Assembly: GCF_000321415.2 (NCBI RefSeq)
Contig: NC_019902.2
Coordinates: 1,612,001-1,676,000 of the forward strand
Length of the DNA: 64,000 bases
Source of the DNA: Thioalkalivibrio nitratireducens DSM 14787
Lineage (GTDB): Bacteria; Pseudomonadota; Gammaproteobacteria; Ectothiorhodospirales; Ectothiorhodospiraceae
Direction: 5' to 3'
Made by a program: the position numbers and the translations under genes. The notes beneath the pieces were generated by a model. It searched no databases. It was not told the origin of the DNA and saw only the letters and a program-made list of their open reading frames with translations. This document shows positions 1-64,000 of this stretch, in pieces (within the stretch, counting starts at the first letter, position 1; the number at the start of each line of letters is the position of its first letter).

Positions 1-441
1 CTCCAGAAAGGCGACCGGGTTCCAGGCATAGCCGGTGCCCCAGCGCAGGGTCCGCTTGCCCATCTCTGCCGACAGCCGGTCGCTGGAGCGGTGGTTCAGA
101 TAGAGTTCCTGCACCGTGACGTCGTCACCGCTGCCGAAGACGTCGTCCCGCCACTCGGCGTGCAGGCGGCCGTTCAGCGTGGTGTTGTCCCAGCGATACT
201 GACCGGAGACGTTTCCGGTCGCGCGGTAACGCTGGAAATCGCGGCGCTGCCCGTCCGGGAAATTCAGGGCATACAGCGCGGAATCGCGGTCCAGCAGGAA
301 ATGTTCAAACGTTCCCTGCAGATAGCCGGACACCTCGTAGGGCTTGCGTTCGTAGCGCTCGACATCGAAGTCGAACTCGAATTCGGCATGGCCAAGCGCG
401 GGCAACAGGAACAGCAGGAGCCCAAGCCGCCCGTGCCTCAA
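1..441 (-). CDS. Outer-membrane beta-barrel-like protein, partial (N-terminal part)
   Basis: Only the first 147 codons lie in the window; the gene runs off its left edge. Translation from a TTG overlapping the TGA of the upstream gene begins LRHGRLGLLLFLLPALGHA, a good Sec signal peptide. The mature part has alternating aromatic/polar stretches such as FEFDFDVERYERKPYEVSGY and YLNHRSSDRLSAEMGKRTLRWG, typical of outer-membrane barrel strands (porin or DUF1302-like). It is the last visible gene of a minus-strand operon with a LolA-like protein and an ABC exporter, so it may act at the outer membrane with that exporter. The exact family cannot be assigned from the fragment. The start codon is inferred from the overlap and the signal peptide. 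Confidence 0.6.
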   Translation of the reverse strand, partial: MRHGRLGLLLFLLPALGHAEFEFDFDVERYERKPYEVSGYLQGTFEHFLLDRDSALYALNFPDGQRRDFQRYRATGNVSGQYRWDNTTLNGRLHAEWRDDVFGSGDDVTVQELYLNHRSSDRLSAEMGKRTLRWGTGYAWNPVAFLE

Positions 442-1193
442 CGCCGCAGATCCCCGATCCTGGGCAGGTAGCTCAGCGAGAACACTTCATCCGGAAAATC
501 GCGCCGGGCGATCCCGGAAAACAGCATCACCGAGCGATAGCCCCGCTGAAGCGGGCTGGTCGTTTCGAGCATCGCGGGCCGCACGATGCCGTCACCGAAA
601 TCGGTGATCCGGCTGTACTCCAGCGTCTTGATCAGCAGGCCGGTGGCCGCGTAGGCCTCGATCTTCGCCGGAGTACGGGTCTGCTGGTCCACCCACATCT
701 TCAGACGATCGTAGGCGACATCGGGTCCGCGGGCCTGGAGATCGAGCACGTACTGCTCCCCGTCGTCTTCAAGCAGGGTTGCGGTGTACTCGACGCTGAA
801 ATCCAGGCGCAGAATATCGGTGTTGCTGAACACGCCACCGACGACCGACTGCAGGCTGGTGATCCGGATCGGCCTGCCGACATCGGGAATGTAAAGCCAC
901 ATGTTGTCCCCGAGGCGCAGTGTCGACCGGCCGCGCTCGCTCGCGGGATCCAGGAACACCGCCGCCATGCTGTCGGCACCGCTGCGTACCGTGTACAGCA
1001 CGAACTCCCGCGAGCGACCGTCGGGTTCAACGTTGATGATCTTCCGATACATCTCCAGCGCACCCGGCTGCATGCGCTGGTCGACCTCCGCGAGCAGTGC
1101 ATCCGCGTCCACGGCCCAGAGCGGTCCGCAGCCGAGGATCGCGAGCAGGATAATGGCGGCAAAGCGGGCTCGGATCGATCGGATCATGCACAT
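438..1193 (-). CDS. LolA-like outer membrane lipoprotein-sorting protein
   Basis: 251 aa with an N-terminal signal peptide (MCMIRSIRARFAAIILLAILGCGPLWAVDA, where a cysteine could also make it a lipoprotein). The body resembles the periplasmic 'outer membrane lipoprotein-sorting protein' group: a LolA/LolB-type fold with MWLYIPDVGRPIRI and later RLKMWVDQQTRTPAKIEAY. In this family such proteins usually sit beside an FtsX permease and ATPase, as here. The start at 1193 was chosen because GGGAGAGG lies just upstream; 1187 is also possible. The ORF overlaps the permease stop region upstream and the barrel gene downstream, so the three are probably co-translated. The substrate is unknown. Confidence 0.75.
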   Translation of the reverse strand: MCMIRSIRARFAAIILLAILGCGPLWAVDADALLAEVDQRMQPGALEMYRKIINVEPDGRSREFVLYTVRSGADSMAAVFLDPASERGRSTLRLGDNMWLYIPDVGRPIRITSLQSVVGGVFSNTDILRLDFSVEYTATLLEDDGEQYVLDLQARGPDVAYDRLKMWVDQQTRTPAKIEAYAATGLLIKTLEYSRITDFGDGIVRPAMLETTSPLQRGYRSVMLFSGIARRDFPDEVFSLSYLPRIGDLRR

Positions 1194-1203
1194 GGTCCTC
1201 TCC

Positions 1204-2448
1204 CTACACATGCCGTAACGCGGTGTTCGGGTCCATTCGCGCGGCCTTCCACGCCGGCTGCAGACTGGCGGCCGCCGCGACCGCGACCACGATCGCGGCC
1301 ACCCACAGGATATCGCCGAGCGCCAGCGCGGGGGCCAGCACGATCTCCTGGCGCCCGAAAGCGAACTCTAAAGGCCAGACGTTCAGTAGACGGACCACCC
1401 CGAGGCTGATCAGCGTGCCGACGACAGTACCGGCCACGGCCAGCAGCACGCCCTCACCCACGAACAGTAAGAGGATCCGGCCCGGCGGCGTCCCGATCGC
1501 GGCAATCGTGCCAATCTCGCGCACACGCTCGTAGACCGACATGATCATCACGTTCATCACCGCAATCAGCACGATCCCGACCAGCATGATACGAATGAAC
1601 AGATCGAGCAGATCGATCATGCGCGCGATGTTTGCAAACGGCGTCAACTGATCCCAGGTGTGAACGGTCAGCAGCGGCTGCCCGCGCGGATTCACGATTT
1701 CGCCCAGCCTCTGTTCGAGACGGCGCGCCACACGCTCGGTCTGACCGGGATCCTGAAGCCGGACCGCGATCTGGTTCACTTCCGGCGCATCCATGCGCAG
1801 CAGCGCACGGGCATCATCGATATGCAGGTAGCCGTCCCGACCACCAGGCCCGGTCACCGCGTCGAGGACACCCTGCACGAGGAAGGTTCTCCCGTTCACC
1901 GAACCATCGACATTGGTCGCCACCAGCACCACCGTATCGCCCACCTGCACCCCCATGCCGCGGGCAAGCAGCTCCGGGAGCAGGAGCGCACCGGGCGCCA
2001 GCAGACCGTTGCGGATCTCGCCATCCAGCAGCCGCCCGGCCAGCAACGGCATCGCCGCTGCTTCGCGCTCCGGCTCCACGCCGTTCAGCCGGATATTGGT
2101 GGTCTCCTCGAAGTCACTGAGCATGGCGCCGAATTTCAGCCGTGGTGTGATCGCCTCCACCTCCGGCATCTCCCGAAGCAGGGCCTCGACCCGGGCGACC
2201 ATCTCGGGCTTCATGTTCAGATTGAGCGGCAGGTTCTCGATCGACGCGACGTACCCACGCTGGTGTACCTGCAGATGCCCGAGCATCGAGTCGGTGATCT
2301 GCCCGATCATGATCTGCTTGAAGGAAGCCGACACCGCGACGAACAGCAACACGGCGACCATCCCGAGCACGATCAGCCCCGAGGTCAGCAGGCTGCGGCG
2401 CCAGTACCGCGCGAGGTTGCGCGCCGACAACCTCAGCACCCGGATCAT
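1204..2448 (-). CDS. FtsX-like ABC transporter permease (MacB/LolE type)
   Basis: 414 aa inner-membrane permease. It has an N-terminal TM helix after MIRVLRLSARNLARYWRRSLLTSGLIVLGM, a large periplasmic domain (about residues 45-270), then three C-terminal TM helices containing VYERVREIGTIAAIGTPPGRI, the hallmark coupling region of FtsX/MacB permeases, ending in QPAWKAARMDPNTALRHV. This topology is that of mechanotransmission ABC systems, which move lipoproteins or envelope substrates rather than importing solutes. It overlaps the ATPase gene by an ATGA, and the LolA-like gene follows, so the three probably form one unit: ATPase, permease and periplasmic carrier. The substrate is not deducible. 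Confidence 0.88.
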   Translation of the reverse strand: MIRVLRLSARNLARYWRRSLLTSGLIVLGMVAVLLFVAVSASFKQIMIGQITDSMLGHLQVHQRGYVASIENLPLNLNMKPEMVARVEALLREMPEVEAITPRLKFGAMLSDFEETTNIRLNGVEPEREAAAMPLLAGRLLDGEIRNGLLAPGALLLPELLARGMGVQVGDTVVLVATNVDGSVNGRTFLVQGVLDAVTGPGGRDGYLHIDDARALLRMDAPEVNQIAVRLQDPGQTERVARRLEQRLGEIVNPRGQPLLTVHTWDQLTPFANIARMIDLLDLFIRIMLVGIVLIAVMNVMIMSVYERVREIGTIAAIGTPPGRILLLFVGEGVLLAVAGTVVGTLISLGVVRLLNVWPLEFAFGRQEIVLAPALALGDILWVAAIVVAVAAAASLQPAWKAARMDPNTALRHV

Positions 2449-3137
2449 GCCGTGCCTCCGGCGCCATCCACGATCCGGCCGTCCTCCAGGTGGAAGACCT
2501 CCTCGGCCGCGTCGACGATGCGCGGGTCATGAGTGGAGAAAACGAACGTGGTCCCGAATTCGTCGCGCATCGCCTTCATCAGGTCGATGATGCGCAACGC
2601 GGTCACATGGTCGAGATTCGCGGTGGGTTCGTCGGCCAGCACCAGTTTCGGCTTCGACGCGAGCGCCCGCGCGACCGCGACCCGCTGCTTCTGGCCACCC
2701 GAAAGCTGGTCCGGTCGCTTGTCCGCACGGTCGGCGATGCCGACCGCTTCGAGCAGTTCGGCCACCCGCGCCCGACGCTGCGCCACGGGCCAGTTCTGCA
2801 CCATCAGCAGCGGATACTCGATGTTCTCGGCCGCGCTCAGCACCGGGATCAGGTTGAAATCCTGAAACACGAACCCGAGATTCGCCCCCCGGAAGTCTGC
2901 GGCCTCACACCTCCCGAGAGAGGCGACGTCCGTGTCCAGCACGCGCAGCGTCCCGCCCGTGGGGCGGTCGAGGCAGCCGATCATGTTCAGCGCCGTACTC
3001 TTGCCGCTGCCGGACGGCCCGACGAAGGCCACGAAGCCACCGGACTCGATCGAGAAGTCGACCCCCCGGACGGCGTGCACGCTGACATCGCCGGCGCGAT
3101 AGGTCTTGTGCAGACCCGTTGCCTCGACCAGGGCCAT
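2445..3137 (-). CDS. ABC transporter ATP-binding protein (LolD/MacB type)
   Basis: 230 aa nucleotide-binding subunit for the downstream FtsX-like permease. Walker A is GPSGSGKST, the Q-loop is FVFQDFNL, the signature is LSGGQKQRVAVARAL, Walker B is LVLADEPTANLD, and the H-loop is STHDPR. All catalytic elements are present, and the short family length matches LolD. The start at 3137 (MALVEATGLHKTYRAG) was chosen because it follows the stop of the cytochrome gene by 11 bp and has a TGAGG ribosome-binding site; the longer frame upstream overlaps that gene. It overlaps the permease by 4 bp. Confidence 0.92.
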   Translation of the reverse strand: MALVEATGLHKTYRAGDVSVHAVRGVDFSIESGGFVAFVGPSGSGKSTALNMIGCLDRPTGGTLRVLDTDVASLGRCEAADFRGANLGFVFQDFNLIPVLSAAENIEYPLLMVQNWPVAQRRARVAELLEAVGIADRADKRPDQLSGGQKQRVAVARALASKPKLVLADEPTANLDHVTALRIIDLMKAMRDEFGTTFVFSTHDPRIVDAAEEVFHLEDGRIVDGAGGTA

Positions 3138-3148
3138 GCACCCGAACC

Positions 3149-3607
3149 TCAGTAGGCCAGTTCGAGCCGGTCCAACTGCTGCTTGGTGATGTCGCCCCAG
3201 CGCTCGAGGTTCCACGCATCGTCGCCCACCCAGGCCTTGAACACCGCGAGATTGCGCTGCCGCTCGTCACCGTCGGCGCCCAGGTGTTCGTACATGTTGC
3301 CGGGCTTGCCCTCGGGATGGCTACTGCCGTCGTCCAGCCGGCGCATCAGGGCCCCGGTATCGGGATAGACCACGAACATGATCAGATCGGCGTAGGAATC
3401 CATTCGCGGACCGATCCCCATTTCGACATAATGGTCCTCGTCCTGGTCGAAATCGCCGACGTACGGGGCGTTCACCCCGTGGCAACCTGCGCACTGAGCC
3501 TCAAACAGCGGCTGCACATGTTCGATGTAGGTCACTTCTTCAGCGTGCAACGGAGCAAGCGCAAACGCCAGCGCGCCTGTCACAAGAATCACGGGAGCGT
3601 TCTTCAC
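3149..3607 (-). CDS. Small periplasmic mono-heme cytochrome c-like protein
   Basis: 152 aa. The signal peptide MKNAPVILVTGALAFALAPLHAEE is followed by one heme-binding motif, CAGCHG (about residues 39-44), within YIEHVQPLFEAQCAGCHGVNAPYVGD, a sequence style seen in DUF1588/PSCyt1-like cytochrome domains. A methionine such as the one in GNMYEHLG is a candidate distal ligand. It is the first gene of the minus-strand ABC operon, 11 bp before the ATPase. Why a cytochrome sits with a lipoprotein-type exporter is not clear; it may supply electrons to an envelope process or simply share a promoter. Confidence 0.8.
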   Translation of the reverse strand: MKNAPVILVTGALAFALAPLHAEEVTYIEHVQPLFEAQCAGCHGVNAPYVGDFDQDEDHYVEMGIGPRMDSYADLIMFVVYPDTGALMRRLDDGSSHPEGKPGNMYEHLGADGDERQRNLAVFKAWVGDDAWNLERWGDITKQQLDRLELAY

Positions 3608-3953
3608 AGCGTCGCCTCCACAGGAAGGAACAAAGGCGTTTCGCCCAACCGGGTGCCGGGCGAACCACGATCCTTACCCTATGCCCCGGACAGGCAAGAA
3701 GCAACGCCGCCGACAGGACCTCTCGAATGCGGCACCGCGCAGCCCCCCCGAGGGCAGCGGCCCGCCGCCGCTGCCCTCGCAGGGCCTTGAATGTCTCGTC
3801 AATGCGGGCCAAGAAACGCAAAAACCTCGGATCGGACAGCGGAACATGGCACACTATGAACGTCTCTTGGCTTGGTAACCAGAGGTTTCCTCCGACGGGC
3901 GCGTCGGTTCAAACCCCCGAAGGGACCATCCTCAAACCCCACCCGGGCTGATC
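3608..3953. other. Intergenic region, divergent promoters expected
   Basis: About 345 bp between the divergent cytochrome operon (minus) and the rightward ORFs. I see no RNA gene, inverted-repeat operator or convincing sigma-70 promoter. Short overlapping frames are not supported. Confidence 0.4.
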
Positions 3954-4562
3954 ATGAGCGGTGACCGTGTGCACGGGCGCCCAGGGGTTGGCTCCCCGCG
4001 ACATGCCGACCGTCCCCTACAGGAAGCGTTCGAAGAGGCTGTTTGGCGACGCTGTCTTTCGATACCAGTGCTTTCGATCCCGGCAACAGGCGCACCGGAT
4101 ACGCGAACGGATCGTCGCCCGGCAGGGGTTTTCGAGGGTCAACTCGCGGGTCGGAACGGAGATCCGGAACTATTCCCGCGCGGCTGGATTCGGGACGAAC
4201 TGCTGGTGTATCGGCTGTTCCCGCGTGCGAACCCGGTCGATATTGCTTACGTGTCCCTGTACAAGACGCGGGACCACCGCCTGTTCGGCGATATGTGTAT
4301 CCGACCGGTGCTGATCTTCGCCGGTGCCTGCATTCACGACGCGGCCTATGTCCGGATCGGCATCAAGCAGGCACAAGAGGTGCTGAAGCGTCACAACGGC
4401 GAGGTCGTGATCAAGCGCGTCCGGTCAGGGTCAGCCCGTCGTTGCAGACACCGCGATCACCCTGGCACCGTCATGCCTGAAACTCTCACAGGAAACGACC
4501 ATGAACAAGGTTTCCCTGATCCTGCCCTTATGCCCCCGGATACCCGGGAGAGCCCCCGATGA
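3954..4562 (+). CDS. Doubtful hypothetical ORF upstream of hemerythrin gene
   Basis: A 202-codon frame whose TGA overlaps the ATG of the hemerythrin gene (ATGA), an arrangement typical of real coupled genes. Its middle (about residues 60-140, DELLVYRLFPRANPVDIAYV and onward) looks protein-like, but both ends are rich in R, P, G and S, as in non-coding high-GC frames. No ribosome-binding site precedes the first ATG. A better-looking RBS (AGGAAACGACC) precedes an ATG at 4501 in another frame, which gives only 22 codons. I recognise no family; it may be a decayed gene or spurious. Confidence 0.3.
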   Translation: MSGDRVHGRPGVGSPRHADRPLQEAFEEAVWRRCLSIPVLSIPATGAPDTRTDRRPAGVFEGQLAGRNGDPELFPRGWIRDELLVYRLFPRANPVDIAYVSLYKTRDHRLFGDMCIRPVLIFAGACIHDAAYVRIGIKQAQEVLKRHNGEVVIKRVRSGSARRCRHRDHPGTVMPETLTGNDHEQGFPDPALMPPDTRESPR

Positions 4563-5023
4563 CCGCTAGGCGCAGCCCGCAGCTGGAAAAGCTGTACAGG
4601 GAGCACGCGGAGAGCCTCGCGTTCGCCGACCGGATTGCTGGCCTGGTTGCCGAGGGCAGCGCGGAAAGCCTGGCGCAGGGAATCCAGCTGGTTCTGGATT
4701 ACTACGAGCAGGAACTGGAGGCCCATCTGCAGCAGGAGGAGCAGACCCTGTTCGGACCGCTGCTGCAGCACGACCGCGCGAACTTCGCGCTGTTCGCGCA
4801 ACTCGGCAAGGAGCACGGATTCCTGCGGATGGTTGCCGCCAACCTCCGGCCCGAGACGGCCGCGCGGGATCTCGCGGCGTTCGCCGATGTACTGCGCGAA
4901 CACACCCGGGTCGAGGACGAACGCCTGCTGCCGCTGGTGGAATCGCACTTCACCCCGGAACAGCTCGATGCCGTGATGGCCTTTGTGCCTCTGCCCGCGG
5001 CTCCGGTACAGCGCCGTTCCTGA
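4559..5023 (+). CDS. Hemerythrin HHE-domain protein
   Basis: 154 aa cytoplasmic four-helix protein. Iron-ligand positions are recognisable along successive helices: YREHAESLAF, EAHLQQEEQTLF, LGKEHGFLRM and LREHTRVEDERLLPL, matching the H...HxxxE...H...HxxxD/E pattern of hemerythrin-like di-iron proteins. Family members bind O2 or NO or repair iron centres, and they often accompany denitrification and nitrosative-stress genes. A role in NO handling is therefore plausible here, though the nos/nir/nor genes are 14 kb away. The start ATG overlaps the stop of the preceding doubtful ORF. No signal peptide. Confidence 0.8.
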   Translation: MTARRSPQLEKLYREHAESLAFADRIAGLVAEGSAESLAQGIQLVLDYYEQELEAHLQQEEQTLFGPLLQHDRANFALFAQLGKEHGFLRMVAANLRPETAARDLAAFADVLREHTRVEDERLLPLVESHFTPEQLDAVMAFVPLPAAPVQRRS

Positions 5024-5334
5024 ACGCGAGGTTGCCGCCTCACGGGACAACGCCCGCGGCACGCGCCCTGCCCCGCTGCCAGCAACCCGGACGCCGGGTC
5101 CGAATGCGGCCGGGGCTGTGCGCGGATCGGCTGCCCCGGGCACAGCGAATGGCCAACGCGAACCACCAACGCGGGCAGCCGGACCATGCCCACGCACCAC
5201 CTTCCCTCGATCGTCCCACTCCACGGTAGCGTGGTGTGGTCGATATTGCGCGGGGTGCGCTTCATTCCCCCCCGGGCGTTCTTGGACTATTGTCACCGGG
5301 GGAACAGGCAGTTGCCAACGGGGAGGAAAAGCCG
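5024..5334. other. Intergenic region, nothing identified
   Basis: About 310 bp between the hemerythrin-like gene and the 67-aa ORF. GC-rich; no recognisable RNA gene, terminator with a T-tract, or regulator box seen. Confidence 0.4.
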
Positions 5335-5538
5335 ATGAAGCTTGAATATGAATTGATCGAGGACGGGTTCGACGATACCACGCACATCCGCACGATGACC
5401 GAGCAGGCGCTGGTACCCGGCAAGGGCTGGCTGATTCGCACCACGCTGTACACGCCCCACCACATCACCGCCAGCGTCGTCTTCGTGCCGGCGACCGGTG
5501 GAGTCGGCGAGGGGCTGTTCGAACCGATAAGCCCCTGA
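5335..5538 (+). CDS. Hypothetical 67-aa protein
   Basis: A short ORF beginning MKLEYELIEDGFDDTTHIRT and ending GGVGEGLFEPISP. The start was chosen for the strong Shine-Dalgarno GGGGAGG placed 8-9 bp upstream of ATG; a longer frame starting at 5236 has none. The composition (acidic N-terminal half, few arginines) differs from random high-GC frames, which supports real coding. I do not recognise the family. No TM segment or signal peptide. It is isolated from its neighbours by about 260-310 bp on each side and is probably monocistronic. Confidence 0.6.
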   Translation: MKLEYELIEDGFDDTTHIRTMTEQALVPGKGWLIRTTLYTPHHITASVVFVPATGGVGEGLFEPISP

Positions 5539-5798
5539 GGTACACGCGCGCCCCGGTTGCCGCCGCCCGCGTACTCGGCGCCCCGGGTCCGCGTCGGGGC
5601 CAGGTGAACCGTGTTCTCCGACTGTGGCAGGATGAGAAGCACCGCTACCGGGCCGAATTCCCGGCTTGGTTCCTCGGCGGCTGCGGACCGTGACCGGAGC
5701 CGCCGGGAGTACAGCGGGCTCCTTGTTCTTACCGCGCCATTGAAACCCCGGTGGTCGCCGACTACGGTCTGCCGGGTTGGGATACGAGGAGTCGGCCG

Positions 5799-6926
5799 AT
5801 GGAATCGGCGCAGTCGCAGAAGCCCGAACTGAATCTGATCGAACGGATCGCGGTATCGATCCTGCGCCGGCAGAACGGCCGCGACCAGCCCGAGGTGCAT
5901 CGCTGGCCCGCGCAGGAACTGGTGCAGATCCGCCGCCTCGAACGTTCCGCGGTGCTGCTCGCCGCGCTCTCCGGGATGATCTCGGGTGCGCTGATCGGGG
6001 GGCTCGAGGTCTGGCTGAACTTCACCATGCCCGACGCCTCCGAATCCTGGGGCCGCTGGATCGAGTACTGGATCATCTTCCTCGCAGGCTCGGTCCTGGT
6101 CAGCGTCGTCGAGATCCTGTTTCTGTACTGGGTGGTGCTGCGGCGGGTCGCGCGGATCACTTCCATCGCCGGACTTCGTCTCTCGGAACAGGAGATCGAC
6201 CAGGTGATCGCGATCGGCCTGTCACGCTCTGCGTTGGATCTGCCGGATCCGCGTGAACCCATCTACGGCATCGATCCCTACGCGCGCGTACCCCGGTGGC
6301 GGCTGGTGGGCTACGCGATCCTGTACCGGCTGAAGATCGGCGCGACCAGTTTCATTGCCCGGGTACTGCTGCGCCGGGTGCTGGCCCGGGCCGCGGTACG
6401 GGCTTTCATTCCGCTGATCGCGATTCTGATCTACGCGATCTGGAACGCGATCATCATCGGCTGGGTGATGCGCGCGAGCCGTGTCCGCGCCGCCGGGCCG
6501 CTGGCCGTGGAGGAGCTCGGGCAGCGCCTGCAGGCCGAGCGCACGCAGCTCGACGAGCCCACGCGGCGCCTGTTTCTGGAAGCGGTGGCAGAGGCCATCC
6601 AGTCGGGTGGCACCGCGCATCCCAACCTCCAGCTCCTGCTGGGGCGACTGTTCCGGGAGCTGGCGATCACCCCGGACTCGCTCACGCTCGACTGGGGTTC
6701 CCATCGCGATGCGGTGGCCGACCTGGCAACTGAGGTACAGGATCTTCTGCTGGCCCTGATCACGGTCACCACGATCCTGGACGGCCGGGCCCGCCGGGCA
6801 CAGAAGCGCTTCCTCAAGAGCCTCCACGCTGCCTGCGGGCGCCGATACGACGCCCGGTCCACGGCTGCGGTCTACCACGATTTCTTCCAGGGCCAGGGCA
6901 TCGGCCCGCTCAGAAAAGAAGGGTGA
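5799..6926 (+). CDS. Conserved-type membrane protein of unknown function
   Basis: 375 aa. After a polar N-terminus (MESAQSQKPELNLIERIAVS) there is a hydrophobic pair, LLAALSGMISGALIGGLEVWL and WIIFLAGSVLVSVVEILFLYWVVL. A second membrane region follows around AVRAFIPLIAILIYAIWNAIIIGWVM, and the soluble C-terminal half is helical (LEELGQRLQAERTQLD onward, about residues 240-375). The start at 5799 is supported by CGAGGAG 7 bp upstream. The gene converges on the Ycf46-like AAA ATPase with only 51 bp between stops. No enzymatic motif is visible. A chaperone-client or membrane-partner relation to the ATPase is speculation from proximity. Confidence 0.75.
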   Translation: MESAQSQKPELNLIERIAVSILRRQNGRDQPEVHRWPAQELVQIRRLERSAVLLAALSGMISGALIGGLEVWLNFTMPDASESWGRWIEYWIIFLAGSVLVSVVEILFLYWVVLRRVARITSIAGLRLSEQEIDQVIAIGLSRSALDLPDPREPIYGIDPYARVPRWRLVGYAILYRLKIGATSFIARVLLRRVLARAAVRAFIPLIAILIYAIWNAIIIGWVMRASRVRAAGPLAVEELGQRLQAERTQLDEPTRRLFLEAVAEAIQSGGTAHPNLQLLLGRLFRELAITPDSLTLDWGSHRDAVADLATEVQDLLLALITVTTILDGRARRAQKRFLKSLHAACGRRYDARSTAAVYHDFFQGQGIGPLRKEG

Positions 6927-6935
6927 ACGGCCGCG

Positions 6936-6952
6936 GTGCGGCATCGCCGCAC
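6936..6952. terminator. Hairpin in convergent gap (possible bidirectional terminator)
   Basis: GTGCGGC-ATC-GCCGCAC forms a perfect 7-bp stem with a 3-nt loop between two converging stops. No T-tract follows on either side, so intrinsic termination is uncertain. Confidence 0.45.
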
Positions 6953-6977
6953 TCGCACTGGCTGGCCGGCGTCCCGC

Positions 6978-8462
6978 TCACGGCGAGCCCTTGGGCGATG
7001 CGGGGGTGGCTCGATCCTGCGACCATGACCGAAGGTGCTTGATCTGTTCGGACATCGTGCGCGAGAGGGGAACGATGCGCGACGCGCTCCACAGCATGTC
7101 CCGCTCGTTGAACGGGCGGTTCTCCTCCCAGGCGTGCACGACCGCCGCCTTGATGGCCTGTTCGATCTCGGCCCCACTCCAGCTCTTGGTCAGCGCCGCC
7201 AGCGTGTTGAGGTTGAATCTTGCGGGATCGGCACCGGCCGCGCGCAGCTGGATCTCGATGATGCCGATGCGTTCCTCCGCCGTCGGCAGATCCAGGAAGA
7301 ACAGCTGGTCGAACCGCCCCTTGCGGATGACTTCCGCCGGCAGCAGTTCGATCCGGTTCGCGGTGGCCACGACGAACACTCCGGGTGGTTTCTCCTGCAT
7401 CCAGGTCAGGAAGCTGGAGAAGATGTTGGGATTGTTCCCACGACGCGACTCCGACTCGTAGCCGAAGGCGTTCTCCATTTCGTCGATCCAGAGCACCAGC
7501 GGCGCGATCTCCTCGACCACCCTCAGCGCATGATCGAACGCATACTCAGGTGACCCGAACGCACCCGAAAGCACCAAGTTCATGTCCAGGCGCACCAGCG
7601 GCAGGGCCCAGGCGCTGGCGATCACCTTGGCCGCCATACTCTTCCCGCATCCGCTGACACCCATGAACAGGATCCCCGAGGGCGGTGTTACACGGCTCTC
7701 CGGATGGGTCCCGGTAAAGAACGGACGCCGCGTAAGCACCCATTCCTTCAGGTTCTGCAGGCCGCCCACATGGCTGATCTCGACGGTATCGGGGATGTAC
7801 TTCAGGCAGGCCTCGCGCATCAGCAGCGCCGCCTTCTCCGTGCGGATCTCGGCCAGCGCAGCCTCGCCCGCCAGTTTCTGTTCCGCCACCAGGCGCCGCA
7901 GCAGGTGGCGGATCTCGCTGCGCATCATGCCCCTGAACGATGTGGTCATCTGTTCGAGCCAGGCCTCTGAGCCGGCGGCTGCTCCGGCGTGTTCGAGTGC
8001 CTGCTGCACTTCTGCCCGGATCTCGTCCTCGTCGGGTGGCCCGAGTTCCACCGTGAACAGCTGCCGGGACAGCGGTTCAGGAATCTGCCACCCGGGCGAG
8101 GAGAGGAACACGCAGGTCTTGCAGCCGGCGAGCGACTGGTAGAGATCCCGCAACCCGCGCACCAGTTCGGGCCGGCCCTCGAACAGCAGCGGGAAATCCT
8201 TCAGCAGATAAAAGCCCTCCCGTGGTCCGCGCAGGATCTCGCGCAAGGCCTGCCCCGGATCCCGTCCCGAACCGCTCTCCTTGCCCTGTTCCAGAAAACC
8301 GTGGGTCAGGCTCCAGACGATCACCGGCCGCGGATCCCCGAAGCGTTCGGTGGAAAGCCGCTGCAGCATTTGTTCCAGGCGGTCCTCCTCCAGGCAGCGC
8401 ACATAGATCAGCGGCTGGCCGCCGTCGAGGGCCTTTTCGATACGGGTAATCACGGCATTCAT
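6978..8462 (-). CDS. AAA-family ATPase, Ycf46-like
   Basis: 494 aa. The N-terminal region (MNAVITRIEKALDGGQPLIYVRCLEEDRLEQML) matches the style of Ycf46 proteins, which pair a degenerate N-terminal AAA-like domain with a C-terminal active AAA+ domain. Visible motifs are Walker A GVSGCGKSMAAK, Walker B VLWIDEMENAF, sensor 1 VVATANRIELLP, and the arginine-finger region RKGRFDQLFFLDLPTAEERIGII. The start at 8462 was chosen because homologous sequence begins there; the preceding 26 codons look non-coding. In cyanobacteria Ycf46 is linked to CO2/carbon responses; the bacterial role outside them is not established. It converges with a membrane-protein gene. Confidence 0.85.
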   Translation of the reverse strand: MNAVITRIEKALDGGQPLIYVRCLEEDRLEQMLQRLSTERFGDPRPVIVWSLTHGFLEQGKESGSGRDPGQALREILRGPREGFYLLKDFPLLFEGRPELVRGLRDLYQSLAGCKTCVFLSSPGWQIPEPLSRQLFTVELGPPDEDEIRAEVQQALEHAGAAAGSEAWLEQMTTSFRGMMRSEIRHLLRRLVAEQKLAGEAALAEIRTEKAALLMREACLKYIPDTVEISHVGGLQNLKEWVLTRRPFFTGTHPESRVTPPSGILFMGVSGCGKSMAAKVIASAWALPLVRLDMNLVLSGAFGSPEYAFDHALRVVEEIAPLVLWIDEMENAFGYESESRRGNNPNIFSSFLTWMQEKPPGVFVVATANRIELLPAEVIRKGRFDQLFFLDLPTAEERIGIIEIQLRAAGADPARFNLNTLAALTKSWSGAEIEQAIKAAVVHAWEENRPFNERDMLWSASRIVPLSRTMSEQIKHLRSWSQDRATPASPKGSP

Positions 8463-9003
8463 CGCGGAGCTCCGGGCTGTCGTCGAGTGTGGAGGGGAGC
8501 GTGGGTGGCTCGGCAGCGTTTGAACACCGACCCGGCGCAACGGCGCCTAGGGAAGCGCTGACAAATTCGTCATCGCGAGGAGCGAAGCCTTTAGCCGTGA
8601 GCGCAGCGTGGCGGGACGTGGCGATCCATAAGGCAATGATTTCGTTAGCGCCGCTTGAATTATTCGCTGCGCTCACCCTGCGGGCCAGCCTTCGGCTGTG
8701 CAATGCGCTACGCGCATTAGTGCCGCGCTTCGCTCGCAATGACAGGGCCCCTTGTTCAGCGTTTCCCTAGTGGGCCATGCGGGAAGATCACCACCAGATC
8801 GCTTCGCCAGACACAACGGCGCTGCGTCGGGCAAGCTAGAAATAGGTCGGCTGTTCCCGCACTTGCCCGTGTTGCTGCGGCGCACCCGGCTGGGCCCCAT
8901 AGGCACCGAACTTCCCTTATATCGCGTTAGCTTGCCATGTTTCCGGCGCCCCGGGCAGTACAGACCGGTGATGCAATGCTGAATCCATCGGACCGTGTGC
9001 GGG
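8463..9003. other. Intergenic region containing a MITE-like repeat
   Basis: About 540 bp between the ATPase start and the pbpC stop. It is largely occupied by the repeat at 8550-8767; the remainder (8770-9003) shows no gene or hairpin that I can support. Confidence 0.5.
8550..8767. repeat. MITE-like element with terminal inverted repeats and TA duplication
   Basis: A 218-bp non-coding unit. The left end GGGAAGCGCTGA (8550-8561) and right end TCAGCGTTTCCC (8756-8767) are inverted repeats with one mismatch, flanked on both sides by TA (8548-8549 and 8768-8769). The interior begins and ends with GTCATCGCGAGGAGCGAAG- and CGCTCGCAATGAC-type palindromic arms. A TA target with GGG.. ends resembles IS5/IS427-group elements, so this may be a non-autonomous derivative. 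Related interiors occur inverted at 36687-36835, truncated at 39411-39436 and partially at 56612-56646. Confidence 0.7.
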
Positions 9004-11169
9004 TCACCAGCGCTGCGCTTCGCCATCCGGCCTCCTGACCCCGAGCGGAGTTCCGCGGTCCATCGTGTCCGGGTACCCCGGGCTGCCAGCGTTCGTGCGC
9101 AGATCGATGCGCACGCTGGCCGCCCGGCCCCGGGCGTCCAGCGCGGTCACCCGGTATGCGCCGGGCCGCTCGGGTCGCCAGAGGTGCTGCCGGCCCTGTG
9201 CCGCGATCCGCGTCGGCCGGCCGTCTACCAGCCAGTTCAGTGGGGGCTGCCCGCCGCGCACGTCGAGCAGGATTTCGGGTTCGGCCGGGTTCCATGCGAG
9301 CGTGGTCGCATCGGCCGGGAACGCGAATCGCGGTCCCGGTGCTGGAGGGGCCGAGAGCCGATCACGGGCCTCCAGCCGCTGCAAGTGCGTGGGCAGATCG
9401 CCGGTGCGCGCCAGCAGGGTGCCGTCGGGGGGTGGCCCGGGCCAGTGCGGATCGGCGTCGGGCAGCAGTGTGAAAACATCGAGCAGCAGGGGCACCGCGG
9501 CCGTCAGGCCCGTCAGCCCCGCTGTGTAGCCCCCGTCCGGGCGGCCGACCCAGACGATCGCGGTATGCGTGTCGTCGACCCCCACGGCCCAGGCGTCGCG
9601 ATAACCGAATGAAGTCCCGGTCTTGAGCGCGATCGGGCGCCCGCTACCCCAGCGGGCCTCGGGTAGTGCGGTCTCCAGCAGGATGCGGGCCACCTGCCAG
9701 GCCGCCGAGCCGGACAGCAGTCGGGCGCCGTCGGCGGCGCCATCTCCGGTCGATACCTGCGGGCGCAGGCCGATGCCCTGCTGGCCGATCGCCCCGTACA
9801 GCGTGGCGATGTCCCGCATGTCCAGCCCGATCCCTCCAAGGCCCACTGCCAGTCCCGGCCGGCGGCTGCCCGGTATCACCGCGGCCACCCCCAGTTCGTG
9901 CAGCGAAGCCAGCAGGCGGTCCGGGCCCACCCGATCGAGCACGCGCACCGCGGGGATGTTCCGCGATTGCATCAATGCCTCTGCCAGCGTCATCTCTCCC
10001 TGCTCGAGGCGGTCGAAGTTGCGCGGAGACCAGGCCTGCCGTGGCGTGGCGCGATCCACGACGAGGGTCTGCGGATGGGCGACGTCCTGGTCGAATGCCA
10101 GCCCGTAGATCAGCGGTTTCAACAGCGAACCGGGCGAGCGCAGCGCGCTGACCATGTCTACCTGCCCGGGAAAGCCCTGCCCGAAGTAATCGCCCGACCC
10201 CACCCAGGCCCGCACCCGGCCCGTTCCGTGTTCCACGACCAGCGCGGCACTGGTCTGCCCCTGCGCCAGCTGCAACTGCTCGCGGGCGAGCCGGCGTTCC
10301 AGCCGCTGCTGCAGTTCCGCGTCGAGGAAGGTCGTCACCCGTCCCCGCGCATCGGCGTGACCGCGCAGGCGGTCGGCAAGGTGGGGGGCATGGCGCGGCG
10401 CTGGCAGCCGCGACTCCGGCACCGGCGCCCGCAGCGCAGCCTGTAGGGAAGGCGCGTCGATCCGATCGTCGGCCGCCCAGCCTCGCAGCAGTCGGTCGCG
10501 CGCGGCGGTGGCGTGCTGCGGGTTCCGGTCGGGGCGGCGCGCCTCGGGCGCCTGCGGCAGCGCGATCAGCAGCGCGGTCTCCTCCAGCGTCAGGAAGCGG
10601 GGTGCCTTGCCGAAATAGAACAGGCTCGCCGCCGGCAGCCCCTGAAGGTTGCCGCCGTACGGCGCCAGTGTGAGGTACAGCGCCAGGATTTCGTCCTTGC
10701 TCAGACGCCGCTCGATCTGCCAGGCGCGGAACAATTCGATCAGCTTGCTGGAAACCCGCCGCGGACGGGGTTCCAGCAGGCGCACCACCTGCATCGACAG
10801 CGTCGACCCGCCCGACACCACCCTGCCCTGCCGCACGGCCTGAACCACCGCTCGAGCCAGGGCCAGCGGGTCGACGCCGGGATGACCGTGGAAGCGCTGA
10901 TCTTCTACCGCGATCAGGCGCTCGACGAAGCGCGGATCGATCGCCTCGAGATTCACGGGCAGCCGCCAGTAGCCATCCGGGGTGGTGTACAGGCGCAGGA
11001 TGCGGCCGTCGTCGGCAAGCACCTGCACCGAGTACTCGAGCGCCGCACCCGTCGGCGGCGGCCACAGCCGGTCGAGGACCGTCAACGTCCCGGTGATTGC
11101 CAGCAGGGCGATCGCCGCAGCGGCCAGCAGAAGCGGACCGGGGTGGTGTGGCAGCTGGGCGAGGGGCAC
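9004..11169 (-). CDS. pbpC: Penicillin-binding protein 1C (peptidoglycan glycosyltransferase/transpeptidase)
   Basis: 721 aa inner-membrane bifunctional PBP. After one TM anchor (LLLAAAAIALLAITGTLTVL) comes a GT51 domain with the motif EDQRFHGHPGVDPLA and GGSTLSMQVVRLL. The transpeptidase domain follows, with SxxK in SPGSLLKPLIYG, SxN in SRNIPAVRV and KTG in LKTGTSFGYRDAW. The C-terminal extension (about the last 90 residues, LLDVRGGQPPLNWLVDGRP) is the BiPBP_C domain typical of PbpC. The GTG at 11169 was chosen because it lies just after the stop of the macroglobulin gene and 12 codons ahead of the TM segment; the frame upstream of it is shadow sequence. It follows the alpha-2-macroglobulin gene by 17 bp, the arrangement known from E. 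coli yfhM-pbpC. Confidence 0.93.
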   Translation of the reverse strand: MPLAQLPHHPGPLLLAAAAIALLAITGTLTVLDRLWPPPTGAALEYSVQVLADDGRILRLYTTPDGYWRLPVNLEAIDPRFVERLIAVEDQRFHGHPGVDPLALARAVVQAVRQGRVVSGGSTLSMQVVRLLEPRPRRVSSKLIELFRAWQIERRLSKDEILALYLTLAPYGGNLQGLPAASLFYFGKAPRFLTLEETALLIALPQAPEARRPDRNPQHATAARDRLLRGWAADDRIDAPSLQAALRAPVPESRLPAPRHAPHLADRLRGHADARGRVTTFLDAELQQRLERRLAREQLQLAQGQTSAALVVEHGTGRVRAWVGSGDYFGQGFPGQVDMVSALRSPGSLLKPLIYGLAFDQDVAHPQTLVVDRATPRQAWSPRNFDRLEQGEMTLAEALMQSRNIPAVRVLDRVGPDRLLASLHELGVAAVIPGSRRPGLAVGLGGIGLDMRDIATLYGAIGQQGIGLRPQVSTGDGAADGARLLSGSAAWQVARILLETALPEARWGSGRPIALKTGTSFGYRDAWAVGVDDTHTAIVWVGRPDGGYTAGLTGLTAAVPLLLDVFTLLPDADPHWPGPPPDGTLLARTGDLPTHLQRLEARDRLSAPPAPGPRFAFPADATTLAWNPAEPEILLDVRGGQPPLNWLVDGRPTRIAAQGRQHLWRPERPGAYRVTALDARGRAASVRIDLRTNAGSPGYPDTMDRGTPLGVRRPDGEAQRW

Positions 11170-11186
11170 GCCGGCACCCGCCCGAT

Positions 11187-14100
11187 TCAGGGGCGCGCCC
11201 GGACGTGCAGCCACCCGCTTGCGCCGCGTCCCTGCAGGTAGGGCTTGTACATGTCCTCCACGAAGCTCGGGCCCATCCGGTAGGCGCCCGGGGTCACGGC
11301 CCGGGCAATGTACGCCACCCGGAAGCGGTGTGCCGTACCGAGCTCCAGATCGAGCGCGGCGACGAAGCGGTCGTCCAGTGCATCGTTGTACAGCGTCGGA
11401 CTGACCTCGCCGAGCCAGTCCAGTCCGTCGAGCGTCCGGCTGCCCTCCAGCCCCGGCGAGTCCGCTTCCAACCCGGCTGGAATCGGATCCGCGACCAGCA
11501 ACTGAAGCCGCCGGTATTCGTCGACCGCGTGGCCCACCGCCTCGCCTTCGAGCACGACCACCAGCACCGTTCCCTGTTCGACTGCGTCCCGGCCGAGCGT
11601 TTCGCCATCGAGTGTGAAAATCTGGCGTTCGATACGCAGCCCCCGAACCTCGACCGGCGGCGGTTGCCGCGGATGTCCGCTGGCCAGTAGTGCGTACCAC
11701 AGCGGATCACCGGAAAGATTGTGCAGAGTCACGCCTTCGCGCAGCGCGCCGGAGTCGGGCTGCAGCAGCAACGGACCCTCGATGGCCTGGTGGCGGCGCT
11801 GATCGAAGGTCAGATTCAGTTCGCGCCCGTCGGCGGAGACGACTGCCGCCGCCCGGACCAGGGCGGCCTGTTCCTGCGTCGACAGCCAGCGCTCCTCGGT
11901 AAAGGCGGTCGCCAGAGCCTCGGCATGCGTCCCCAGGTCCAGCGCTTCGGGTGCATGCGCCGCGGCGAGGCGCAGCACCTCCGCCCGGTCACGCAGCGCC
12001 GAGCCATAGTCGGCCAGATCCGGGGCGCGCCGCAGGCGCTCCGTGAGCCCGAACGCCTTCTGCGCCCGGGCCTCGTCGCCATCGAGTGCCAGAGCCGCCC
12101 CCAAGTGCCCAGCCGCGAGGCCGCTGGGCAGGCGCTCGCCAACCACGTCGAGCAGGTAACGCGCGGTCTCGGAGCGCGCCGCCCCGTTGCGCGCCAGCAC
12201 GTAGAGCCCGTAGCTCTGGGCAACGATCCGGCGGGCGTCGCGGGTCTCGGGCAATTCCACCAGCGCCCGGAGCCAGTGCAGGCCGCGTTCCCAGGCGAAA
12301 TCCGGCACCTCGACACCCTGGCGGCGCGCCTCGCCGAGAAAATCGATCGCGTAGACCGAGACCCAGACGTCGGGCTCACCCGAACCGCCCCAGAGCGTGA
12401 ATCCACCGTTGTCGAGCTGCATCTCAAGGATCCGGGTGACCGCGTCGGGCACGCGTTGCGGATCCGGTGCCTGCGCGCCGGGGTCGTCCAGCAGGCCGGG
12501 CAGATCCAGCAGCGGGAAGGCGGCACTGGCCACCTGTTCCAGGCAGCCGTAGGGGTACAGGTCGAGCTGCCGGACCAAGCCGGCCACGTCCCACTGCGGC
12601 CGGGAATCGAGCGTGATCTGCGACGACAGCGTTTCCGGGATCAGACCGGCCACCGCGGCGCCGCCCAGCAGCCGCGTGCCGTCCGGTTCCAGCCGTCCAG
12701 CCTCGCGGATGTCCCGGCGCGCGAACGCCGGGCGTACCGCCAGTTCCAGCCGCCGCTCGACCGACAGTCCTTCCGGGCCTTCCAGTTCCAGCAGCAGTTC
12801 CCCGTGGCCCTGGCGTTCGCCCTGCAGCGGCAGCGTGACCACCTGCCGCCGGCCCCGGTCCAGCGTGAGGGTCCGGCTGCCGTCCAGGCCCGCCAGCGCT
12901 TTGCGCTGATGCCAGCGCAGCCGATAGCCCCCATCCGGGCCCTCTGCGTTGAACAGCGTCACGGTCGCGGTACCCCGGTCGCCTTCCGCCAGGAAGCGTG
13001 GCATGGCGGTTTGCAGGACCACCGGGTCACGCACGGTCACGGGCCGGCTTGCATGCCCCATGCGCCGCGACGACCAGGCGACCGCGTTCAGGCGCACGCG
13101 CCCCTCGAATTCCGGGAGGTCGAAACGCACCACGCCCCGGCCCTCGGCGTCCAGCGCCACGACCCCGGAAAACAACGACAGCATCGTGACCGGGGGTTCC
13201 AGCGAGGCGTCGGGCTCGAAGACACCGGCCCCGGTACCGATTCGGCCGGGTTGGCCGGTACGGCCGTCCAGCAGTCGGCCGTAGAGATCCCGGATGTCCA
13301 GCCCGAGCCGGCGCTGTCCGAAGAAATGATCGATTGGCCGTGGCGGCGGGTGGCCCGTCAGTTGGAGCAGGCCGTCGTCGACCGCCGACACGGTCAGAAA
13401 CACCGGCTCGCCGGCACGGTGGTCCGGGATCTCCACACCGACCTCCAGGGTCTGCAGCGGCCGCAGCCGCTCGGGTGCGTTCAGGTTCACCGCAAGGGTG
13501 GCCGGATCGGGATCCAGGCCCAGCCAGGCGACGCCAATCGCGCGGCGCGGCCCGAGTCCGGCCCGCGCATCCTCGGGCCGGAATACCGTGACCAGCGCAT
13601 ACGCGCCTGCGCCCCAATCGGCGTCCACCGGAATCTCCACATGCCCCTGCCCTTCTTCCAGCCAGAAGGGCAGGATTTCCAACACCCGGTCGCCCGCGAT
13701 CACCACCTGCCCCGGTCCGTCGAAGTTGCCCTCGATCGACAGCACGGCTTCGGTGCCGGGCCGATAGGCCGGGCGATCATGCTGCACCTGCAGCCGGTCC
13801 GGGGGATCGTCGGGCCCGGGCGCACCGCCCCATCCGAGCTGAACGCGGGCGCTGGCTCTGGCCCCGGTATCGGGATCCTGCAGGTCCAGGCGATAACGGC
13901 CCCAGTCGAGCGCGAAGGCCAGCGCCGCCGGCTCCCGGCCAGTCACATCGAGCCGGCCCTGTCCCCGGTCCCGCTCGCGGATCTCGCGCCGGTACTGCCA
14001 GCGGCCCGACTCCTGGTACCACTGGTAATGGATGCGTTCCTCCACCAGGCGGTACTCGAGCCCGGCCGCGTCCAGAAGTTCGCCGCGTGCATTCACGGCG

Positions 14101-16400
14101 ACGATTTCGAACCGGGCCTGTGCACCCTCGTTCAGCAGCACGTGACCTTCGGGCCCCGGATCCCCCGGCACGCGCACGCCCAGCAGCCGTTCGCCGGTAT
14201 CGACCAGCCGGGACGCCGTCGCGGTCACGACCCGCCCGTCGACGTCCACCACCTCGCTGCGCAGCTCCGCCCGCAGCGGGGCCCGCGGGTCAGGCAACCG
14301 GTCGATCGACAATGCCAGGCGCGCGCGCCCGGTTGCATCGGTCCGGGCGTCGTCAAGGGGCAGTACCACCCCTGCCCCCTCGCCGCCCAACGGTCCGAAG
14401 CGGAACCCGGGGAAGGCATCGAACGGATTCGGGTCGACCGCAATGCGGAGTTCCGAACGCACCTCCAGATCGGCCGCCGGGGCGCCGAACAGGTAATCGG
14501 CCTGCAGTTCCAGCTCTACCGGTCGCTCGACCGGCAGCGGCGCGTCGGGCAGCGCATCGAAACGGGCCTCGAGCCGGGGCGGCAGGATCGCCTGCACCTG
14601 GAACGAGGTCTGGCCTACCGGGGCGGCATCGGGGTCGACATGGGCCAGCAGCGTCCAGCGTCCGGTGCGTGCGCCGGCGGGCAGGCGCAACGTGCTGGAC
14701 AGTCCGCCGGCGGCTTCCGGATGAACGAGCTCTTCCCAGGCTAGCGTATCGTCGGGGCGAAGCAGCCGCAGCGTCAGTGGCACCGGCGGTGCCGCACGGC
14801 CGGAATCGTCCCGCAGCAGCAGCCCCAGATGCACCGATTCCCCTGGCCGATAGACCCCGCGCTCGGTGTGCAGGTAGGCATCCAGCGGACCGGGATGCGC
14901 GCGCCCGCTCACGCCGCGATCGCTCAGGTCGAACGGGCTGCGGCTGACATCGAGGAAGTTGAAATCGCCGTCGTCGTTCAGCGCAAACAGCAGCACCGGC
15001 TCGAGGCCTCCCTGTCCGCGTAGGACGTCTCCGGAAAACTGTGCAAAACCGCGCCGGTCGGTCCGGGTCTCGGCAAGCCGGGTATTGTTGCGCGCCAGCA
15101 GCTGCAGGCGCACGCCGCTGCGGGGCCGCGCATCGCCCAGCCCGCGCACCCCGACGGTGAGGCCGTCGCGTCCCTGGTAGGTGGTGATGCCGAGGTCCGA
15201 GACCACCAGCCATTGACTCGCCCGCGGCGGTCCCGGGTATTCGTCGGCCGCATCCGACTGCACCCGGGCGGTCACTACATAGATGCCGGTGTGCGCCTGC
15301 AGATCGTCGACCAGCGGCAGCAGGACGCGCTGTTCGCGATTCGGCTCCACCGTCCATTCGCCCTGGCCGCTCCAGACCCTTGCGCCCAGTTCGTCCGCGA
15401 TACGCGATTCGCTCCAGGAACTCAGATCGGTGCCGAAGAGTTCGCGCACCTCCGGCGCCAGCAGGTTGCGTTCATCGATGCGGTACAGCGCCAGTTCCAC
15501 CGCGTCGACATTGACTGCATGCAGCGGCACGCCGGTGCTGCCGCGGGGCAGGACGTAGAGGTGACTCTGGAAACGCAGCGATGCACTGCGTGGTCCCACA
15601 TGCACCCGCTCCTGCCGAGTGGCGTGCAGCGAACGGCCCTCGGTGTCGGTCAGGCCCTCCAGCACCGTCACCTGATAGTGGCGATCGAACTCGCCCCCGT
15701 CGATGCAGATCTCGTTCGTGTCCCCCTGCCGGAAGCGAGCCGGGATCCGGGGCTCCGTGCGGAAGAAATCCTGGTAGGCGCGTTCACCGGGCGTGGGCAT
15801 CGAGTGATTGAAACGCAGGCACAGGCTGGGTTCCTCACCCGCGTCGCGGACTTCGATCGCCTCCAGGCGCAGCGCCCGTGCCTGTCGCTGATCCTCGGTC
15901 AACCGGGCGATCTCGGTCCGGAGATGCCGATCGCTCCCGTAGCGGCTCGCGGCGCGGTACACCGCCAGCGCGGCGGCGTTGTCGAACCGCCAGTCCTGCA
16001 CCACGGCGCTGCCCAGCAGCCGCAAGGCCCGGAATCGCTCCAGGTCGCTCCGGGCGGCCGTGTACGCCCGGTAGGCCGCGCCCACGGATTCTCGCCAGTC
16101 GCGGGCGCAATGCGCGTCCCGCGCCTGGGCACTCCAGTCCGCGAAACCCGAGTCCGGCCCCAGCACCAGCCTGCGCAGGGTCAGCGCCTGCCGGCACTCG
16201 CCGAGCCCGGAGACAATCGATGCGGTCTCGGCCAACTGCAGGCTGGCCGTGGCATCGAGTGCCGGGGTGTCCCGGGCCTCCAGTACCTGCCAGTACGCAT
16301 CCCCCGCCTGTAGCAGTGCCTGCGGCAGATCCTGCGCCGACACGGGGATCACCGGGAACAGCACGATCAGGGCCATCGCAAAGCGGCGCAACCATGGCAT
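11187..16400 (-). CDS. Bacterial alpha-2-macroglobulin (YfhM-like)
   Basis: 1737 aa periplasmic protease trap. Signal peptide MPWLRRFAMALIVLFPVIPVSAQ; no lipobox cysteine is visible, unlike E. coli YfhM. The middle holds macroglobulin Ig-like domains (for example LHTERGVYRPGESVHLGLLLRDD, the MG2 'YRPGE' motif). The thioester motif CLEQ lies within YPYGCLEQVASAAFP, in the expected alpha/alpha-toroid thioester domain. A C-terminal receptor-binding-like domain ends at LHVRARP. Family members inhibit proteases that breach the outer membrane, working with PBP1C, which follows here. The start at 16400 (ATG after GAGG) is preferred to the GTG one codon earlier. Length is normal for the family. Confidence 0.93.
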   Translation of the reverse strand: MPWLRRFAMALIVLFPVIPVSAQDLPQALLQAGDAYWQVLEARDTPALDATASLQLAETASIVSGLGECRQALTLRRLVLGPDSGFADWSAQARDAHCARDWRESVGAAYRAYTAARSDLERFRALRLLGSAVVQDWRFDNAAALAVYRAASRYGSDRHLRTEIARLTEDQRQARALRLEAIEVRDAGEEPSLCLRFNHSMPTPGERAYQDFFRTEPRIPARFRQGDTNEICIDGGEFDRHYQVTVLEGLTDTEGRSLHATRQERVHVGPRSASLRFQSHLYVLPRGSTGVPLHAVNVDAVELALYRIDERNLLAPEVRELFGTDLSSWSESRIADELGARVWSGQGEWTVEPNREQRVLLPLVDDLQAHTGIYVVTARVQSDAADEYPGPPRASQWLVVSDLGITTYQGRDGLTVGVRGLGDARPRSGVRLQLLARNNTRLAETRTDRRGFAQFSGDVLRGQGGLEPVLLFALNDDGDFNFLDVSRSPFDLSDRGVSGRAHPGPLDAYLHTERGVYRPGESVHLGLLLRDDSGRAAPPVPLTLRLLRPDDTLAWEELVHPEAAGGLSSTLRLPAGARTGRWTLLAHVDPDAAPVGQTSFQVQAILPPRLEARFDALPDAPLPVERPVELELQADYLFGAPAADLEVRSELRIAVDPNPFDAFPGFRFGPLGGEGAGVVLPLDDARTDATGRARLALSIDRLPDPRAPLRAELRSEVVDVDGRVVTATASRLVDTGERLLGVRVPGDPGPEGHVLLNEGAQARFEIVAVNARGELLDAAGLEYRLVEERIHYQWYQESGRWQYRREIRERDRGQGRLDVTGREPAALAFALDWGRYRLDLQDPDTGARASARVQLGWGGAPGPDDPPDRLQVQHDRPAYRPGTEAVLSIEGNFDGPGQVVIAGDRVLEILPFWLEEGQGHVEIPVDADWGAGAYALVTVFRPEDARAGLGPRRAIGVAWLGLDPDPATLAVNLNAPERLRPLQTLEVGVEIPDHRAGEPVFLTVSAVDDGLLQLTGHPPPRPIDHFFGQRRLGLDIRDLYGRLLDGRTGQPGRIGTGAGVFEPDASLEPPVTMLSLFSGVVALDAEGRGVVRFDLPEFEGRVRLNAVAWSSRRMGHASRPVTVRDPVVLQTAMPRFLAEGDRGTATVTLFNAEGPDGGYRLRWHQRKALAGLDGSRTLTLDRGRRQVVTLPLQGERQGHGELLLELEGPEGLSVERRLELAVRPAFARRDIREAGRLEPDGTRLLGGAAVAGLIPETLSSQITLDSRPQWDVAGLVRQLDLYPYGCLEQVASAAFPLLDLPGLLDDPGAQAPDPQRVPDAVTRILEMQLDNGGFTLWGGSGEPDVWVSVYAIDFLGEARRQGVEVPDFAWERGLHWLRALVELPETRDARRIVAQSYGLYVLARNGAARSETARYLLDVVGERLPSGLAAGHLGAALALDGDEARAQKAFGLTERLRRAPDLADYGSALRDRAEVLRLAAAHAPEALDLGTHAEALATAFTEERWLSTQEQAALVRAAAVVSADGRELNLTFDQRRHQAIEGPLLLQPDSGALREGVTLHNLSGDPLWYALLASGHPRQPPPVEVRGLRIERQIFTLDGETLGRDAVEQGTVLVVVLEGEAVGHAVDEYRRLQLLVADPIPAGLEADSPGLEGSRTLDGLDWLGEVSPTLYNDALDDRFVAALDLELGTAHRFRVAYIARAVTPGAYRMGPSFVEDMYKPYLQGRGASGWLHVRARP

Positions 16401-16788
16401 CACGAACCTCGAATCCCGGGATATGCCGGGTCAGCATGAACGATCCGGCCGGCACACCGGAGACCGTGGTGGCGTGCCACGTCCCTGTGCCTGCCCTGTA
16501 CGCACGGCGAGCGTGGCCGGTGCGGTCTTCATCGTCAACTCTAGACCGTCGGTGCGGGGAATACGCCGGACGGCACGCCGGTGGCCGCGGTTTGCGCGTG
16601 AACGTAAAGAATCCGGTGCGCAGGTGTGGCCTTCGACCGCGTGTTGCCCTAGAGTCCGCCGACAGGGACATAGATGCAGGCACCCGGGCCACGCGGGCCC
16701 CGGGTGGCGGGAGAGCCAGGTGCCAGACGAGCGAACGGCGGCAGAACCGGCCACGGCAAGGTGGCCACAGACCCGCGTCGGCTGGGCC
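16401..16788. other. Divergent intergenic region
   Basis: About 385 bp between the macroglobulin gene (minus) and the HExxH protein gene (plus). It must hold two promoters; I see no convincing box, RNA gene or repeat. An in-frame GTG at 16720 with GGGAGAG upstream is an alternative start for the downstream gene. Confidence 0.35.
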
Positions 16789-17886
16789 ATGAATCCGCGC
16801 GGCAGTGGCATGATCGGTTGGATCCTGGCACTGGCGTTGCTGGCCGGCGCCGGCGGTTCCCGCGCGGATAGCGGAGTGTCCGTGCTGCCGGAGTTCGACC
16901 AGTGCCGGTTTCTGGTCGGGGGCGTCGGGAGCGAACGGCCGCAGCCGCTCGATCCCGAACGCCTGGAGACGCTGTTCGGGATCCTGGAGCAAACCGGTAT
17001 CGGCGCGATGGTCGCGGCCCACCTGCGCCGCTACCGGCTGGAGGGAACGGGTCCGGATGGAGGGTCCCTGGAGTTCTTCGAGGTCGCCCGCGAAGGCGGC
17101 CCGGCCGCCGCGTATTTCGAGACAGGGCAGCTGCACCTGAACGCATCGCTCCTCGCCGGACTCGATGCCGCCGACCGGGAGGCCCGCAACCGCAGCTACA
17201 CCGCCGCCAGCTTCCTGGTTCACGAGGGGATACACGCGATCGCCCACCACCTGTACCTGACCGGGCGATTCCCGATCTACCGCTCGGACACCAAGGTCAA
17301 CGAGGCCCTCGCGTATTTCGTGCAGGGGCTTTACCTCGACGAGGTGCGCGAACGAGAGCCGGACTACCGCGAGGTCGAGGCCGTGCCCGCCTGGGACGTC
17401 TGCACCACACAGATCGTTCGCATCCTGACCCGGCTGGGCGTGACCCGCGACACTCCACTCGACGATGTGTATGACCTGCTGGCCGAGATGCAGCTGGAAG
17501 CGGACGACACCACGGCCGTGCGGGTGGCGCGCCTTTGGCAGTATTATCAGTTCATCGTGGACAGCGACGAGACCAACCGGCTCTGGGCGCTGGCCGAAAC
17601 CGACCCCCGTCCGCTGGCCGTCGTCCGGTCGCTGACCCGGATGATCGCCACGGACGTGGAACGTCGGCACTGCAACTTCGACCGGACCTTCGAGTTCATG
17701 ACCAACCGTATCATCCTCTATGCACACTACCCGGACACACCGCCCGGCGTACCGGGTTGTCAGTACTTCGTCGATTTCGTCCAGGCACTGCGCGAGGACG
17801 ACGAGACCTCCGTGGTCCTGCGCGAGCAGATCGATCGCTGGCTGCAGGAGCGGGAGCGCGAGGCCTCCCGCAGGGCCGTACCGTGA
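16789..17886 (+). CDS. Secreted HExxH-motif protein, putative gluzincin-type metallopeptidase
   Basis: 365 aa. The signal peptide MIGWILALALLAGAGGSRADS begins at codon 8. A zinc-binding motif HEGIH (residues 145-149) sits in FLVHEGIHAIAHHLYLTG, followed 23 residues later by NEALAYF with Glu172, a spacing that fits the HExxH...E arrangement of gluzincin peptidases. The rest is a helical protein with paired cysteines (DQCRFLV, AWDVCTTQ, RRHCNFD, GCQYFVD) that could form disulfides. I do not recognise a named family. It overlaps the ankyrin-repeat gene by GTGA, so the two products are probably made together and may act together in the periplasm. ATG 16789 is chosen; ATG 16810 and GTG 16720 are alternatives. 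Confidence 0.7.
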   Translation: MNPRGSGMIGWILALALLAGAGGSRADSGVSVLPEFDQCRFLVGGVGSERPQPLDPERLETLFGILEQTGIGAMVAAHLRRYRLEGTGPDGGSLEFFEVAREGGPAAAYFETGQLHLNASLLAGLDAADREARNRSYTAASFLVHEGIHAIAHHLYLTGRFPIYRSDTKVNEALAYFVQGLYLDEVREREPDYREVEAVPAWDVCTTQIVRILTRLGVTRDTPLDDVYDLLAEMQLEADDTTAVRVARLWQYYQFIVDSDETNRLWALAETDPRPLAVVRSLTRMIATDVERRHCNFDRTFEFMTNRIILYAHYPDTPPGVPGCQYFVDFVQALREDDETSVVLREQIDRWLQEREREASRRAVP

Positions 17887-18866
17887 GCCCCGCGGCGCGA
17901 GTGCTGGCGATCGGGCTCGGATTGGCCGTTGGCTGGGGCGCCGCCGGACCCGCCGTCGCTTCCGGATCCGACTCGCCGCTGCGGGATCTGGAAGAAATGG
18001 TACGCGACTGGCGCAGCTGGTTCGGGTTCCGGGACGAGGAGCCCGAGACGGTCACGATACCGCTGCGCGCGGCGGTTGCACGGGGGGATCCGGCCCTGGT
18101 GAACCGACTGCTGAACATGGGCGCGGATCCAAACGGCACGCCCGGCGATCGCGACACGCCGCTGGAGGTCGCGATCTGGTACGGCCATCTTGACGTCGCC
18201 CGGCTGCTGCTCGACCAGGGCGCGGATCCGGGCCTCGCATCGGGAAACTTCGGGGCCACGCCGTTGCACCTCGCCGTGCGCAAGGGCGACGAAACCATGG
18301 CACGCCTGCTGCTCGACCATGGCGCCCGGGTGGACGCGGCCGCGCCGCGCCGAATCGGCATGCCCTTCGACCGGCTGGGAGACAGGCCCCTGCACGAGGC
18401 CGCGGATGCCGGTAACGTCGCCCTGGCCGAGCTCCTGATCGCACGCGGCGCCGACCCCAGTCAGACCAACGGCGCGGGCCTGACCCCGCTGCATCATGCC
18501 GCTGCGGCCGGCCACCTGGCGCTGGTCGAAACGCTGCTGGCACGTGGTGCGGATCTCGAGCAGCGCAGCCGTATTGGCGCCACCCCATTGCACTGGGCGG
18601 TGGTTCAGGGACAGGCCGAGACCGTGGCACTGCTGCTCGACCGGGGCGCCGAAATCAATACCCGCACGCGCAATGGCAGCACGCCGCTCCATGGCGCCGT
18701 CTCCCGCGGGCAGGTGGAACTGGTCACGCTGCTGCTCGACCACGGCGCCGATGTGGCCGCGCGGGGTCAGACCGAGGAGACGGCACTCGCGATCGCCCGC
18801 CGCCTTGGACACCCTGAGCTTGTGCGCCTGCTGCAGGCCGCCATGGATCCGGCACCGGGCGAATAG
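17883..18866 (+). CDS. Secreted ankyrin-repeat protein
   Basis: 327 aa. The N-terminal signal peptide (VSPAARVLAIGLGLAVGWGAAGPAVASG) is followed by about seven ankyrin repeats from residue 60 on, with repeated consensus such as DTPLEVAIWYGHLDVARLLL, ATPLHLAVRKGDETMARLLL and LTPLHHAAAAGHLALVETLL, each ending in DxGADP-like turns. The GTG start overlaps the stop of the preceding HExxH gene. Ankyrin arrays bind proteins, so this may be a periplasmic partner or inhibitor of the putative peptidase; that is inference from the overlap. No catalytic domain is present. Confidence 0.85.
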   Translation: MSPAARVLAIGLGLAVGWGAAGPAVASGSDSPLRDLEEMVRDWRSWFGFRDEEPETVTIPLRAAVARGDPALVNRLLNMGADPNGTPGDRDTPLEVAIWYGHLDVARLLLDQGADPGLASGNFGATPLHLAVRKGDETMARLLLDHGARVDAAAPRRIGMPFDRLGDRPLHEAADAGNVALAELLIARGADPSQTNGAGLTPLHHAAAAGHLALVETLLARGADLEQRSRIGATPLHWAVVQGQAETVALLLDRGAEINTRTRNGSTPLHGAVSRGQVELVTLLLDHGADVAARGQTEETALAIARRLGHPELVRLLQAAMDPAPGE

Positions 18867-19264
18867 CCTGGGTCGTACCAGGGGCTGGCGGCGGCCCGGC
18901 TCGTTTCGCGCCCCGTTTGACCACGAACCGGGATTCAGTCAGGGCCGCTGTGAGCCACGGCTTCACCGTGTTGTCGATCCAACCTGCGTGAGCACCGGCC
19001 CTCGCGACCCGGGACACGCGATTACTGCCATACGCCCTCCTCGGGCGATGGCGCCACCCCGTTCACCCTGGATCGGCCGATCGCCGGAGTTAGTGTGGCA
19101 CGACCCGGGTCGCCGGACCCGGAGGGGAATCCGCCGCAGCCCGTCGCAGCGGTAACTCACGAGTGGGCGAAACCCGCGGTCCACGGCACATCGTCCGCTT
19201 GACGCTTGACTTATCTCAAGGCCGGAACCGTGAGTGCTGCGGTATAGCTGACCCGGAACACGGC
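18867..19264. other. Intergenic region upstream of nosR
   Basis: About 400 bp. The only element I can support is the FNR-type box at 19206-19219; the rest shows no gene, RNA or clear terminator. Confidence 0.5.
19206..19219. promoter_or_regulatory. FNR/DNR-type box upstream of nosR
   Basis: TTGAC-TTAT-CTCAA, a 5-4-5 dyad with one mismatch per half from the FNR consensus TTGAT-N4-ATCAA. It ends 45 bp before the nosR start, a position suited to activation under anoxia or NO. Confidence 0.7.
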
Positions 19265-21526
19265 ATGGAAAGGCTCATGGCTCCACACCGAAGCGCGCTG
19301 TCCTGGCCCCTGATGAGCCTGCTGCTGATCGTTGTCGGCTCCATCGGTCTGACATCGCCGCCGGCGGCCTGGGGAGCGGATCCGGCGGCCACGGTTTCCG
19401 CCGGTGCAACGCCTGAACTGCTGCAGGGGCACCCCCATCGCGCACAGATCCTGAGGCTGTTTCCAGCCGCCGACCGGCTGGGTCCACCGGAGGGTGAGCC
19501 ACCCTCGGCGGCGGTCCTGCAGGGTGACGACCTGCTGGGCTTCGTGCTGTACACCGATGACGTTGCCCCGATCGCCGCCTACTCGGGCAAACCGGTGAAC
19601 CACCTGGTAGGCCTCGACCTGGAGGGCAACATCACGGGTGCCTTCGTGATCGAGCACCACGAGCCCATTCTGCTGGCTGGCATCCCGGAGCGGCGTCTGC
19701 ACGAGTTCGTGGCCCAGTACGCCGGCAACCGGATACTGGATCCGATGCGGGTGGGCGCGATGTCCCGGCCCGGTTACGTGATGCTCGACGGCGTGACCGG
19801 CGCGACCGTGACGGTCCTGGTACAGAACGAGACCATTCTGCGTTCGGGCCGCGCGGTCGCGATCGCCCGGGGTATCGTGGATCCGGATCCGGCAGCGGCC
19901 CTGCCGCCTTCCACGGTGCGCATGGAGATCTTCGCAGCGGCGGACTGGGAGTCCCTGCTCGGCGAGGGTTCCATCGGGAATCTCCTGGTCACGCGCGGCG
20001 AGGCGGACGACGCTTTCGCCGGAACTCCTGCCGAGGGTGTGGCCACCGCTCCGCCGGACGAACGCGACCAGACCTTCATCGACCTGTACTACGCCCACCT
20101 GAACCCGCCGACGATCGGCCGGAACCTGCTCGGCGAACGCCAGTACGACTGGCTGATGGAGGAACTGGACGACGGCGAGCACGCGGTGCTGATCATGGCC
20201 AATGGGCGCTATTCCTTCCGCGGTCACGGATTCGTTCGCGGCGGGATCTTCGACCGCTTTCAGTTGGTGCAGGACGATCGCGGCATCACCTTCCGGGATC
20301 TCGACCACCACCGCCCCACCGCGCTGGTGGCCGACGGCATGCCTTCATTCGGCGAGACGGCGATCTTCATCATCCGGGCCGAGCACGAGCTCGACCCGGG
20401 CCGGCCCTGGCAGGCGGAGTTGCTGGTCGTGCGCCAGGTCGGCGCGCTGCTCAGCGAGTACGTCGTCTTCGCCGGCGATTACCGGCTGCCCGACGCCTAC
20501 GTGGACCGTCCCGATCCTCCCGCCGCCGCGCAGGACCTCTCGGACCAGCCGATCTGGGTGATCATCTGGCACGAGCGCAGTTTCCACATCGCCGTGCTCG
20601 GGGGCTCGCTGCTGCTGTTGACGCTGATCCTGTTCTTCCAGGACTGGCTGGTGCGCCGGCCTCGGCTGCTGTCCTGGCTGCGCACCGGCTTCCTCGTCTA
20701 TACTCTCGTGTTCATCGGCTGGTACACGCTGGCGCAGCTCTCGGTGGTCAACGTGCTGACCTTCACCAACGCGGTGATCGGTGACTTCCGCTGGGAAACC
20801 TTCCTGATGGACCCGATGATGTTCATCCTCTGGAGCTTCGTCGCGGTCACGCTGCTCCTGTGGGGCCGCGGGGTCTACTGCGGATGGCTGTGCCCGTTCG
20901 GCGCGCTGCAGGAGCTGGTGAACAAGGTGGCCAACTTCTTCAAGGTGCCGCAGTTCAATTTCCCGCCGATCGTGCACGACCGGCTGTGGTCAGTGAAATA
21001 CATCATCCTGCTGGTGCTGTTCGGCGTTTCCTTGCAGTCGATGGCACAGGCCGAGTGGCTGGCGGAGGTGGAACCGTTCAAGACCGCGATCGTGCTGCAC
21101 TTCCAGCGCGAATGGGCCTACGTCTTCTATGCCGGTGCGCTGGTGGCCATCTCGGCCTTCAATCACAAGTTCTACTGCAAGTACCTCTGCGCGCTCGGTG
21201 CCGCACTGGCGATCGGCGGGCGCCTGCGCCAGTTCGAGTGGCTGCGCCGACGCAAGGAGTGCGGCCGGCCGTGCCAGATCTGCGCGAACGAGTGCGAGGT
21301 ACAGGCGATCAAACCGACCGGCGAGATCAACATGAACGAGTGCCACTATTGCATGGACTGCCAGGTCACCTATTACAACGACCGCAAATGCCCGCCGGTG
21401 GTCGAAAAGCGCAAGCGCCGCGAACGCGTTCCCGTCGCCGAGCAGGCGGTCAAGCGCATCGAGGCCGGGATGGCCGGAAAACGCGGCCGGGAGAAGCCGT
21501 CTGCGGAGGAAACGACGAGTGGCTGA
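19265..21526 (+). CDS. nosR: NosR, membrane iron-sulfur flavoprotein for N2O reduction
   Basis: 753 aa. A signal/TM start (LSWPLMSLLLIVVGSIGLTS) precedes a periplasmic FMN-binding domain (about residues 60-390; the threonine region DGVTGATVTV is the expected flavinylation site). Several TM helices follow, with CGWLCPFGALQELVN and CKYLCALGAAL CxxxC(P) motifs. The C-terminus carries ferredoxin-like clusters CGRPCQICANECEVQA and CHYCMDCQVTYYNDRKCPP. This is the full NosR architecture, needed for nosZ expression and electron delivery to N2O reductase. ATG 19265 was chosen; ATG 19277 is possible. It lies first in the cluster behind an FNR box and overlaps nosD by 8 bp. Confidence 0.95.
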   Translation: MERLMAPHRSALSWPLMSLLLIVVGSIGLTSPPAAWGADPAATVSAGATPELLQGHPHRAQILRLFPAADRLGPPEGEPPSAAVLQGDDLLGFVLYTDDVAPIAAYSGKPVNHLVGLDLEGNITGAFVIEHHEPILLAGIPERRLHEFVAQYAGNRILDPMRVGAMSRPGYVMLDGVTGATVTVLVQNETILRSGRAVAIARGIVDPDPAAALPPSTVRMEIFAAADWESLLGEGSIGNLLVTRGEADDAFAGTPAEGVATAPPDERDQTFIDLYYAHLNPPTIGRNLLGERQYDWLMEELDDGEHAVLIMANGRYSFRGHGFVRGGIFDRFQLVQDDRGITFRDLDHHRPTALVADGMPSFGETAIFIIRAEHELDPGRPWQAELLVVRQVGALLSEYVVFAGDYRLPDAYVDRPDPPAAAQDLSDQPIWVIIWHERSFHIAVLGGSLLLLTLILFFQDWLVRRPRLLSWLRTGFLVYTLVFIGWYTLAQLSVVNVLTFTNAVIGDFRWETFLMDPMMFILWSFVAVTLLLWGRGVYCGWLCPFGALQELVNKVANFFKVPQFNFPPIVHDRLWSVKYIILLVLFGVSLQSMAQAEWLAEVEPFKTAIVLHFQREWAYVFYAGALVAISAFNHKFYCKYLCALGAALAIGGRLRQFEWLRRRKECGRPCQICANECEVQAIKPTGEINMNECHYCMDCQVTYYNDRKCPPVVEKRKRRERVPVAEQAVKRIEAGMAGKRGREKPSAEETTSG

Positions 21527-22844
21527 TGCCCGGTCCGATGGTCCGTCCGTGCGACACGACCGGTGGCGCTGGGCGATCGCGCTGCTGCTCTGGCTGCCGC
21601 CGCTGTTCGCCGGTGCCGAAGGGAACGCCCCCCCTCCCCTGCAGGCGCTGATCGACGCCGCGGAACCAGGGGCCACGGTCACGGTGCCGGCCGGAACGCA
21701 CCGGGGCGGGCTGGTGATCGACCGTCCGCTGACGCTGGCCGGTGTACCCGGGGCCGTGCTCGACGGACAGGGCCAGGGCGATATCGTCCGCGTGCAATCG
21801 CCCGACGTCACGATACGTGAACTGACGCTAGAGAATTCCGGCGAGAACCTGACGCTGATGAACGCCGGCATCCATGCCGACCGCGATGCGCACAACCTGC
21901 GCGTCGAAAACACGGTGATGAAGAATGTGCTGTTCGGGGTCTGGGTCTGGCATTCGGAGAATGCCCGGATCACCGGCAATACGATCCGGGGCAAGCCGCA
22001 GCTGCAGTCGCAGGACCGCGGCGACGGCATCCGCCTGTTCAACGTGACCGGCGGAATCTTTGCCCACAACGATGTCCGCGACGCCCGCGATGGCGTCTAT
22101 GTCGATACCAGCCGCGACCTCGACTTCGTCGGCAACCGCTTCCGCGACATGCGCTTCGGCATCCACTACATGTATGCCCATGACGGGCGCATCATCGACA
22201 ACCACACCACCGCCACCCGCAGCGGGCTCGCGCTGATGTCGTCGCGCCAGCTCGAAGTCACCGGCAACCGTTCGGTGAACGATCTGAACTACGGCATCCT
22301 GCTGAATTTCGTGACCGACAGCGTGGTAGCCGGCAACGTCGTCACCGGTGTGCGCGGCTGGGCCGGCGGCAGCCAGGTCGAGCACGGCGTGGTGCTTGGC
22401 GTCGAGGGCAAGGCGTTCTTCGTGTACAACTCGTATTACAACGTGGTGCGCGACAACGTGTTCGCGGACAGCGACGTGGGCATCCACCTGACCGCCGGTT
22501 CCGAGGAGAACGCGATGTTCGGCAATGCGTTCATCCGCAACCGCACCCAGGTCATGTACGTCAGTACGCGCGAGCAGGAATGGTCGCACGAGGGCCGCGG
22601 CAACTTCTGGAGCGACTACCTCGGGTGGGATCTGAATGGGGACGGGATTGGCGACCAACCCTACGAACCCAACGACCTCGTCGACAAACTGCTGTGGCGG
22701 TACCCGATGGCCAAATTGCTGATGAACAGTCCGGCGGTGGCAACGCTGCGCTGGGCACAGCAGCAGTTTCCGATCCTGCGCCCGTCCGGGGTGCGCGACA
22801 GCCATCCGCTGATGCGCCCGCCGCGGGATCCGGAGTCCGCATGA
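21519..22844 (+). CDS. nosD: NosD, periplasmic copper-site maturation protein
   Basis: 441 aa. GTG start with GGAGGAAACGAC upstream. A signal peptide (WAIALLLWLPPLFAGAEG) is followed by a right-handed parallel beta-helix (CASH/NosD repeats) with successive hydrophobic/Asn rungs such as ITGNTIRG, FAHNDVRDARDGVYV and VTGNRSVNDLNYGILLN. NosD works with the NosFY ABC transporter to load the CuZ sulfide/copper centre of NosZ. It overlaps nosR upstream and nosF downstream (ATGA), so it is translationally coupled. Confidence 0.95.
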   Translation: MADARSDGPSVRHDRWRWAIALLLWLPPLFAGAEGNAPPPLQALIDAAEPGATVTVPAGTHRGGLVIDRPLTLAGVPGAVLDGQGQGDIVRVQSPDVTIRELTLENSGENLTLMNAGIHADRDAHNLRVENTVMKNVLFGVWVWHSENARITGNTIRGKPQLQSQDRGDGIRLFNVTGGIFAHNDVRDARDGVYVDTSRDLDFVGNRFRDMRFGIHYMYAHDGRIIDNHTTATRSGLALMSSRQLEVTGNRSVNDLNYGILLNFVTDSVVAGNVVTGVRGWAGGSQVEHGVVLGVEGKAFFVYNSYYNVVRDNVFADSDVGIHLTAGSEENAMFGNAFIRNRTQVMYVSTREQEWSHEGRGNFWSDYLGWDLNGDGIGDQPYEPNDLVDKLLWRYPMAKLLMNSPAVATLRWAQQQFPILRPSGVRDSHPLMRPPRDPESA

Positions 22845-23761
22845 GCGCGATCCCCGCCGTCGAGTTCCGCGCAGTGACCCGCCGTTACGGCCGCCTGGCG
22901 GCGCTGGACGGGATGAACTGGTCGTTGCGCGAGGGCGAGGTCGTCGGCCTGCTCGGCCACAACGGCGCCGGCAAGACGACCTGCATGAAACTGGTCCTGG
23001 GGGTCGCGAAGCCCACCACAGGCGAGGTGCGCGTCCACGGCCAGCCGCCGACCGGGCGCCATGCCCACGCGTTGCGCCAGCGTCTGGGCTACCTGCCGGA
23101 GAACGTTTCGTTCTATCCGCAGATGACGGGTCGCGAGGTCCTGCGTTATTTCGCGCGGCTCAAGCGCGTGCCGCCGGCGCGATGCGATACCCTGCTGGAA
23201 CGCGTAGGCCTGCAGGCCGCAGCGAAGCGCCGCGTGGGCACGTATTCCAAAGGCATGCGCCAGCGCCTGGGGCTCGCGCAGGCACTGCTCGGCGCACCAA
23301 GGCTGCTGCTGTTCGACGAACCGACCGTTGGCCTCGATCCGATTGCGACCCGCGACTTCTACCGAACCGTGGACGATCTCCGGCGCCAGGGCACCACCAT
23401 TGTGCTCTGCTCTCACGTGCTGCCTGGCATCGAGCCCCACATCGACCGGGCCGCGATCCTGCGCGAGGGGCAACTGCTCGCCTACGGCACGCTGGAAGAG
23501 CTCCGCGCCCAGGCGGCACTGCCGCTGCGCATCCGCGTGCGCGGGTCGTGGCGCCGGCCCGAGGTCGACGAAGCGCTGACAGGCATGGGCATCACGATCC
23601 GGGGCACCGAACCGGACGAGGCCGAGCTTTCCGGCCCGCCCACCGCGAAGATGCGCACCCTCGAGGTGCTTCTCGGTGCCAGCGGCGTCGAGGACATCGA
23701 CGTGATGCATCCATCGCTCGAGACCCTGTACGCGCATATCAGCCTGGGAGAAGACCGCTGA
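22841..23761 (+). CDS. nosF: NosF, ABC transporter ATPase for NosZ maturation
   Basis: 306 aa. Walker A GHNGAGKTTCMKLV, signature YSKGMRQRLGLAQALLG, Walker B LLLFDEPTVGLDP, H-loop VLCSHVLPG. A C-terminal regulatory extension (about residues 230-306) follows. It pairs with the NosY permease to energise sulfur or copper-site delivery to NosD/NosZ. The start overlaps the nosD stop by ATGA, and its stop overlaps nosY by one base. Confidence 0.95.
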   Translation: MSAIPAVEFRAVTRRYGRLAALDGMNWSLREGEVVGLLGHNGAGKTTCMKLVLGVAKPTTGEVRVHGQPPTGRHAHALRQRLGYLPENVSFYPQMTGREVLRYFARLKRVPPARCDTLLERVGLQAAAKRRVGTYSKGMRQRLGLAQALLGAPRLLLFDEPTVGLDPIATRDFYRTVDDLRRQGTTIVLCSHVLPGIEPHIDRAAILREGQLLAYGTLEELRAQAALPLRIRVRGSWRRPEVDEALTGMGITIRGTEPDEAELSGPPTAKMRTLEVLLGASGVEDIDVMHPSLETLYAHISLGEDR

Positions 23762-24591
23762 TGCGCGCGACGCTGATCATCGCCGGCAAGGAATTCCGCG
23801 ACGGGCTGCGCAACCGCTGGGTACTCGCAATCACGCTGATTTTCGCCGCTCTCGCCGTTGGCATCAGCTACTTTGGCGCCGCTGCCACCGGCACGGTGGG
23901 ATTCACCCCCGTGGCCACGACCGTGGTCAGCCTGGCCAGCCTGGCCGTGTTCCTGGTTCCGTTGATCGCGCTGATGCTCGCCTACGACACGGTAGTCGGC
24001 GAGCGCGAGCAGGGTACCCTGTTGCTGCTCCTCACCTACCCAATGAGCCGCAGCGCGCTGCTGGCCGGCAAGTACCTGGGACATGCGCTGATCATCGCGA
24101 CCTCCACCGTGGTGGGCTTCGGACTGGCAGGGATTTTCATCACCGTGCTCGCCAAGGACGTGGATGCGCATGAGCTTTGGCAGGCCTTCAGCTACTTCAT
24201 CCTGTCAGCGATCCTGCTGGGCCTGGTGTTCGTCTCGTTCGCCCACCTGATCAGCGTCACGGTACGCGAGAAGACGCGCGCGGCCGGGCTCGCGCTGGTG
24301 GTCTGGTTCCTGTTCGTGCTGATCTTCGACCTGGCGCTGCTCGGCCTGCTGGTGTCCACCGGCGGGCAGGTCGGCCAGGAGATTTTCCCCTACCTGCTGC
24401 TGCTGAATCCCACCGATGTCTTCCGTATGGCCAATCTGGCGGGTTTCGAGGCGGCGCGCGTCCACGCAGGACTCACGGACATCGCTGCACCCGGGCTCTT
24501 CAACCCGGCGCTGCTCGCAGCCGTGCTTGGGGCCTGGGCGGCCCTGCCGCTGGCTTTCGCAATGTGGCTGTTCCGCCGGCAAGGGGCCTGA
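23761..24591 (+). CDS. nosY: NosY, ABC permease for NosZ maturation
   Basis: 276 aa integral membrane protein of the ABC-2 type. It starts MRATLIIAGKEFRDGLRNRWVL and has about six TM helices (for example VVSLASLAVFLVPLIALMLA, HALIIATSTVVGFGLAGIFI, LALVVWFLFVLIFDLALLGL), with the conserved YDTVVGEREQGTLLLLLTYP loop typical of NosY. It is the membrane partner of NosF. Last gene of the first nos transcription unit; nosZ follows after 212 bp and a regulator box. Confidence 0.95.
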   Translation: MRATLIIAGKEFRDGLRNRWVLAITLIFAALAVGISYFGAAATGTVGFTPVATTVVSLASLAVFLVPLIALMLAYDTVVGEREQGTLLLLLTYPMSRSALLAGKYLGHALIIATSTVVGFGLAGIFITVLAKDVDAHELWQAFSYFILSAILLGLVFVSFAHLISVTVREKTRAAGLALVVWFLFVLIFDLALLGLLVSTGGQVGQEIFPYLLLLNPTDVFRMANLAGFEAARVHAGLTDIAAPGLFNPALLAAVLGAWAALPLAFAMWLFRRQGA

Positions 24592-24656
24592 CGCCCGACT
24601 GGCGGCCTCCACGGGCTCACTCTCCTCCCAGCTTCCCGTGTTTCTGACATGGGAAA

Positions 24657-24670
24657 TTGATTCAGGTCAA
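24657..24670. promoter_or_regulatory. FNR/DNR-type box upstream of nosZ
   Basis: TTGAT-TCAG-GTCAA, differing from the consensus dyad by one base in the right half. It lies 133 bp before the nosZ start, indicating that nosZ-nosL have their own anaerobic promoter in addition to read-through from nosRDFY. Confidence 0.75.
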
Positions 24671-24803
24671 GGAGAATCGCGGACACATGGGCGTAGCGTC
24701 GCCGTATGGCCGGTCGAGTCCGAGCGAATCGCAGTCTGCGAACGCCTCGCTGCACCGGGCCGCATATGACAACAAGAGCGCGCGAGCAGCGCAGGAGGAG
24801 ACC

Positions 24804-26699
24804 ATGAACGACGAACAGGATCAGGACAAGAAGTCTGGCGTAAGCCGACGGGGGTTCCTGGGGGCTACCGCCGTGGCCGGTGCAGCGGGGGCAGGTCTGG
24901 CGTCCGGCCTGCTCGGATTTGGCGCTGGCGAGGCGCAGGCGCGTGCGCGCAACTCGGGGCTGGAGTTTCACGTCGCGCCGGGCGAACTCGACACCTATTA
25001 CGGCTTCTGGAGCGGCGGACAGTCGGGCGAGATCCGGATTCTCGGGATCCCGTCCCAGCGCGAACTGATGCGCATCCCCGTGTTCAACCACGAGAGCGCC
25101 ACCGGCTGGGGCAAGACCAACGAGAGCAAGCGTGTGCTGAACGGCAGCCCGCACACCAACGGCGACACTCACCACGTGCATCTGAGCTACGAGAACGGCA
25201 CCTACGACGGCCGGTACGCGTTCGTCAACGACAAGCTGAACACCCGGGTGGCCCGGATCCGGCTCGACATCATGAAGCCGGACAGGATCACCGAGATCCC
25301 CAACGTCGCCGCGATCCACGGCATCAACCCGCAGCGCTGGCCCAGTACCGAGTATCTCTTCTGCAGCGGCGAAATGATCATCCCGTTGCCGAACGACGGG
25401 CGGCACCTGGACGAGCCGGAGCACTACTGGACATTGATGACCGCGCTCGATGCCGAGACCATGGATGTGAAGTGGCAGGTCTGGGTCGACGGCAACATGG
25501 ACAACCTGGTCACCGACTACAGCGGCAAGTATGTCGGCGCGACCTGCTACAACTCCGGCCGTGGCGTAACGCTGGCCGAGATGATGGGCCCCGAACGCGA
25601 CTGGGCGGTGTTCTTCAACGTTCCCGCGATCGAGAAAGCGGTTGCCGAGGGCGACTTCACGACCATCGGGGATTCGCCGGTTCCGGTCGTCGACGGTCGC
25701 GGTGCCGCGGAGGGGGGCACCGCCTACACGCTCTATGTGCCCGTGCCCCGGAGTCCACACGGCCTGAACTCGAGCCCGGACAAGAAATACGTGATCGCGT
25801 CGGGCAAGCTCTCGCCCACCGTAACGATCATGGAGTGGTCGAAGGTCGACGATTGGTTCGCGGGCAAACTCAACGATCCACGCGACACCGTGCTGGCCGA
25901 ACCCGAGGTCGGCCTCGGGCCGCTACACACGACCTTCGACGGCCGCGGGAACGCCTACACCTCGGTGTTCCTCGACAGCCAGGTGGTGAAGTGGAACATC
26001 GACGACGCGCTCCGTGCCGCACGCGGCGAGCAGGTGAACTACATCCGGCAGAAGCTCGATATCCACTATCAGATCGGTCACATCATGGCAAGCATGGCCG
26101 AGACCGTCGAGGCCGACGGCAAGTGGCTGGTCGCGCTGAACAAGTTCTCGAAGGACCGCTTCATCCCGGTGGGCCCGCTGCGGCCGGAGAACGAGCAGCT
26201 GATCGACATCTCCGGCGAGGAGATGAAACTGGTCCATGACGGCCCGGCCTTCCCTGAGCCGCACGACGTGGTGATGGTGCGGGCGGACCTGGTGCGCCCC
26301 GCCCGCGTCTGGTCGCGCGACGACCCGTTCTTCGCGGAAACCGCGGAGCGGGCACGCCAGGACGGGGTGGATCTCGAACGCGACAACACGGTCATCCGCG
26401 ACGGCAACAAGGTCCGTGTCTACATGACCAGCCTGGCGCCGAACTTCGGTCTCACCGAGTTCAGCGTGAAACAGGGCGACGAGGTCACGGTGACAGTAAC
26501 CAACCTCGACCGCATCGAGGATGTCGCACACGGCTTCGCGCTGGTGAACCACGGCGTGAACATGGAGATCAGCCCGCAACAGACCGCGTCGATCACCTTC
26601 GCCGCGAACAAACCCGGGGTGCACTGGTACTACTGCAGCTGGTTCTGCCATGCGCTGCACATGGAGATGTCCGGACGCATGCTGGTCGAGTCGGCCTGA
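24804..26699 (+). CDS. nosZ: Nitrous-oxide reductase NosZ (clade I, Tat-exported)
   Basis: 631 aa. The twin-arginine signal SRRGFLGATAVAG marks the Tat-exported clade I type. The beta-propeller domain carries the CuZ histidines (DTHHVHLSY, NHESATGWG, PHGLNSSPD, EPHDVVMV). The C-terminal cupredoxin domain carries the CuA ligands in HWYYCSWFCHALHMEMSGRM. It reduces N2O to N2 in the periplasm. The start ATG has AGGAGGAGACC in front; the frame upstream of it is not coding. The gene lies after nosRDFY rather than directly after nosR, with its own FNR box. Confidence 0.97.
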   Translation: MNDEQDQDKKSGVSRRGFLGATAVAGAAGAGLASGLLGFGAGEAQARARNSGLEFHVAPGELDTYYGFWSGGQSGEIRILGIPSQRELMRIPVFNHESATGWGKTNESKRVLNGSPHTNGDTHHVHLSYENGTYDGRYAFVNDKLNTRVARIRLDIMKPDRITEIPNVAAIHGINPQRWPSTEYLFCSGEMIIPLPNDGRHLDEPEHYWTLMTALDAETMDVKWQVWVDGNMDNLVTDYSGKYVGATCYNSGRGVTLAEMMGPERDWAVFFNVPAIEKAVAEGDFTTIGDSPVPVVDGRGAAEGGTAYTLYVPVPRSPHGLNSSPDKKYVIASGKLSPTVTIMEWSKVDDWFAGKLNDPRDTVLAEPEVGLGPLHTTFDGRGNAYTSVFLDSQVVKWNIDDALRAARGEQVNYIRQKLDIHYQIGHIMASMAETVEADGKWLVALNKFSKDRFIPVGPLRPENEQLIDISGEEMKLVHDGPAFPEPHDVVMVRADLVRPARVWSRDDPFFAETAERARQDGVDLERDNTVIRDGNKVRVYMTSLAPNFGLTEFSVKQGDEVTVTVTNLDRIEDVAHGFALVNHGVNMEISPQQTASITFAANKPGVHWYYCSWFCHALHMEMSGRMLVESA

Positions 26700-26708
26700 T
26701 TCGGGACG

Positions 26709-26732
26709 ACCCCCGGGAGAACGCCCGGGGGT
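26709..26732 (+). terminator. Intercistronic hairpin between nosZ and nosL
   Basis: ACCCCCGGG-AGAACG-CCCGGGGGT: a perfect 9-bp stem with a 6-nt loop, 10 bp after the nosZ stop and 22 bp before the nosL start. No T-tract follows, so it more likely stabilises the nosZ message or attenuates nosL than fully terminates. Confidence 0.65.
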
Positions 26733-26754
26733 GTCGCCCGAGGGAGAAACGCAG

Positions 26755-27297
26755 ATGAACCGATACCGTCGCCTGACCCTGCGCGCGGCAGGACTGGTGG
26801 TCCTGAGCGCTGCCGGGTGCACCGGCGAGACCCAGGATGCGGGCCCGCTGCTGCCGATCGAGATCGGCCGTGGCGACTTCTGTCATGTATGCGGCATGAC
26901 CATCCTCGAGTATCCCGGGCCCAAGGGGCAGGTGCACGAACTCCGCCGCGAACGGCCGCTGTTGTTCTGCTCGACGTCGGACCTTTTCGCGTACCTGCTG
27001 CAGCCCGAAACGGCTGCGCGGGTACGCGAAATCCACGTTCAGGACATGGGCGGCCGCGATTGGCAGGAGCCCGGCCCGGGTCCGCAAGGCTTCGTCGATG
27101 CGCAGGATGCCTGGTACGTGGCCGGCCATTCCCGGATGGGCGCGATGGGTCCGACGCTGGCCTCGTTCAGTGCCGAAACATCCGCCCAGACCTTTGCCGA
27201 AGAGTACGGCGGACGCCTGCTGCGTTTCCCGGAGATCGACCTGGATGTACTGCGCAGCCTTCGCGGTGCAACGCACCCGCCGCGCAGACACGGTTGA
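26755..27297 (+). CDS. nosL: NosL, copper-binding lipoprotein for NosZ maturation
   Basis: 180 aa. The lipobox SAAGC (signal peptide RLTLRAAGLVVLSAAGC) anchors it to a membrane. The copper-binding motif CHVCGM lies in GDFCHVCGMTILEYPGPKGQV, and downstream sequences FCSTSDLFAYLLQPE and VQDMGGRDW match NosL. It is a periplasmic copper chaperone for CuZ assembly. RBS AGGGAGAAACGCAG. Follows nosZ after a strong hairpin. Confidence 0.93.
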   Translation: MNRYRRLTLRAAGLVVLSAAGCTGETQDAGPLLPIEIGRGDFCHVCGMTILEYPGPKGQVHELRRERPLLFCSTSDLFAYLLQPETAARVREIHVQDMGGRDWQEPGPGPQGFVDAQDAWYVAGHSRMGAMGPTLASFSAETSAQTFAEEYGGRLLRFPEIDLDVLRSLRGATHPPRRHG

Positions 27298-27474
27298 CCC
27301 GAAACACCGCGCTTGTCGAAGCCGGGACGTGAACGGCACCTGCCGCTCGACTGGACGGGTGCCCGGATACGCGCGGCGGCCAGGGGAATCGGGTCCCGTT
27401 CATTATGCCACCGCGCGCTACGGGTTCACGCACGACCGGTCGAGCGAATGGTTCGAAGTTGCGTTTCGATAATG

Positions 27475-27516
27475 TCGGTGGCGCAAGGCTTGATCTCGGT
27501 GGCGCAAGGCTTGATC
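27475..27516. repeat. Exact tandem duplication of 21 bp
   Basis: Positions 27475-27495 and 27496-27516 are identical, each ending in GGCGCAAGGCTTGATC. The second copy supplies the left half (TTGAT) of the FNR-type box that follows; the first copy has an unpaired half-site. Confidence 0.9.
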
Positions 27517-27524
27517 AAGGTCAA
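27511..27524. promoter_or_regulatory. FNR/DNR-type box upstream of nirC
   Basis: TTGAT-CAAG-GTCAA, one base off the consensus, within the end of a duplicated 21-bp unit. It is the only such box ahead of the nirCFDLGHJN genes, though the distance to the nirC start is long (about 330 bp), so the transcript would have a long leader. Confidence 0.65.
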
Positions 27525-27851
27525 GGCACCACGCGGTGGCCGCCAGTCAATAATGGATCCGAAGTTCAGGCAACGGTCATGGCGCTGCATAGCACTCGGA
27601 AAGGCGAAAATCGGTCGCCTGGCACGGTGATCGTTCCCTCTTCCCACCCAGCTCCGGCAAGCGGGAGCGGGGAATGACGAGGGCGCGGCGTGCGATTCAC
27701 GTCAGGGCCGCAGAGGGGCCCGGCAGTGCCGGCGGCGATCCGATGCAGACGAAGGCTGGCGAACACATGAGCGACGATTCCTGTGTCTACAATACGCCGG
27801 GCCGGCACCCACCCGAGTGGATCGAGGCGCGCCCGGCGGTGCGAGCCTGCC

Positions 27852-28193
27852 GTGCCTAATCCTGCGGTTCCTGTCGCCCTGCTGTTCGCCCTGATGGTGG
27901 TCCTCGGGGGCGCGCAAGGGGTGGCCGAGGAGACCTCCATCGGCGAACCGCGCCAAGCCGAACTGCGCCATCTGCTCATGCAGGACTGTGGCTCCTGCCA
28001 CGGGTTGACCCTGCGCGGCGGACTCGGACCACCGATCACACCCGAAGCGCTGGCGGACCGCGACCGGGACACCATGGTGGCCGTCATCCTGTATGGCCGC
28101 CCTGGAACGCCAATGCCGCCCTGGGCAACGATCCTGGCAGAACACGAGGTCCGATGGCTGGTGGACCTGCTGTACGAGGGGAGTATCCAATGA
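27852..28193 (+). CDS. nirC: NirC-like small cytochrome c (c55X)
   Basis: 113 aa. A GTG start (start uncertain) is followed by a signal peptide, LLFALMVVLGGAQGVAEE, one heme motif CGSCHG (in LLMQDCGSCHGLTLRGGLGP), and the C-terminal MPPWATILAEHEVRWLVDLLY with the Met ligand region. Family members donate electrons to or help mature cd1 nitrite reductase. It overlaps nirF by ATGA and is the first gene of the nir maturation operon. Confidence 0.82.
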   Translation: MPNPAVPVALLFALMVVLGGAQGVAEETSIGEPRQAELRHLLMQDCGSCHGLTLRGGLGPPITPEALADRDRDTMVAVILYGRPGTPMPPWATILAEHEVRWLVDLLYEGSIQ

Positions 28194-29380
28194 GACCGAC
28201 GCGGCTGTCCCCGGGGCTTCTGTGGATCCTGCTGACCATCTGCCCGGCGGTGCTGGCGGGCGCGTCCGACGGCCTGCGCGGCACGGGCGATCTGGGCGTC
28301 ATCGTCGAGCGTGCCACCGGCAGTATCCAGATTGTCGAAACCACCTCGCGTACGAGCCTTGCGCGGATCACCGGCCTCGGCGACCTCTCCCATGCGTCGG
28401 TCAAGTATTCCCGCGACCAGCGCCATGCCTACATCTTCGGCCGCGACGGCGGGCTGACCCAGGTGGACATGCTCAAGCGCGAGATCACCCATCGCATCAT
28501 CCAGTCCGGCAACAGCATCGGCGGCGCCATCTCCCAGGACGGCCGCCTGCTGGCCGTGGCCAACTACGAGCCGGGCGGTGTGAAGGTCTTCGACGCGAAG
28601 ACGCTCGCGCTCGTTGCCGACATCCCCACGGTGGATCACGAAGGCCAGCGTTCCAAGGTGGTGGGTCTCGTCGACGCCCCGCGCCAGCGTTTTGTCTTCA
28701 GCCTGTTCGATGCCGGCGAGATCTGGGTGGCGGACTTCAGCCAGGGCGACTCGCCGCGCATCACGCGCCACCGTGACGTGGGTCGCCAGCCCTACGATGC
28801 GCTGATCACCCCCGATGGACGCTACTATATCGCCGGCCTGTTCGGCGAGGACGGCATGGCTCTGCTGGACCTGCGCCAGCCCGACGCCGGCGTGCAGCGC
28901 ATCATGGAGGGCTACGGGCGCGGCGACGAGCTGCTGCCGGTATTCAAGATGCCGCACCTGGAGGGCTGGGCCATCGCGGGCGACTACGCCTTCATGCCCG
29001 CCGTGGGCCATCACTCCGTGCTCGTGGTCGATCGCCGCGACTGGAGCGAGGTCGCACGCATCCCGGTCCACGGCCAACCGATCTTCGTGATGGCCAGCCC
29101 CGACCAGCACGCGGTCTGGGTCAATTTCGCGTACCCGGACAACGACACGCTGCAGGTGATCGAAGTGGATACCCTGGAGCTCACCGCCTCGATCGAGCCC
29201 GGGCCCGCGGTGCTGCACATGGAGTTCACGCCCCGCGGCGAGCACATCTGGGTATCGGTGCGCGACGCCAACGAGGTGCACGTCTACGACGCCTATTCGC
29301 TGGAGCGGCTGGCGCGTCTCGAGGTGCAAAGCCCCAGCGGCATCTTCTTCACCGCCCGCGCCCACCGGATCGGATTCTGA
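28190..29380 (+). CDS. nirF: NirF, heme d1 biosynthesis protein
   Basis: 396 aa. Signal peptide (LLWILLTICPAVLAGASDG), then an eight-bladed d1-type beta-propeller resembling the NirS d1 domain but without a cytochrome c domain: LGVIVERATGSIQIVE at the start, then QPYDALITPDGRYYIAGLFGEDG and VLHMEFTPRGEHIWVSVRD. NirF acts in the periplasm in a late step of heme d1 synthesis. It overlaps nirC by ATGA and is followed closely by nirD. Confidence 0.9.
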   Translation: MRPTRLSPGLLWILLTICPAVLAGASDGLRGTGDLGVIVERATGSIQIVETTSRTSLARITGLGDLSHASVKYSRDQRHAYIFGRDGGLTQVDMLKREITHRIIQSGNSIGGAISQDGRLLAVANYEPGGVKVFDAKTLALVADIPTVDHEGQRSKVVGLVDAPRQRFVFSLFDAGEIWVADFSQGDSPRITRHRDVGRQPYDALITPDGRYYIAGLFGEDGMALLDLRQPDAGVQRIMEGYGRGDELLPVFKMPHLEGWAIAGDYAFMPAVGHHSVLVVDRRDWSEVARIPVHGQPIFVMASPDQHAVWVNFAYPDNDTLQVIEVDTLELTASIEPGPAVLHMEFTPRGEHIWVSVRDANEVHVYDAYSLERLARLEVQSPSGIFFTARAHRIGF

Positions 29381-29389
29381 GACCGCGTG

Positions 29390-29845
29390 ATGGAACTCAC
29401 CGACCTCGAACGGCACCTGCTCAACGACTTCCAGCACGACCTGCTGCTGACTCCGCGACCCTACGCGGAGATGGGCGAGCGGCTGGGTGTGGACGAGCAG
29501 GCGGTGATCGATGCGCTCGAGCGTCTCCGGGAGTGTGGCGTGGTGACTCGGGTCGGTGCGGTATTCCGGCCCCACAGCGTGGGTGCCAGCACGCTGGCCG
29601 CGTTGGCCGTGCCGCCGGAGCGGCTGGAGACCGTGGCCGGCATCGTCAGTGCCTATCGCCACGTCAATCACAATTACGAGCGCGAACACGACTACAACCT
29701 GTGGTTCGTGGCCACCGCCCCGGACGAGGGCGAACTGTGTGACGTGCTCGAGGATATCGAACGCGCGACGGGGTTGCCCGTGCTGGCCCTGCCGCTGCTC
29801 GAGGACTACCACATCGACCTGGGGTTCGAGCTACGATGGACGTGA
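29390..29845 (+). CDS. nirD: NirD-type siroheme decarboxylase subunit
   Basis: 151 aa, Lrp/AsnC fold: winged HTH (LLNDFQHDLLLTPRPYAEMGERLGVDEQAVIDAL) and an effector-type domain with HVNHNYEREHDYNLWFVATAP, the His-rich motif of NirD/NirG siroheme decarboxylase subunits. These proteins convert siroheme to didecarboxysiroheme in heme d1 synthesis rather than regulating transcription. ATG 29390 chosen over the GTG one codon earlier. Overlaps nirL by 10 bp. Confidence 0.88.
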   Translation: MELTDLERHLLNDFQHDLLLTPRPYAEMGERLGVDEQAVIDALERLRECGVVTRVGAVFRPHSVGASTLAALAVPPERLETVAGIVSAYRHVNHNYEREHDYNLWFVATAPDEGELCDVLEDIERATGLPVLALPLLEDYHIDLGFELRWT

Positions 29846-30417
29846 GCGATCTCAGAACCCGGCTACAGCGGATCCGCGGTGATACGGTGCCATTGGCAGC
29901 CGCGGACATCGCGCTGATCGGTGCCATCGAGAAAGGCCTGCCGCTCGTGTCCAGGCCCTACGCAGCCGTCGCCGAGCAGCTGGGCATCAGCGAGGCGCAG
30001 GTGCTGGAACGTCTCGCAGCACTGCGGGAACGGGGTGTCATCAAGCGTATGGGCGTGGTGGTGCGTCACCGGGAACTGGGCTACCGGGCCAACGGCATGG
30101 TGGTATGGGACGTGCCGGACGATGCAGTGGCAGGCCTGGGGCAATGTTTCAGCCGCTATGACTTCGTCACACTCTGCTACCGGCGGCCGCGCCAGTTGCC
30201 CGAGTGGCCGTACAACCTGTTCTGCATGATCCACGGCAAGAGCCACGATGAAGTGCATCAGGGCATAGCGCGTCTGGTAAGGGAGTGCGGTCTGCAGCGG
30301 GTGCCTCATGAGGTGCTCTTCAGCCGCCGCCGCTTCAAGCAGCGCGGCGCGCGCTACCACTGCCCCGAGCGCCGCGAACCGCCGCATGCGCCGGGCGAGG
30401 CGGCCCATCGTGGCTGA
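29836..30417 (+). CDS. nirL: NirL-type siroheme decarboxylase subunit
   Basis: 193 aa AsnC-fold protein with VIKRMGVVVRHRELGYRANGMVVWDVP and FVTLCYRRPRQLPEWPYNLFCMIHG, the signature of the NirL/NirH subfamily, which partners NirD/NirG in siroheme decarboxylation. The C-terminal 30 residues are arginine-rich and may be poorly conserved. It overlaps nirD (10 bp) and nirG (8 bp). Confidence 0.87.
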   Translation: MDVSDLRTRLQRIRGDTVPLAAADIALIGAIEKGLPLVSRPYAAVAEQLGISEAQVLERLAALRERGVIKRMGVVVRHRELGYRANGMVVWDVPDDAVAGLGQCFSRYDFVTLCYRRPRQLPEWPYNLFCMIHGKSHDEVHQGIARLVRECGLQRVPHEVLFSRRRFKQRGARYHCPERREPPHAPGEAAHRG

Positions 30418-30877
30418 CACCCAAACGGCCCTTCTGGACGATCTGGACCGCAGCATCATCAATGTCCTGCAGGACGGGTTCCCCATCGGTCCGCACCCCT
30501 ACGCGCAGGTGGCCGGCGAGCTCGACACCGACGAGACCACGCTGCTCGAGCGCCTGCAACGGCTGCTGGATCGACGCATACTCACGCGTTTCGGCCCCAT
30601 GTACCACGCCCAGCACATGGGCGGCGCCTTCTCCCTGGTGGCCATGCGCGTACCGCCGGACGATCTCGATCGCGTGGTCGAGATCGTCAACGGCTTCGAC
30701 GAGGTGGCCCACAACTACGAGCGCGAGCATGCCTTCAACCTGTGGTTCGTGCTGGCCACGGAAACGCCCGACGTCATCGGCCAGGTGCTCGCGCATATCG
30801 AGCATGCGACCGGCCACCGCTGCTACAACATGCCCAAGCTGGAGGAATTCTTCGTACGGCTCAGGGTTCCGGTATGA
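30410..30877 (+). CDS. nirG: NirG-type siroheme decarboxylase subunit
   Basis: 155 aa, similar to the NirD product: LDRSIINVLQDGFPIGPHPYAQVAGEL, then EVAHNYEREHAFNLWFVLATETP. The GTG start overlaps the nirL stop, and homology starts there; the longer frame upstream is within nirL. It forms a paired decarboxylase with NirH in the four-gene D-L-G-H arrangement. Confidence 0.87.
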   Translation: MADTQTALLDDLDRSIINVLQDGFPIGPHPYAQVAGELDTDETTLLERLQRLLDRRILTRFGPMYHAQHMGGAFSLVAMRVPPDDLDRVVEIVNGFDEVAHNYEREHAFNLWFVLATETPDVIGQVLAHIEHATGHRCYNMPKLEEFFVRLRVPV

Positions 30878-31404
30878 GCGGAGTGCCCGCCACGAGCCGC
30901 CTGTCTTCCGCGGCACGGGATCACACGCCCGTCGACGAGCTGGATCGGGCACTGATCGTCGCCACCCAGGCGGGGCTGCCCCTGGTACCCGAGCCCTACG
31001 AACACCTGGCCGCAGCGCTCGGCATCAGCGGCGACGAGGTCATGCAGCGGCTGCGGCACATGCAGGCGCGCGGGATCATCCGCCGCATCGCGGCGGTGCC
31101 CAATCACTACCGTCTGGGTATGACCGCGAACGGCATGAGCGTGTGGAACGTGCCGGACGAACGCATCCGCGAACTGGGCCGCCGGGTCGGGGCGCTGGAG
31201 TTCGTCAGCCACTGCTACCACCGGTCCCGGCACCTGCCGGACTGGCCCTACAACCTTTTCGCCATGGTCCATGCGGGCAGCCGCGAGGAGGTACTTCAGA
31301 AGGTGGCGAGCATCGCCGAACTCCTGGGCCCCGACCACCTCGGCCACGAGGTGCTATTCAGCCGGCGCATCCTCAAGAAGACCGGGATGCGTCTGAGCGC
31401 GTGA
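30874..31404 (+). CDS. nirH: NirH-type siroheme decarboxylase subunit
   Basis: 176 aa, NirL-like: IIRRIAAVPNHYRLGMTANGMSVWNVP and FVSHCYHRSRHLPDWPYNLFAMVHAG, ending with EVLFSRRILKKTGMRLSA. Overlaps nirG by ATGA; 10 bp before nirJ. With nirD, L and G it completes the siroheme decarboxylase set. Confidence 0.88.
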   Translation: MSGVPATSRLSSAARDHTPVDELDRALIVATQAGLPLVPEPYEHLAAALGISGDEVMQRLRHMQARGIIRRIAAVPNHYRLGMTANGMSVWNVPDERIRELGRRVGALEFVSHCYHRSRHLPDWPYNLFAMVHAGSREEVLQKVASIAELLGPDHLGHEVLFSRRILKKTGMRLSA

Positions 31405-31414
31405 GGACAGAGCC

Positions 31415-32641
31415 ATGTTCAGAATCAGCCAGTACATGCGCGAACTCGAAAAGCAGGTCCAGGGCGCGGACGCAATCCTGCCGCCTCACTGCCAGCCGCC
31501 CGGGCCGGTGGTGATCTGGAACCTGATCCGGCGCTGCAACCTGACGTGCAAGCACTGCTACTCGATCTCCGCGGACAGGGACTTTCCGGGCGAACTGAGC
31601 ACGGAGGAAGTCTTCTCGGTGATCGACGACCTCAAGGGCTTCGGCGTTCCGGTGCTGATCCTCTCGGGCGGCGAACCGCTGCTGCGTCCCGACATCTTCG
31701 ATATCTCGAAGCGCGCGCAGGCCATGGGCTTCTACACGGGCCTGTCCACCAACGGCACGCTGATCACGGATGAGAACATCGGGCGCATCGCCGAGGTCGG
31801 CTACGATTACGTCGGCGTCAGTATCGACGGCATCCGCGACACGCACGATCATTTTCGCCGGCGCAAGGGCGCCTTCGACGAGTCCATGAACGGGATCCGG
31901 CTGTGCCGGGAGGACGGCATCAAGGTGGGCATGCGCTTCACCATCACCATGGACAACGCCCACGAACTGCCGCAGCTGTTGGAACTCATGGAGCGCGAGT
32001 CGGTGGACAAGTTCTACCTGTCGCACCTCAACTACGCCGGGCGCGGCAACCGCAACCGCAAGGACGACGCCCACCACCAGGTGTCCCGCCACGCGATGAA
32101 ACTGTTGTTCGACACCTGCTGGAACGACATCCAGGCCGGACGCCACCGGGAATATGTCACCGGCAACAACGATGCCGACGGCGTCTACCTGCTGTTCTGG
32201 ATTGCCGAGCGCTTCCCCGAGCACCTGGACTACATGCGTGCGCGCCTGGAGCAGTGGGGCGGCAATTCCAGCGGCGTGAACGTCGCCAACATCGACAACC
32301 TGGGCAACGTGCATCCGGACACCTTCTGGTGGGACTACAACCTGGGCAACGTGCGCGAGCGCCCGTTCTCGGAGATCTGGCAGGACACCGGTGACCCGCT
32401 GATGGCCGGCCTCAAGGCCAGGCACCGCCCGGTGAAGGGGCGTTGTGCCGAGTGTTCGCATTTTGCGATCTGCGGCGGCAACACCCGGGTGCGCGCCTGG
32501 CAGCTCACCGGCGACCCCTGGCAGGAGGATCCGGCCTGCTACCTAAGCGACGAGGAAATCGGCGTGACCGAGTCGCGGGAGCGACTGCGCGTCGTCCCGT
32601 ATTCCCGCCGCACGATTCCCACAAAGGTCGTGTTCAAGTGA
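31415..32641 (+). CDS. nirJ: NirJ, radical SAM enzyme of heme d1 synthesis
   Basis: 408 aa. The radical SAM cluster motif CNLTCKHCYS (about residues 42-51) is followed by LILSGGEPLLRPDIF. A C-terminal SPASM/twitch-type region carries cysteines in GRCAECSHFAICGGNTRVRAWQ and DPACYLSDEE. It removes propionate side chains on the way to heme d1. Spaced 10 bp after nirH; nirN follows in the same reading frame after a hairpin. Confidence 0.93.
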   Translation: MFRISQYMRELEKQVQGADAILPPHCQPPGPVVIWNLIRRCNLTCKHCYSISADRDFPGELSTEEVFSVIDDLKGFGVPVLILSGGEPLLRPDIFDISKRAQAMGFYTGLSTNGTLITDENIGRIAEVGYDYVGVSIDGIRDTHDHFRRRKGAFDESMNGIRLCREDGIKVGMRFTITMDNAHELPQLLELMERESVDKFYLSHLNYAGRGNRNRKDDAHHQVSRHAMKLLFDTCWNDIQAGRHREYVTGNNDADGVYLLFWIAERFPEHLDYMRARLEQWGGNSSGVNVANIDNLGNVHPDTFWWDYNLGNVRERPFSEIWQDTGDPLMAGLKARHRPVKGRCAECSHFAICGGNTRVRAWQLTGDPWQEDPACYLSDEEIGVTESRERLRVVPYSRRTIPTKVVFK

Positions 32642-32644
32642 AAT

Positions 32645-32662
32645 CGGCCCCTGTGGGGGCCG
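32645..32662 (+). other. Short intercistronic hairpin nirJ-nirN
   Basis: CGGCCCC-TGTG-GGGGCCG, a 7-bp stem starting 4 bp after the nirJ stop and ending just before the likely nirN start. It may affect nirN translation or mRNA processing. Confidence 0.5.
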
Positions 32663-32668
32663 CAAACT

Positions 32669-34195
32669 TTGGGTTTGCCCGTATGCGTAAGAATTCCCAG
32701 CGTTTCTCCTGCGTCGACCGCCCTGGGCGCGGCCGCCGCGCTGCTCGCTGCCTGGCCGGCAACGGGCAGCTCGCCGGACGAAGCCCAGCGGATCTACCAG
32801 ATCCACTGCGCCAGTTGCCATTCCGGCGACCGGCTCGGCGGCATGGGCCCTGCACTGCTGCCCGAGAATCTGCGGCGCGTGAGGCGTCCGGAGGCTCGCG
32901 AGGTCATTGCCCACGGACGCGCCGCCACCCAGATGCCCGGTTTCTCCGAGCAGTTGAGCGACGACGAGATCATGCTGCTGGTGGAGTACATCTACCAGCC
33001 ACTCGAGGTCATGCCGGTATGGGCCCGGGACGAGGTACTCGACTCGCGCGTGGTGCACTACGGGCCCGGCTCACTGAGTGATGAACCGCGCTTCGACGCC
33101 GACCCCCTGAACCTTTTCATCGTCGTGGAACTGGCGGACCATCATGCGAGCCTCCTGGACGGCGACCGGCTGGAAGTGCTCACGCGCTTTCCGACCCGTT
33201 TCGCGCTTCACGGCGGGCCCAAGTACTCACCCGATGGTCGCTATGTCTACTTCGCCTCGCGGGGCGGCTGGATCAGCAAATTCGACGTCTACAACATGAA
33301 GACGGTTGCCGAGATCCGCGCCGGCATCAACACGCGCAACCTGGCGATCTCGGGCGACGGCCGTTACCTGCTGGTGGGCAACTACCTGCCGCACAGCGTC
33401 GTGCTGCTCGATGCCGACGACCTCATGCCCCTGGAGATCATCGAGGCACGCGACGCGGCGGGCACCTCGTCGCGGGTCAGTGCCGTCTACACGGCCGCAC
33501 CGCGCGAGAGCTTCATCGTCGCGCTCAAGGATATAGCCGAAGTATGGGAAATCAGCTATGCAGCAGCCGATTTTCCCCTGCGGCGCATCGTGCTCGACGA
33601 CTACCTGGACGATTTTTTCTTCGACCCCGGCTACCACCACCTGATCGGCGCGGCACGCAACGCCAATAACGCCCAGGTGGTCAACCTGGACGAGGGTCTC
33701 AAGGTGGCGGAGATCGATCTCACCGGGCTGCCGCACCTGGGCTCCGGAATCAGCTGGGAATACCAGGGCCGGCCCGTGGTCGCCACCCCCAACCTCAGGG
33801 AAGCAGAGGTGAGCGTGATCGACCTGCAGGACTGGACGATCATCGAACGCATCGACACGCTGGGGCCGGGCTTCTTCATGCGCAGCCACGGGGACTCGCC
33901 GTATGCCTGGGTGGATGTCTTCTTCGGACCGGACAGCGACGCGGTGCATGTCATCGACAAGAAGACCCTGAAGATCGTGCGTACGCTGCGCCCCGAGCCC
34001 GGCAAGACCGCGGCGCACATCGAGTACGATCGTCACGGGCGCTACGCCCTGCTGAGCATCTGGGACGACGACGGGGCGCTGGTGATCTACGACGCCGACA
34101 CCCTGGAGGAGGTCAAGCGCATCCCGATGAAAAAGCCATCGGGCAAGTACAACGTCTACAACAAGACGCGCCTCGACCCCGGCACCAGCCACTGA
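32669..34195 (+). CDS. nirN: NirN-like cytochrome c/d1-domain protein
   Basis: 508 aa. Signal peptide (STALGAAAALLAAWPATGSS), one c-type heme motif (CASCHSGD, in IYQIHCASCHSGDRLGGMGP), then a d1-type beta-propeller from about residue 125 (FALHGGPKYSPDGRYVYFAS, LPHLGSGISWEYQGRPV, FFMRSHGDSPYAWVDVFFG). NirN is the dihydro-heme d1 dehydrogenase and hands d1 to NirS. No good ATG in frame: a TTG at 32669 or 32675 is assumed. An ATG at 32683 lies in another frame and would need a frameshift, so the 5' end deserves caution. Confidence 0.82.
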   Translation: MGLPVCVRIPSVSPASTALGAAAALLAAWPATGSSPDEAQRIYQIHCASCHSGDRLGGMGPALLPENLRRVRRPEAREVIAHGRAATQMPGFSEQLSDDEIMLLVEYIYQPLEVMPVWARDEVLDSRVVHYGPGSLSDEPRFDADPLNLFIVVELADHHASLLDGDRLEVLTRFPTRFALHGGPKYSPDGRYVYFASRGGWISKFDVYNMKTVAEIRAGINTRNLAISGDGRYLLVGNYLPHSVVLLDADDLMPLEIIEARDAAGTSSRVSAVYTAAPRESFIVALKDIAEVWEISYAAADFPLRRIVLDDYLDDFFFDPGYHHLIGAARNANNAQVVNLDEGLKVAEIDLTGLPHLGSGISWEYQGRPVVATPNLREAEVSVIDLQDWTIIERIDTLGPGFFMRSHGDSPYAWVDVFFGPDSDAVHVIDKKTLKIVRTLRPEPGKTAAHIEYDRHGRYALLSIWDDDGALVIYDADTLEEVKRIPMKKPSGKYNVYNKTRLDPGTSH

Positions 34196-34373
34196 TGCGC
34201 CCTGCCCGCGACACGCCCGGTGGCCCAGCGGCCGATATCGGCACGGCGCCGACGATTCTGAGATTGGGGGATACCCTGCTCCAGCCGCCCAGGGACCGCG
34301 AGCGTGATTGAACCAGCGACGCCGATGAACCTGGGGTGCGGGCGGGACTGCAGCGCCGGCGTGTCGACAAGAG

Positions 34374-34406
34374 GCCGGCCTCTGGTCGGGAAGACCGGAG
34401 GCCGGC
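34374..34406. terminator. Bidirectional terminator between nirN and nirS
   Basis: A 14-bp stem (one mismatch) with loop GGGAA: the left arm starts GCCGGCCTC and the right arm ends GGAGGCCGGC. It lies in the 223-bp convergent gap between nirN (plus) and nirS (minus), where a shared terminator is expected. Confidence 0.75.
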
Positions 34407-34418
34407 AGCGGTGAAGGA

Positions 34419-36599
<2,181 letters not shown>

Positions 36600-36613
36600 T
36601 CACAAAATGGACC

Positions 36614-36627
36614 TTGACGTAAGTCAA
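36614..36627. promoter_or_regulatory. FNR/DNR-type box upstream of nirS
   Basis: TTGAC-GTAA-GTCAA, a perfect 5-4-5 dyad, 71 bp upstream of the nirS start. A perfect palindrome of the FNR/DNR class; expected to activate nirS under low O2 with NO. Confidence 0.78.
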
Positions 36628-36686
36628 GTGCACACCTGATTATCACGAAACCTCCGCAGCGAGTGCGACGCCGTGCGGCATCGGTC

Positions 36687-36835
36687 GTCATTGCGAGCGT
36701 AGCGCGGCACTAATGCGCGCAGCGCATTGAACAGCCGAAGGCTGGCCCGCAGGGTGAGCGCAGCGAATAATCCAGGCGGCGCGGGGAGGACTAATGCCGT
36801 TTGGATCGCCACGTTGCTTCGCGCCTCGCGATGAC
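36687..36835 (-). repeat. Dispersed repeat, inverted copy of the MITE interior
   Basis: From GTCATTGCGAGCG to CGCGATGAC this 149-bp stretch aligns by eye, in reverse orientation, with the interior of the MITE-like repeat (8569-8743), including GCACTAATGCGCG, ACAGCCGAAGGCTGG and GGATCGCCACG. The GGGAAGCGCTGA ends are absent, so it is a decayed or end-less copy. Confidence 0.75.
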
Positions 36836-37056
36836 GGTGGTTTCGATGACGGCCCGTTCCAATTTGCGGAGCTTCCCTGATAATCAGGAGTGCACATAAA
36901 ACCGCCAAAAAAACAGAATATCTCTATATTTATGCACCCTTATATTATGTTGAACTAAGCCGCTTCGCGGCAGCCTGCTTCTCCGGGCGCTGACGCAACG
37001 CCGATCGTCAACACTCCTTGGTGACCCCTGTGGGTCGCAATGACAAGGAGAGGACG

Positions 37057-37914
37057 ATGACACCGTTACGGCAGCAGATGATCGATGCCATGCGCCAGCG
37101 TGGCTTTGCAGAACGCACGCAACGCAGTTACCTGTGGGCAGTACGGGACCTGGCTCGATTCCACCGACGTTCTCCTGCGGAACTGGGCGTTCCTGAACTT
37201 GAGCACTATTTCCGGCACCTGGCGCTGGAGCGCGGGTTGTCCGGGGCCACCTGCCGGTTGCACCGGAACGGGATCCGCTTTCTGTACCTGAAGGTGTTGC
37301 AGTGGTCGGCCTTCGACGTGCCCTTTGTGGTACCCAAGCGCGCGCAGCGGATTCCGGAGTTGCTGACCCGGCAGGAGGTCGTGCGGATCCTGGACGCGTG
37401 TGCCAACCCGAAGCACCGGATGTTGCTGAAGATCTGTTACGCCTGTGGCCTGCGGGTCAGCGAGGTGGTGGCGTTGCGGGTGCGCGACATCGACGGCGAG
37501 CGCGGTCTGCTACGGGTCGAGCAGGGCAAGGGGGCGAAGGACCGGCTGGTGCCGGTGTCGCCGACGCTGTTGACGGAGTTGCGGCGGTACTGGGTGCTGT
37601 TCCGGCCGACCGAGTGGCTGTTCCCGGCGGGGCGGGACCGGTGTACACCGCTGAGCATCAGCAGTGCCCAGCGCGTGTTCAGTCGGGCCAAGGCGACGGC
37701 GGGCATCGCCAAGATCGGTGGCATTCATGGGCTGCGCCACGCCTATGCCACGCATCAGCTCGAGGCGGGGCTACCGGTGCATCGCCTGCAGCGGGTTCTT
37801 GGCCATGGGCACCTGCAGTCGACGCTGCGCTATCTGCATTGGGTGCCCGAACGTCGCCCGGAGGCGGGCGGACCCGTGGATCTGGTGGCGGGATTGGCGG
37901 TGCGTCATGGCTGA
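37057..37914 (+). CDS. Tyrosine recombinase (XerC/D-like) of the IS91-like unit
   Basis: 285 aa. N-terminal SAM-like core-binding domain (MIDAMRQRGFAERTQRSYLW), then a catalytic domain with the first Arg in CYACGLRVSEVVALRVRDID, HxxR in HGLRHAYATHQLEAG, the H in RVLGHGHLQSTLRYLHW and the probable nucleophile Tyr in that last stretch. RBS AAGGAGAGGACG supports ATG 37057. It overlaps the IS91 transposase start by 8 bp, so the two are coupled and probably act in the same mobile unit. Confidence 0.9.
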   Translation: MTPLRQQMIDAMRQRGFAERTQRSYLWAVRDLARFHRRSPAELGVPELEHYFRHLALERGLSGATCRLHRNGIRFLYLKVLQWSAFDVPFVVPKRAQRIPELLTRQEVVRILDACANPKHRMLLKICYACGLRVSEVVALRVRDIDGERGLLRVEQGKGAKDRLVPVSPTLLTELRRYWVLFRPTEWLFPAGRDRCTPLSISSAQRVFSRAKATAGIAKIGGIHGLRHAYATHQLEAGLPVHRLQRVLGHGHLQSTLRYLHWVPERRPEAGGPVDLVAGLAVRHG

Positions 37915-39040
37915 ACCGGCGACGCTGCAACACGCCCTGGACCGGTTCCTGCACGAAGAGACGCTGGACGGCCACCGGCGCCGGGTGTGCCAACACCTGA
38001 AGGCCTGCCGCACCGAGGCGCTGGGCGGGATGCAGGTGCAGTGCGAGGCCTGCGGCTGGGAGCAGCCGTGGTATCACGGCTGCCGGGACCGGCACTGCCC
38101 GCAGTGCCAGACCCGCGCGACCCGGGTCTGGGCCGAACGCCAGCAGGAGGCGCTCCTGCCGGTGCGCTACTTCCACGTGGTGTTCACCCTGCCGCATGCT
38201 CTGAACGGCTGGGTGCAGTTGCACCCCGAGGTGCTCTACCGGCAGTTGTTCCAGGTGACTTGGGACACCCTGCGCCGCTTCGGTCAGGATCGCCGCCGCC
38301 TCGGCGGCGAGCTGGGTATGACCGCAGTGCTGCACACCTGGGGCCAGAACCTCAGCCAGCACGTGCACCTGCACTGCCTGATCCCCGGCGGGGCGCTCCA
38401 GGCGGACGGCCACTGGAAGCCGAGCCAAGGCAATACCCTGTTCCCGGTCCGGGCCTTGTCCCGGCGCTTTCGCGGGGCGATGGTCGCGGCCCTGCGCCGG
38501 GCTGCCGACGACGGCGTATTGCACCGGGTCACCCGACCGGGCGAGATCGACGCGGTACTCGACCGGCTGATGGCCACCGAGTGGGTGGTCTACGCCAAGG
38601 ACTGTCTCGATCACACATCCACGGTGGTCGACTACCTGGCGCGTTACACGCATCGGATCGCGATCCACAACGCGCGCATCCTCGACATCGATGCCAAGGA
38701 CGTCACTCTGCGCTACACCGACTACCGCGACCACGACCGACCCAAGGTGATGCGTTTGGAAGGCGAGGAGTTCGTGCGCCGCTTTCTGCTGCACATCCTG
38801 CCCAAAGGACTCATGCGCGTGCGGCATTACGGTTTCCTCGCCAACCGCTGCCGGCGGACCAAGCTCCCGCGTATCCGCAGCGCGTTGCATGTACCGCCAC
38901 CCGCCACGAGCGATGCCCCGGAAGGCCGGTCTGAGCCCACGACCTACCCATGTCCCCGATGCCGGGTCGGTCGGGTGTGCGTGATCACGGTACTGCGCCC
39001 GCGACCAAACCGAACCGACATCCCGGAGCACCGACGATGA
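37907..39040 (+). CDS. IS91-family HUH (rolling-circle) transposase
   Basis: 377 aa. The N-terminal zinc-binding region has cysteines in MQVQCEACGWEQPWYHGCRDRHCPQCQTRA. The HUH metal-binding motif is in NLSQHVHLHCLIPGG (about residues 148-162), and the catalytic Tyr is likely in VVDYLARYTHRIAIHNARI. The family transposes by single-strand rolling circle from oriIS to terIS. Full length and apparently intact. Overlaps the upstream recombinase gene. Confidence 0.92.
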   Translation: MAEPATLQHALDRFLHEETLDGHRRRVCQHLKACRTEALGGMQVQCEACGWEQPWYHGCRDRHCPQCQTRATRVWAERQQEALLPVRYFHVVFTLPHALNGWVQLHPEVLYRQLFQVTWDTLRRFGQDRRRLGGELGMTAVLHTWGQNLSQHVHLHCLIPGGALQADGHWKPSQGNTLFPVRALSRRFRGAMVAALRRAADDGVLHRVTRPGEIDAVLDRLMATEWVVYAKDCLDHTSTVVDYLARYTHRIAIHNARILDIDAKDVTLRYTDYRDHDRPKVMRLEGEEFVRRFLLHILPKGLMRVRHYGFLANRCRRTKLPRIRSALHVPPPATSDAPEGRSEPTTYPCPRCRVGRVCVITVLRPRPNRTDIPEHRR

Positions 39041-39079
39041 CCTCGGCCTGACGGGTAAGAACCGCCGGCTCCCTTGCGT

Positions 39080-39099
39080 CGCCCCTTGGAAAAGGGGCG
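39080..39099 (+). terminator. Hairpin after the IS91 transposase
   Basis: CGCCCCTT-GGAA-AAGGGGCG, a perfect 8-bp stem 40 bp after the transposase stop. No T-tract; it may be a terminator or the palindrome near an IS91 terminus. Confidence 0.55.
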
Positions 39100-39311
39100 G
39101 CGCTGGCCCGTCTGTGTATGCGACTGGATCTCAGCAGAAAACGGGGCTACCGTACAAGACATTGGAGCCTTCAGGGAGCCCGACCATGATCACGACCGGA
39201 CGCAAGGACTGCCCCGAGGCTCGATACTGGGTTCCTTTGACCCGCCATCCCGGCGCGCACTGAATACAATCCCCTTTACATGAACGTGTGTGCCAGCCCA
39301 TGGGCGGCCCA

Positions 39312-39370
39312 GTCCAACAGACGTTTATCCGCCATGCTGCGCACGCCGGATAAACGCTAATCTGTTGTAT
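39312..39370. repeat. Imperfect palindrome, attC-like in part
   Basis: Arms CAACAGA/TCTGTTG (39315-39321, 39361-39367) and CGTTTATCCG/CGGATAAACG (39322-39331, 39347-39356), with an unpaired CTAA in the right arm. The left edge GTCCAAC fits the integron attC R'' consensus RYYYAAC; the right edge GTTGTAT fits GTTRRRY with one mismatch. Confidence 0.55.
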
Positions 39371-39410
39371 TGAAAATCCTTGGCGCGTGAAGCACTGCTC
39401 GCCAGGGTCA

Positions 39411-39436
39411 TCATTGCGAGCGTAACGCGGCACTAA
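39411..39436 (-). repeat. Truncated copy of the dispersed repeat
   Basis: TCATTGCGAGCGTAACGCGG followed by CACTAA matches the start of the copy at 36687 with one change, then the similarity stops abruptly. Confidence 0.6.
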
Positions 39437-39564
39437 CTTTCATGGCCGGCGGCTACCCTGCAACATGAAAAGGCGAGCCACGGAAAGCACGGACGGACAC
39501 GGAAAAAAGGGTTTGATCCGTTTCATATTCCGTGATTTCCGTGTTCTTCCGTGGCTGGATTTTT

Positions 39565-39666
39565 ACGCTCACTGTCATGCCGTCGGCCTCGAGGCACCCC
39601 GAAGAATGAAACTACGATTATAAATCAGAGACATACAATTCTCGGGCGGCGTATTTTCACGCTAAC
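39565..39666. repeat. Direct repeat copy 1 flanking the IS110 element
   Basis: About 102 bp from ACGCTCACTGTCATGCC to TTTTCACGCTAAC; nearly identical to 41258-41359, with shared core GAAACTACGATTATAAATCA and CTCGGGCGGCGTATTTTCAC. A few substitutions separate the two copies. Confidence 0.85.
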
Positions 39667-41257
<1,591 letters not shown>

Positions 41258-41359
41258 ACGCTAACTTTCATGCCCTCGGCCGCGAGGCACCCCGAAGGAT
41301 GAAACTACGATTATAAATCAGAGACATACGATTCTCGGGCGGCGTATTTTCACGCCAAC
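41258..41359. repeat. Direct repeat copy 2 flanking the IS110 element
   Basis: About 102 bp from ACGCTAACTTTCATGCC to TTTTCACGCCAAC; partner of 39565-39666, about 1.69 kb downstream in the same orientation. Confidence 0.85.
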
Positions 41360-41682
41360 ATCCCTGGTTCCAGGCCATCACTCGCAACCATGAAAGATGC
41401 GGAGAGGTAGAAGCGGCCAAGAGCCGTCGTCCGCCATCCGGCGCCGGGATTGCAGACCGGACCATCGGGGAGCCGTTGCGAATACGCTGCCCCGGGCGAC
41501 GCACTGCGGGTGACCCCCCCGCCGACCGACCGGCCACTCGCAGCCCTGCCGCCATCGCCCACTTGACCTGAGTCAATGCCTGCCCTCGAAGCCGCCTGCT
41601 AGGTTCGCGCCCAGTCTCCATGCACACGCAGCAGGTGCAGGAGTTTCTGGCCGAGGCCGCCAACCACACGAGGGAACAAGCG
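41360..41682. other. Intergenic region upstream of norC
   Basis: About 320 bp between the repeat and norC. The only supported element is the FNR-type box at 41563-41576. An in-frame ATG at 41620 is a less likely alternative norC start. Confidence 0.5.
41563..41576. promoter_or_regulatory. FNR/DNR-type box upstream of norC
   Basis: TTGAC-CTGA-GTCAA, a perfect 5-4-5 dyad, about 106 bp before the norC start. Same class as the nirS box. Confidence 0.78.
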
Positions 41683-42135
41683 ATGATGGAGGGGCTTTCC
41701 AGAGCAGCGGCGCGCAATATTTTTCTTGGCGGCTCGCTGTTCTTCTTCGTAGTGTTCGTCGCGCTGACCGCGCACAGTCACTGGTACATCGTCACCCAGT
41801 CCACCGATCACGCGGGCCTGACCGAGTCGGTCAAGCACGGCAAGGAGGTCTGGGAGGAGCATTCGTGCATCAATTGCCACACGCTGCTCGGCGAAGGCGC
41901 CTATTTTGGGCCGGAACTCGGCAACGTCTGGGTGCGCTACGGCGGGCCCGATTCGCCTGAGGGTGCGCGGGCCGGCATCAAGGCCTGGATGCAGATCCAG
42001 CCGACCGGGATTCCCGGACGCCGGCAGATGCCGAACTTCGACCTCACCGACGCAGAACTCGACGCGCTGGTCGATTTCTTCGAGTGGATGAGCCGGATCA
42101 ACACCCAGGGCTGGCCGCCGCACGTGGCCGGTTGA
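41683..42135 (+). CDS. norC: NorC, cytochrome c subunit of nitric oxide reductase
   Basis: 150 aa. N-terminal TM anchor in AARNIFLGGSLFFFVVFVALTAHSHWYI; one heme motif CINCHTLLGEGAYFGPELGN; Met ligand in GRRQMPNFDLTDAELDALVDF. It receives electrons and passes them to NorB for 2NO to N2O. The start at 41683 (MMEGLSRAAARNIF) fits the family N-terminus and has GAGGGAACAAGCG upstream. Confidence 0.94.
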   Translation: MMEGLSRAAARNIFLGGSLFFFVVFVALTAHSHWYIVTQSTDHAGLTESVKHGKEVWEEHSCINCHTLLGEGAYFGPELGNVWVRYGGPDSPEGARAGIKAWMQIQPTGIPGRRQMPNFDLTDAELDALVDFFEWMSRINTQGWPPHVAG

Positions 42136-42150
42136 GGAGGAATGGAAGCG

Positions 42151-43497
42151 ATGAAATACCAGACGCAGAAGGTGGCCTACCCGTTTTTCGTGATGGCCCT
42201 GGTACTGTTCGCCGCGCAGGTGATATTCGGCACGATGGCCGGGCTGGTCTACGTGATGCCGGAATTCCTGTCCGAGGCCATGCCGTTCCACATCATGCGC
42301 ATGAGCCACACCAACCTGCTGATCGTGTGGCTGCTGATCGGCTTTTTCGGGGCAACTTACTACCTGCTGCCCGAGGAGACCGAGAACGAGATCTATAGCC
42401 CCACCCTGGCCTACCTCCAGCTTGCGATCTTCGTGTTCGCTGGCGCGGCGGCACTGATCGGTTACCAGTTCGGCATCCACGAGGGCCGGCATTACCTCGA
42501 GCAGCCGGTCTGGGTGAAAGTCCTGCTGACGATCTCCTTCCTGATGTTCCTGTTTAACGCGAGCCTCACCGTGCTCAAGGGACGCAAAACCGCTATTTCC
42601 GTCGTCCTGATGCTGGGCCTTTGGCTGGCCGCGATCTTCTGGCTGTTCGCCTTCTACACACCGGACAACATGTCGCTGGACAAGATGTACTGGTGGTACA
42701 TCGTGCACATCTGGGTAGAGGGTGTCTGGGAGCTGATCATGGCCTCGCTGCTGGGCTTCCTGCTGATCAAGATGACCGGTGTGGATCGCGAGGTGATCGA
42801 GAAGTGGCTGTACGTAATCGTCGGCCTGGCACTGTTCACCGGGCTGCTGGGCACCGGGCACCATTACTACTGGATCGGCACCCCGGGTTACTGGCAGCCG
42901 ATCGGCGGCTTCTTCTCGGCGCTCGAGGTGTTGCCATTCTTCGCGATGGTGGTGTTCGCGTTCTACATGTTCTGGCGCGGCCGCCGCAACCATCCGAACC
43001 AGGCCGCAGTGCTGTGGACGCTGGGTACGGTGGTGATGGCCTTCTTCGGCGCCGGTGTCTGGGGCTTCATGCACACACTGTCGTTCATCAACTTCTATAC
43101 GCACGGCACGCAGATCACCGCCGCGCACGGGCATCTGGCCTTCTTCGGCGCCTACGTGATGCTGAACCTCGCCATCATCAGCTACGCAATGCCGCACCTG
43201 CGGGGCATGCAGCCGTACAACCAGATCCTGAACATGTGGAGCTTCTGGATCATGACTTCGGCGATGGCCTTCATGACTTTCGCGCTGACCTTCGCCGGCG
43301 TGGTCCAAACCCACCTGCAGCGGGTGATGGGCATGAGTTTCATGGAGGTGCAGGACCAGCTGCAGCTGTTCTACGTGTTCCGGCTCGGCGCAGGGATCGC
43401 GGTGGTGATCGGCGTGGCCCTGTTCCTGTACGCGATGTTCGGCCCGGCCCGAACACAGGTGCCTGCCAGCGCGGCCCAGGCCCCGGCAGGTGGCTGA
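42151..43497 (+). CDS. norB: NorB, catalytic subunit of nitric oxide reductase
   Basis: 448 aa with 12 TM helices, heme-copper oxidase superfamily. Heme-ligand and FeB histidines are visible in PFHIMRMSHTNLLIVWLLIG, WYIVHIWVEGVWELIMAS, GTGHHYYWIGTPGYWQ and HGHLAFFGAYVMLNLAIISY. Short cNorB type (no quinol-oxidase extension), consistent with NorC. ATG 42151 chosen (MKYQTQKVAYPFF) with GGAGGA upstream; ATG 42142 is almost on top of the RBS. The gene lies 15 bp after norC. Confidence 0.96.
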   Translation: MKYQTQKVAYPFFVMALVLFAAQVIFGTMAGLVYVMPEFLSEAMPFHIMRMSHTNLLIVWLLIGFFGATYYLLPEETENEIYSPTLAYLQLAIFVFAGAAALIGYQFGIHEGRHYLEQPVWVKVLLTISFLMFLFNASLTVLKGRKTAISVVLMLGLWLAAIFWLFAFYTPDNMSLDKMYWWYIVHIWVEGVWELIMASLLGFLLIKMTGVDREVIEKWLYVIVGLALFTGLLGTGHHYYWIGTPGYWQPIGGFFSALEVLPFFAMVVFAFYMFWRGRRNHPNQAAVLWTLGTVVMAFFGAGVWGFMHTLSFINFYTHGTQITAAHGHLAFFGAYVMLNLAIISYAMPHLRGMQPYNQILNMWSFWIMTSAMAFMTFALTFAGVVQTHLQRVMGMSFMEVQDQLQLFYVFRLGAGIAVVIGVALFLYAMFGPARTQVPASAAQAPAGG

Positions 43498-43507
43498 GGC
43501 TGCACGC

Positions 43508-44326
43508 ATGGCCGCAGTGATGCCGCAGCACGACCGCACCCCCGCGTCGGACGGACAGCCTTATTACCGGCCGGTCGCGGGGGAGTGCGAGCTGTTCGAG
43601 GTCGCGTTCCGCCACCGGTTGCCGCTGCTGTTGAAGGGTCCGACCGGCTGCGGCAAGACCCGGTTCGTTGCGCACATGGCGGCACGCCTCGGGCGCCCGC
43701 TGTACACCGTCGCGTGCCACGACGACCTGACCGCTGCCGACCTGAGCGGGCGCTACCTGCTGCAGGGTGGCGAGACCCGCTGGGTCGACGGCCCGCTGAC
43801 GCGGGCCGTCCGCGAGGGCGGCATCTGCTACCTCGACGAGGTAGTCGAGGCCCGGCGCGATGTGACCGTGGTGATCCATCCGCTGACCGACGACCGGCGC
43901 GTGCTGCCGCTGGAACGCACTGGCGAATTGCTGCATGCCCCGCCGGAGTTCATGTTGGTGGTTTCCTACAACCCCGGCTACCAGCATGTGCTGAAGAACC
44001 TGAAACCCAGCACGCGACAGCGTTTCGTCAGCATGGAGTTCGACTTCCCGCCGCCAGAGGCCGAGGCGGAGATCGTCGCTGCGGAGACCGGGCTCTCCGG
44101 CGAACGCTGCGCCGCGCTGGTGAACCTGGCCGCCCGATTGCGTGCGCTGAAGGGCCGCGACCTGGACGAGGGCGTTTCCACCCGCCTGCTGGTCTACTGT
44201 GCGACGCTGGTCCAGGCCGGGATGCGGATCGACGAAGCCGCCCGATACACCCTGGTCGAACCGCTCAGCGACGATCCCGACGTGCGTGCGGCACTCGGTG
44301 AACTGGTAGAGATGACGTTCGGCTGA
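43508..44326 (+). CDS. norQ: NorQ, MoxR/CbbQ-type AAA ATPase for NO reductase activation
   Basis: 272 aa. Walker A GPTGCGKTRFVAHMA, Walker B GGICYLDEVVEARRD, sensor 1 VVSYNPGYQHV, arginine finger region STRQRFVSMEFDFP. Acts with NorD to insert FeB into NorB. ATG 43508 or GTG 43490 (overlapping norB) are possible starts. Confidence 0.93.
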   Translation: MAAVMPQHDRTPASDGQPYYRPVAGECELFEVAFRHRLPLLLKGPTGCGKTRFVAHMAARLGRPLYTVACHDDLTAADLSGRYLLQGGETRWVDGPLTRAVREGGICYLDEVVEARRDVTVVIHPLTDDRRVLPLERTGELLHAPPEFMLVVSYNPGYQHVLKNLKPSTRQRFVSMEFDFPPPEAEAEIVAAETGLSGERCAALVNLAARLRALKGRDLDEGVSTRLLVYCATLVQAGMRIDEAARYTLVEPLSDDPDVRAALGELVEMTFG

Positions 44327-44632
44327 CGATCATGGCGCGAGCGGCCATTCACGAACATCAAGGCAATGCGGTCACCGACAGCGGCAACGTGCCAGCGCGA
44401 ACGAGTCCGCCGGCCGGCCGGCTCACATCGATGATCGTGGCGATACGCGCCGCCCCCGAAATGACGCCCCGGGCGGTAGCACCGTGATTATTCCCTCTTC
44501 CCGTCCCTGTACCCCGGGCACCCTTCCCTCCGCCCTTCGCGCCAGCCTGCAGCGGTTCGAAATCCGCTCCCGGCGGACTCGCCCCGTAAGCGGGCGAGCG
44601 GGATTTCGTGTGCGCTGCGCGCGCTTTTCAGG
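44327..44632. other. Intergenic region norQ-norD
   Basis: About 305 bp. It includes a stretch (44481-44502) resembling 27620-27645 and a GCCCG-rich hairpin-prone segment near 44580-44610. No gene. A T-arm-like word at 44553 is not a tRNA. Confidence 0.4.
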
Positions 44633-46573
44633 TTGATCGTGGGGCTGCACTGGCTGGAGTTCGAGGAGATCATCGGCCGGCGCTGGCACCGCTGGGCGAG
44701 TGATGCGGCCAGTTACCCGCGATATCCTGCGGCTGCGGTCGCGCTGGCCTCGGTCCAGGCCACCGCGGGTACCTGTTTTCGCGCGCTCGGCGGTGCGCCC
44801 GGGCTGGGCCTGGACGCGGTCCCGGCACGCAGCTCCCGGCATCGACTGACCTGGCGCCAACGCCTGGGCCTCGACGACGAGCAGTTGACGCTGGCACGTC
44901 GGGACGAAGAGAACGTGCTGCTCCCGCCTGCCATCGACTGGTTTCCGGACCCGGCGCTCAACCGGGACGCCTATCTGTGGCTTGCCGCGTTCCTTGCCCG
45001 TGCCCGCCACCGGGATCTTCCTTCCGACCCACTGCAGCGGGATCTCGCCCTGCTGCGCGAGACCGCTCGTGTCAGCCGGAGCGCATGTGCCCGGCTACCC
45101 GGCCTCGCGCGGCGCTATCGCAGGCTCTGTGCCGCACTGCTCGCGGTGCGCCCGCAGCGTTCCCTGCCACCGGCGGAACGGGACCTGGAGGCCGTGATCC
45201 GGGCGCTGCTCGGGGCACCCGAAGCGCTCGCTCCAGGCGCCCGGGCGATGCACGACGCGGTGCATTCGCCCGTTGCGCCACTGGCCCGTTGGCGCGCTCC
45301 TCGCGGCTACCGACCGCCACTGCCGGTACCGCTATGGGGTGAGGTGCTGTCACGGCCGCCAGCGCCGCCGCGCGGCAGCGACACCGAGAGTCCGCGTGAA
45401 GACGGTAACGATACTGGGCACGGCGGCCCGAAACGGCGCGCGGAACGCCGGCGCCTGGACCAGACCGAGCGCGACGACCCGTTGCTGTTGAACCGCTTCG
45501 AAAAGATGCTGGCCTGGGCCGACATGGTCAACGTGAATCGACCTGTCGACGACGACGATCGGGATGCCGCGCGGCGGGCCGCGGACCAGCTCGAGCAGCT
45601 CACCGTCAGCGGGCACCGGCGCGAGGCGTCGACGCGGCTGCGGATGGACCTGGATCTCGGTGCACAGGCGGCCGACGGACCGGCCCTGCGTGCGACCCTG
45701 ACCTATCCCGAGTGGCACTATCGCAGGCAGCGCTATCTCCCGGACCACTGCCGGGTGATTGCGGAGCCGGCGGCCGAAGAGGGTGAGGACTGGATCCCGG
45801 ATGCAGCTACGAGGCGACGGATCCGCCGCGTGCGCCAGCAGTTCGAGGCACTGCAGCCCCGGCGCGAGCTGCTGCGCGCACAGATGGACGGTGCGGACCT
45901 GGATACCGATGCCGTGGTGCGTGCCCACTGCGACCTGGCCGCCGGCGGAGCCGGCTCGGACCGGATCTACCTGGACCATCGGGACCAGTCCCGCGATCTC
46001 GCGGTTGCGATCCTGGTGGACGTGTCATTGTCCACCGAGGCCTGGGTGGAGGATCGCCGCGTGATCGACGTCGAGAAGGAGGCGCTGCTGTCGCTGATTC
46101 ATGGCCTGGCCGCGTGTGGCGATGACTTCGCGGTGTACACCTTTACCTCGCAGCGACGCGAACAGGTCTGGGTGCGCACCGTGAAGCGGTTCGACGAACG
46201 GCTCGGGCCAGTGGTGGAGCGGCGGGTACAGGCGCTGAAGCCGGGGCATTACACGCGTATGGGCCCGGCGATTCGCCACGTCAACGCGGAACTGCTGCGT
46301 CAGCCTTCGCGCCACCGACTGCTGCTGATGTTGACCGATGGCAAACCGAACGATACCGATCACTATGAGGGGCGCTACGGAATCGAAGACAGCCGTCGGG
46401 CGGTACAGGAGGCACGGCGCAGCGGCGCGGTCGTATTCGGCGTAACCATCGACCAGGAGGCCCAGCACTATCTTCCGCGCCTGTTCGGGCGGGGCGCTTT
46501 CGAGATCGTCCGGCGCCCGGCCGCCCTGCCCGCCGCTCTGCCGGCGATTTACCGGCAGCTGATCCTGCAATGA
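44633..46573 (+). CDS. norD: NorD, VWA-domain protein for NO reductase activation
   Basis: 646 aa. N-terminal WLEFEEIIGRRWHRW region typical of NorD; a long variable middle; C-terminal von Willebrand A domain from about residue 455 with the MIDAS motif DVSLST (in VAILVDVSLSTEAW), MLTDGKPND and HYTRMGPAIRHV. Partner of NorQ. The start is TTG 44633 (GTG 44639 alternative); no strong RBS. The gap to norQ is unusually long for this pair. Confidence 0.92.
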   Translation: MIVGLHWLEFEEIIGRRWHRWASDAASYPRYPAAAVALASVQATAGTCFRALGGAPGLGLDAVPARSSRHRLTWRQRLGLDDEQLTLARRDEENVLLPPAIDWFPDPALNRDAYLWLAAFLARARHRDLPSDPLQRDLALLRETARVSRSACARLPGLARRYRRLCAALLAVRPQRSLPPAERDLEAVIRALLGAPEALAPGARAMHDAVHSPVAPLARWRAPRGYRPPLPVPLWGEVLSRPPAPPRGSDTESPREDGNDTGHGGPKRRAERRRLDQTERDDPLLLNRFEKMLAWADMVNVNRPVDDDDRDAARRAADQLEQLTVSGHRREASTRLRMDLDLGAQAADGPALRATLTYPEWHYRRQRYLPDHCRVIAEPAAEEGEDWIPDAATRRRIRRVRQQFEALQPRRELLRAQMDGADLDTDAVVRAHCDLAAGGAGSDRIYLDHRDQSRDLAVAILVDVSLSTEAWVEDRRVIDVEKEALLSLIHGLAACGDDFAVYTFTSQRREQVWVRTVKRFDERLGPVVERRVQALKPGHYTRMGPAIRHVNAELLRQPSRHRLLLMLTDGKPNDTDHYEGRYGIEDSRRAVQEARRSGAVVFGVTIDQEAQHYLPRLFGRGAFEIVRRPAALPAALPAIYRQLILQ

Positions 46574-46640
46574 ATCTATGCAAGCCGCCCGGATACACGG
46601 GCCGATGCCGCCGGCGGGACCGCTGGAGCGGCCGCCCGAA

Positions 46641-46655
46641 CCCCCACCGTGGGGG
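46641..46655 (+). terminator. Weak hairpin after norD
   Basis: CCCCCA-CCG-TGGGGG, a 6-bp stem about 70 bp after the norD stop, without a T-tract. Possible transcript end of the nor operon. Confidence 0.35.
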
Positions 46656-46786
46656 CGTGGAAGCGCGGATGGCCGGCACATAATCGTCCGCCGTGGCCTA
46701 AGATCCTTAGCAATCGGCCGCGACAACCCCGCGTCTCCGGGTTGGCGGCACCCGTTCCCTCATCCCACCAGCCCATAGGAGAAGAC

Positions 46787-46975
46787 GTGGATCCGATGAT
46801 TGATGCAGTGCTCTCGCGTGAAGTCCTGGCCCTTGCAATCCTGGGTTTCCTGGCGTTTTACATTGCTTGTTCGCTGGGCGCCCGCACGCGGTGGCTGACC
46901 TTGCGTTCCGTCCTTTGCGGCATTCTGGGAGCGGTCATCGGGACCCTGGTCGGCATCGGTGCCGCCCTGATCTGA
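46787..46975 (+). CDS. Small two-helix membrane protein
   Basis: 62 aa with two TM helices, VLALAILGFLAFYIACSLGA and LCGILGAVIGTLVGIGAALI, joined by a basic loop (RTRWLTLRS). GTG start supported by TAGGAGAAGAC; ATG 46796 also possible. I recognise no family. Lies between norD and menF and is separated from both, so it is probably its own transcript. Confidence 0.65.
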   Translation: MDPMIDAVLSREVLALAILGFLAFYIACSLGARTRWLTLRSVLCGILGAVIGTLVGIGAALI

Positions 46976-47341
46976 AGAACGATCTCTCCAATCCTGGGCC
47001 GCGGGTGCACTTTAGCCACGTCGGCTGTTGGACTGTGTCGGTTGGCGAAGCCCACCAGCCCGCGCGCCGTTCACCCCTTGGACTCGTCGCCGCACGGCAT
47101 TGCCGTGCGGCGCGATGCCGGCTACCTTGGTACCCGGCACTCGCCCCGGATGCGTCCGGCATCGTTTCCAGGGAATCCCGACTTGACACCTCCACTCCAT
47201 CGACAACCGAGCGGTCATGAGGACTCCACGGTGCGGGATCCAAGCGCCCACGGCGAGGGTGCAGTAACCCTTCGTGCCGAAACGCCAGATCGGTCAGGGG
47301 TCGGAACCCCGCACCCACCTGCGCAGCACTTCGAACACGAG
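46976..47341. other. Region upstream of menF
   Basis: About 365 bp. The menF frame stays open through most of it, but the translation (SPRAVHPLDSSPHGIAVRRD and onward) is low-complexity and unlike MenF, so I treat it as leader. TTGACA at 47182 could be a -35 box, but no matching -10 is evident. Confidence 0.35.
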
Positions 47342-48670
47342 ATGGCGGTGGCGCGGCTGCTGCGGCGCATTACTCACTGGCCGTTTCGCAAGGGGCAGCT
47401 ACTCCACCTGAGCGAGCGCCTGCCGGCTCTGGATCTGCTGGCCTGGCTGCAGGCGAATCCGCAGAACGCACGGTCGTTCTGGCAGAACCGGGAGCGAACG
47501 ATCTCGGTGGCCGGGCTAGGTGCGGCAGTCGAGCTCACCGCGCAATCGGAGCAGGAGGTCGGCGACCTGCTCGAACGCAGCTATTCGATCCTCGGGGATC
47601 GGGACACGGTATTCCTCGGCGGACTCTCATTCGATGGCCGCAGCGGCCGCGGCGAGTGGTCGGCCTTTCCCGGCGCGCGCCTCGTGCTGCCCGCGATCGC
47701 GTGCTGCCAGCGCAACGGCGAATACCGTCTGTCCGTGCACCTGCTGGCGGATTCCCGCCGGGAGTTCATTCGCAGAAAGACGCAACTGATCACGGCGCTG
47801 TGCCGGCTGCGTTTTCGCGGTCGTGCGCGGCCGGATGCGCCTCGGCCGCGCGTGTCATCGCGCATCGACGACGTCGATTTCGCCGGCTGCCGCCGCCGTA
47901 TCCAGGCGGTGCTGCGCGAGATCGCCGCCGGGGAGCTGCACAAGGCGGTACTGGCACGGCGCGTCGAGCTCGCCCTGACCAGCCCGGTCGCCGTCTTCGA
48001 GGTGCTCGCGCGCTGGCGCGAGGTCAATCCGGGCAGCTTCTGTTTCGCAATGGAGCGCGGACAGGACCTGTTCATGGGCTGTTCGCCCGAGCGCCTCTAC
48101 CGGCGGCACCGCCGGGAGTTCCAGACCGAATCGCTCGCCGGCACGGTGCGTCTCGGACGGACCCGGGACGAGGATGTGGCGCTGATGGCCCGCCTGCACC
48201 GCGATCCGAAGCTGGTCCAGGAACACGATCTCGTGACCCGGTTCGTGCGCCGCCAGATCGAACCCTGGGTGACCGATGCCCAGAGCCCGGAACAGGCAGG
48301 AGTGTTCAAGCTCGACCGCATTCAGCACCGCTACCTGCCGATCCGTGCAACCCTGAAGCCCGGTGTTCTCGACCATCCCCTGCTGGACACATTGCACCCG
48401 ACCCCGGCCGTCTGCGGCTTTCCGCGCGGGGCGGCGCAGGCCCTGATCGAACGCGAGGAGACCGCTCAGCGAGGCTGGTACAGCGGTGCCGTGGGTATCG
48501 TCTCGCCGCAGGAATCCGAGTTTGCCGTCGCGATCCGCTCGGTACTGGTGAACCGCGAGCGTATCCTGTGCTATTCCGGCGTGGGCATCGTGGCGGGCTC
48601 CGATCCGGAAGAGGAGTGGACCGAACTGGAGGCGAAAATCGAGTCGTTTCTCTCCGTACTGGAATGCTGA
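47342..48670 (+). CDS. menF: Isochorismate synthase MenF
   Basis: 442 aa chorismate-binding enzyme. The C-terminal catalytic domain shows AGELHKAVLARRVEL, FCFAMERGQDLFMGCSPERL, QTESLAGTVRLGRTRDED, LHPTPAVCGFPRGAA and YSGAVGIVSPQESEFAVAIR, all typical of isochorismate synthases. It converts chorismate to isochorismate, the first committed step of menaquinone synthesis. ATG 47342 (MAVARLLRRITHWPF) chosen by family length; the RBS is weak and GTG codons further up are possible. Overlaps menD by 7 bp. Confidence 0.9.
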   Translation: MAVARLLRRITHWPFRKGQLLHLSERLPALDLLAWLQANPQNARSFWQNRERTISVAGLGAAVELTAQSEQEVGDLLERSYSILGDRDTVFLGGLSFDGRSGRGEWSAFPGARLVLPAIACCQRNGEYRLSVHLLADSRREFIRRKTQLITALCRLRFRGRARPDAPRPRVSSRIDDVDFAGCRRRIQAVLREIAAGELHKAVLARRVELALTSPVAVFEVLARWREVNPGSFCFAMERGQDLFMGCSPERLYRRHRREFQTESLAGTVRLGRTRDEDVALMARLHRDPKLVQEHDLVTRFVRRQIEPWVTDAQSPEQAGVFKLDRIQHRYLPIRATLKPGVLDHPLLDTLHPTPAVCGFPRGAAQALIEREETAQRGWYSGAVGIVSPQESEFAVAIRSVLVNRERILCYSGVGIVAGSDPEEEWTELEAKIESFLSVLEC

Positions 48671-50484
48671 GGCCGCGACGATTCAGCCACCTGAACGAGG
48701 CATGGGCATTCGTTCTGGTCGATCGGCTGCACCGGGGTCACGGAATCCGCGACTTCTGCATTGCCCCCGGCAGCCGCAGCGCGCCGCTGGTGCTGGCGCT
48801 GGCCCGCCATGTCCAGCATCACGCCGAGTTGCGGCTTCACACCCATTTCGACGAACGCGGTCTCGCGTTCTACGCACTTGGGCTGACCAAATCCGGGCAT
48901 CGGCCTGTCACGGTGATCACGACCTCCGGCACCGCGGTCGCCAACCTGCACCCGGCGATCATCGAGGCCTTCGAGACGCATTGCCCGCTGATCGCGCTGA
49001 CCGCGGATCGCCCCGAGGAACTGCAGGACTGCGGCGCGAACCAGGCGATCCGGCAACGCGGCCTGTTCGGAGGCAACCTGCGCGGTGAGCTGCGCCTTCC
49101 TGCGCCCGGCCCCGGCTGGTCAGCCGCCCGCCTGCACTGGGAACTCGACGCGGCTCTCGCCGGATTGCACGGATCCGACGCCGGCCCGGTCCACATCAAC
49201 GCCCCGTTCCGCGAGCCCCTGTATGGAGCTGCGGAGGTCGAGGGTCGCAACCACCCACCGGACGCCGGAACCCGTAGGGTGGAAGAGCGAAGCCTGATCC
49301 GCCATACCGACCACACACCCGCCGGATCGGCGCAGAACGCAAACCGATTCGAGGCCGGCGCTAGCCAGGTCCTGCACGCGTGGGTCTCGGATCTGGACGA
49401 TAAGCCGCAACCCGAGCCTTCGCGGCCCCCGACCGCTGCACTGCCGACGTTGCAGGGGCCGCTCCTGCTGGTGGCCGGGCACCTGGAGGCGGAAGAGGCG
49501 CAGGCGGTGCTGGACCTTGCGCAGCGTTACCAGATGCCCGTATTTGCGGACTTCGGCAGCCAGCTCCGCCTGGTCGAGCACCCGTGCATGCCGGGTGCCG
49601 CCGACCTGCTGCTCGCCAGCCCCCGAGGGCAGCAGGCGCTCGGCTCGGTCCGCCAGATCCTCCAGTTTGGCGGGCGCCTCACCGGTAAACGCCTGAACCA
49701 GTGGCTGGCGGAATTCCCCGGTGAACGCTGGCTGGTCAGTCGCCACTCCGCCAGGCTCGATCCGGCGCACCGGGCCGTTGCGGTCCAGTGCGACATCCCG
49801 GAGCTTTGCCGGCACTTGGAGCTCCCGTCGCCGGCCGATCTCGGCTTGGCGGATGTCGAGCGGGAACTGCATACCCTGGTCGACGACGCCCTGGCCGAGG
49901 AGTTCTCGGAACTGGCGGCCGCACGGATCGTCAGCGAGGAGATCCCGCCAGACATGGCATTGATGGCGGGCAACAGCCTGAGTATTCGGCTGCTGGACTT
50001 GTTCGCCCGCCCCGGTCACGGAAACCCCTGCGTGACCCACCGGGGCGCAAGCGGAATCGACGGTCTGGTTGCCAGCGCCTGCGGTTTCGCACGCCGGCAC
50101 CCGACGGGCGTGACGCTACTGCTCGGCGATCTATCGCTGCTGCACGACCTGAACAGCCTCGCATTGGCTGCCCGCAGCTCCGTGCCGCTGGTGATCGTGC
50201 TGCTGAACAACGACGGCGGCGGGATCTTCCACCTGCTGCCCGCACGCGGGCAGAGTACATACTTCGAACCGCTGTTCCAGTTGCCGCATGGATTGGATTT
50301 CCGGCAGGCGGCCGGGCAGTTCGGACTGCGGTATGCGGCGCCGGGATCGGCGCCGGATTTCCGCGCTGTCTACCGGGACGCCTGCGCGCGCGACGGCTGC
50401 ACACTGATCGAGCTGCGGTTTCCGGCCGGCCGGAGTGCCGAACTGCTGCAGGGCCTGTACCAGCGCCTCGGCGACATTCAATGA
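48664..50484 (+). CDS. menD: MenD, SEPHCHC synthase, with an in-frame repeat-encoded insert
   Basis: 606 aa ThDP enzyme joining isochorismate and 2-oxoglutarate. Markers: FCIAPGSRSAPLVLAL, HFDERGLAFYALGLTK and TSGTAVANLHPAIIEA at the N-terminus; NSLSIRLLDLFA, THRGASGIDGL and GDLSLLHDLNSLAL at the C-terminal ThDP site. Residues about 200-240 (ending near RFEAGASQV) do not look like MenD. They contain TRRVEERSLIRHTD, encoded by a GTAGGG-type palindromic repeat at 49274-49303. The insert lies in the linker after the first domain, so activity may be kept. Overlaps menF and menH. Confidence 0.92.
   Translation: MLRPRRFSHLNEAWAFVLVDRLHRGHGIRDFCIAPGSRSAPLVLALARHVQHHAELRLHTHFDERGLAFYALGLTKSGHRPVTVITTSGTAVANLHPAIIEAFETHCPLIALTADRPEELQDCGANQAIRQRGLFGGNLRGELRLPAPGPGWSAARLHWELDAALAGLHGSDAGPVHINAPFREPLYGAAEVEGRNHPPDAGTRRVEERSLIRHTDHTPAGSAQNANRFEAGASQVLHAWVSDLDDKPQPEPSRPPTAALPTLQGPLLLVAGHLEAEEAQAVLDLAQRYQMPVFADFGSQLRLVEHPCMPGAADLLLASPRGQQALGSVRQILQFGGRLTGKRLNQWLAEFPGERWLVSRHSARLDPAHRAVAVQCDIPELCRHLELPSPADLGLADVERELHTLVDDALAEEFSELAAARIVSEEIPPDMALMAGNSLSIRLLDLFARPGHGNPCVTHRGASGIDGLVASACGFARRHPTGVTLLLGDLSLLHDLNSLALAARSSVPLVIVLLNNDGGGIFHLLPARGQSTYFEPLFQLPHGLDFRQAAGQFGLRYAAPGSAPDFRAVYRDACARDGCTLIELRFPAGRSAELLQGLYQRLGDIQ
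49274..49303 (+). repeat. GTAGGG-type palindromic repeat inside menD
   Basis: A 30-bp core starting GTAGGGTGGAAGAGCGAAGC and ending GATCCGCC; its copy in menC (52409-52438) differs at a few positions. Same frame in both genes (TRR.E.RS.IR). A third relative is at 58814-58843. Confidence 0.85.
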
Positions 50485-51269
50485 TGGGGGCTCCGGGGGC
50501 CAAGGACCGCCCGACGGTCCTGCTGCTGCACGGCTTCATGGGCACTGGATTGGACTGGATCGAGACGGCCCGGAACCTCGCGCCGGCGTTCCGCTGCCTG
50601 TTGCCGGATCTGCCCGGGCACGACGGCCGCCCGCTGGACCTGGGGGGCATGGAAGCTTCTTTCGAAGCCTACACGGACTGGCTTTGGCATACGCTCGAAC
50701 CCGCGCTGCCGCGCCACTTCGCACTGGCCGGGTACTCGCTGGGCGGGAGGCTCGCGCTGGATCTCGCCTGCCGCTTTCCGGAGCGGGTCAGCGCCCTGAT
50801 CCTGGAAAGCGCCCATCCGGGCCTGTCCGAGCCGCGGGAGCGTCGCGAGCGCGCACGGCACGATGAGGACTGGGCGCGCCGCTTCGAAAATGGGCCCTGG
50901 CCCGCAGTGCTTGCGCACTGGTACCGGCAGCCGGTCTTCGCATCCCTGACCGACGCACAGCGCGACTCGTTCATCGCCCGGCGTGCCCGGCATTCCCCAC
51001 AGACGCTGGCCCGCGTGCTGCGCGCGACGAACCTCGCCCGGCAGCCGGATCGCTGGCACGACCTGCCGCGGCTGCCGATGCCGATCGCCTTCATCGCCGG
51101 TGCGGAGGACCCGAAGTTCTGCACGGTCGGTGAGCGGATGGCCCGGATGCTGCCCGAGCTGACCCTTGTCAAACTCGACGGCGTGGGGCATAACTGCCAC
51201 GCTACGGCCCCGGCACAGGTCGCGGCCGTCATTCACCGTCTGTGCACGATCGAGCGCACCCCTTCATGA
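50481..51269 (+). CDS. menH: MenH, SHCHC synthase (alpha/beta hydrolase)
   Basis: 262 aa alpha/beta hydrolase. Oxyanion region [13 protein letters not shown], nucleophile Ser in [15 protein letters not shown], acid Asp in [11 protein letters not shown], His in [13 protein letters not shown]. Removes pyruvate from SEPHCHC. The position between menD and menB, with ATGA overlaps on both sides, supports the assignment. ATG 50481 or 50484. Confidence 0.9.
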
Positions 51270-52123
51270 GCACCGCAGCCTCCCATCTCTGTTCGATTCT
51301 TCCGGCGCTGGACTGGCAGGACCATTCCGCGTCCTTCCGGGACATCCGCTACCACAAGGCGGAAGGGATCGCGAAGATCACGATCCACCGCCCGGAAATC
51401 CGCAACGCGTTCCGCCCGCTGACGGTGAAGGAGATGCGGCAGGCCCTGGCCGATGCCCGCTTCGACGAAGGCATCGGCGTGATCGTGCTGACCGGGCAGG
51501 GCGATCTCGCGTTCTGCTCCGGCGGCGACCAGCGGGTGCGCGGCGATTCCGGCTACCGCGACGAGAACGGCATGCACCACCTGAACGTGCTCGACCTGCA
51601 GCGCGAGATCCGCTCCTGCCCCAAGCCGGTGATCGCGATGGTCGCCGGCTACGCGATCGGCGGCGGCCATGTGCTGCACGTCGTCTGCGACCTGACCATC
51701 GCCGCCGACAACGCGCGCTTCGGCCAGACCGGGCCCAAGGTCGGTTCCTTCGACGGCGGATTCGGAGCCAGTTACCTCGCCAACGTGGTCGGCCAGAAAA
51801 AAGCCCGGGAGATCTGGTTCCTGTGCCGGCAGTATGATGCCCGGGAGGCGCTGGCCATGGGCCTCGTGAACACGGTCGTTCCGCTCGCGGAGCTGGAACG
51901 CGAGACCGTGGCCTGGTGTCGGCAGATCCTCGAGCACTCGCCCACCGCGCTACGGATGCTGAAATCCGCGTTCAACGCCGGCACCGACGGCCAGGCCGGG
52001 ATCCAGGAACTGGCCGGCAACGCAACGATGCTGTTCTACATGACCGAGGAAGGCCAGGAAGGGCGCAACGCCTACCTGGAAAAGCGCCTCCCGGACTTCG
52101 GCAAGTTCAAGCGCCAGCCGTGA
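51266..52123 (+). CDS. menB: MenB, 1,4-dihydroxy-2-naphthoyl-CoA synthase
   Basis: 285 aa crotonase fold. [36 protein letters not shown] and [18 protein letters not shown] carry the oxyanion-hole glycines and the conserved Asp of MenB. It cyclises OSB-CoA. The C-terminal [19 protein letters not shown] is typical. ATGA overlap with menH, GTGA with menC. Confidence 0.95.
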
Positions 52124-53352
52124 GCGAGGCGCTGCTCGGCGCAGTCACGGGCGTCGACCTGTGGCATTACCGGCTGCCGCTGAGACACCCCCTGCACCTC
52201 GGCGGCCTTGTCTTCGATCACCGCTCCGGCCTCCTGCTCGAATGGCGCACGTCCCCGGACCGCGTGGTCTGGTCCGAGATCGCCCCCCTCCCCGGCTTCA
52301 GCTGCGAATCCCTGGACACCTGCGTTACCGAATGCCGCCGGTTCTTCGCGGGCCACCACGTCCACAATGCCGCCGCCACATTCAACGCGCCGCCCAATCC
52401 CGAAACCCGTAGGGCGGAAAAGCGAAGCGTCATCCGCCGTTCCACCGGCGTACGCGCAGATTCGGCGCCAGATGCCCACGTAGGCCAGCGCAGGCAGCAA
52501 ATCCCCGTCCGGCAGGGTCCGGAAGCGGCGGGACCCACCCACGATCCCGAAGATGCGACATCGCAGGCAGCCACAGCCACCTTGGTCCTGGAAGCCCTCG
52601 GGCAGAGCATTCCCCAAGACCTCAGCCCCTCCGTTCGTTTCGGACTCGAATGCGGCCTGCTGCAACTGACCGTGCCACTGCCCGCCGCGCCACGGCCCAC
52701 CCTCTGCCTGCTGGTCACCGCGGACGGGCCGATCGACCCTGCGGCCCTTTCGGACAGCACCTGCGTGAAGCTGAAGGTAGGCCAACGGGATCCCGCCGAG
52801 GAGCGACAGCGAATGCGGTGGATCCTTGATGCAGTACCCGCCACCGCCCGGCTGCGCCTCGACGCCAACCGCGCCTGGTCGCTGGAGCAGGCCGCCGCAT
52901 TCTGCGCCGACCTCGACCCGCAACGGGTCGAGTACATTGAAGAACCGCTGCGTCCGGGCCTGTCCTACAGCGGGTGGCACGAGCACATCCCGATCCCCTT
53001 CGCCTGGGATGAAACCCTGCGCGAGCGGCCGGAACCCCGCCTGGACATCCCAGGACTGCGCGCCGTGGTCCTGAAACCGATGCTGACCGGGCTGTCCCGG
53101 ACCCAGACGCTGGTAGAACAGGCGCAGGTCGTCGGGATCCAGCCGGTGCTCAGCGGTGCCTACGAATCCAACCTCAGTCTCGATCTCTACGCCCAACTCG
53201 CCGCACTGTGGTCCCTGGAGGGGCCGCACGGGCTGGACACCCTTCGCCCGTTCTCCATGGCGCTACTGCAGCCACCGCGGTTCCTGCATCGGAACAGACC
53301 GCTTCCGTTGCTCGGCCGCGAGCAGCTCGAACACCTGGGGCGGCTGCTGTGA
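52120..53352 (+). CDS. menC: MenC, o-succinylbenzoate synthase, with an in-frame repeat-encoded insert
   Basis: 410 aa, longer than usual (about 320-370). Enolase superfamily residues are present: KLKVG (KxK), [33 protein letters not shown]. Dehydrates SHCHC to OSB. Residues about 90-155 ([19 protein letters not shown] onward to GPTHDPED) look foreign. They include [14 protein letters not shown] from a palindromic repeat at 52409-52438, in the same frame as the menD copy. The insert lies in the N-terminal capping domain. GTG start overlapping menB; overlaps menE. Confidence 0.9.
52409..52438 (+). repeat. GTAGGG-type palindromic repeat inside menC
   Basis: A 30-bp core starting GTAGGGCGGAAAAGCGAAGC and ending CATCCGCC. 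Matches 49274-49303 in menD; the flanks (CCGAAACCC before, TTCGGCGC after) also look related. Confidence 0.85.
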
Positions 53353-54710
53353 CCTTCGCGACCGATCCCTGCCTGGTCCGTGCCGGCGCCCGAGCCTTCG
53401 GGGACGCACCGGCTTTGCTCGGACCCGACGTCCGGCTCTCGTTCCGCGAACTCGACCAGCTCGTCGATGCCCGCGCCCGGAGCCTGGCCGCGCAGGGCGA
53501 TTCCGGGAACTGGGTGATTCATCGGGCAACGCCGAACGCATCGAGTCTGATCGAGTTCCTCGCGCTGCTGCGGGCCGAATCCAGCGTGCTGCCGGTCAAC
53601 CCGGCCCTCCCGGCGGCGGCGCTGTCTCGGCTGATCGGGCAACAGGGGATCGTGCGCTTCGCGGACTCACGCACCGACCCGGCACTGGGGCTGCACAGCG
53701 AATCTCCCGGAGCCGGCGGAAACGGCCCGCAAGGACTGGAATGGCCGGCACCTGCGCCGCTGACTGGCATGCTGACCTCCGGCTCCACCGGCGAGCCCAA
53801 GGTGGCCGTGCACAGCGAGCGCAACCATGTCCTCAGCGCCGAGGGCTTCGCAGCCGCGATCCCCATCGGCCCCGGAGACCGTTACCTGCTGGCGCTGCCG
53901 TGGTTCCACGTCGGCGGGCTCGCGATCCTGTTTCGCTGCGTTCTGCACGGTGCGGCCATCGTGCTCGGAGGGCGTGCGGAGGACGCGCACTTTCTGCGCA
54001 CCATGGGTGTCACCCATGCCTCCATGGTCGAGACGCAGCTTCGCCGTCTGCTCGCCGCGCCCGACCCACTGCCGCCCCTGCGCTGCGTGCTGCTGGGCGG
54101 TGGTCCGGTGCGCGCCTCGGTACGCGGCGCGGCGCTGGCACGCGGCCTGCCGGTCTGGCAGAGCTACGGCCTCACCGAGACGGCTTCGCTGGTCATCGCC
54201 GAGGATCCGGACGGACGGGTGCATCTCCTGCCACACCGCGAATGCCGGATCGCCGACGATGGCGAGATCCTCGTGCGGGGCGGCACGCTGTTCCTCGGTT
54301 ACCTGGACCGCGGCACGCCGGTGCCGGCTAACGACGCCGGCGGCTGGTTCCACACCCGCGACCTCGGCGAATGGGACACAGCCGGCTTCCGGGTGACCGG
54401 GCGGCTCGACAACCGTTTCATCAGCGGCGGCGAGAACGTGCAGCCCGAGGCGATCGAAGCGGTGTTGCGCGAGCATCCGGTGATCGCCGAGGCCGTCGTC
54501 GTGCCACGGCCCGACGACGAATTCGGACAACGCCCGGTCGCGTTCCTGGACTGCATCGGAGCAGTCCGTGAGGATGCCCTGCGCGACTGGCTGCGGCCGC
54601 GGCTGAACCCCTGGCTGCTGCCTGTGGCGTTCCATCCCCTGCCCCGCAATGACGGCATGAAGTTCCGCCGCGCGGACCTGCTCCGGCTCGCGGCGCAACC
54701 CGTACCCTGA
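53349..54710 (+). CDS. menE: MenE, o-succinylbenzoate-CoA ligase
   Basis: 453 aa adenylate-forming enzyme. P-loop-like LTSGSTGEPKVAVHS, YGLTETASLVI, WFHTRDLGEWD, GRLDNRFISGGENVQPEAIE and C-terminal Lys in PRNDGMKFRRADL. Activates OSB to OSB-CoA for MenB. GTG start overlapping the menC stop. Confidence 0.93.
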   Translation: MTFATDPCLVRAGARAFGDAPALLGPDVRLSFRELDQLVDARARSLAAQGDSGNWVIHRATPNASSLIEFLALLRAESSVLPVNPALPAAALSRLIGQQGIVRFADSRTDPALGLHSESPGAGGNGPQGLEWPAPAPLTGMLTSGSTGEPKVAVHSERNHVLSAEGFAAAIPIGPGDRYLLALPWFHVGGLAILFRCVLHGAAIVLGGRAEDAHFLRTMGVTHASMVETQLRRLLAAPDPLPPLRCVLLGGGPVRASVRGAALARGLPVWQSYGLTETASLVIAEDPDGRVHLLPHRECRIADDGEILVRGGTLFLGYLDRGTPVPANDAGGWFHTRDLGEWDTAGFRVTGRLDNRFISGGENVQPEAIEAVLREHPVIAEAVVVPRPDDEFGQRPVAFLDCIGAVREDALRDWLRPRLNPWLLPVAFHPLPRNDGMKFRRADLLRLAAQPVP

Positions 54711-54721
54711 AGGAGACCCCC

Positions 54722-55144
54722 ATGCCGATCTGGAAACGCCCCGTGGACCTGGACGCGGTCAACCAGGCCAACCGCAACACCCTGATGGACGCGCTGGGCA
54801 TCCGCGTGACCGCAGTCGACGACGACGCGCTGTACGGCACGCTCCCCGTCGACGAGCGCACCCGCCAGCCCTTCGGCTTTCTGCACGGCGGCGCGTCGGT
54901 AGCGCTGGCGGAGACCCTCGGCAGCATCGCCGCCAACCTCGCCGCCGACCCCGGCTGCGTCTGCATGGGCGTGGAGGTCAACGCGAACCACCTGAAGGCC
55001 GTGCGCTCAGGCGTGGTCACCGGCTGTGCGCGCCCCCAGCAGATCGGCCGCAGCATCCAGGTCTGGGACGTCCGTCTCGAGAATGAGCGACAGGAACGGG
55101 TCTGCGTAGCCCGCCTGACCATTGCGGTGCGTGAACCACGCTGA
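54722..55144 (+). CDS. menI: DHNA-CoA thioesterase (MenI/YdiI-like hotdog protein)
   Basis: 140 aa single hotdog domain: TRQPFGFLHGGASVALAETLGSIAANLA (with the HGG motif and the following Glu of the EntH/PaaI/YdiI group), then GVEVNANHLKAVRSGVV. The position after menE, with RBS AAGGAGACCCCC, supports cleavage of DHNA-CoA as its role. The later genes menA and ubiE are not in the window. Confidence 0.88.
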   Translation: MPIWKRPVDLDAVNQANRNTLMDALGIRVTAVDDDALYGTLPVDERTRQPFGFLHGGASVALAETLGSIAANLAADPGCVCMGVEVNANHLKAVRSGVVTGCARPQQIGRSIQVWDVRLENERQERVCVARLTIAVREPR

Positions 55145-55219
55145 GCCCGCCTTGGGGGCACCGTCATTGATCGGCTCCGGCCAGTTCCTGGACGATTCCT
55201 TCCGGGCCTGGTGAGCGGA

Positions 55220-56539
55220 TCACGGCGGACTCAATCCGCGCTGCCTGAAATCCTTGCAGATCGCTTCTAACGTCTTGTCACGGGCCGCTTCGCGGATCTT
55301 CTTGGATGCGAAGTTACGGATCACGCGATTCCGAAGGCCCGAGTCGCGGAGCCCCAGCAGCCGGAAGCCCCGGCGCACCAGGGACTTCGTCAGGCGCTCC
55401 GTACGCTGGTCGAATGGACCCGCCAGCCGCGCATGTACCGCCTTGCAGGTCACCTGTGGCCACGGCCGGAGGCTCACCGGGTCCCGTGCGGTGCCGAAGA
55501 GCGGAATCAACTGCACGAACTCGGGGTCGCGCACCGCAGAGTCCGAGCCGCGCTGCACCATGGGCTGAAAGTCCGCGAGCTTCTGCTGCGCTTCGAACCG
55601 GCGGACCCAATCGCGGACGATCTCGTTGTCACGGTGCACCACCAAGTGGTCGCGCAGGAATTTTTGAGCGTTGCGCCTTCCGAGCTGAAAGTCGTGCATG
55701 CGCAGCGTCGAGTCGATGAATCCGGCAAAACCGCCCAGACCGGCGCTGGCGATGTCCGTCTCCTCCACTTCCACCCCTTTGACCGTTCGCGCCGGCGGCT
55801 TTTCCGGCCGGAGCGGCACGATCAGGAAGCGGCTGTAGACGTCCTCGTGCAGTGCCAGCATCAGTTCCTCGGGTTTGAAGCGCGTCTGGCTCTTCAGCGT
55901 CGGCAACAGTGCGAACGCCGACGCCAGCATGTCGGGCATCTCGCCGAGATCGGGCACCAAACGGCCGGTGTCGTCGGGAAAAGGGTCGATCATCAGCACC
56001 GCACGGTCGGCCTTTTCCGGATCGCGGGCATTGTGCACGTCCGGCGCTCCCGACAGAGCGACCCGGGCCGTTTCCAACGGCTCGTTGTTCAAGAGCCCGC
56101 CGTCCACGCTCCAGAAGGTGTACGGATGCATCTGGTGGGGTGCCAGGTCCGGGGTTATGCGGGGAGCAGGCGCCGATGCGTCGGCGCCGGCGGGCCGCGA
56201 CCAGGGGCGCGACTCGTAGCTGTGCAGATCGTTCAGCAGATACCGTGCCGGCAGGCCCACGGGAAATGCCGAAGTCGCCAGCGCGGCATCGCTGAGCAGG
56301 TTCCAGCCATCGTGTTCCGTACCCAGAGTGCCCCGCCAGTTGACTTCGGTGCCCCCGGACGGAAGGCCTTCGGGCTCGGAGCCGTGGGTTCCGTACACGG
56401 CGAAGTGACGCAGATCGGCGTGCTTGACCACCCGGTGACCGCGCACGCCGCCATCCGTGACCATGTCGATCAGGTACGGGACACCGCGAAGGTTCGTCAC
56501 GTGGAGGTAAAGCTGCAGGGGATTGGCCAGGTACGGCAT
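55220..56539 (-). pseudogene. Patatin-like phospholipase, 5'-truncated
   Basis: 439 codons. The C-terminal patatin parts are present: the catalytic Asp motif DGGLLNNEPLETA in YTFWSVDGGLLNNEPLE, and SAFPVGLPAR. The N-terminal oxyanion loop and GxSxG serine motif are absent; the frame begins MPYLANPLQLYLHVTNLRG, which looks internal. Just beyond, at 56612-56646, lies a dispersed-repeat fragment, so the 5' part was probably lost at that junction. Unlikely to be an active hydrolase. Convergent with menI. Confidence 0.7.
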
Positions 56540-56611
56540 TCCTCCCACGGCCCCCTGTCTGCGCACATCGGACACAGCGGGGGCTCGCAGTGACGGCCAT
56601 ACAGTCCCACC

Positions 56612-56646
56612 GTCATCGCGAGGGGCGAAGCCCCGTGGCGATCCAA
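56612..56646 (+). repeat. Fragment of the dispersed repeat
   Basis: GTCATCGCGAGGGGCGAAGC followed by CCCGTGGCGATCCA resembles the left interior arm of the MITE-like repeat (GTCATCGCGAGGAGCGAAG...CGTGGCGATCCA). Located at the truncated end of the patatin-like gene. Confidence 0.6.
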
Positions 56647-56792
56647 TCGCCACATGGACTGCCGCGCCCCTCGGGGGCTTCACACCGGTGGTCGGGCACC
56701 TCGAACCCGCCCCTATTCGGCACCCCCAAAGGGTCTACACTTCCGTCTCGGGTGCCGGTGCACACCACAACAGTATTCTGGGGGGAACAGAC

Positions 56793-58742
56793 ATGGAATT
56801 CACACACGAGGGCTTGCAGCGGGCGCGCTTCGAGCACGTTCGGGATGTGCGGTTGCCGCGACGTACCCCGTTCCATCCGTCGCCATCGAGCTGGCGTGAC
56901 GAGGTGCTGTATTTTTTGCTGGTCGACCGCTTCAGCGACGGCGCCGAGGAAACGCGCCCATTGCTCGACCGGAGCAACCGCGGCACTGGCCGCCCGGCAC
57001 TCGGTGGGGAGCCCTGGCGCTGGGATCGCTGGGCGCAATCGGGCCGCGATCGCTGGCAAGGGGGAACCCTGCAGGGCGTGCGCTCGAAACTTGGCTATCT
57101 GAAGCGGCTGGGTGTCACCGCGCTGTGGTTGAGTCCGGTGTTCAAGCAGCGCGGCCATCTCGACAGCTACCACGGCTACGGCGTGCAGGACTTCCTCGAG
57201 GTCGACCCCCGCTTGGGCAGCCGGGCCGATCTGGTCGAACTCGTGCAGGCTGCGCACGCCGAAGGCCTGCGCGTGATCCTGGACATCATCTTCAACCACT
57301 CGGGCGAGAACTGGACGTATCCTCCGGAGCTCCCGGGCGGTCCCTATACCCCCCACTACACCGCCGGGCGGCACCCGTTCGGGGCATGGCGCGGGCCGCT
57401 CGGTGAGCCCGTGGAGCAGATCGTCGATCCCGAGCACGGTGTCTGGCCCACCGAGTTGCAGGACCCGGAGCGCTACACGCGCGCCGGCAGCGGCAATCTC
57501 GGGGCCGGCGATCTCGAAGATCCCCACGCCGAGCACAAACGCACCGATTTCATCACGCTGCGCGATTTCGACCTTCAGGCTCCCGGGCTACTGAACGATC
57601 TCGCCCGCTGCTTCAAGTACTGGATTGCGCTCACCGATTGCGACGGCTTTCGGCTCGACACACTGAAGCACGTGAGCTTCGAGGAGGCGCGCAACTTCTG
57701 TGGGACGGTCAAGGAGTTCGCGGCGAACATCGGCAAGGCGGATTTCCTGCTGATCGGCGAGATCGCGGGCGGCGACTACAACCAGACCCGATATCTCGAC
57801 GTGCTGGCGCGCAACCTGGATGCGGCGCTCGACATTGGCGAGATGCGCGTCTCGCTCACCGGGCTGGCGAAGGGGCTGCAGCATCCGCTCGGGTATTTCG
57901 CGGGCTTCGACCCGGGATTTGCGGTGATGGGTTCGCACCGCAACCTCGGCGACCGTCACGTCTCGATTCTCGACGATCACGACCATGTCTTTGGCGCGAA
58001 GATCCGGTTCGCGGCCGAGGCGTCGAACGAGCATCAGGGAGCGGTGGCAGCGGCATTGCAGCTGTTTACGCTGGGCATTCCCTGCGTCTACTACGGCACC
58101 GAACAGGCGCTGGCAGGCCCCGAACCCAGCGAGCACCATTGGCTCCCCGGCTGGAAAGGCTCGGACGTCTACCTGCGCGAAGCCATGTTCGGGCCGGTAC
58201 ATCCGCGCAAGGGCGGCCGTGACGGTCTGCCGGATATACCGGACAACCTCGACACGTCCCTGCCCGGGTTCGGTCCTTTCGGCACGGCGGGGCATCACTG
58301 CTTCGACGAAAGTTACGGGCTCTACCGGCGCATGGCCGCGCTCGCGGCGCTGCGCGGGGCTCTTCCGGTGCTGCGGCACGGCCGCCAGTACCTGCGGCCG
58401 ATCTCTTTCCTCGGGATGCCGTTCGAGGTCCGGGGACCGGGCGAGCTCATCGCGTGGTCGCGCATTCTCGACGACGAAGAGTCCCTCTGCGTTGCGAACC
58501 CTCACGGCACCGACCGGCGTGGTGCGGACGTGATCGTCGATGCCAGCCTGAATCCCCCGGGGGCGGCGATGACCGTGCTGCTCAACACCGCCGAGGTCGC
58601 CGATCCGCAGGCGGGTGCAGCCCATCCCGCCGGCTCCGAGCTTCCCGTGCGCCGCCGCGGCGACGGGACTGCGTTCGTCGAGATCCGCAATCTTCCACCC
58701 TCCGAGGTGCTGGTGCTCAGCAATCATGCAGGTGTCGGGTAA
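56793..58742 (+). CDS. Glycoside hydrolase family 13 (alpha-amylase-type) enzyme
   Basis: 649 aa, no signal peptide, so probably cytoplasmic. GH13 regions are visible: VTALWLSPVFKQRGHLDSYHGYGVQDF, region I LRVILDIIFNHSG, region II DGFRLDTLKHV (nucleophile Asp), region III FLLIGEIAGG (acid/base Glu), region IV SILDDHDHV (His-Asp). A C-terminal beta domain follows. All catalytic residues are present. The substrate (glycogen, maltooligosaccharide or trehalose-related) cannot be fixed from sequence. RBS GGGGGGAACAGAC. Alone in its strand unit. Confidence 0.88.
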   Translation: MEFTHEGLQRARFEHVRDVRLPRRTPFHPSPSSWRDEVLYFLLVDRFSDGAEETRPLLDRSNRGTGRPALGGEPWRWDRWAQSGRDRWQGGTLQGVRSKLGYLKRLGVTALWLSPVFKQRGHLDSYHGYGVQDFLEVDPRLGSRADLVELVQAAHAEGLRVILDIIFNHSGENWTYPPELPGGPYTPHYTAGRHPFGAWRGPLGEPVEQIVDPEHGVWPTELQDPERYTRAGSGNLGAGDLEDPHAEHKRTDFITLRDFDLQAPGLLNDLARCFKYWIALTDCDGFRLDTLKHVSFEEARNFCGTVKEFAANIGKADFLLIGEIAGGDYNQTRYLDVLARNLDAALDIGEMRVSLTGLAKGLQHPLGYFAGFDPGFAVMGSHRNLGDRHVSILDDHDHVFGAKIRFAAEASNEHQGAVAAALQLFTLGIPCVYYGTEQALAGPEPSEHHWLPGWKGSDVYLREAMFGPVHPRKGGRDGLPDIPDNLDTSLPGFGPFGTAGHHCFDESYGLYRRMAALAALRGALPVLRHGRQYLRPISFLGMPFEVRGPGELIAWSRILDDEESLCVANPHGTDRRGADVIVDASLNPPGAAMTVLLNTAEVADPQAGAAHPAGSELPVRRRGDGTAFVEIRNLPPSEVLVLSNHAGVG

Positions 58743-58813
58743 CGGTCATCGTGCGCGGCCCCCACCCCCGACCATGAAGAAAGCGTAAATGCTCGTGTCA
58801 CCCGTCCAGCGCC

Positions 58814-58843
58814 GTAGGGTGGGCCAAGCGCAGCGGGCCCACC
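58814..58843 (+). repeat. GTAGGG-type palindromic repeat, intergenic copy
   Basis: GTAGGGTGGGCCAAGCGCAG, ending GCCCACC: arms GTGGGCC/GGCCCAC around AAGCGCAGC. Same family as the copies in menD and menC, but in the more symmetric GGTGGGY variant. Confidence 0.75.
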
Positions 58844-58914
58844 ACGACGACCCCGGCACTTGCCGATGCACCCACCGGCTGCGCCGTATCGAGCGTCATA
58901 GCGACAGACGCAGC

Positions 58915-59085
58915 GTGAAACTCACGATCGAACGCACGCTGCCCTACGCGCCCCAAGCCGCCACCGTGACCGCGATCGATGCCGACATCTGCTCCGCCCT
59001 CCTGGGGATACCCCATCTGGAATCTCTGCCCGATGTGGTCCACGTCGAGCCCGTGATGTTGAGCGAAATGGCCCGCCGCAACTGA
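58915..59085 (+). CDS. Possible short hypothetical protein
   Basis: 56 codons from a GTG (VKLTIERTLPYAPQAATVTA onward). The composition is protein-like, unlike the arginine-rich repeat-derived sequence before it, but there is no clear RBS and no recognised family. Could be a remnant. Confidence 0.3.
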   Translation: MKLTIERTLPYAPQAATVTAIDADICSALLGIPHLESLPDVVHVEPVMLSEMARRN

Positions 59086-59270
59086 ATTGTCCGTGGAGTC
59101 TAGTCGATCCGACGCGCCCCGAAACGCGCGGGCTCGCTGTAGCACGGGCCGGTGACCTCCCCGGCCAAGAACTCCGGGGAACTCCTGGGGTGCACGCGCC
59201 ACCAATCTGACAGTCCTCTCGTTTTCACGGCCGCCGGGCGTGCGCATTCAGGAATACCAGAGGTGAAGCC

Positions 59271-60284
59271 ATGTCCAAGACGTCGCTCGGCATTCTTGCA
59301 ACCACCTGCCTCGCGTTCCTGGCACTGAGCCCCCAGGGATCGGCAGCGGAATCCGGTGCCGCCGCACCGGGCAAACTCACCGAGTGGGAAGTGCCCTGGC
59401 CGAACACGCGGCCGCGCGACCCCTGGGTCGGGCCAGATGGTCTGGTATGGTTCGTGGGTCAGATCGGCGACTACGTGGCGACCCTGGACCCGGCAACCGG
59501 GGACTTTCGCCGCTACGACCTGGATCCGGGCACTGGGCCGCACACGGTCATCACCAACGAGACTGGGGTCTGGTACGCGGGCAACCGGGCCCAGCACATC
59601 GGGCGAATCGATCCAGAAAGTGCTGCGATCCAAAAGATCGTGCTGCCGGGCAACGGCAGGCGCGATGCACACACCATGGATTTCACCCGGGATGACAACA
59701 TCTGGTTCTCAGTACAACATGGGAATCAGGTGGGCTTCCTGGACACCGGCAGCCTTGAGATCACGCTGCACGAAATCGACACTCCGACCGCACGGCCCTA
59801 CGGTCTGATGAACGATGCACAGGACCAGCCCTGGGTGACCCTATTCGGTAGCCACCGGCTGGCGACGATTCGAGAGCGCGGTGGCGAAGTTACGGAGATC
59901 GAACTCCCGCGCACCGAGGCCCGGCCGCGCCGCCCAGCGCTGACCGGCGACGGTCGGGTGTGGTACGTCGACTTCGCCCATGGCTACCTCGGTTACTACC
60001 AGCCTGCGGATGGGAGCATCCGGGAATGGCAGACCCCGGGGGGACCGTCCGACGCACCGTACGCGATCGCCGTGGATGGGCAGGACCGCGTGTGGTTCTC
60101 CGAGACGGGCCGCATCCCCAACCGGTTGATCGCGTTCGACCCCGAGAGTGAGGCCTTCCTCGAACCCATCGAACTGGCCAGCGGCGGCGGCATCATTCGT
60201 CACATGACCTTTCATGCCCCCACCGAGACGCTGTGGTTCGGTGCCGATACGGGGACGATCGGCCGCATCGAGGTTCATCCGTGA
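59271..60284 (+). CDS. Secreted Vgb-like beta-propeller (streptogramin-lyase-type) protein
   Basis: 337 aa. Signal peptide MSKTSLGILATTCLAFLALSPQGSAAES; then repeated blades with PRDPWVGPDGLVWFVGQ, GPHTVITNETGVWYAG, RDAHTMDFTRDDNIWFSV, RPYGLMNDAQDQPWVTLF, PYAIAVDGQDRVWFSETG and IIRHMTFHAPTETLWFG, the pattern of virginiamycin B lyase-like propellers. Conserved histidines near blade edges match the family, but most secreted members have no proven lyase activity and may bind or sense ligands. Separate transcript. Confidence 0.8.
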   Translation: MSKTSLGILATTCLAFLALSPQGSAAESGAAAPGKLTEWEVPWPNTRPRDPWVGPDGLVWFVGQIGDYVATLDPATGDFRRYDLDPGTGPHTVITNETGVWYAGNRAQHIGRIDPESAAIQKIVLPGNGRRDAHTMDFTRDDNIWFSVQHGNQVGFLDTGSLEITLHEIDTPTARPYGLMNDAQDQPWVTLFGSHRLATIRERGGEVTEIELPRTEARPRRPALTGDGRVWYVDFAHGYLGYYQPADGSIREWQTPGGPSDAPYAIAVDGQDRVWFSETGRIPNRLIAFDPESEAFLEPIELASGGGIIRHMTFHAPTETLWFGADTGTIGRIEVHP

Positions 60285-60389
60285 GCGCGGGGCCTCGGAG
60301 CCGGGATCGAGTCCAGAAAAGGGCCGCGACGCCTGGCCTCGACGGCCTGCATGAGTGGGCGAGGCGGCCGTGCACGTCAGGTCCGGAAA

Positions 60390-60821
60390 CTATTGCTCGA
60401 GTTTGTCGAGCAACCAGTTGTTGAGGATTCCGATCACCTGCTTCTGCTCCGAGGTGGCGGTGCGATTCAGTTCACCCAGCCGCCTGGCCAGTTCCTCGAT
60501 GTATCCGCGGTATTTCTTCACTTGCGTGCTGGCGATGCTCAGATCGGCGTTGCATTTGCGCAGCTGCTGTTCGAGGCTGTCGGCATCGAGCGCGACGGTC
60601 TCGCTGACACGCCGGCCAAACGCGGTTTCGCGGATCAGGTTCACGCGCTCGAGCGCCGCATTGTCGTTCAGTGCCATCGCTGGAAAGCATTGGCACAGCT
60701 CGTCCAGGTCCACCATGCCCTCGAAGGTGTTCAGCTCGCCCTTGTGGATGAGCTCCTGCAAATCCCGGCGTTTTATGCCCAGCAGGCTCGCCGCCTTGGC
60801 CAATGCAAGTCGCTGTCCCAT
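60390..60821 (-). CDS. Small HTH plus coiled-coil protein of unknown function
   Basis: 143 aa. The first ~45 residues (LALAKAASLLGIKRRDLQELIHKGELNTFEG) resemble a MerR/excisionase-type winged helix. Residues about 75-125 (ADSLEQQLRKCNADLSIAST onward to ELARRLGELNRT) predict a coiled coil. Similar N-terminal modules occur ahead of 2Fe-2S ferredoxin-reductase-like proteins, from memory only. Here the protein ends after the coiled coil. Could be a regulator or a truncated gene. Confidence 0.6.
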   Translation of the reverse strand: MGQRLALAKAASLLGIKRRDLQELIHKGELNTFEGMVDLDELCQCFPAMALNDNAALERVNLIRETAFGRRVSETVALDADSLEQQLRKCNADLSIASTQVKKYRGYIEELARRLGELNRTATSEQKQVIGILNNWLLDKLEQ

Positions 60822-61089
60822 GGTCTCCCCGGTCGCTCCTCAAGCCGTTGTTCGAATGTAGACGACCCGATCGGCCTGATGCCGTTTACCGGGTGACTGC
60901 AAGGGAAACGGCGGCTCCGGGGCCCAATCCGGTGCCTTGGCCCATCGAGGACAGCATTCCTCCGACCCATCGCCGGTACGTCGCTCCTGCCGGGGTCGCG
61001 GCAATGCCTCAGGCCGCCCCGGCTCGATGGCCAATCGGTGCTTCCATTCGTGAGGCCGCCAAGCCGCGTACGAACGCCCGGCTGCGCGG

Positions 61090-61570
61090 TCAGCGATCGG
61101 TGACCGAAAACACGGTGGTGGTACCGCCATCGGCCAGGATCCGTTCGACCCGCTCGCGCCAGAGGTGCCTAAACCTCTCCCGGGTCGCGGCATCGGCCGT
61201 TCCCGCCAGCACCGCCTGCATGGCCGGGCCAAGACCCGGATCGGGCGGGATCGCGGCCGGGTCATAGGACAGCGTGACCTTCTCACCGGTATCCACGCGC
61301 TCGAAACTGCAACGGAGTGCACCTTCCGAAGGGCGCCCGAATTCGAGCAGGCCCGCGCGCCGATGGCGCCCCCGCAGACCCAGGAAACCATTGCGCCCGG
61401 CAGCACCCGTCAGCAAGGTGAGGATCTGACTGAAGGGTCCGTTGGCCCCGCTATCCTCGGGGCCGTGCAGTGTGACCCGCAGCTCTCCGCGCAGGAACGG
61501 CGCGTTACCGTACAGCCGGCGGACGGCCTGGATCGCGGTCACGAAGGCGCCTGCAACGGTCGGGCAAGCG
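61090..61570 (-). pseudogene. Gene fragment cut by the IS4-like insertion (possibly FmdE-like)
   Basis: In-frame sequence up to the IS border reads ACPTVAGAFVTAIQAVRRLY, then VTLHGPEDSGANGPFSQILT and LLTGAAGRNGFLGL. Its CPTVAGA and GPEDSG..T..LLTGAAG pattern resembles FmdE-type (formylmethanofuran dehydrogenase subunit E family) proteins; that is a tentative call. The IS left end and an 8-bp duplication fall inside the reading frame, and a stop lies just inside the IS. The 5' part should continue beyond position 64000. Confidence 0.6.
61563..61570. repeat. Target-site duplication, left copy
   Basis: GGCAAGCG immediately before the IS left end CTGCCCT; repeated at 63993-64000. A 9-bp reading (GGGCAAGCG) is possible if the right end is taken one base shorter. 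Confidence 0.85.
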
Positions 61571-61630
61571 CTGCCCTATACCCACATCTAGTGCTGGACA
61601 AACGCCTGCCGGCCGGGTACCGTGCCGGGC

Positions 61631-62605
61631 ATGTGGGAGCAGAGCCAGATCAAGCGCACGTTGAGCGCGCCGGCGAACCTGGCTCGGGTGCAGGCGCTGA
61701 TCCGGGAAGCGCCGGAACTGCACCGCACCGCGCTGGCGGATCAGATCTGTACCACCTGGGGCTTCTTCGATGCGCGTGGGCGGCCGCAGCGGGCGGGCTG
61801 CTTGAAGGCGCTGCGGGCGCTGGAGCGCGCGGGCCGGATTACGCTGCCGCCTGCGTGCAGCAGCCCGGGGCGCGGGGGCCAGGGCCGGCGCCTGGGGGTG
61901 GCGGTGCCGGCACCCCAGGGAGTGGGCCGCGAGGTCACCGAGCTGGAGGGCCTGGCGCTGGTACGGGTGGACACGGCCGAGCACCGGGCGCTCTGGAATG
62001 AGCTGATGGCGCGCGAGCACCCGCGCGGCATGGGGCCGCTGGTGGGCGCGCAGCTGCGGTATCTGGTGGGTTCGGCGCAGGGCTGGCTGGGGGCGCTGGG
62101 GTTTGCGGCGTCGGCGTTGCAGTTGGCCGCACGCGATGCCTGGATCGGCTGGGATCCGGCGCTGCGGGAACGCCACCGACACCGTGTGGTGGGACTGAAC
62201 CGGTTCCTGTTGCGTCCGGGCGTTTCCTGCCGGAACCTCGCGTCGTGGACGCTGGGTCGGGCGTTGCGGCGGCTGGGGGCTGACTTCGAGGCCTGCCATG
62301 GGTATCGTCCCTGGCTGGTGGAGACCTTCATCGAGCCTCCGCACACCGGGGTCAGCCTGCGGGCGTCGAACTGGCGTTTTGTGGGCGAGACCGGCGGGCG
62401 GGGGCGCCAGGACCGGGGCCACGCCGCGGCCGAGACCCGCAAGGCGATCTATCTCTATGAACTCGAACCCGATTGGCGCGCACGCTTGGGGTGGGTCCGG
62501 CACCGGCACGGGGCGACACACCGCTGGAACCCGCCGAGGGTCTGGATGCGCAGCAGTGGGCTGAACACGAGTTCGGGGGTGCGCCCTTGGGGGACAAGCG
62601 ATTGA
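61631..62605 (+). CDS. DruA-like (DUF4338) protein within the IS
   Basis: 324 aa. DUF4338 hallmarks: AREHPRGMGPLVGAQLRYLV, GALGFAASALQLAARDAWIG, RHRHRVVGLNRFLLRPGVSC, LASWTLGRALRRLG, PWLVETFIEPPHTGVSLRAS and NWRFVGETGGRGRQ. The family is annotated as DruA from the Druantia anti-phage system, but none of the DruB-E proteins is here and the gene is inside an IS, so a transposition-linked role is more likely. The last ~40 residues after DWRARL lie in the overlap with the transposase frame and look unlike the family. ATG 61631 chosen over GTG 61622. Confidence 0.85.
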   Translation: MWEQSQIKRTLSAPANLARVQALIREAPELHRTALADQICTTWGFFDARGRPQRAGCLKALRALERAGRITLPPACSSPGRGGQGRRLGVAVPAPQGVGREVTELEGLALVRVDTAEHRALWNELMAREHPRGMGPLVGAQLRYLVGSAQGWLGALGFAASALQLAARDAWIGWDPALRERHRHRVVGLNRFLLRPGVSCRNLASWTLGRALRRLGADFEACHGYRPWLVETFIEPPHTGVSLRASNWRFVGETGGRGRQDRGHAAAETRKAIYLYELEPDWRARLGWVRHRHGATHRWNPPRVWMRSSGLNTSSGVRPWGTSD

Positions 62606-63945
62606 CGAAACGGCTGGTGGACAGCGCCCGGCGCCAGGGGGAGGATCCGCTGCGCGCCTTTACCGCGGTGGCCCGCGACGACTGGGCGGCGGTGAAGGGC
62701 TACTACCGGCTGATCGACCAGCCGGAGGACTCCGACGTGACGCCGGAGCATATCCTGGCGCCGCATCGGGCGTGCACGCAGCGCCGGATGCAGGCGCAGG
62801 CAACGGTGCTGTGCCTGCAGGATGGCACCGATCTGAACTTCACCACCCGCCCGCAGACGCGCGGCGTCGGGGTCATCGGCCGCAACCAAACCGGTGCCGA
62901 GAGTCTGGGGCTGCATCTGCACTCGACGCTGGCGGTCAACGCCGACGGGCTGCCGCTGGGCGTGCTGCAAGCGCAGTTCGAGGCGCCGCAGCCGCGGGGC
63001 GACGCGGAACCGGCGCAGGAAGAGAAAAAGAGCTTCCGCTGGATCGCCGGTCTGCGCGATGCAGCGGCACTGGCGGCGACCCTCCCCAATACCCGGGTGA
63101 TCAGTGTCGCCGACCGGGAGGCCGATGCGTTCGAGCTCTATGTCGAGCAGCAGCGTCACCCCGCGGTGGAGCTGGTGATCCGCGCCCAGCACAACCGCCG
63201 GCTTGCCGACGGGCGGCGCCTGTTCGAGGTCGCCCGGGCGACGGCGAGCCGCGGCTCGGTCGAACTCCCGGTCGATGGCCAGAGCCTGCGCACCAAGACC
63301 AGCAAGCGCCCCGAGCGCCTGGGCCGAGCGGCACGGACCGCGGAACTGGAACTGCGCTACACCCCGATCACGCTCCGTGGCACACCCGCCGATGCCGATC
63401 AGCCGGTCACCCTGGAACTGACCGTGGTGCACGCGCTGGAACGGGATCCGCCGAAAGGGGAAAAGCCGCTTGAGTGGTTCGTGCTCACCACCCTGACCGT
63501 CGCCTCGGCCGAACAGGCCGCCGAGATTCTGCGCTGGTACCGCCTGCGCTGGCGCATCGAGGACTGGCACCGGGTGCTGAAATCGGGTTGCAAGATCGAC
63601 GAACTCGGCCATCACAGCGTCGAGCGCCTGGAACGCGCCATCGCGATCCGGCTGGTCATCGCCTGGCGGGTGATGCTGATGACCCTGCTGGGACGGGAGG
63701 CCCCGGAGCTGCCACCGGAACTGCTGTTCTCGGACGTCGAATTGCGGGTGCTCGGCGACTACGCCCAGTCCCGGCGCCGGCCTCGCCCCAGCAGCCTCCG
63801 GGCAGCTGTCCGCGAAGTCGCCATCCTCGGTGGGTACACCAACCGCAATCACGATCCGCCGCCTGGCCACCAGCTGATGTGGCACGGCTACGCCAAACTC
63901 ACCACCATGTCCTTTGCCTACGCTTTACGAGATGAAATCGAATGA
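62473..63945 (+). CDS. IS4/Tn5-family DDE transposase
   Basis: Up to 490 aa. N-terminal Tn5-type DNA-binding motif WAEHEFGGAPLGDKRLTKRL; catalytic Asp in VLCLQDGTDLNF and VISVADREADAFELY; the Y-(2)-R-(3)-E-(6)-K signature in YRLRWRIEDWHRVLK; Tn5 dimerisation C-terminus. No ATG: a TTG at 62473 or GTG at 62491 would start it, both without an RBS and inside the DruA-like gene. Alternatively it is made as a fusion by a -1 slip at GGGG (62488-62491), which joins the frames exactly where the DUF4338 domain ends. Confidence 0.9.
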   Translation: MARTLGVGPAPARGDTPLEPAEGLDAQQWAEHEFGGAPLGDKRLTKRLVDSARRQGEDPLRAFTAVARDDWAAVKGYYRLIDQPEDSDVTPEHILAPHRACTQRRMQAQATVLCLQDGTDLNFTTRPQTRGVGVIGRNQTGAESLGLHLHSTLAVNADGLPLGVLQAQFEAPQPRGDAEPAQEEKKSFRWIAGLRDAAALAATLPNTRVISVADREADAFELYVEQQRHPAVELVIRAQHNRRLADGRRLFEVARATASRGSVELPVDGQSLRTKTSKRPERLGRAARTAELELRYTPITLRGTPADADQPVTLELTVVHALERDPPKGEKPLEWFVLTTLTVASAEQAAEILRWYRLRWRIEDWHRVLKSGCKIDELGHHSVERLERAIAIRLVIAWRVMLMTLLGREAPELPPELLFSDVELRVLGDYAQSRRRPRPSSLRAAVREVAILGGYTNRNHDPPPGHQLMWHGYAKLTTMSFAYALRDEIE

Positions 63946-63992
63946 CACCGCCCCGTATCGACTGGTCTGCGCAACTTGTGGGTAAAGGGCAG

Positions 63993-64000
63993 GGCAAGCG
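63993..64000. repeat. Target-site duplication, right copy
   Basis: GGCAAGCG immediately after the IS right end, at the edge of the window; partner of 61563-61570. Confidence 0.85.

Follow-up and report, generated by a model that had tools for sequence, protein, structure and literature searches.

The menC and menD genes of Thioalkalivibrio nitratireducens DSM 14787, which encode enzymes of vitamin K2 (menaquinone) synthesis, each contain an in-frame copy of a short palindrome belonging to a dispersed repeat family of this genome. By its sequence and its genomic setting, this palindrome is a GTAG-type REP, and the genome also harbours a RAYT gene bordered by REPs of the same family. Both insertions recur in one close relative (G013 hereafter). 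We consider it likely that they stem from ancestral insertion of the RAYT/REPIN type, and that they were kept as in-frame and harmless additions to the two proteins.

Two in-frame palindromes in the men gene cluster

The window, i.e. the whole stretch of 64,000 nt that was analysed, contains a men cluster with the gene order menF, menD, menH, menB, menC, menE and a thioesterase gene, where menE and the thioesterase gene are called from matches that fall short of, or lie outside, the curated cut-offs for MenE and MenI. The menC gene (52120..53352, + strand) codes for an insert-bearing o-succinylbenzoate synthase of 410 aa which matches TIGR01927 menC_gam_Gplu with 177 bits (cut-off 130.55) as well as MenC_N and MR_MLE_C, scores below the cut-offs of other MenC models, and has a predicted fold in agreement with the Salmonella and E. 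coli OSBS crystal structures. The menD gene (48664..50484, + strand) codes for an SEPHCHC synthase of 606 aa bearing the second insert (TIGR00173 menD, 387 bits, cut-off 244.2), with a predicted fold that agrees with the E. coli MenD crystal structure.

In menC, the 30 nt palindrome GTAGGGCGGAAAAGCGAAGCGTCATCCGCC is found at 52409..52438 (+ strand), and a copy with four differing positions is located in menD at 49274..49303 (+ strand). The two copies are identical in strand and codon phase, the first base of the repeat being the second base of a codon in both, and both translate as RRxExRSxIRx. The menC repeat codes for an 11-residue peptide within a stretch of 14 residues, and the diverged menD repeat for RRVEERSLIRH, embedded in TRRVEERSLIRHTD. 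Coordinates and translation thus confirm what a preliminary description of this DNA had reported, namely an in-frame repeat in both genes with shared orientation and phase; the interval it assigned to menC (52395..52560) does include the repeat but is too wide, as the repeat itself spans only 30 nt.

With up to 3 mismatches allowed, the menC 30-mer has a single match in the window, menC itself, compared to none in 100 dinucleotide shuffles. The menD copy, with 4 mismatches to the menC 30-mer, was detected by a looser pattern and a genome search, and scores 20.6 bits with the REPIN model in nhmmer. On menC, the REPIN profile matches over model positions 3-65 of 119 (34.7 bits), i.e. the module and perhaps some spacer, with a 4 nt gap required for the match past the module. 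A degenerate partial copy, which covers the right half of the paired element (model positions 67-112), lies at 41409..41454 on the - strand (nhmmer, 18.5 bits), under no ORF of at least 150 aa. No Rfam match was obtained over positions 47000-55200.

A GTAG-type REP family and its RAYT

The genome from which the window was taken (G000; 4.0 Mb in a single contig) holds 75 copies of the repeat when a degenerate pattern is allowed up to 3 mismatches, while the reversed control pattern yielded none. A typical element, as measured on 45 full elements of this genome and 128 of G013, is about 113 nt long: a spacer of about 50 nt separates the left module from its inverted partner, which has CTAC at its end. 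The core of the partner module (at most 2 mismatches, within 150 nt downstream) is present for 61 of the 75 copies. The 14 copies with no partner core within that distance include those of menC and menD, which thus do not qualify as REPINs; nor was any remnant of the partner module significant above background found downstream in either gene.

The features of GTAG-type REPs, namely the tag, a palindrome, many dispersed copies, a cognate RAYT and a mostly extragenic location, are all found for this family. The GTAG start is seen in the menC copy and in the menD copy of G000, and is unpaired in the DNA fold. The palindrome is imperfect, with an outer stem of 6 bp, and falls within the expected 20-40 nt. 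The DNA hairpin is about as stable relative to shuffled sequences in the menC module (z -2.65) as in the common form (z -2.76), and no better than shuffles in the diverged menD module (z -0.95). The CGTC tag of the Rickettsia palindromic element is absent, the tag being GTAG.

The RAYT gene is located at G000:C1:2324414-2324947 (- strand), and its product is 93% identical to a protein matching NCBIfam NF047646. It is flanked by REPs on both sides, one of which (G000:C1:2324235-2324264, - strand) is identical to the menC copy at 30 of 30 positions. A RAYT with flanking REPs is also present in Thioalkalivibrio sp. LCM1.Bin42 (G036). No cognate RAYT was found in G013, with a best match of 36% identity; at up to 2 mismatches, this genome contains 192 REP copies without an evident transposase, compared to 67 copies and an open RAYT frame in the genome of the window.

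Two further observations concern the family at large. In the Rhodospirillales MAG bin-2488 (L136, L151), the same REP occurs in head-to-tail tandem arrays with a period of 63 nt; this is also the spacing of the two copies in menC of G013, with different spacers. At G000:C1:888013 (L061), the TAG of the REP apparently serves as the stop codon of an upstream open stretch of more than 750 nt whose codon signal is strong, a situation reported for GTAG REPs in the text of PMC3733652.

The insertions in related genomes

A match to menC was detected in 16 of 47 genomes of the family and in 5 of 30 genomes of the genus, that of the window included in both cases; of the other 15 family genomes with a match, 14 were compared and one with a weak match (G046) was excluded. 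The closest compared relative, G013 (79% identity for MenC, 74% for MenD), shares both insertions, in site as well as in phase. Its menC gene has a second copy 63 nt (21 codons) upstream, also in the men phase, and its menD copy is diverged and begins with GTGG. The menC and menD REP insertions are absent from the other 13 of the 14 relatives. This was established by profile search of the men loci for G034, G036 and G030, where nothing significant was found (best E 2.8), and by protein alignment only for ten more distant genomes. The simplest reading of this distribution, drawn from presence and absence, is that both genes had acquired their insertions before the window's species and G013 diverged.

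The window's species has 112 MenC residues between the anchors PLPGFS and FGLE, compared to 133 in G013, 73 in G034 and 37-39 in 12 relatives. Between fixed anchors in MenD, the corresponding values are 81, 86 and, in 13 relatives, 35-40. The resulting extra segments, whose edges are approximate, comprise 73 codons in menC relative to the 12 relatives (52369..52587, + strand; mostly of low model confidence) and about 42 codons in menD relative to the 13 relatives (49243..49368, + strand; of low model confidence). About 10 residues in each protein are due to the REP, out of the 73 extra residues of MenC and the 42 of MenD, and neither insert starts exactly at the REP. In the case of G034, MenC (371 aa) has an extended loop without the repeat, from which it follows that the MenC loop was lengthened in part before the repeat arrived, or independently of it. 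The length of MenC, which had been ascribed to the repeat, is thus a real excess of which the repeat codes for only 10 codons; the observation that would have spoken against that ascription, a MenC of equal length lacking the repeat, is half realised in G034. A search of four genomes with the post-REP part of the menC insert returned good matches only to menC itself and to menC of G013.

REP copies within genes are rare

Only 2 of the 75 copies of the window's genome, those in menC and menD, could be located in recognised intact genes, whereas random insertion would place about 64 of 75 in genes (assumed coding fraction 0.85). This suggests that most insertions into genes have been lost, in keeping with the mainly extragenic position of REPs in the literature. 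The status of the copies outside the men genes was assigned by codon usage, open frames and Pfam, a procedure by which gene-breaking copies go uncounted. In the codon-usage scan of the 75 copies, only the menD copy was clearly gene-internal. The menC copy was put in a wrong, antisense frame, and was placed by homology instead; the scan may therefore miss odd inserts, even with a sensitivity of 301 of 320 positions in eight genes of the window, a set overlapping the training ORFs. Open frames that run through a copy and extend 180 nt or more to either side of it were found for 24 of the other 73 copies (28 ORFs), and none for 49. Pfam searches with all 28 ORFs gave no family for 27; the remaining one, at copy 2312072 (- strand), had a ParE match limited to the later half and lying to one side of the copy. 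At this locus (G000:C1:2312072, L035), clustered REP elements adjoin the later half of the ParE-like toxin match, which perhaps represents a gene cut by insertion.

In G013, 167 copies (at most 3 mismatches) were scanned in 71 stretches around 147 of the 192 positions and in the men locus. Only the menD copy and the two menC copies were clearly internal by codon score, and a third internal case in this genome was rejected. One gene of about 191 residues (L172, G013:C1:215018-215815) enters a complete REP element at 215128 in the men phase and ends there. It has no Pfam family, L172 being the one G013 ORF submitted to this check, and its homologues in the window's genome, G036 and G030 lie within longer frames. 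From this arrangement, L172 would seem to be a truncated gene whose tail is coded by the element.

Internal copies in other named genomes were likewise rejected, as none of 64 menC-type copies in 49 stretches was clear: four (L130, L142 and two in L151) had the same best frame, open on both sides, with a score of about zero or below on at least one side, and L164 has long open frames with a gene start beside the REP copy. No internal copy was found among 60 distinct copies at 60 loci in six relatives (87 counted; 19 with less than 150 nt on one side). The codon table used for the other genomes was trained on this window, and is less apt for other genera.

Reading phase of the insertions

The REP module contains stops in 2 of 6 phases (TAG in the forward and TGA in the reverse direction). 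Among the 45 full elements of the window's genome, phases +0, +1, +2, -0, -1 and -2 are open in 33, 23, 2, 33, 16 and 1 cases, respectively, and among the 128 elements of G013 in 113, 95, 0, 110, 23 and 0. The men copies use phase +1. Two independent insertions would share both strand and phase with a probability of 0.25 on the basis of the full elements of the window's genome, and of 0.24 on that of the left module only; the extra menC copy of G013, being in tandem, was not counted as an independent insertion. The shared phase thus is about what chance allows, i.e. survivor bias and a one-in-four coincidence, and leaves no preference to explain. Selection for the open phase of the repeat, as put forward in the preliminary description, finds no support in these figures, and the count of phases over all genomic copies that was to reveal it comes down to the 2 copies of 75 in recognised intact genes. 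This provides no larger set for a phase bias, and a wider bias was accordingly rejected.

Sequence constraint and predicted structure

Comparison with G013 yields dN/dS values of 0.50 for the N-terminal and 0.30 for the C-terminal domain of MenC, and of 0.18 and 0.24 for two parts of MenD, as expected for proteins that are under purifying selection outside their inserts. The MenD insert past the REP is barely alignable (41% nucleotide identity, dN/dS 1.19) and looks unconstrained, and the menD module itself shows 10.5 nonsynonymous versus 1.5 synonymous changes between species over 14 codons. For the MenC insert past the module, dN/dS is 0.46, not significantly below 1 (Fisher P 0.16), and for the 11 codons directly before the module it is 4.07 in a doubtful alignment. 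The menC module is identical between species at 30 of 30 positions, compared to 84.5% for the rest of the insert (P ~0.006, post hoc, as this identity was spotted afterwards and in one of two genes).

In the AlphaFold models, pLDDT drops below 50 in MenC over residues 82-93 and 99-140 and in MenD over residues 187-237, low confidence being partly expected here as the alignments comprised 15 sequences of which only two cover the REP part. Other regions of low confidence in MenD are residues 125-129, 245-254, 519-528 and 535-542. These predictions fit inserts that form disordered loops. The earlier proposal that the insertions lie in plausible loops is upheld by the low pLDDT across the inserts and by the 13 of 14 relatives that do without them.

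Other repeats in the window

Copies of a 53-106 nt repeat at 39559-39705 and 41252-41359 flank the overlapping frames 39921-40586 and 40265-41302, which resemble a frameshift-broken transposase of the IS110 type. An inverted repeat pair of 96 nt (8648-8743 and 36687-36782) is 95% complementary over a distance of 28 kb, with related or adjoining pieces at 39411-39436 and 56607-56652, and probably represents another dispersed repeat family.

Origin of the two insertions

As a GTAG-type REP, the repeat is the unit of a REPIN which was most likely mobilised by a RAYT. We propose that REP-bearing DNA entered menC and menD in an ancestor shared by the window's species and G013. Since both insertions would have been in frame, in a stop-free phase and in loops, the enzymes would have kept working and the insertions would not have been purged. 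The partner module would no longer be recognisable in either gene, and the second menC copy would have been either gained in G013 or lost in the window's species. Several observations do not sit easily with such an ancestral, neutral insertion. Both gene-internal copies of the window's genome are found in one operon, with a chance of ~0.2% that a second random gene-internal insertion would join the one in menD in the same cluster (assuming 3.5 Mb of coding DNA); the identity of the menC module between species exceeds the neutral prediction; the missing partner remnant and the inserts not beginning exactly at the REP do not point to insertion of a full pair; and G013 has no cognate RAYT. Placement in a shared operon could reflect a local copy, ancestral relaxed selection on the pathway, or luck.

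A single insertion may have given rise to the other copy by short-range duplication or gene conversion within the operon, so that the phase came to be shared. We regard this as unlikely, even though the two gene-internal copies are only 3.1 kb apart and their flanks resemble each other more than those of random in-phase coding pairs, with 21 matches over the left 45 nt (P 0.022) and 24 over the right 45 nt (P 0.0026). Flank likeness leans slightly towards a common origin of the two copies, on P values that are post hoc and from a test that ignores the local proline- and alanine-rich composition; moreover, a few bases of the menC/menD flank recur beside other REP copies. Gene conversion between copies, also raised in the preliminary description, finds no support in the modules themselves. 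Between those of menC and menD there are 4 differences over the 30 positions here and 3 in G013 (second menC copy), so that no ongoing homogenisation is apparent, and in menD each of the two species has accumulated changes of its own.

It is tempting to speculate that the REP peptide was selected as a useful basic linker in both enzymes, e.g. for contact between Men proteins, in which case a mobile palindrome would have contributed novel protein segments to two enzymes of the same pathway. The same phase in menC, menD and both menC copies of G013, the invariant menC module and the common pathway would be in line with this. We nevertheless hold such selection to be very improbable, given that a phase coincidence of two independent insertions is expected about one time in four, that the menD module has diverged mostly by nonsynonymous changes, that the MenC insert outside the module does not depart significantly from neutrality after it and is doubtfully aligned before it, that 13 relatives manage without the REP-coded segment, and that the mRNA hairpins are unexceptional (z -1.05 and -1.79). 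The more specific idea that the REP peptides were co-opted as matching basic linkers, with the menC nucleotides kept through a role of the peptide or of the palindrome, e.g. in gathering Men enzymes, is if anything a shade less credible. Least probable of all would be that menC and menD are decaying and that the repeat marks their pseudogenisation. The insertions with their long low-confidence inserts and the scarcity of menC in the genus might suggest as much, but the frames of both genes are intact in two species, the dN/dS values of 0.18-0.30 over MenD and the C-terminal domain of MenC, and of 0.50 for its N-terminal domain, speak for functional proteins, and the adjoining menF, menH, menB and menE frames are open and match their families (menE below curated cut-offs).

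Comparison with known repeat systems

The spread of REPINs, inverted pairs of REPs, is attributed to a REP-associated tyrosine transposase, and RAYTs, REP doublets and REPINs, including those of Thioalkalivibrio, are treated in Bertels and Rainey 2011 (PMC3116915) and Nunvar et al. 2010 (PMC2817692). The present family resembles such systems in that its own RAYT is flanked on both sides by REPs of the family of the men copies. Unlike REPINs, which are extragenic pairs, the men copies each consist of a single, gene-internal module. Rickettsia palindromic elements, mentioned as background in PMC3733652, are palindromic repeats found in frame in protein genes. According to the same text they end in CGTC, and CGTC repeats apparently have no dedicated transposase, unlike the men repeats, which are tagged by GTAG and associated with a RAYT.

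The closest parallel is provided by Di Nocera et al. 2013 (PMC3733652), whose main text describes GTAG REPs located wholly within ORFs, and coding, in several species, sometimes with several REPs per gene, as in a Thioalkalivibrio uvrA with two REP dimers. It also notes that the TAG of a REP often terminates a neighbouring ORF, and considers neutral insertion into flexible linkers or loops. In-frame intragenic GTAG REPs are thus already known, also in Thioalkalivibrio. The main text of that paper, as distinct from its supplementary gene list, does not mention menC or menD, and no report of REPs in these genes was found among the listed titles and abstracts on palindromic or REP sequences of Thioalkalivibrio; relative to these sources, the two genes represent a fresh example. 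The men copies are like the published intragenic cases in being GTAG palindromes that code inside ORFs, and unlike those described there in that they occupy two genes of one operon, are common to two species, and do not have the same copy number in both. Such orthologous in-frame REP insertions, together with relatives lacking them and a change in copy number, make the neutrality of REP-coded protein segments directly testable.
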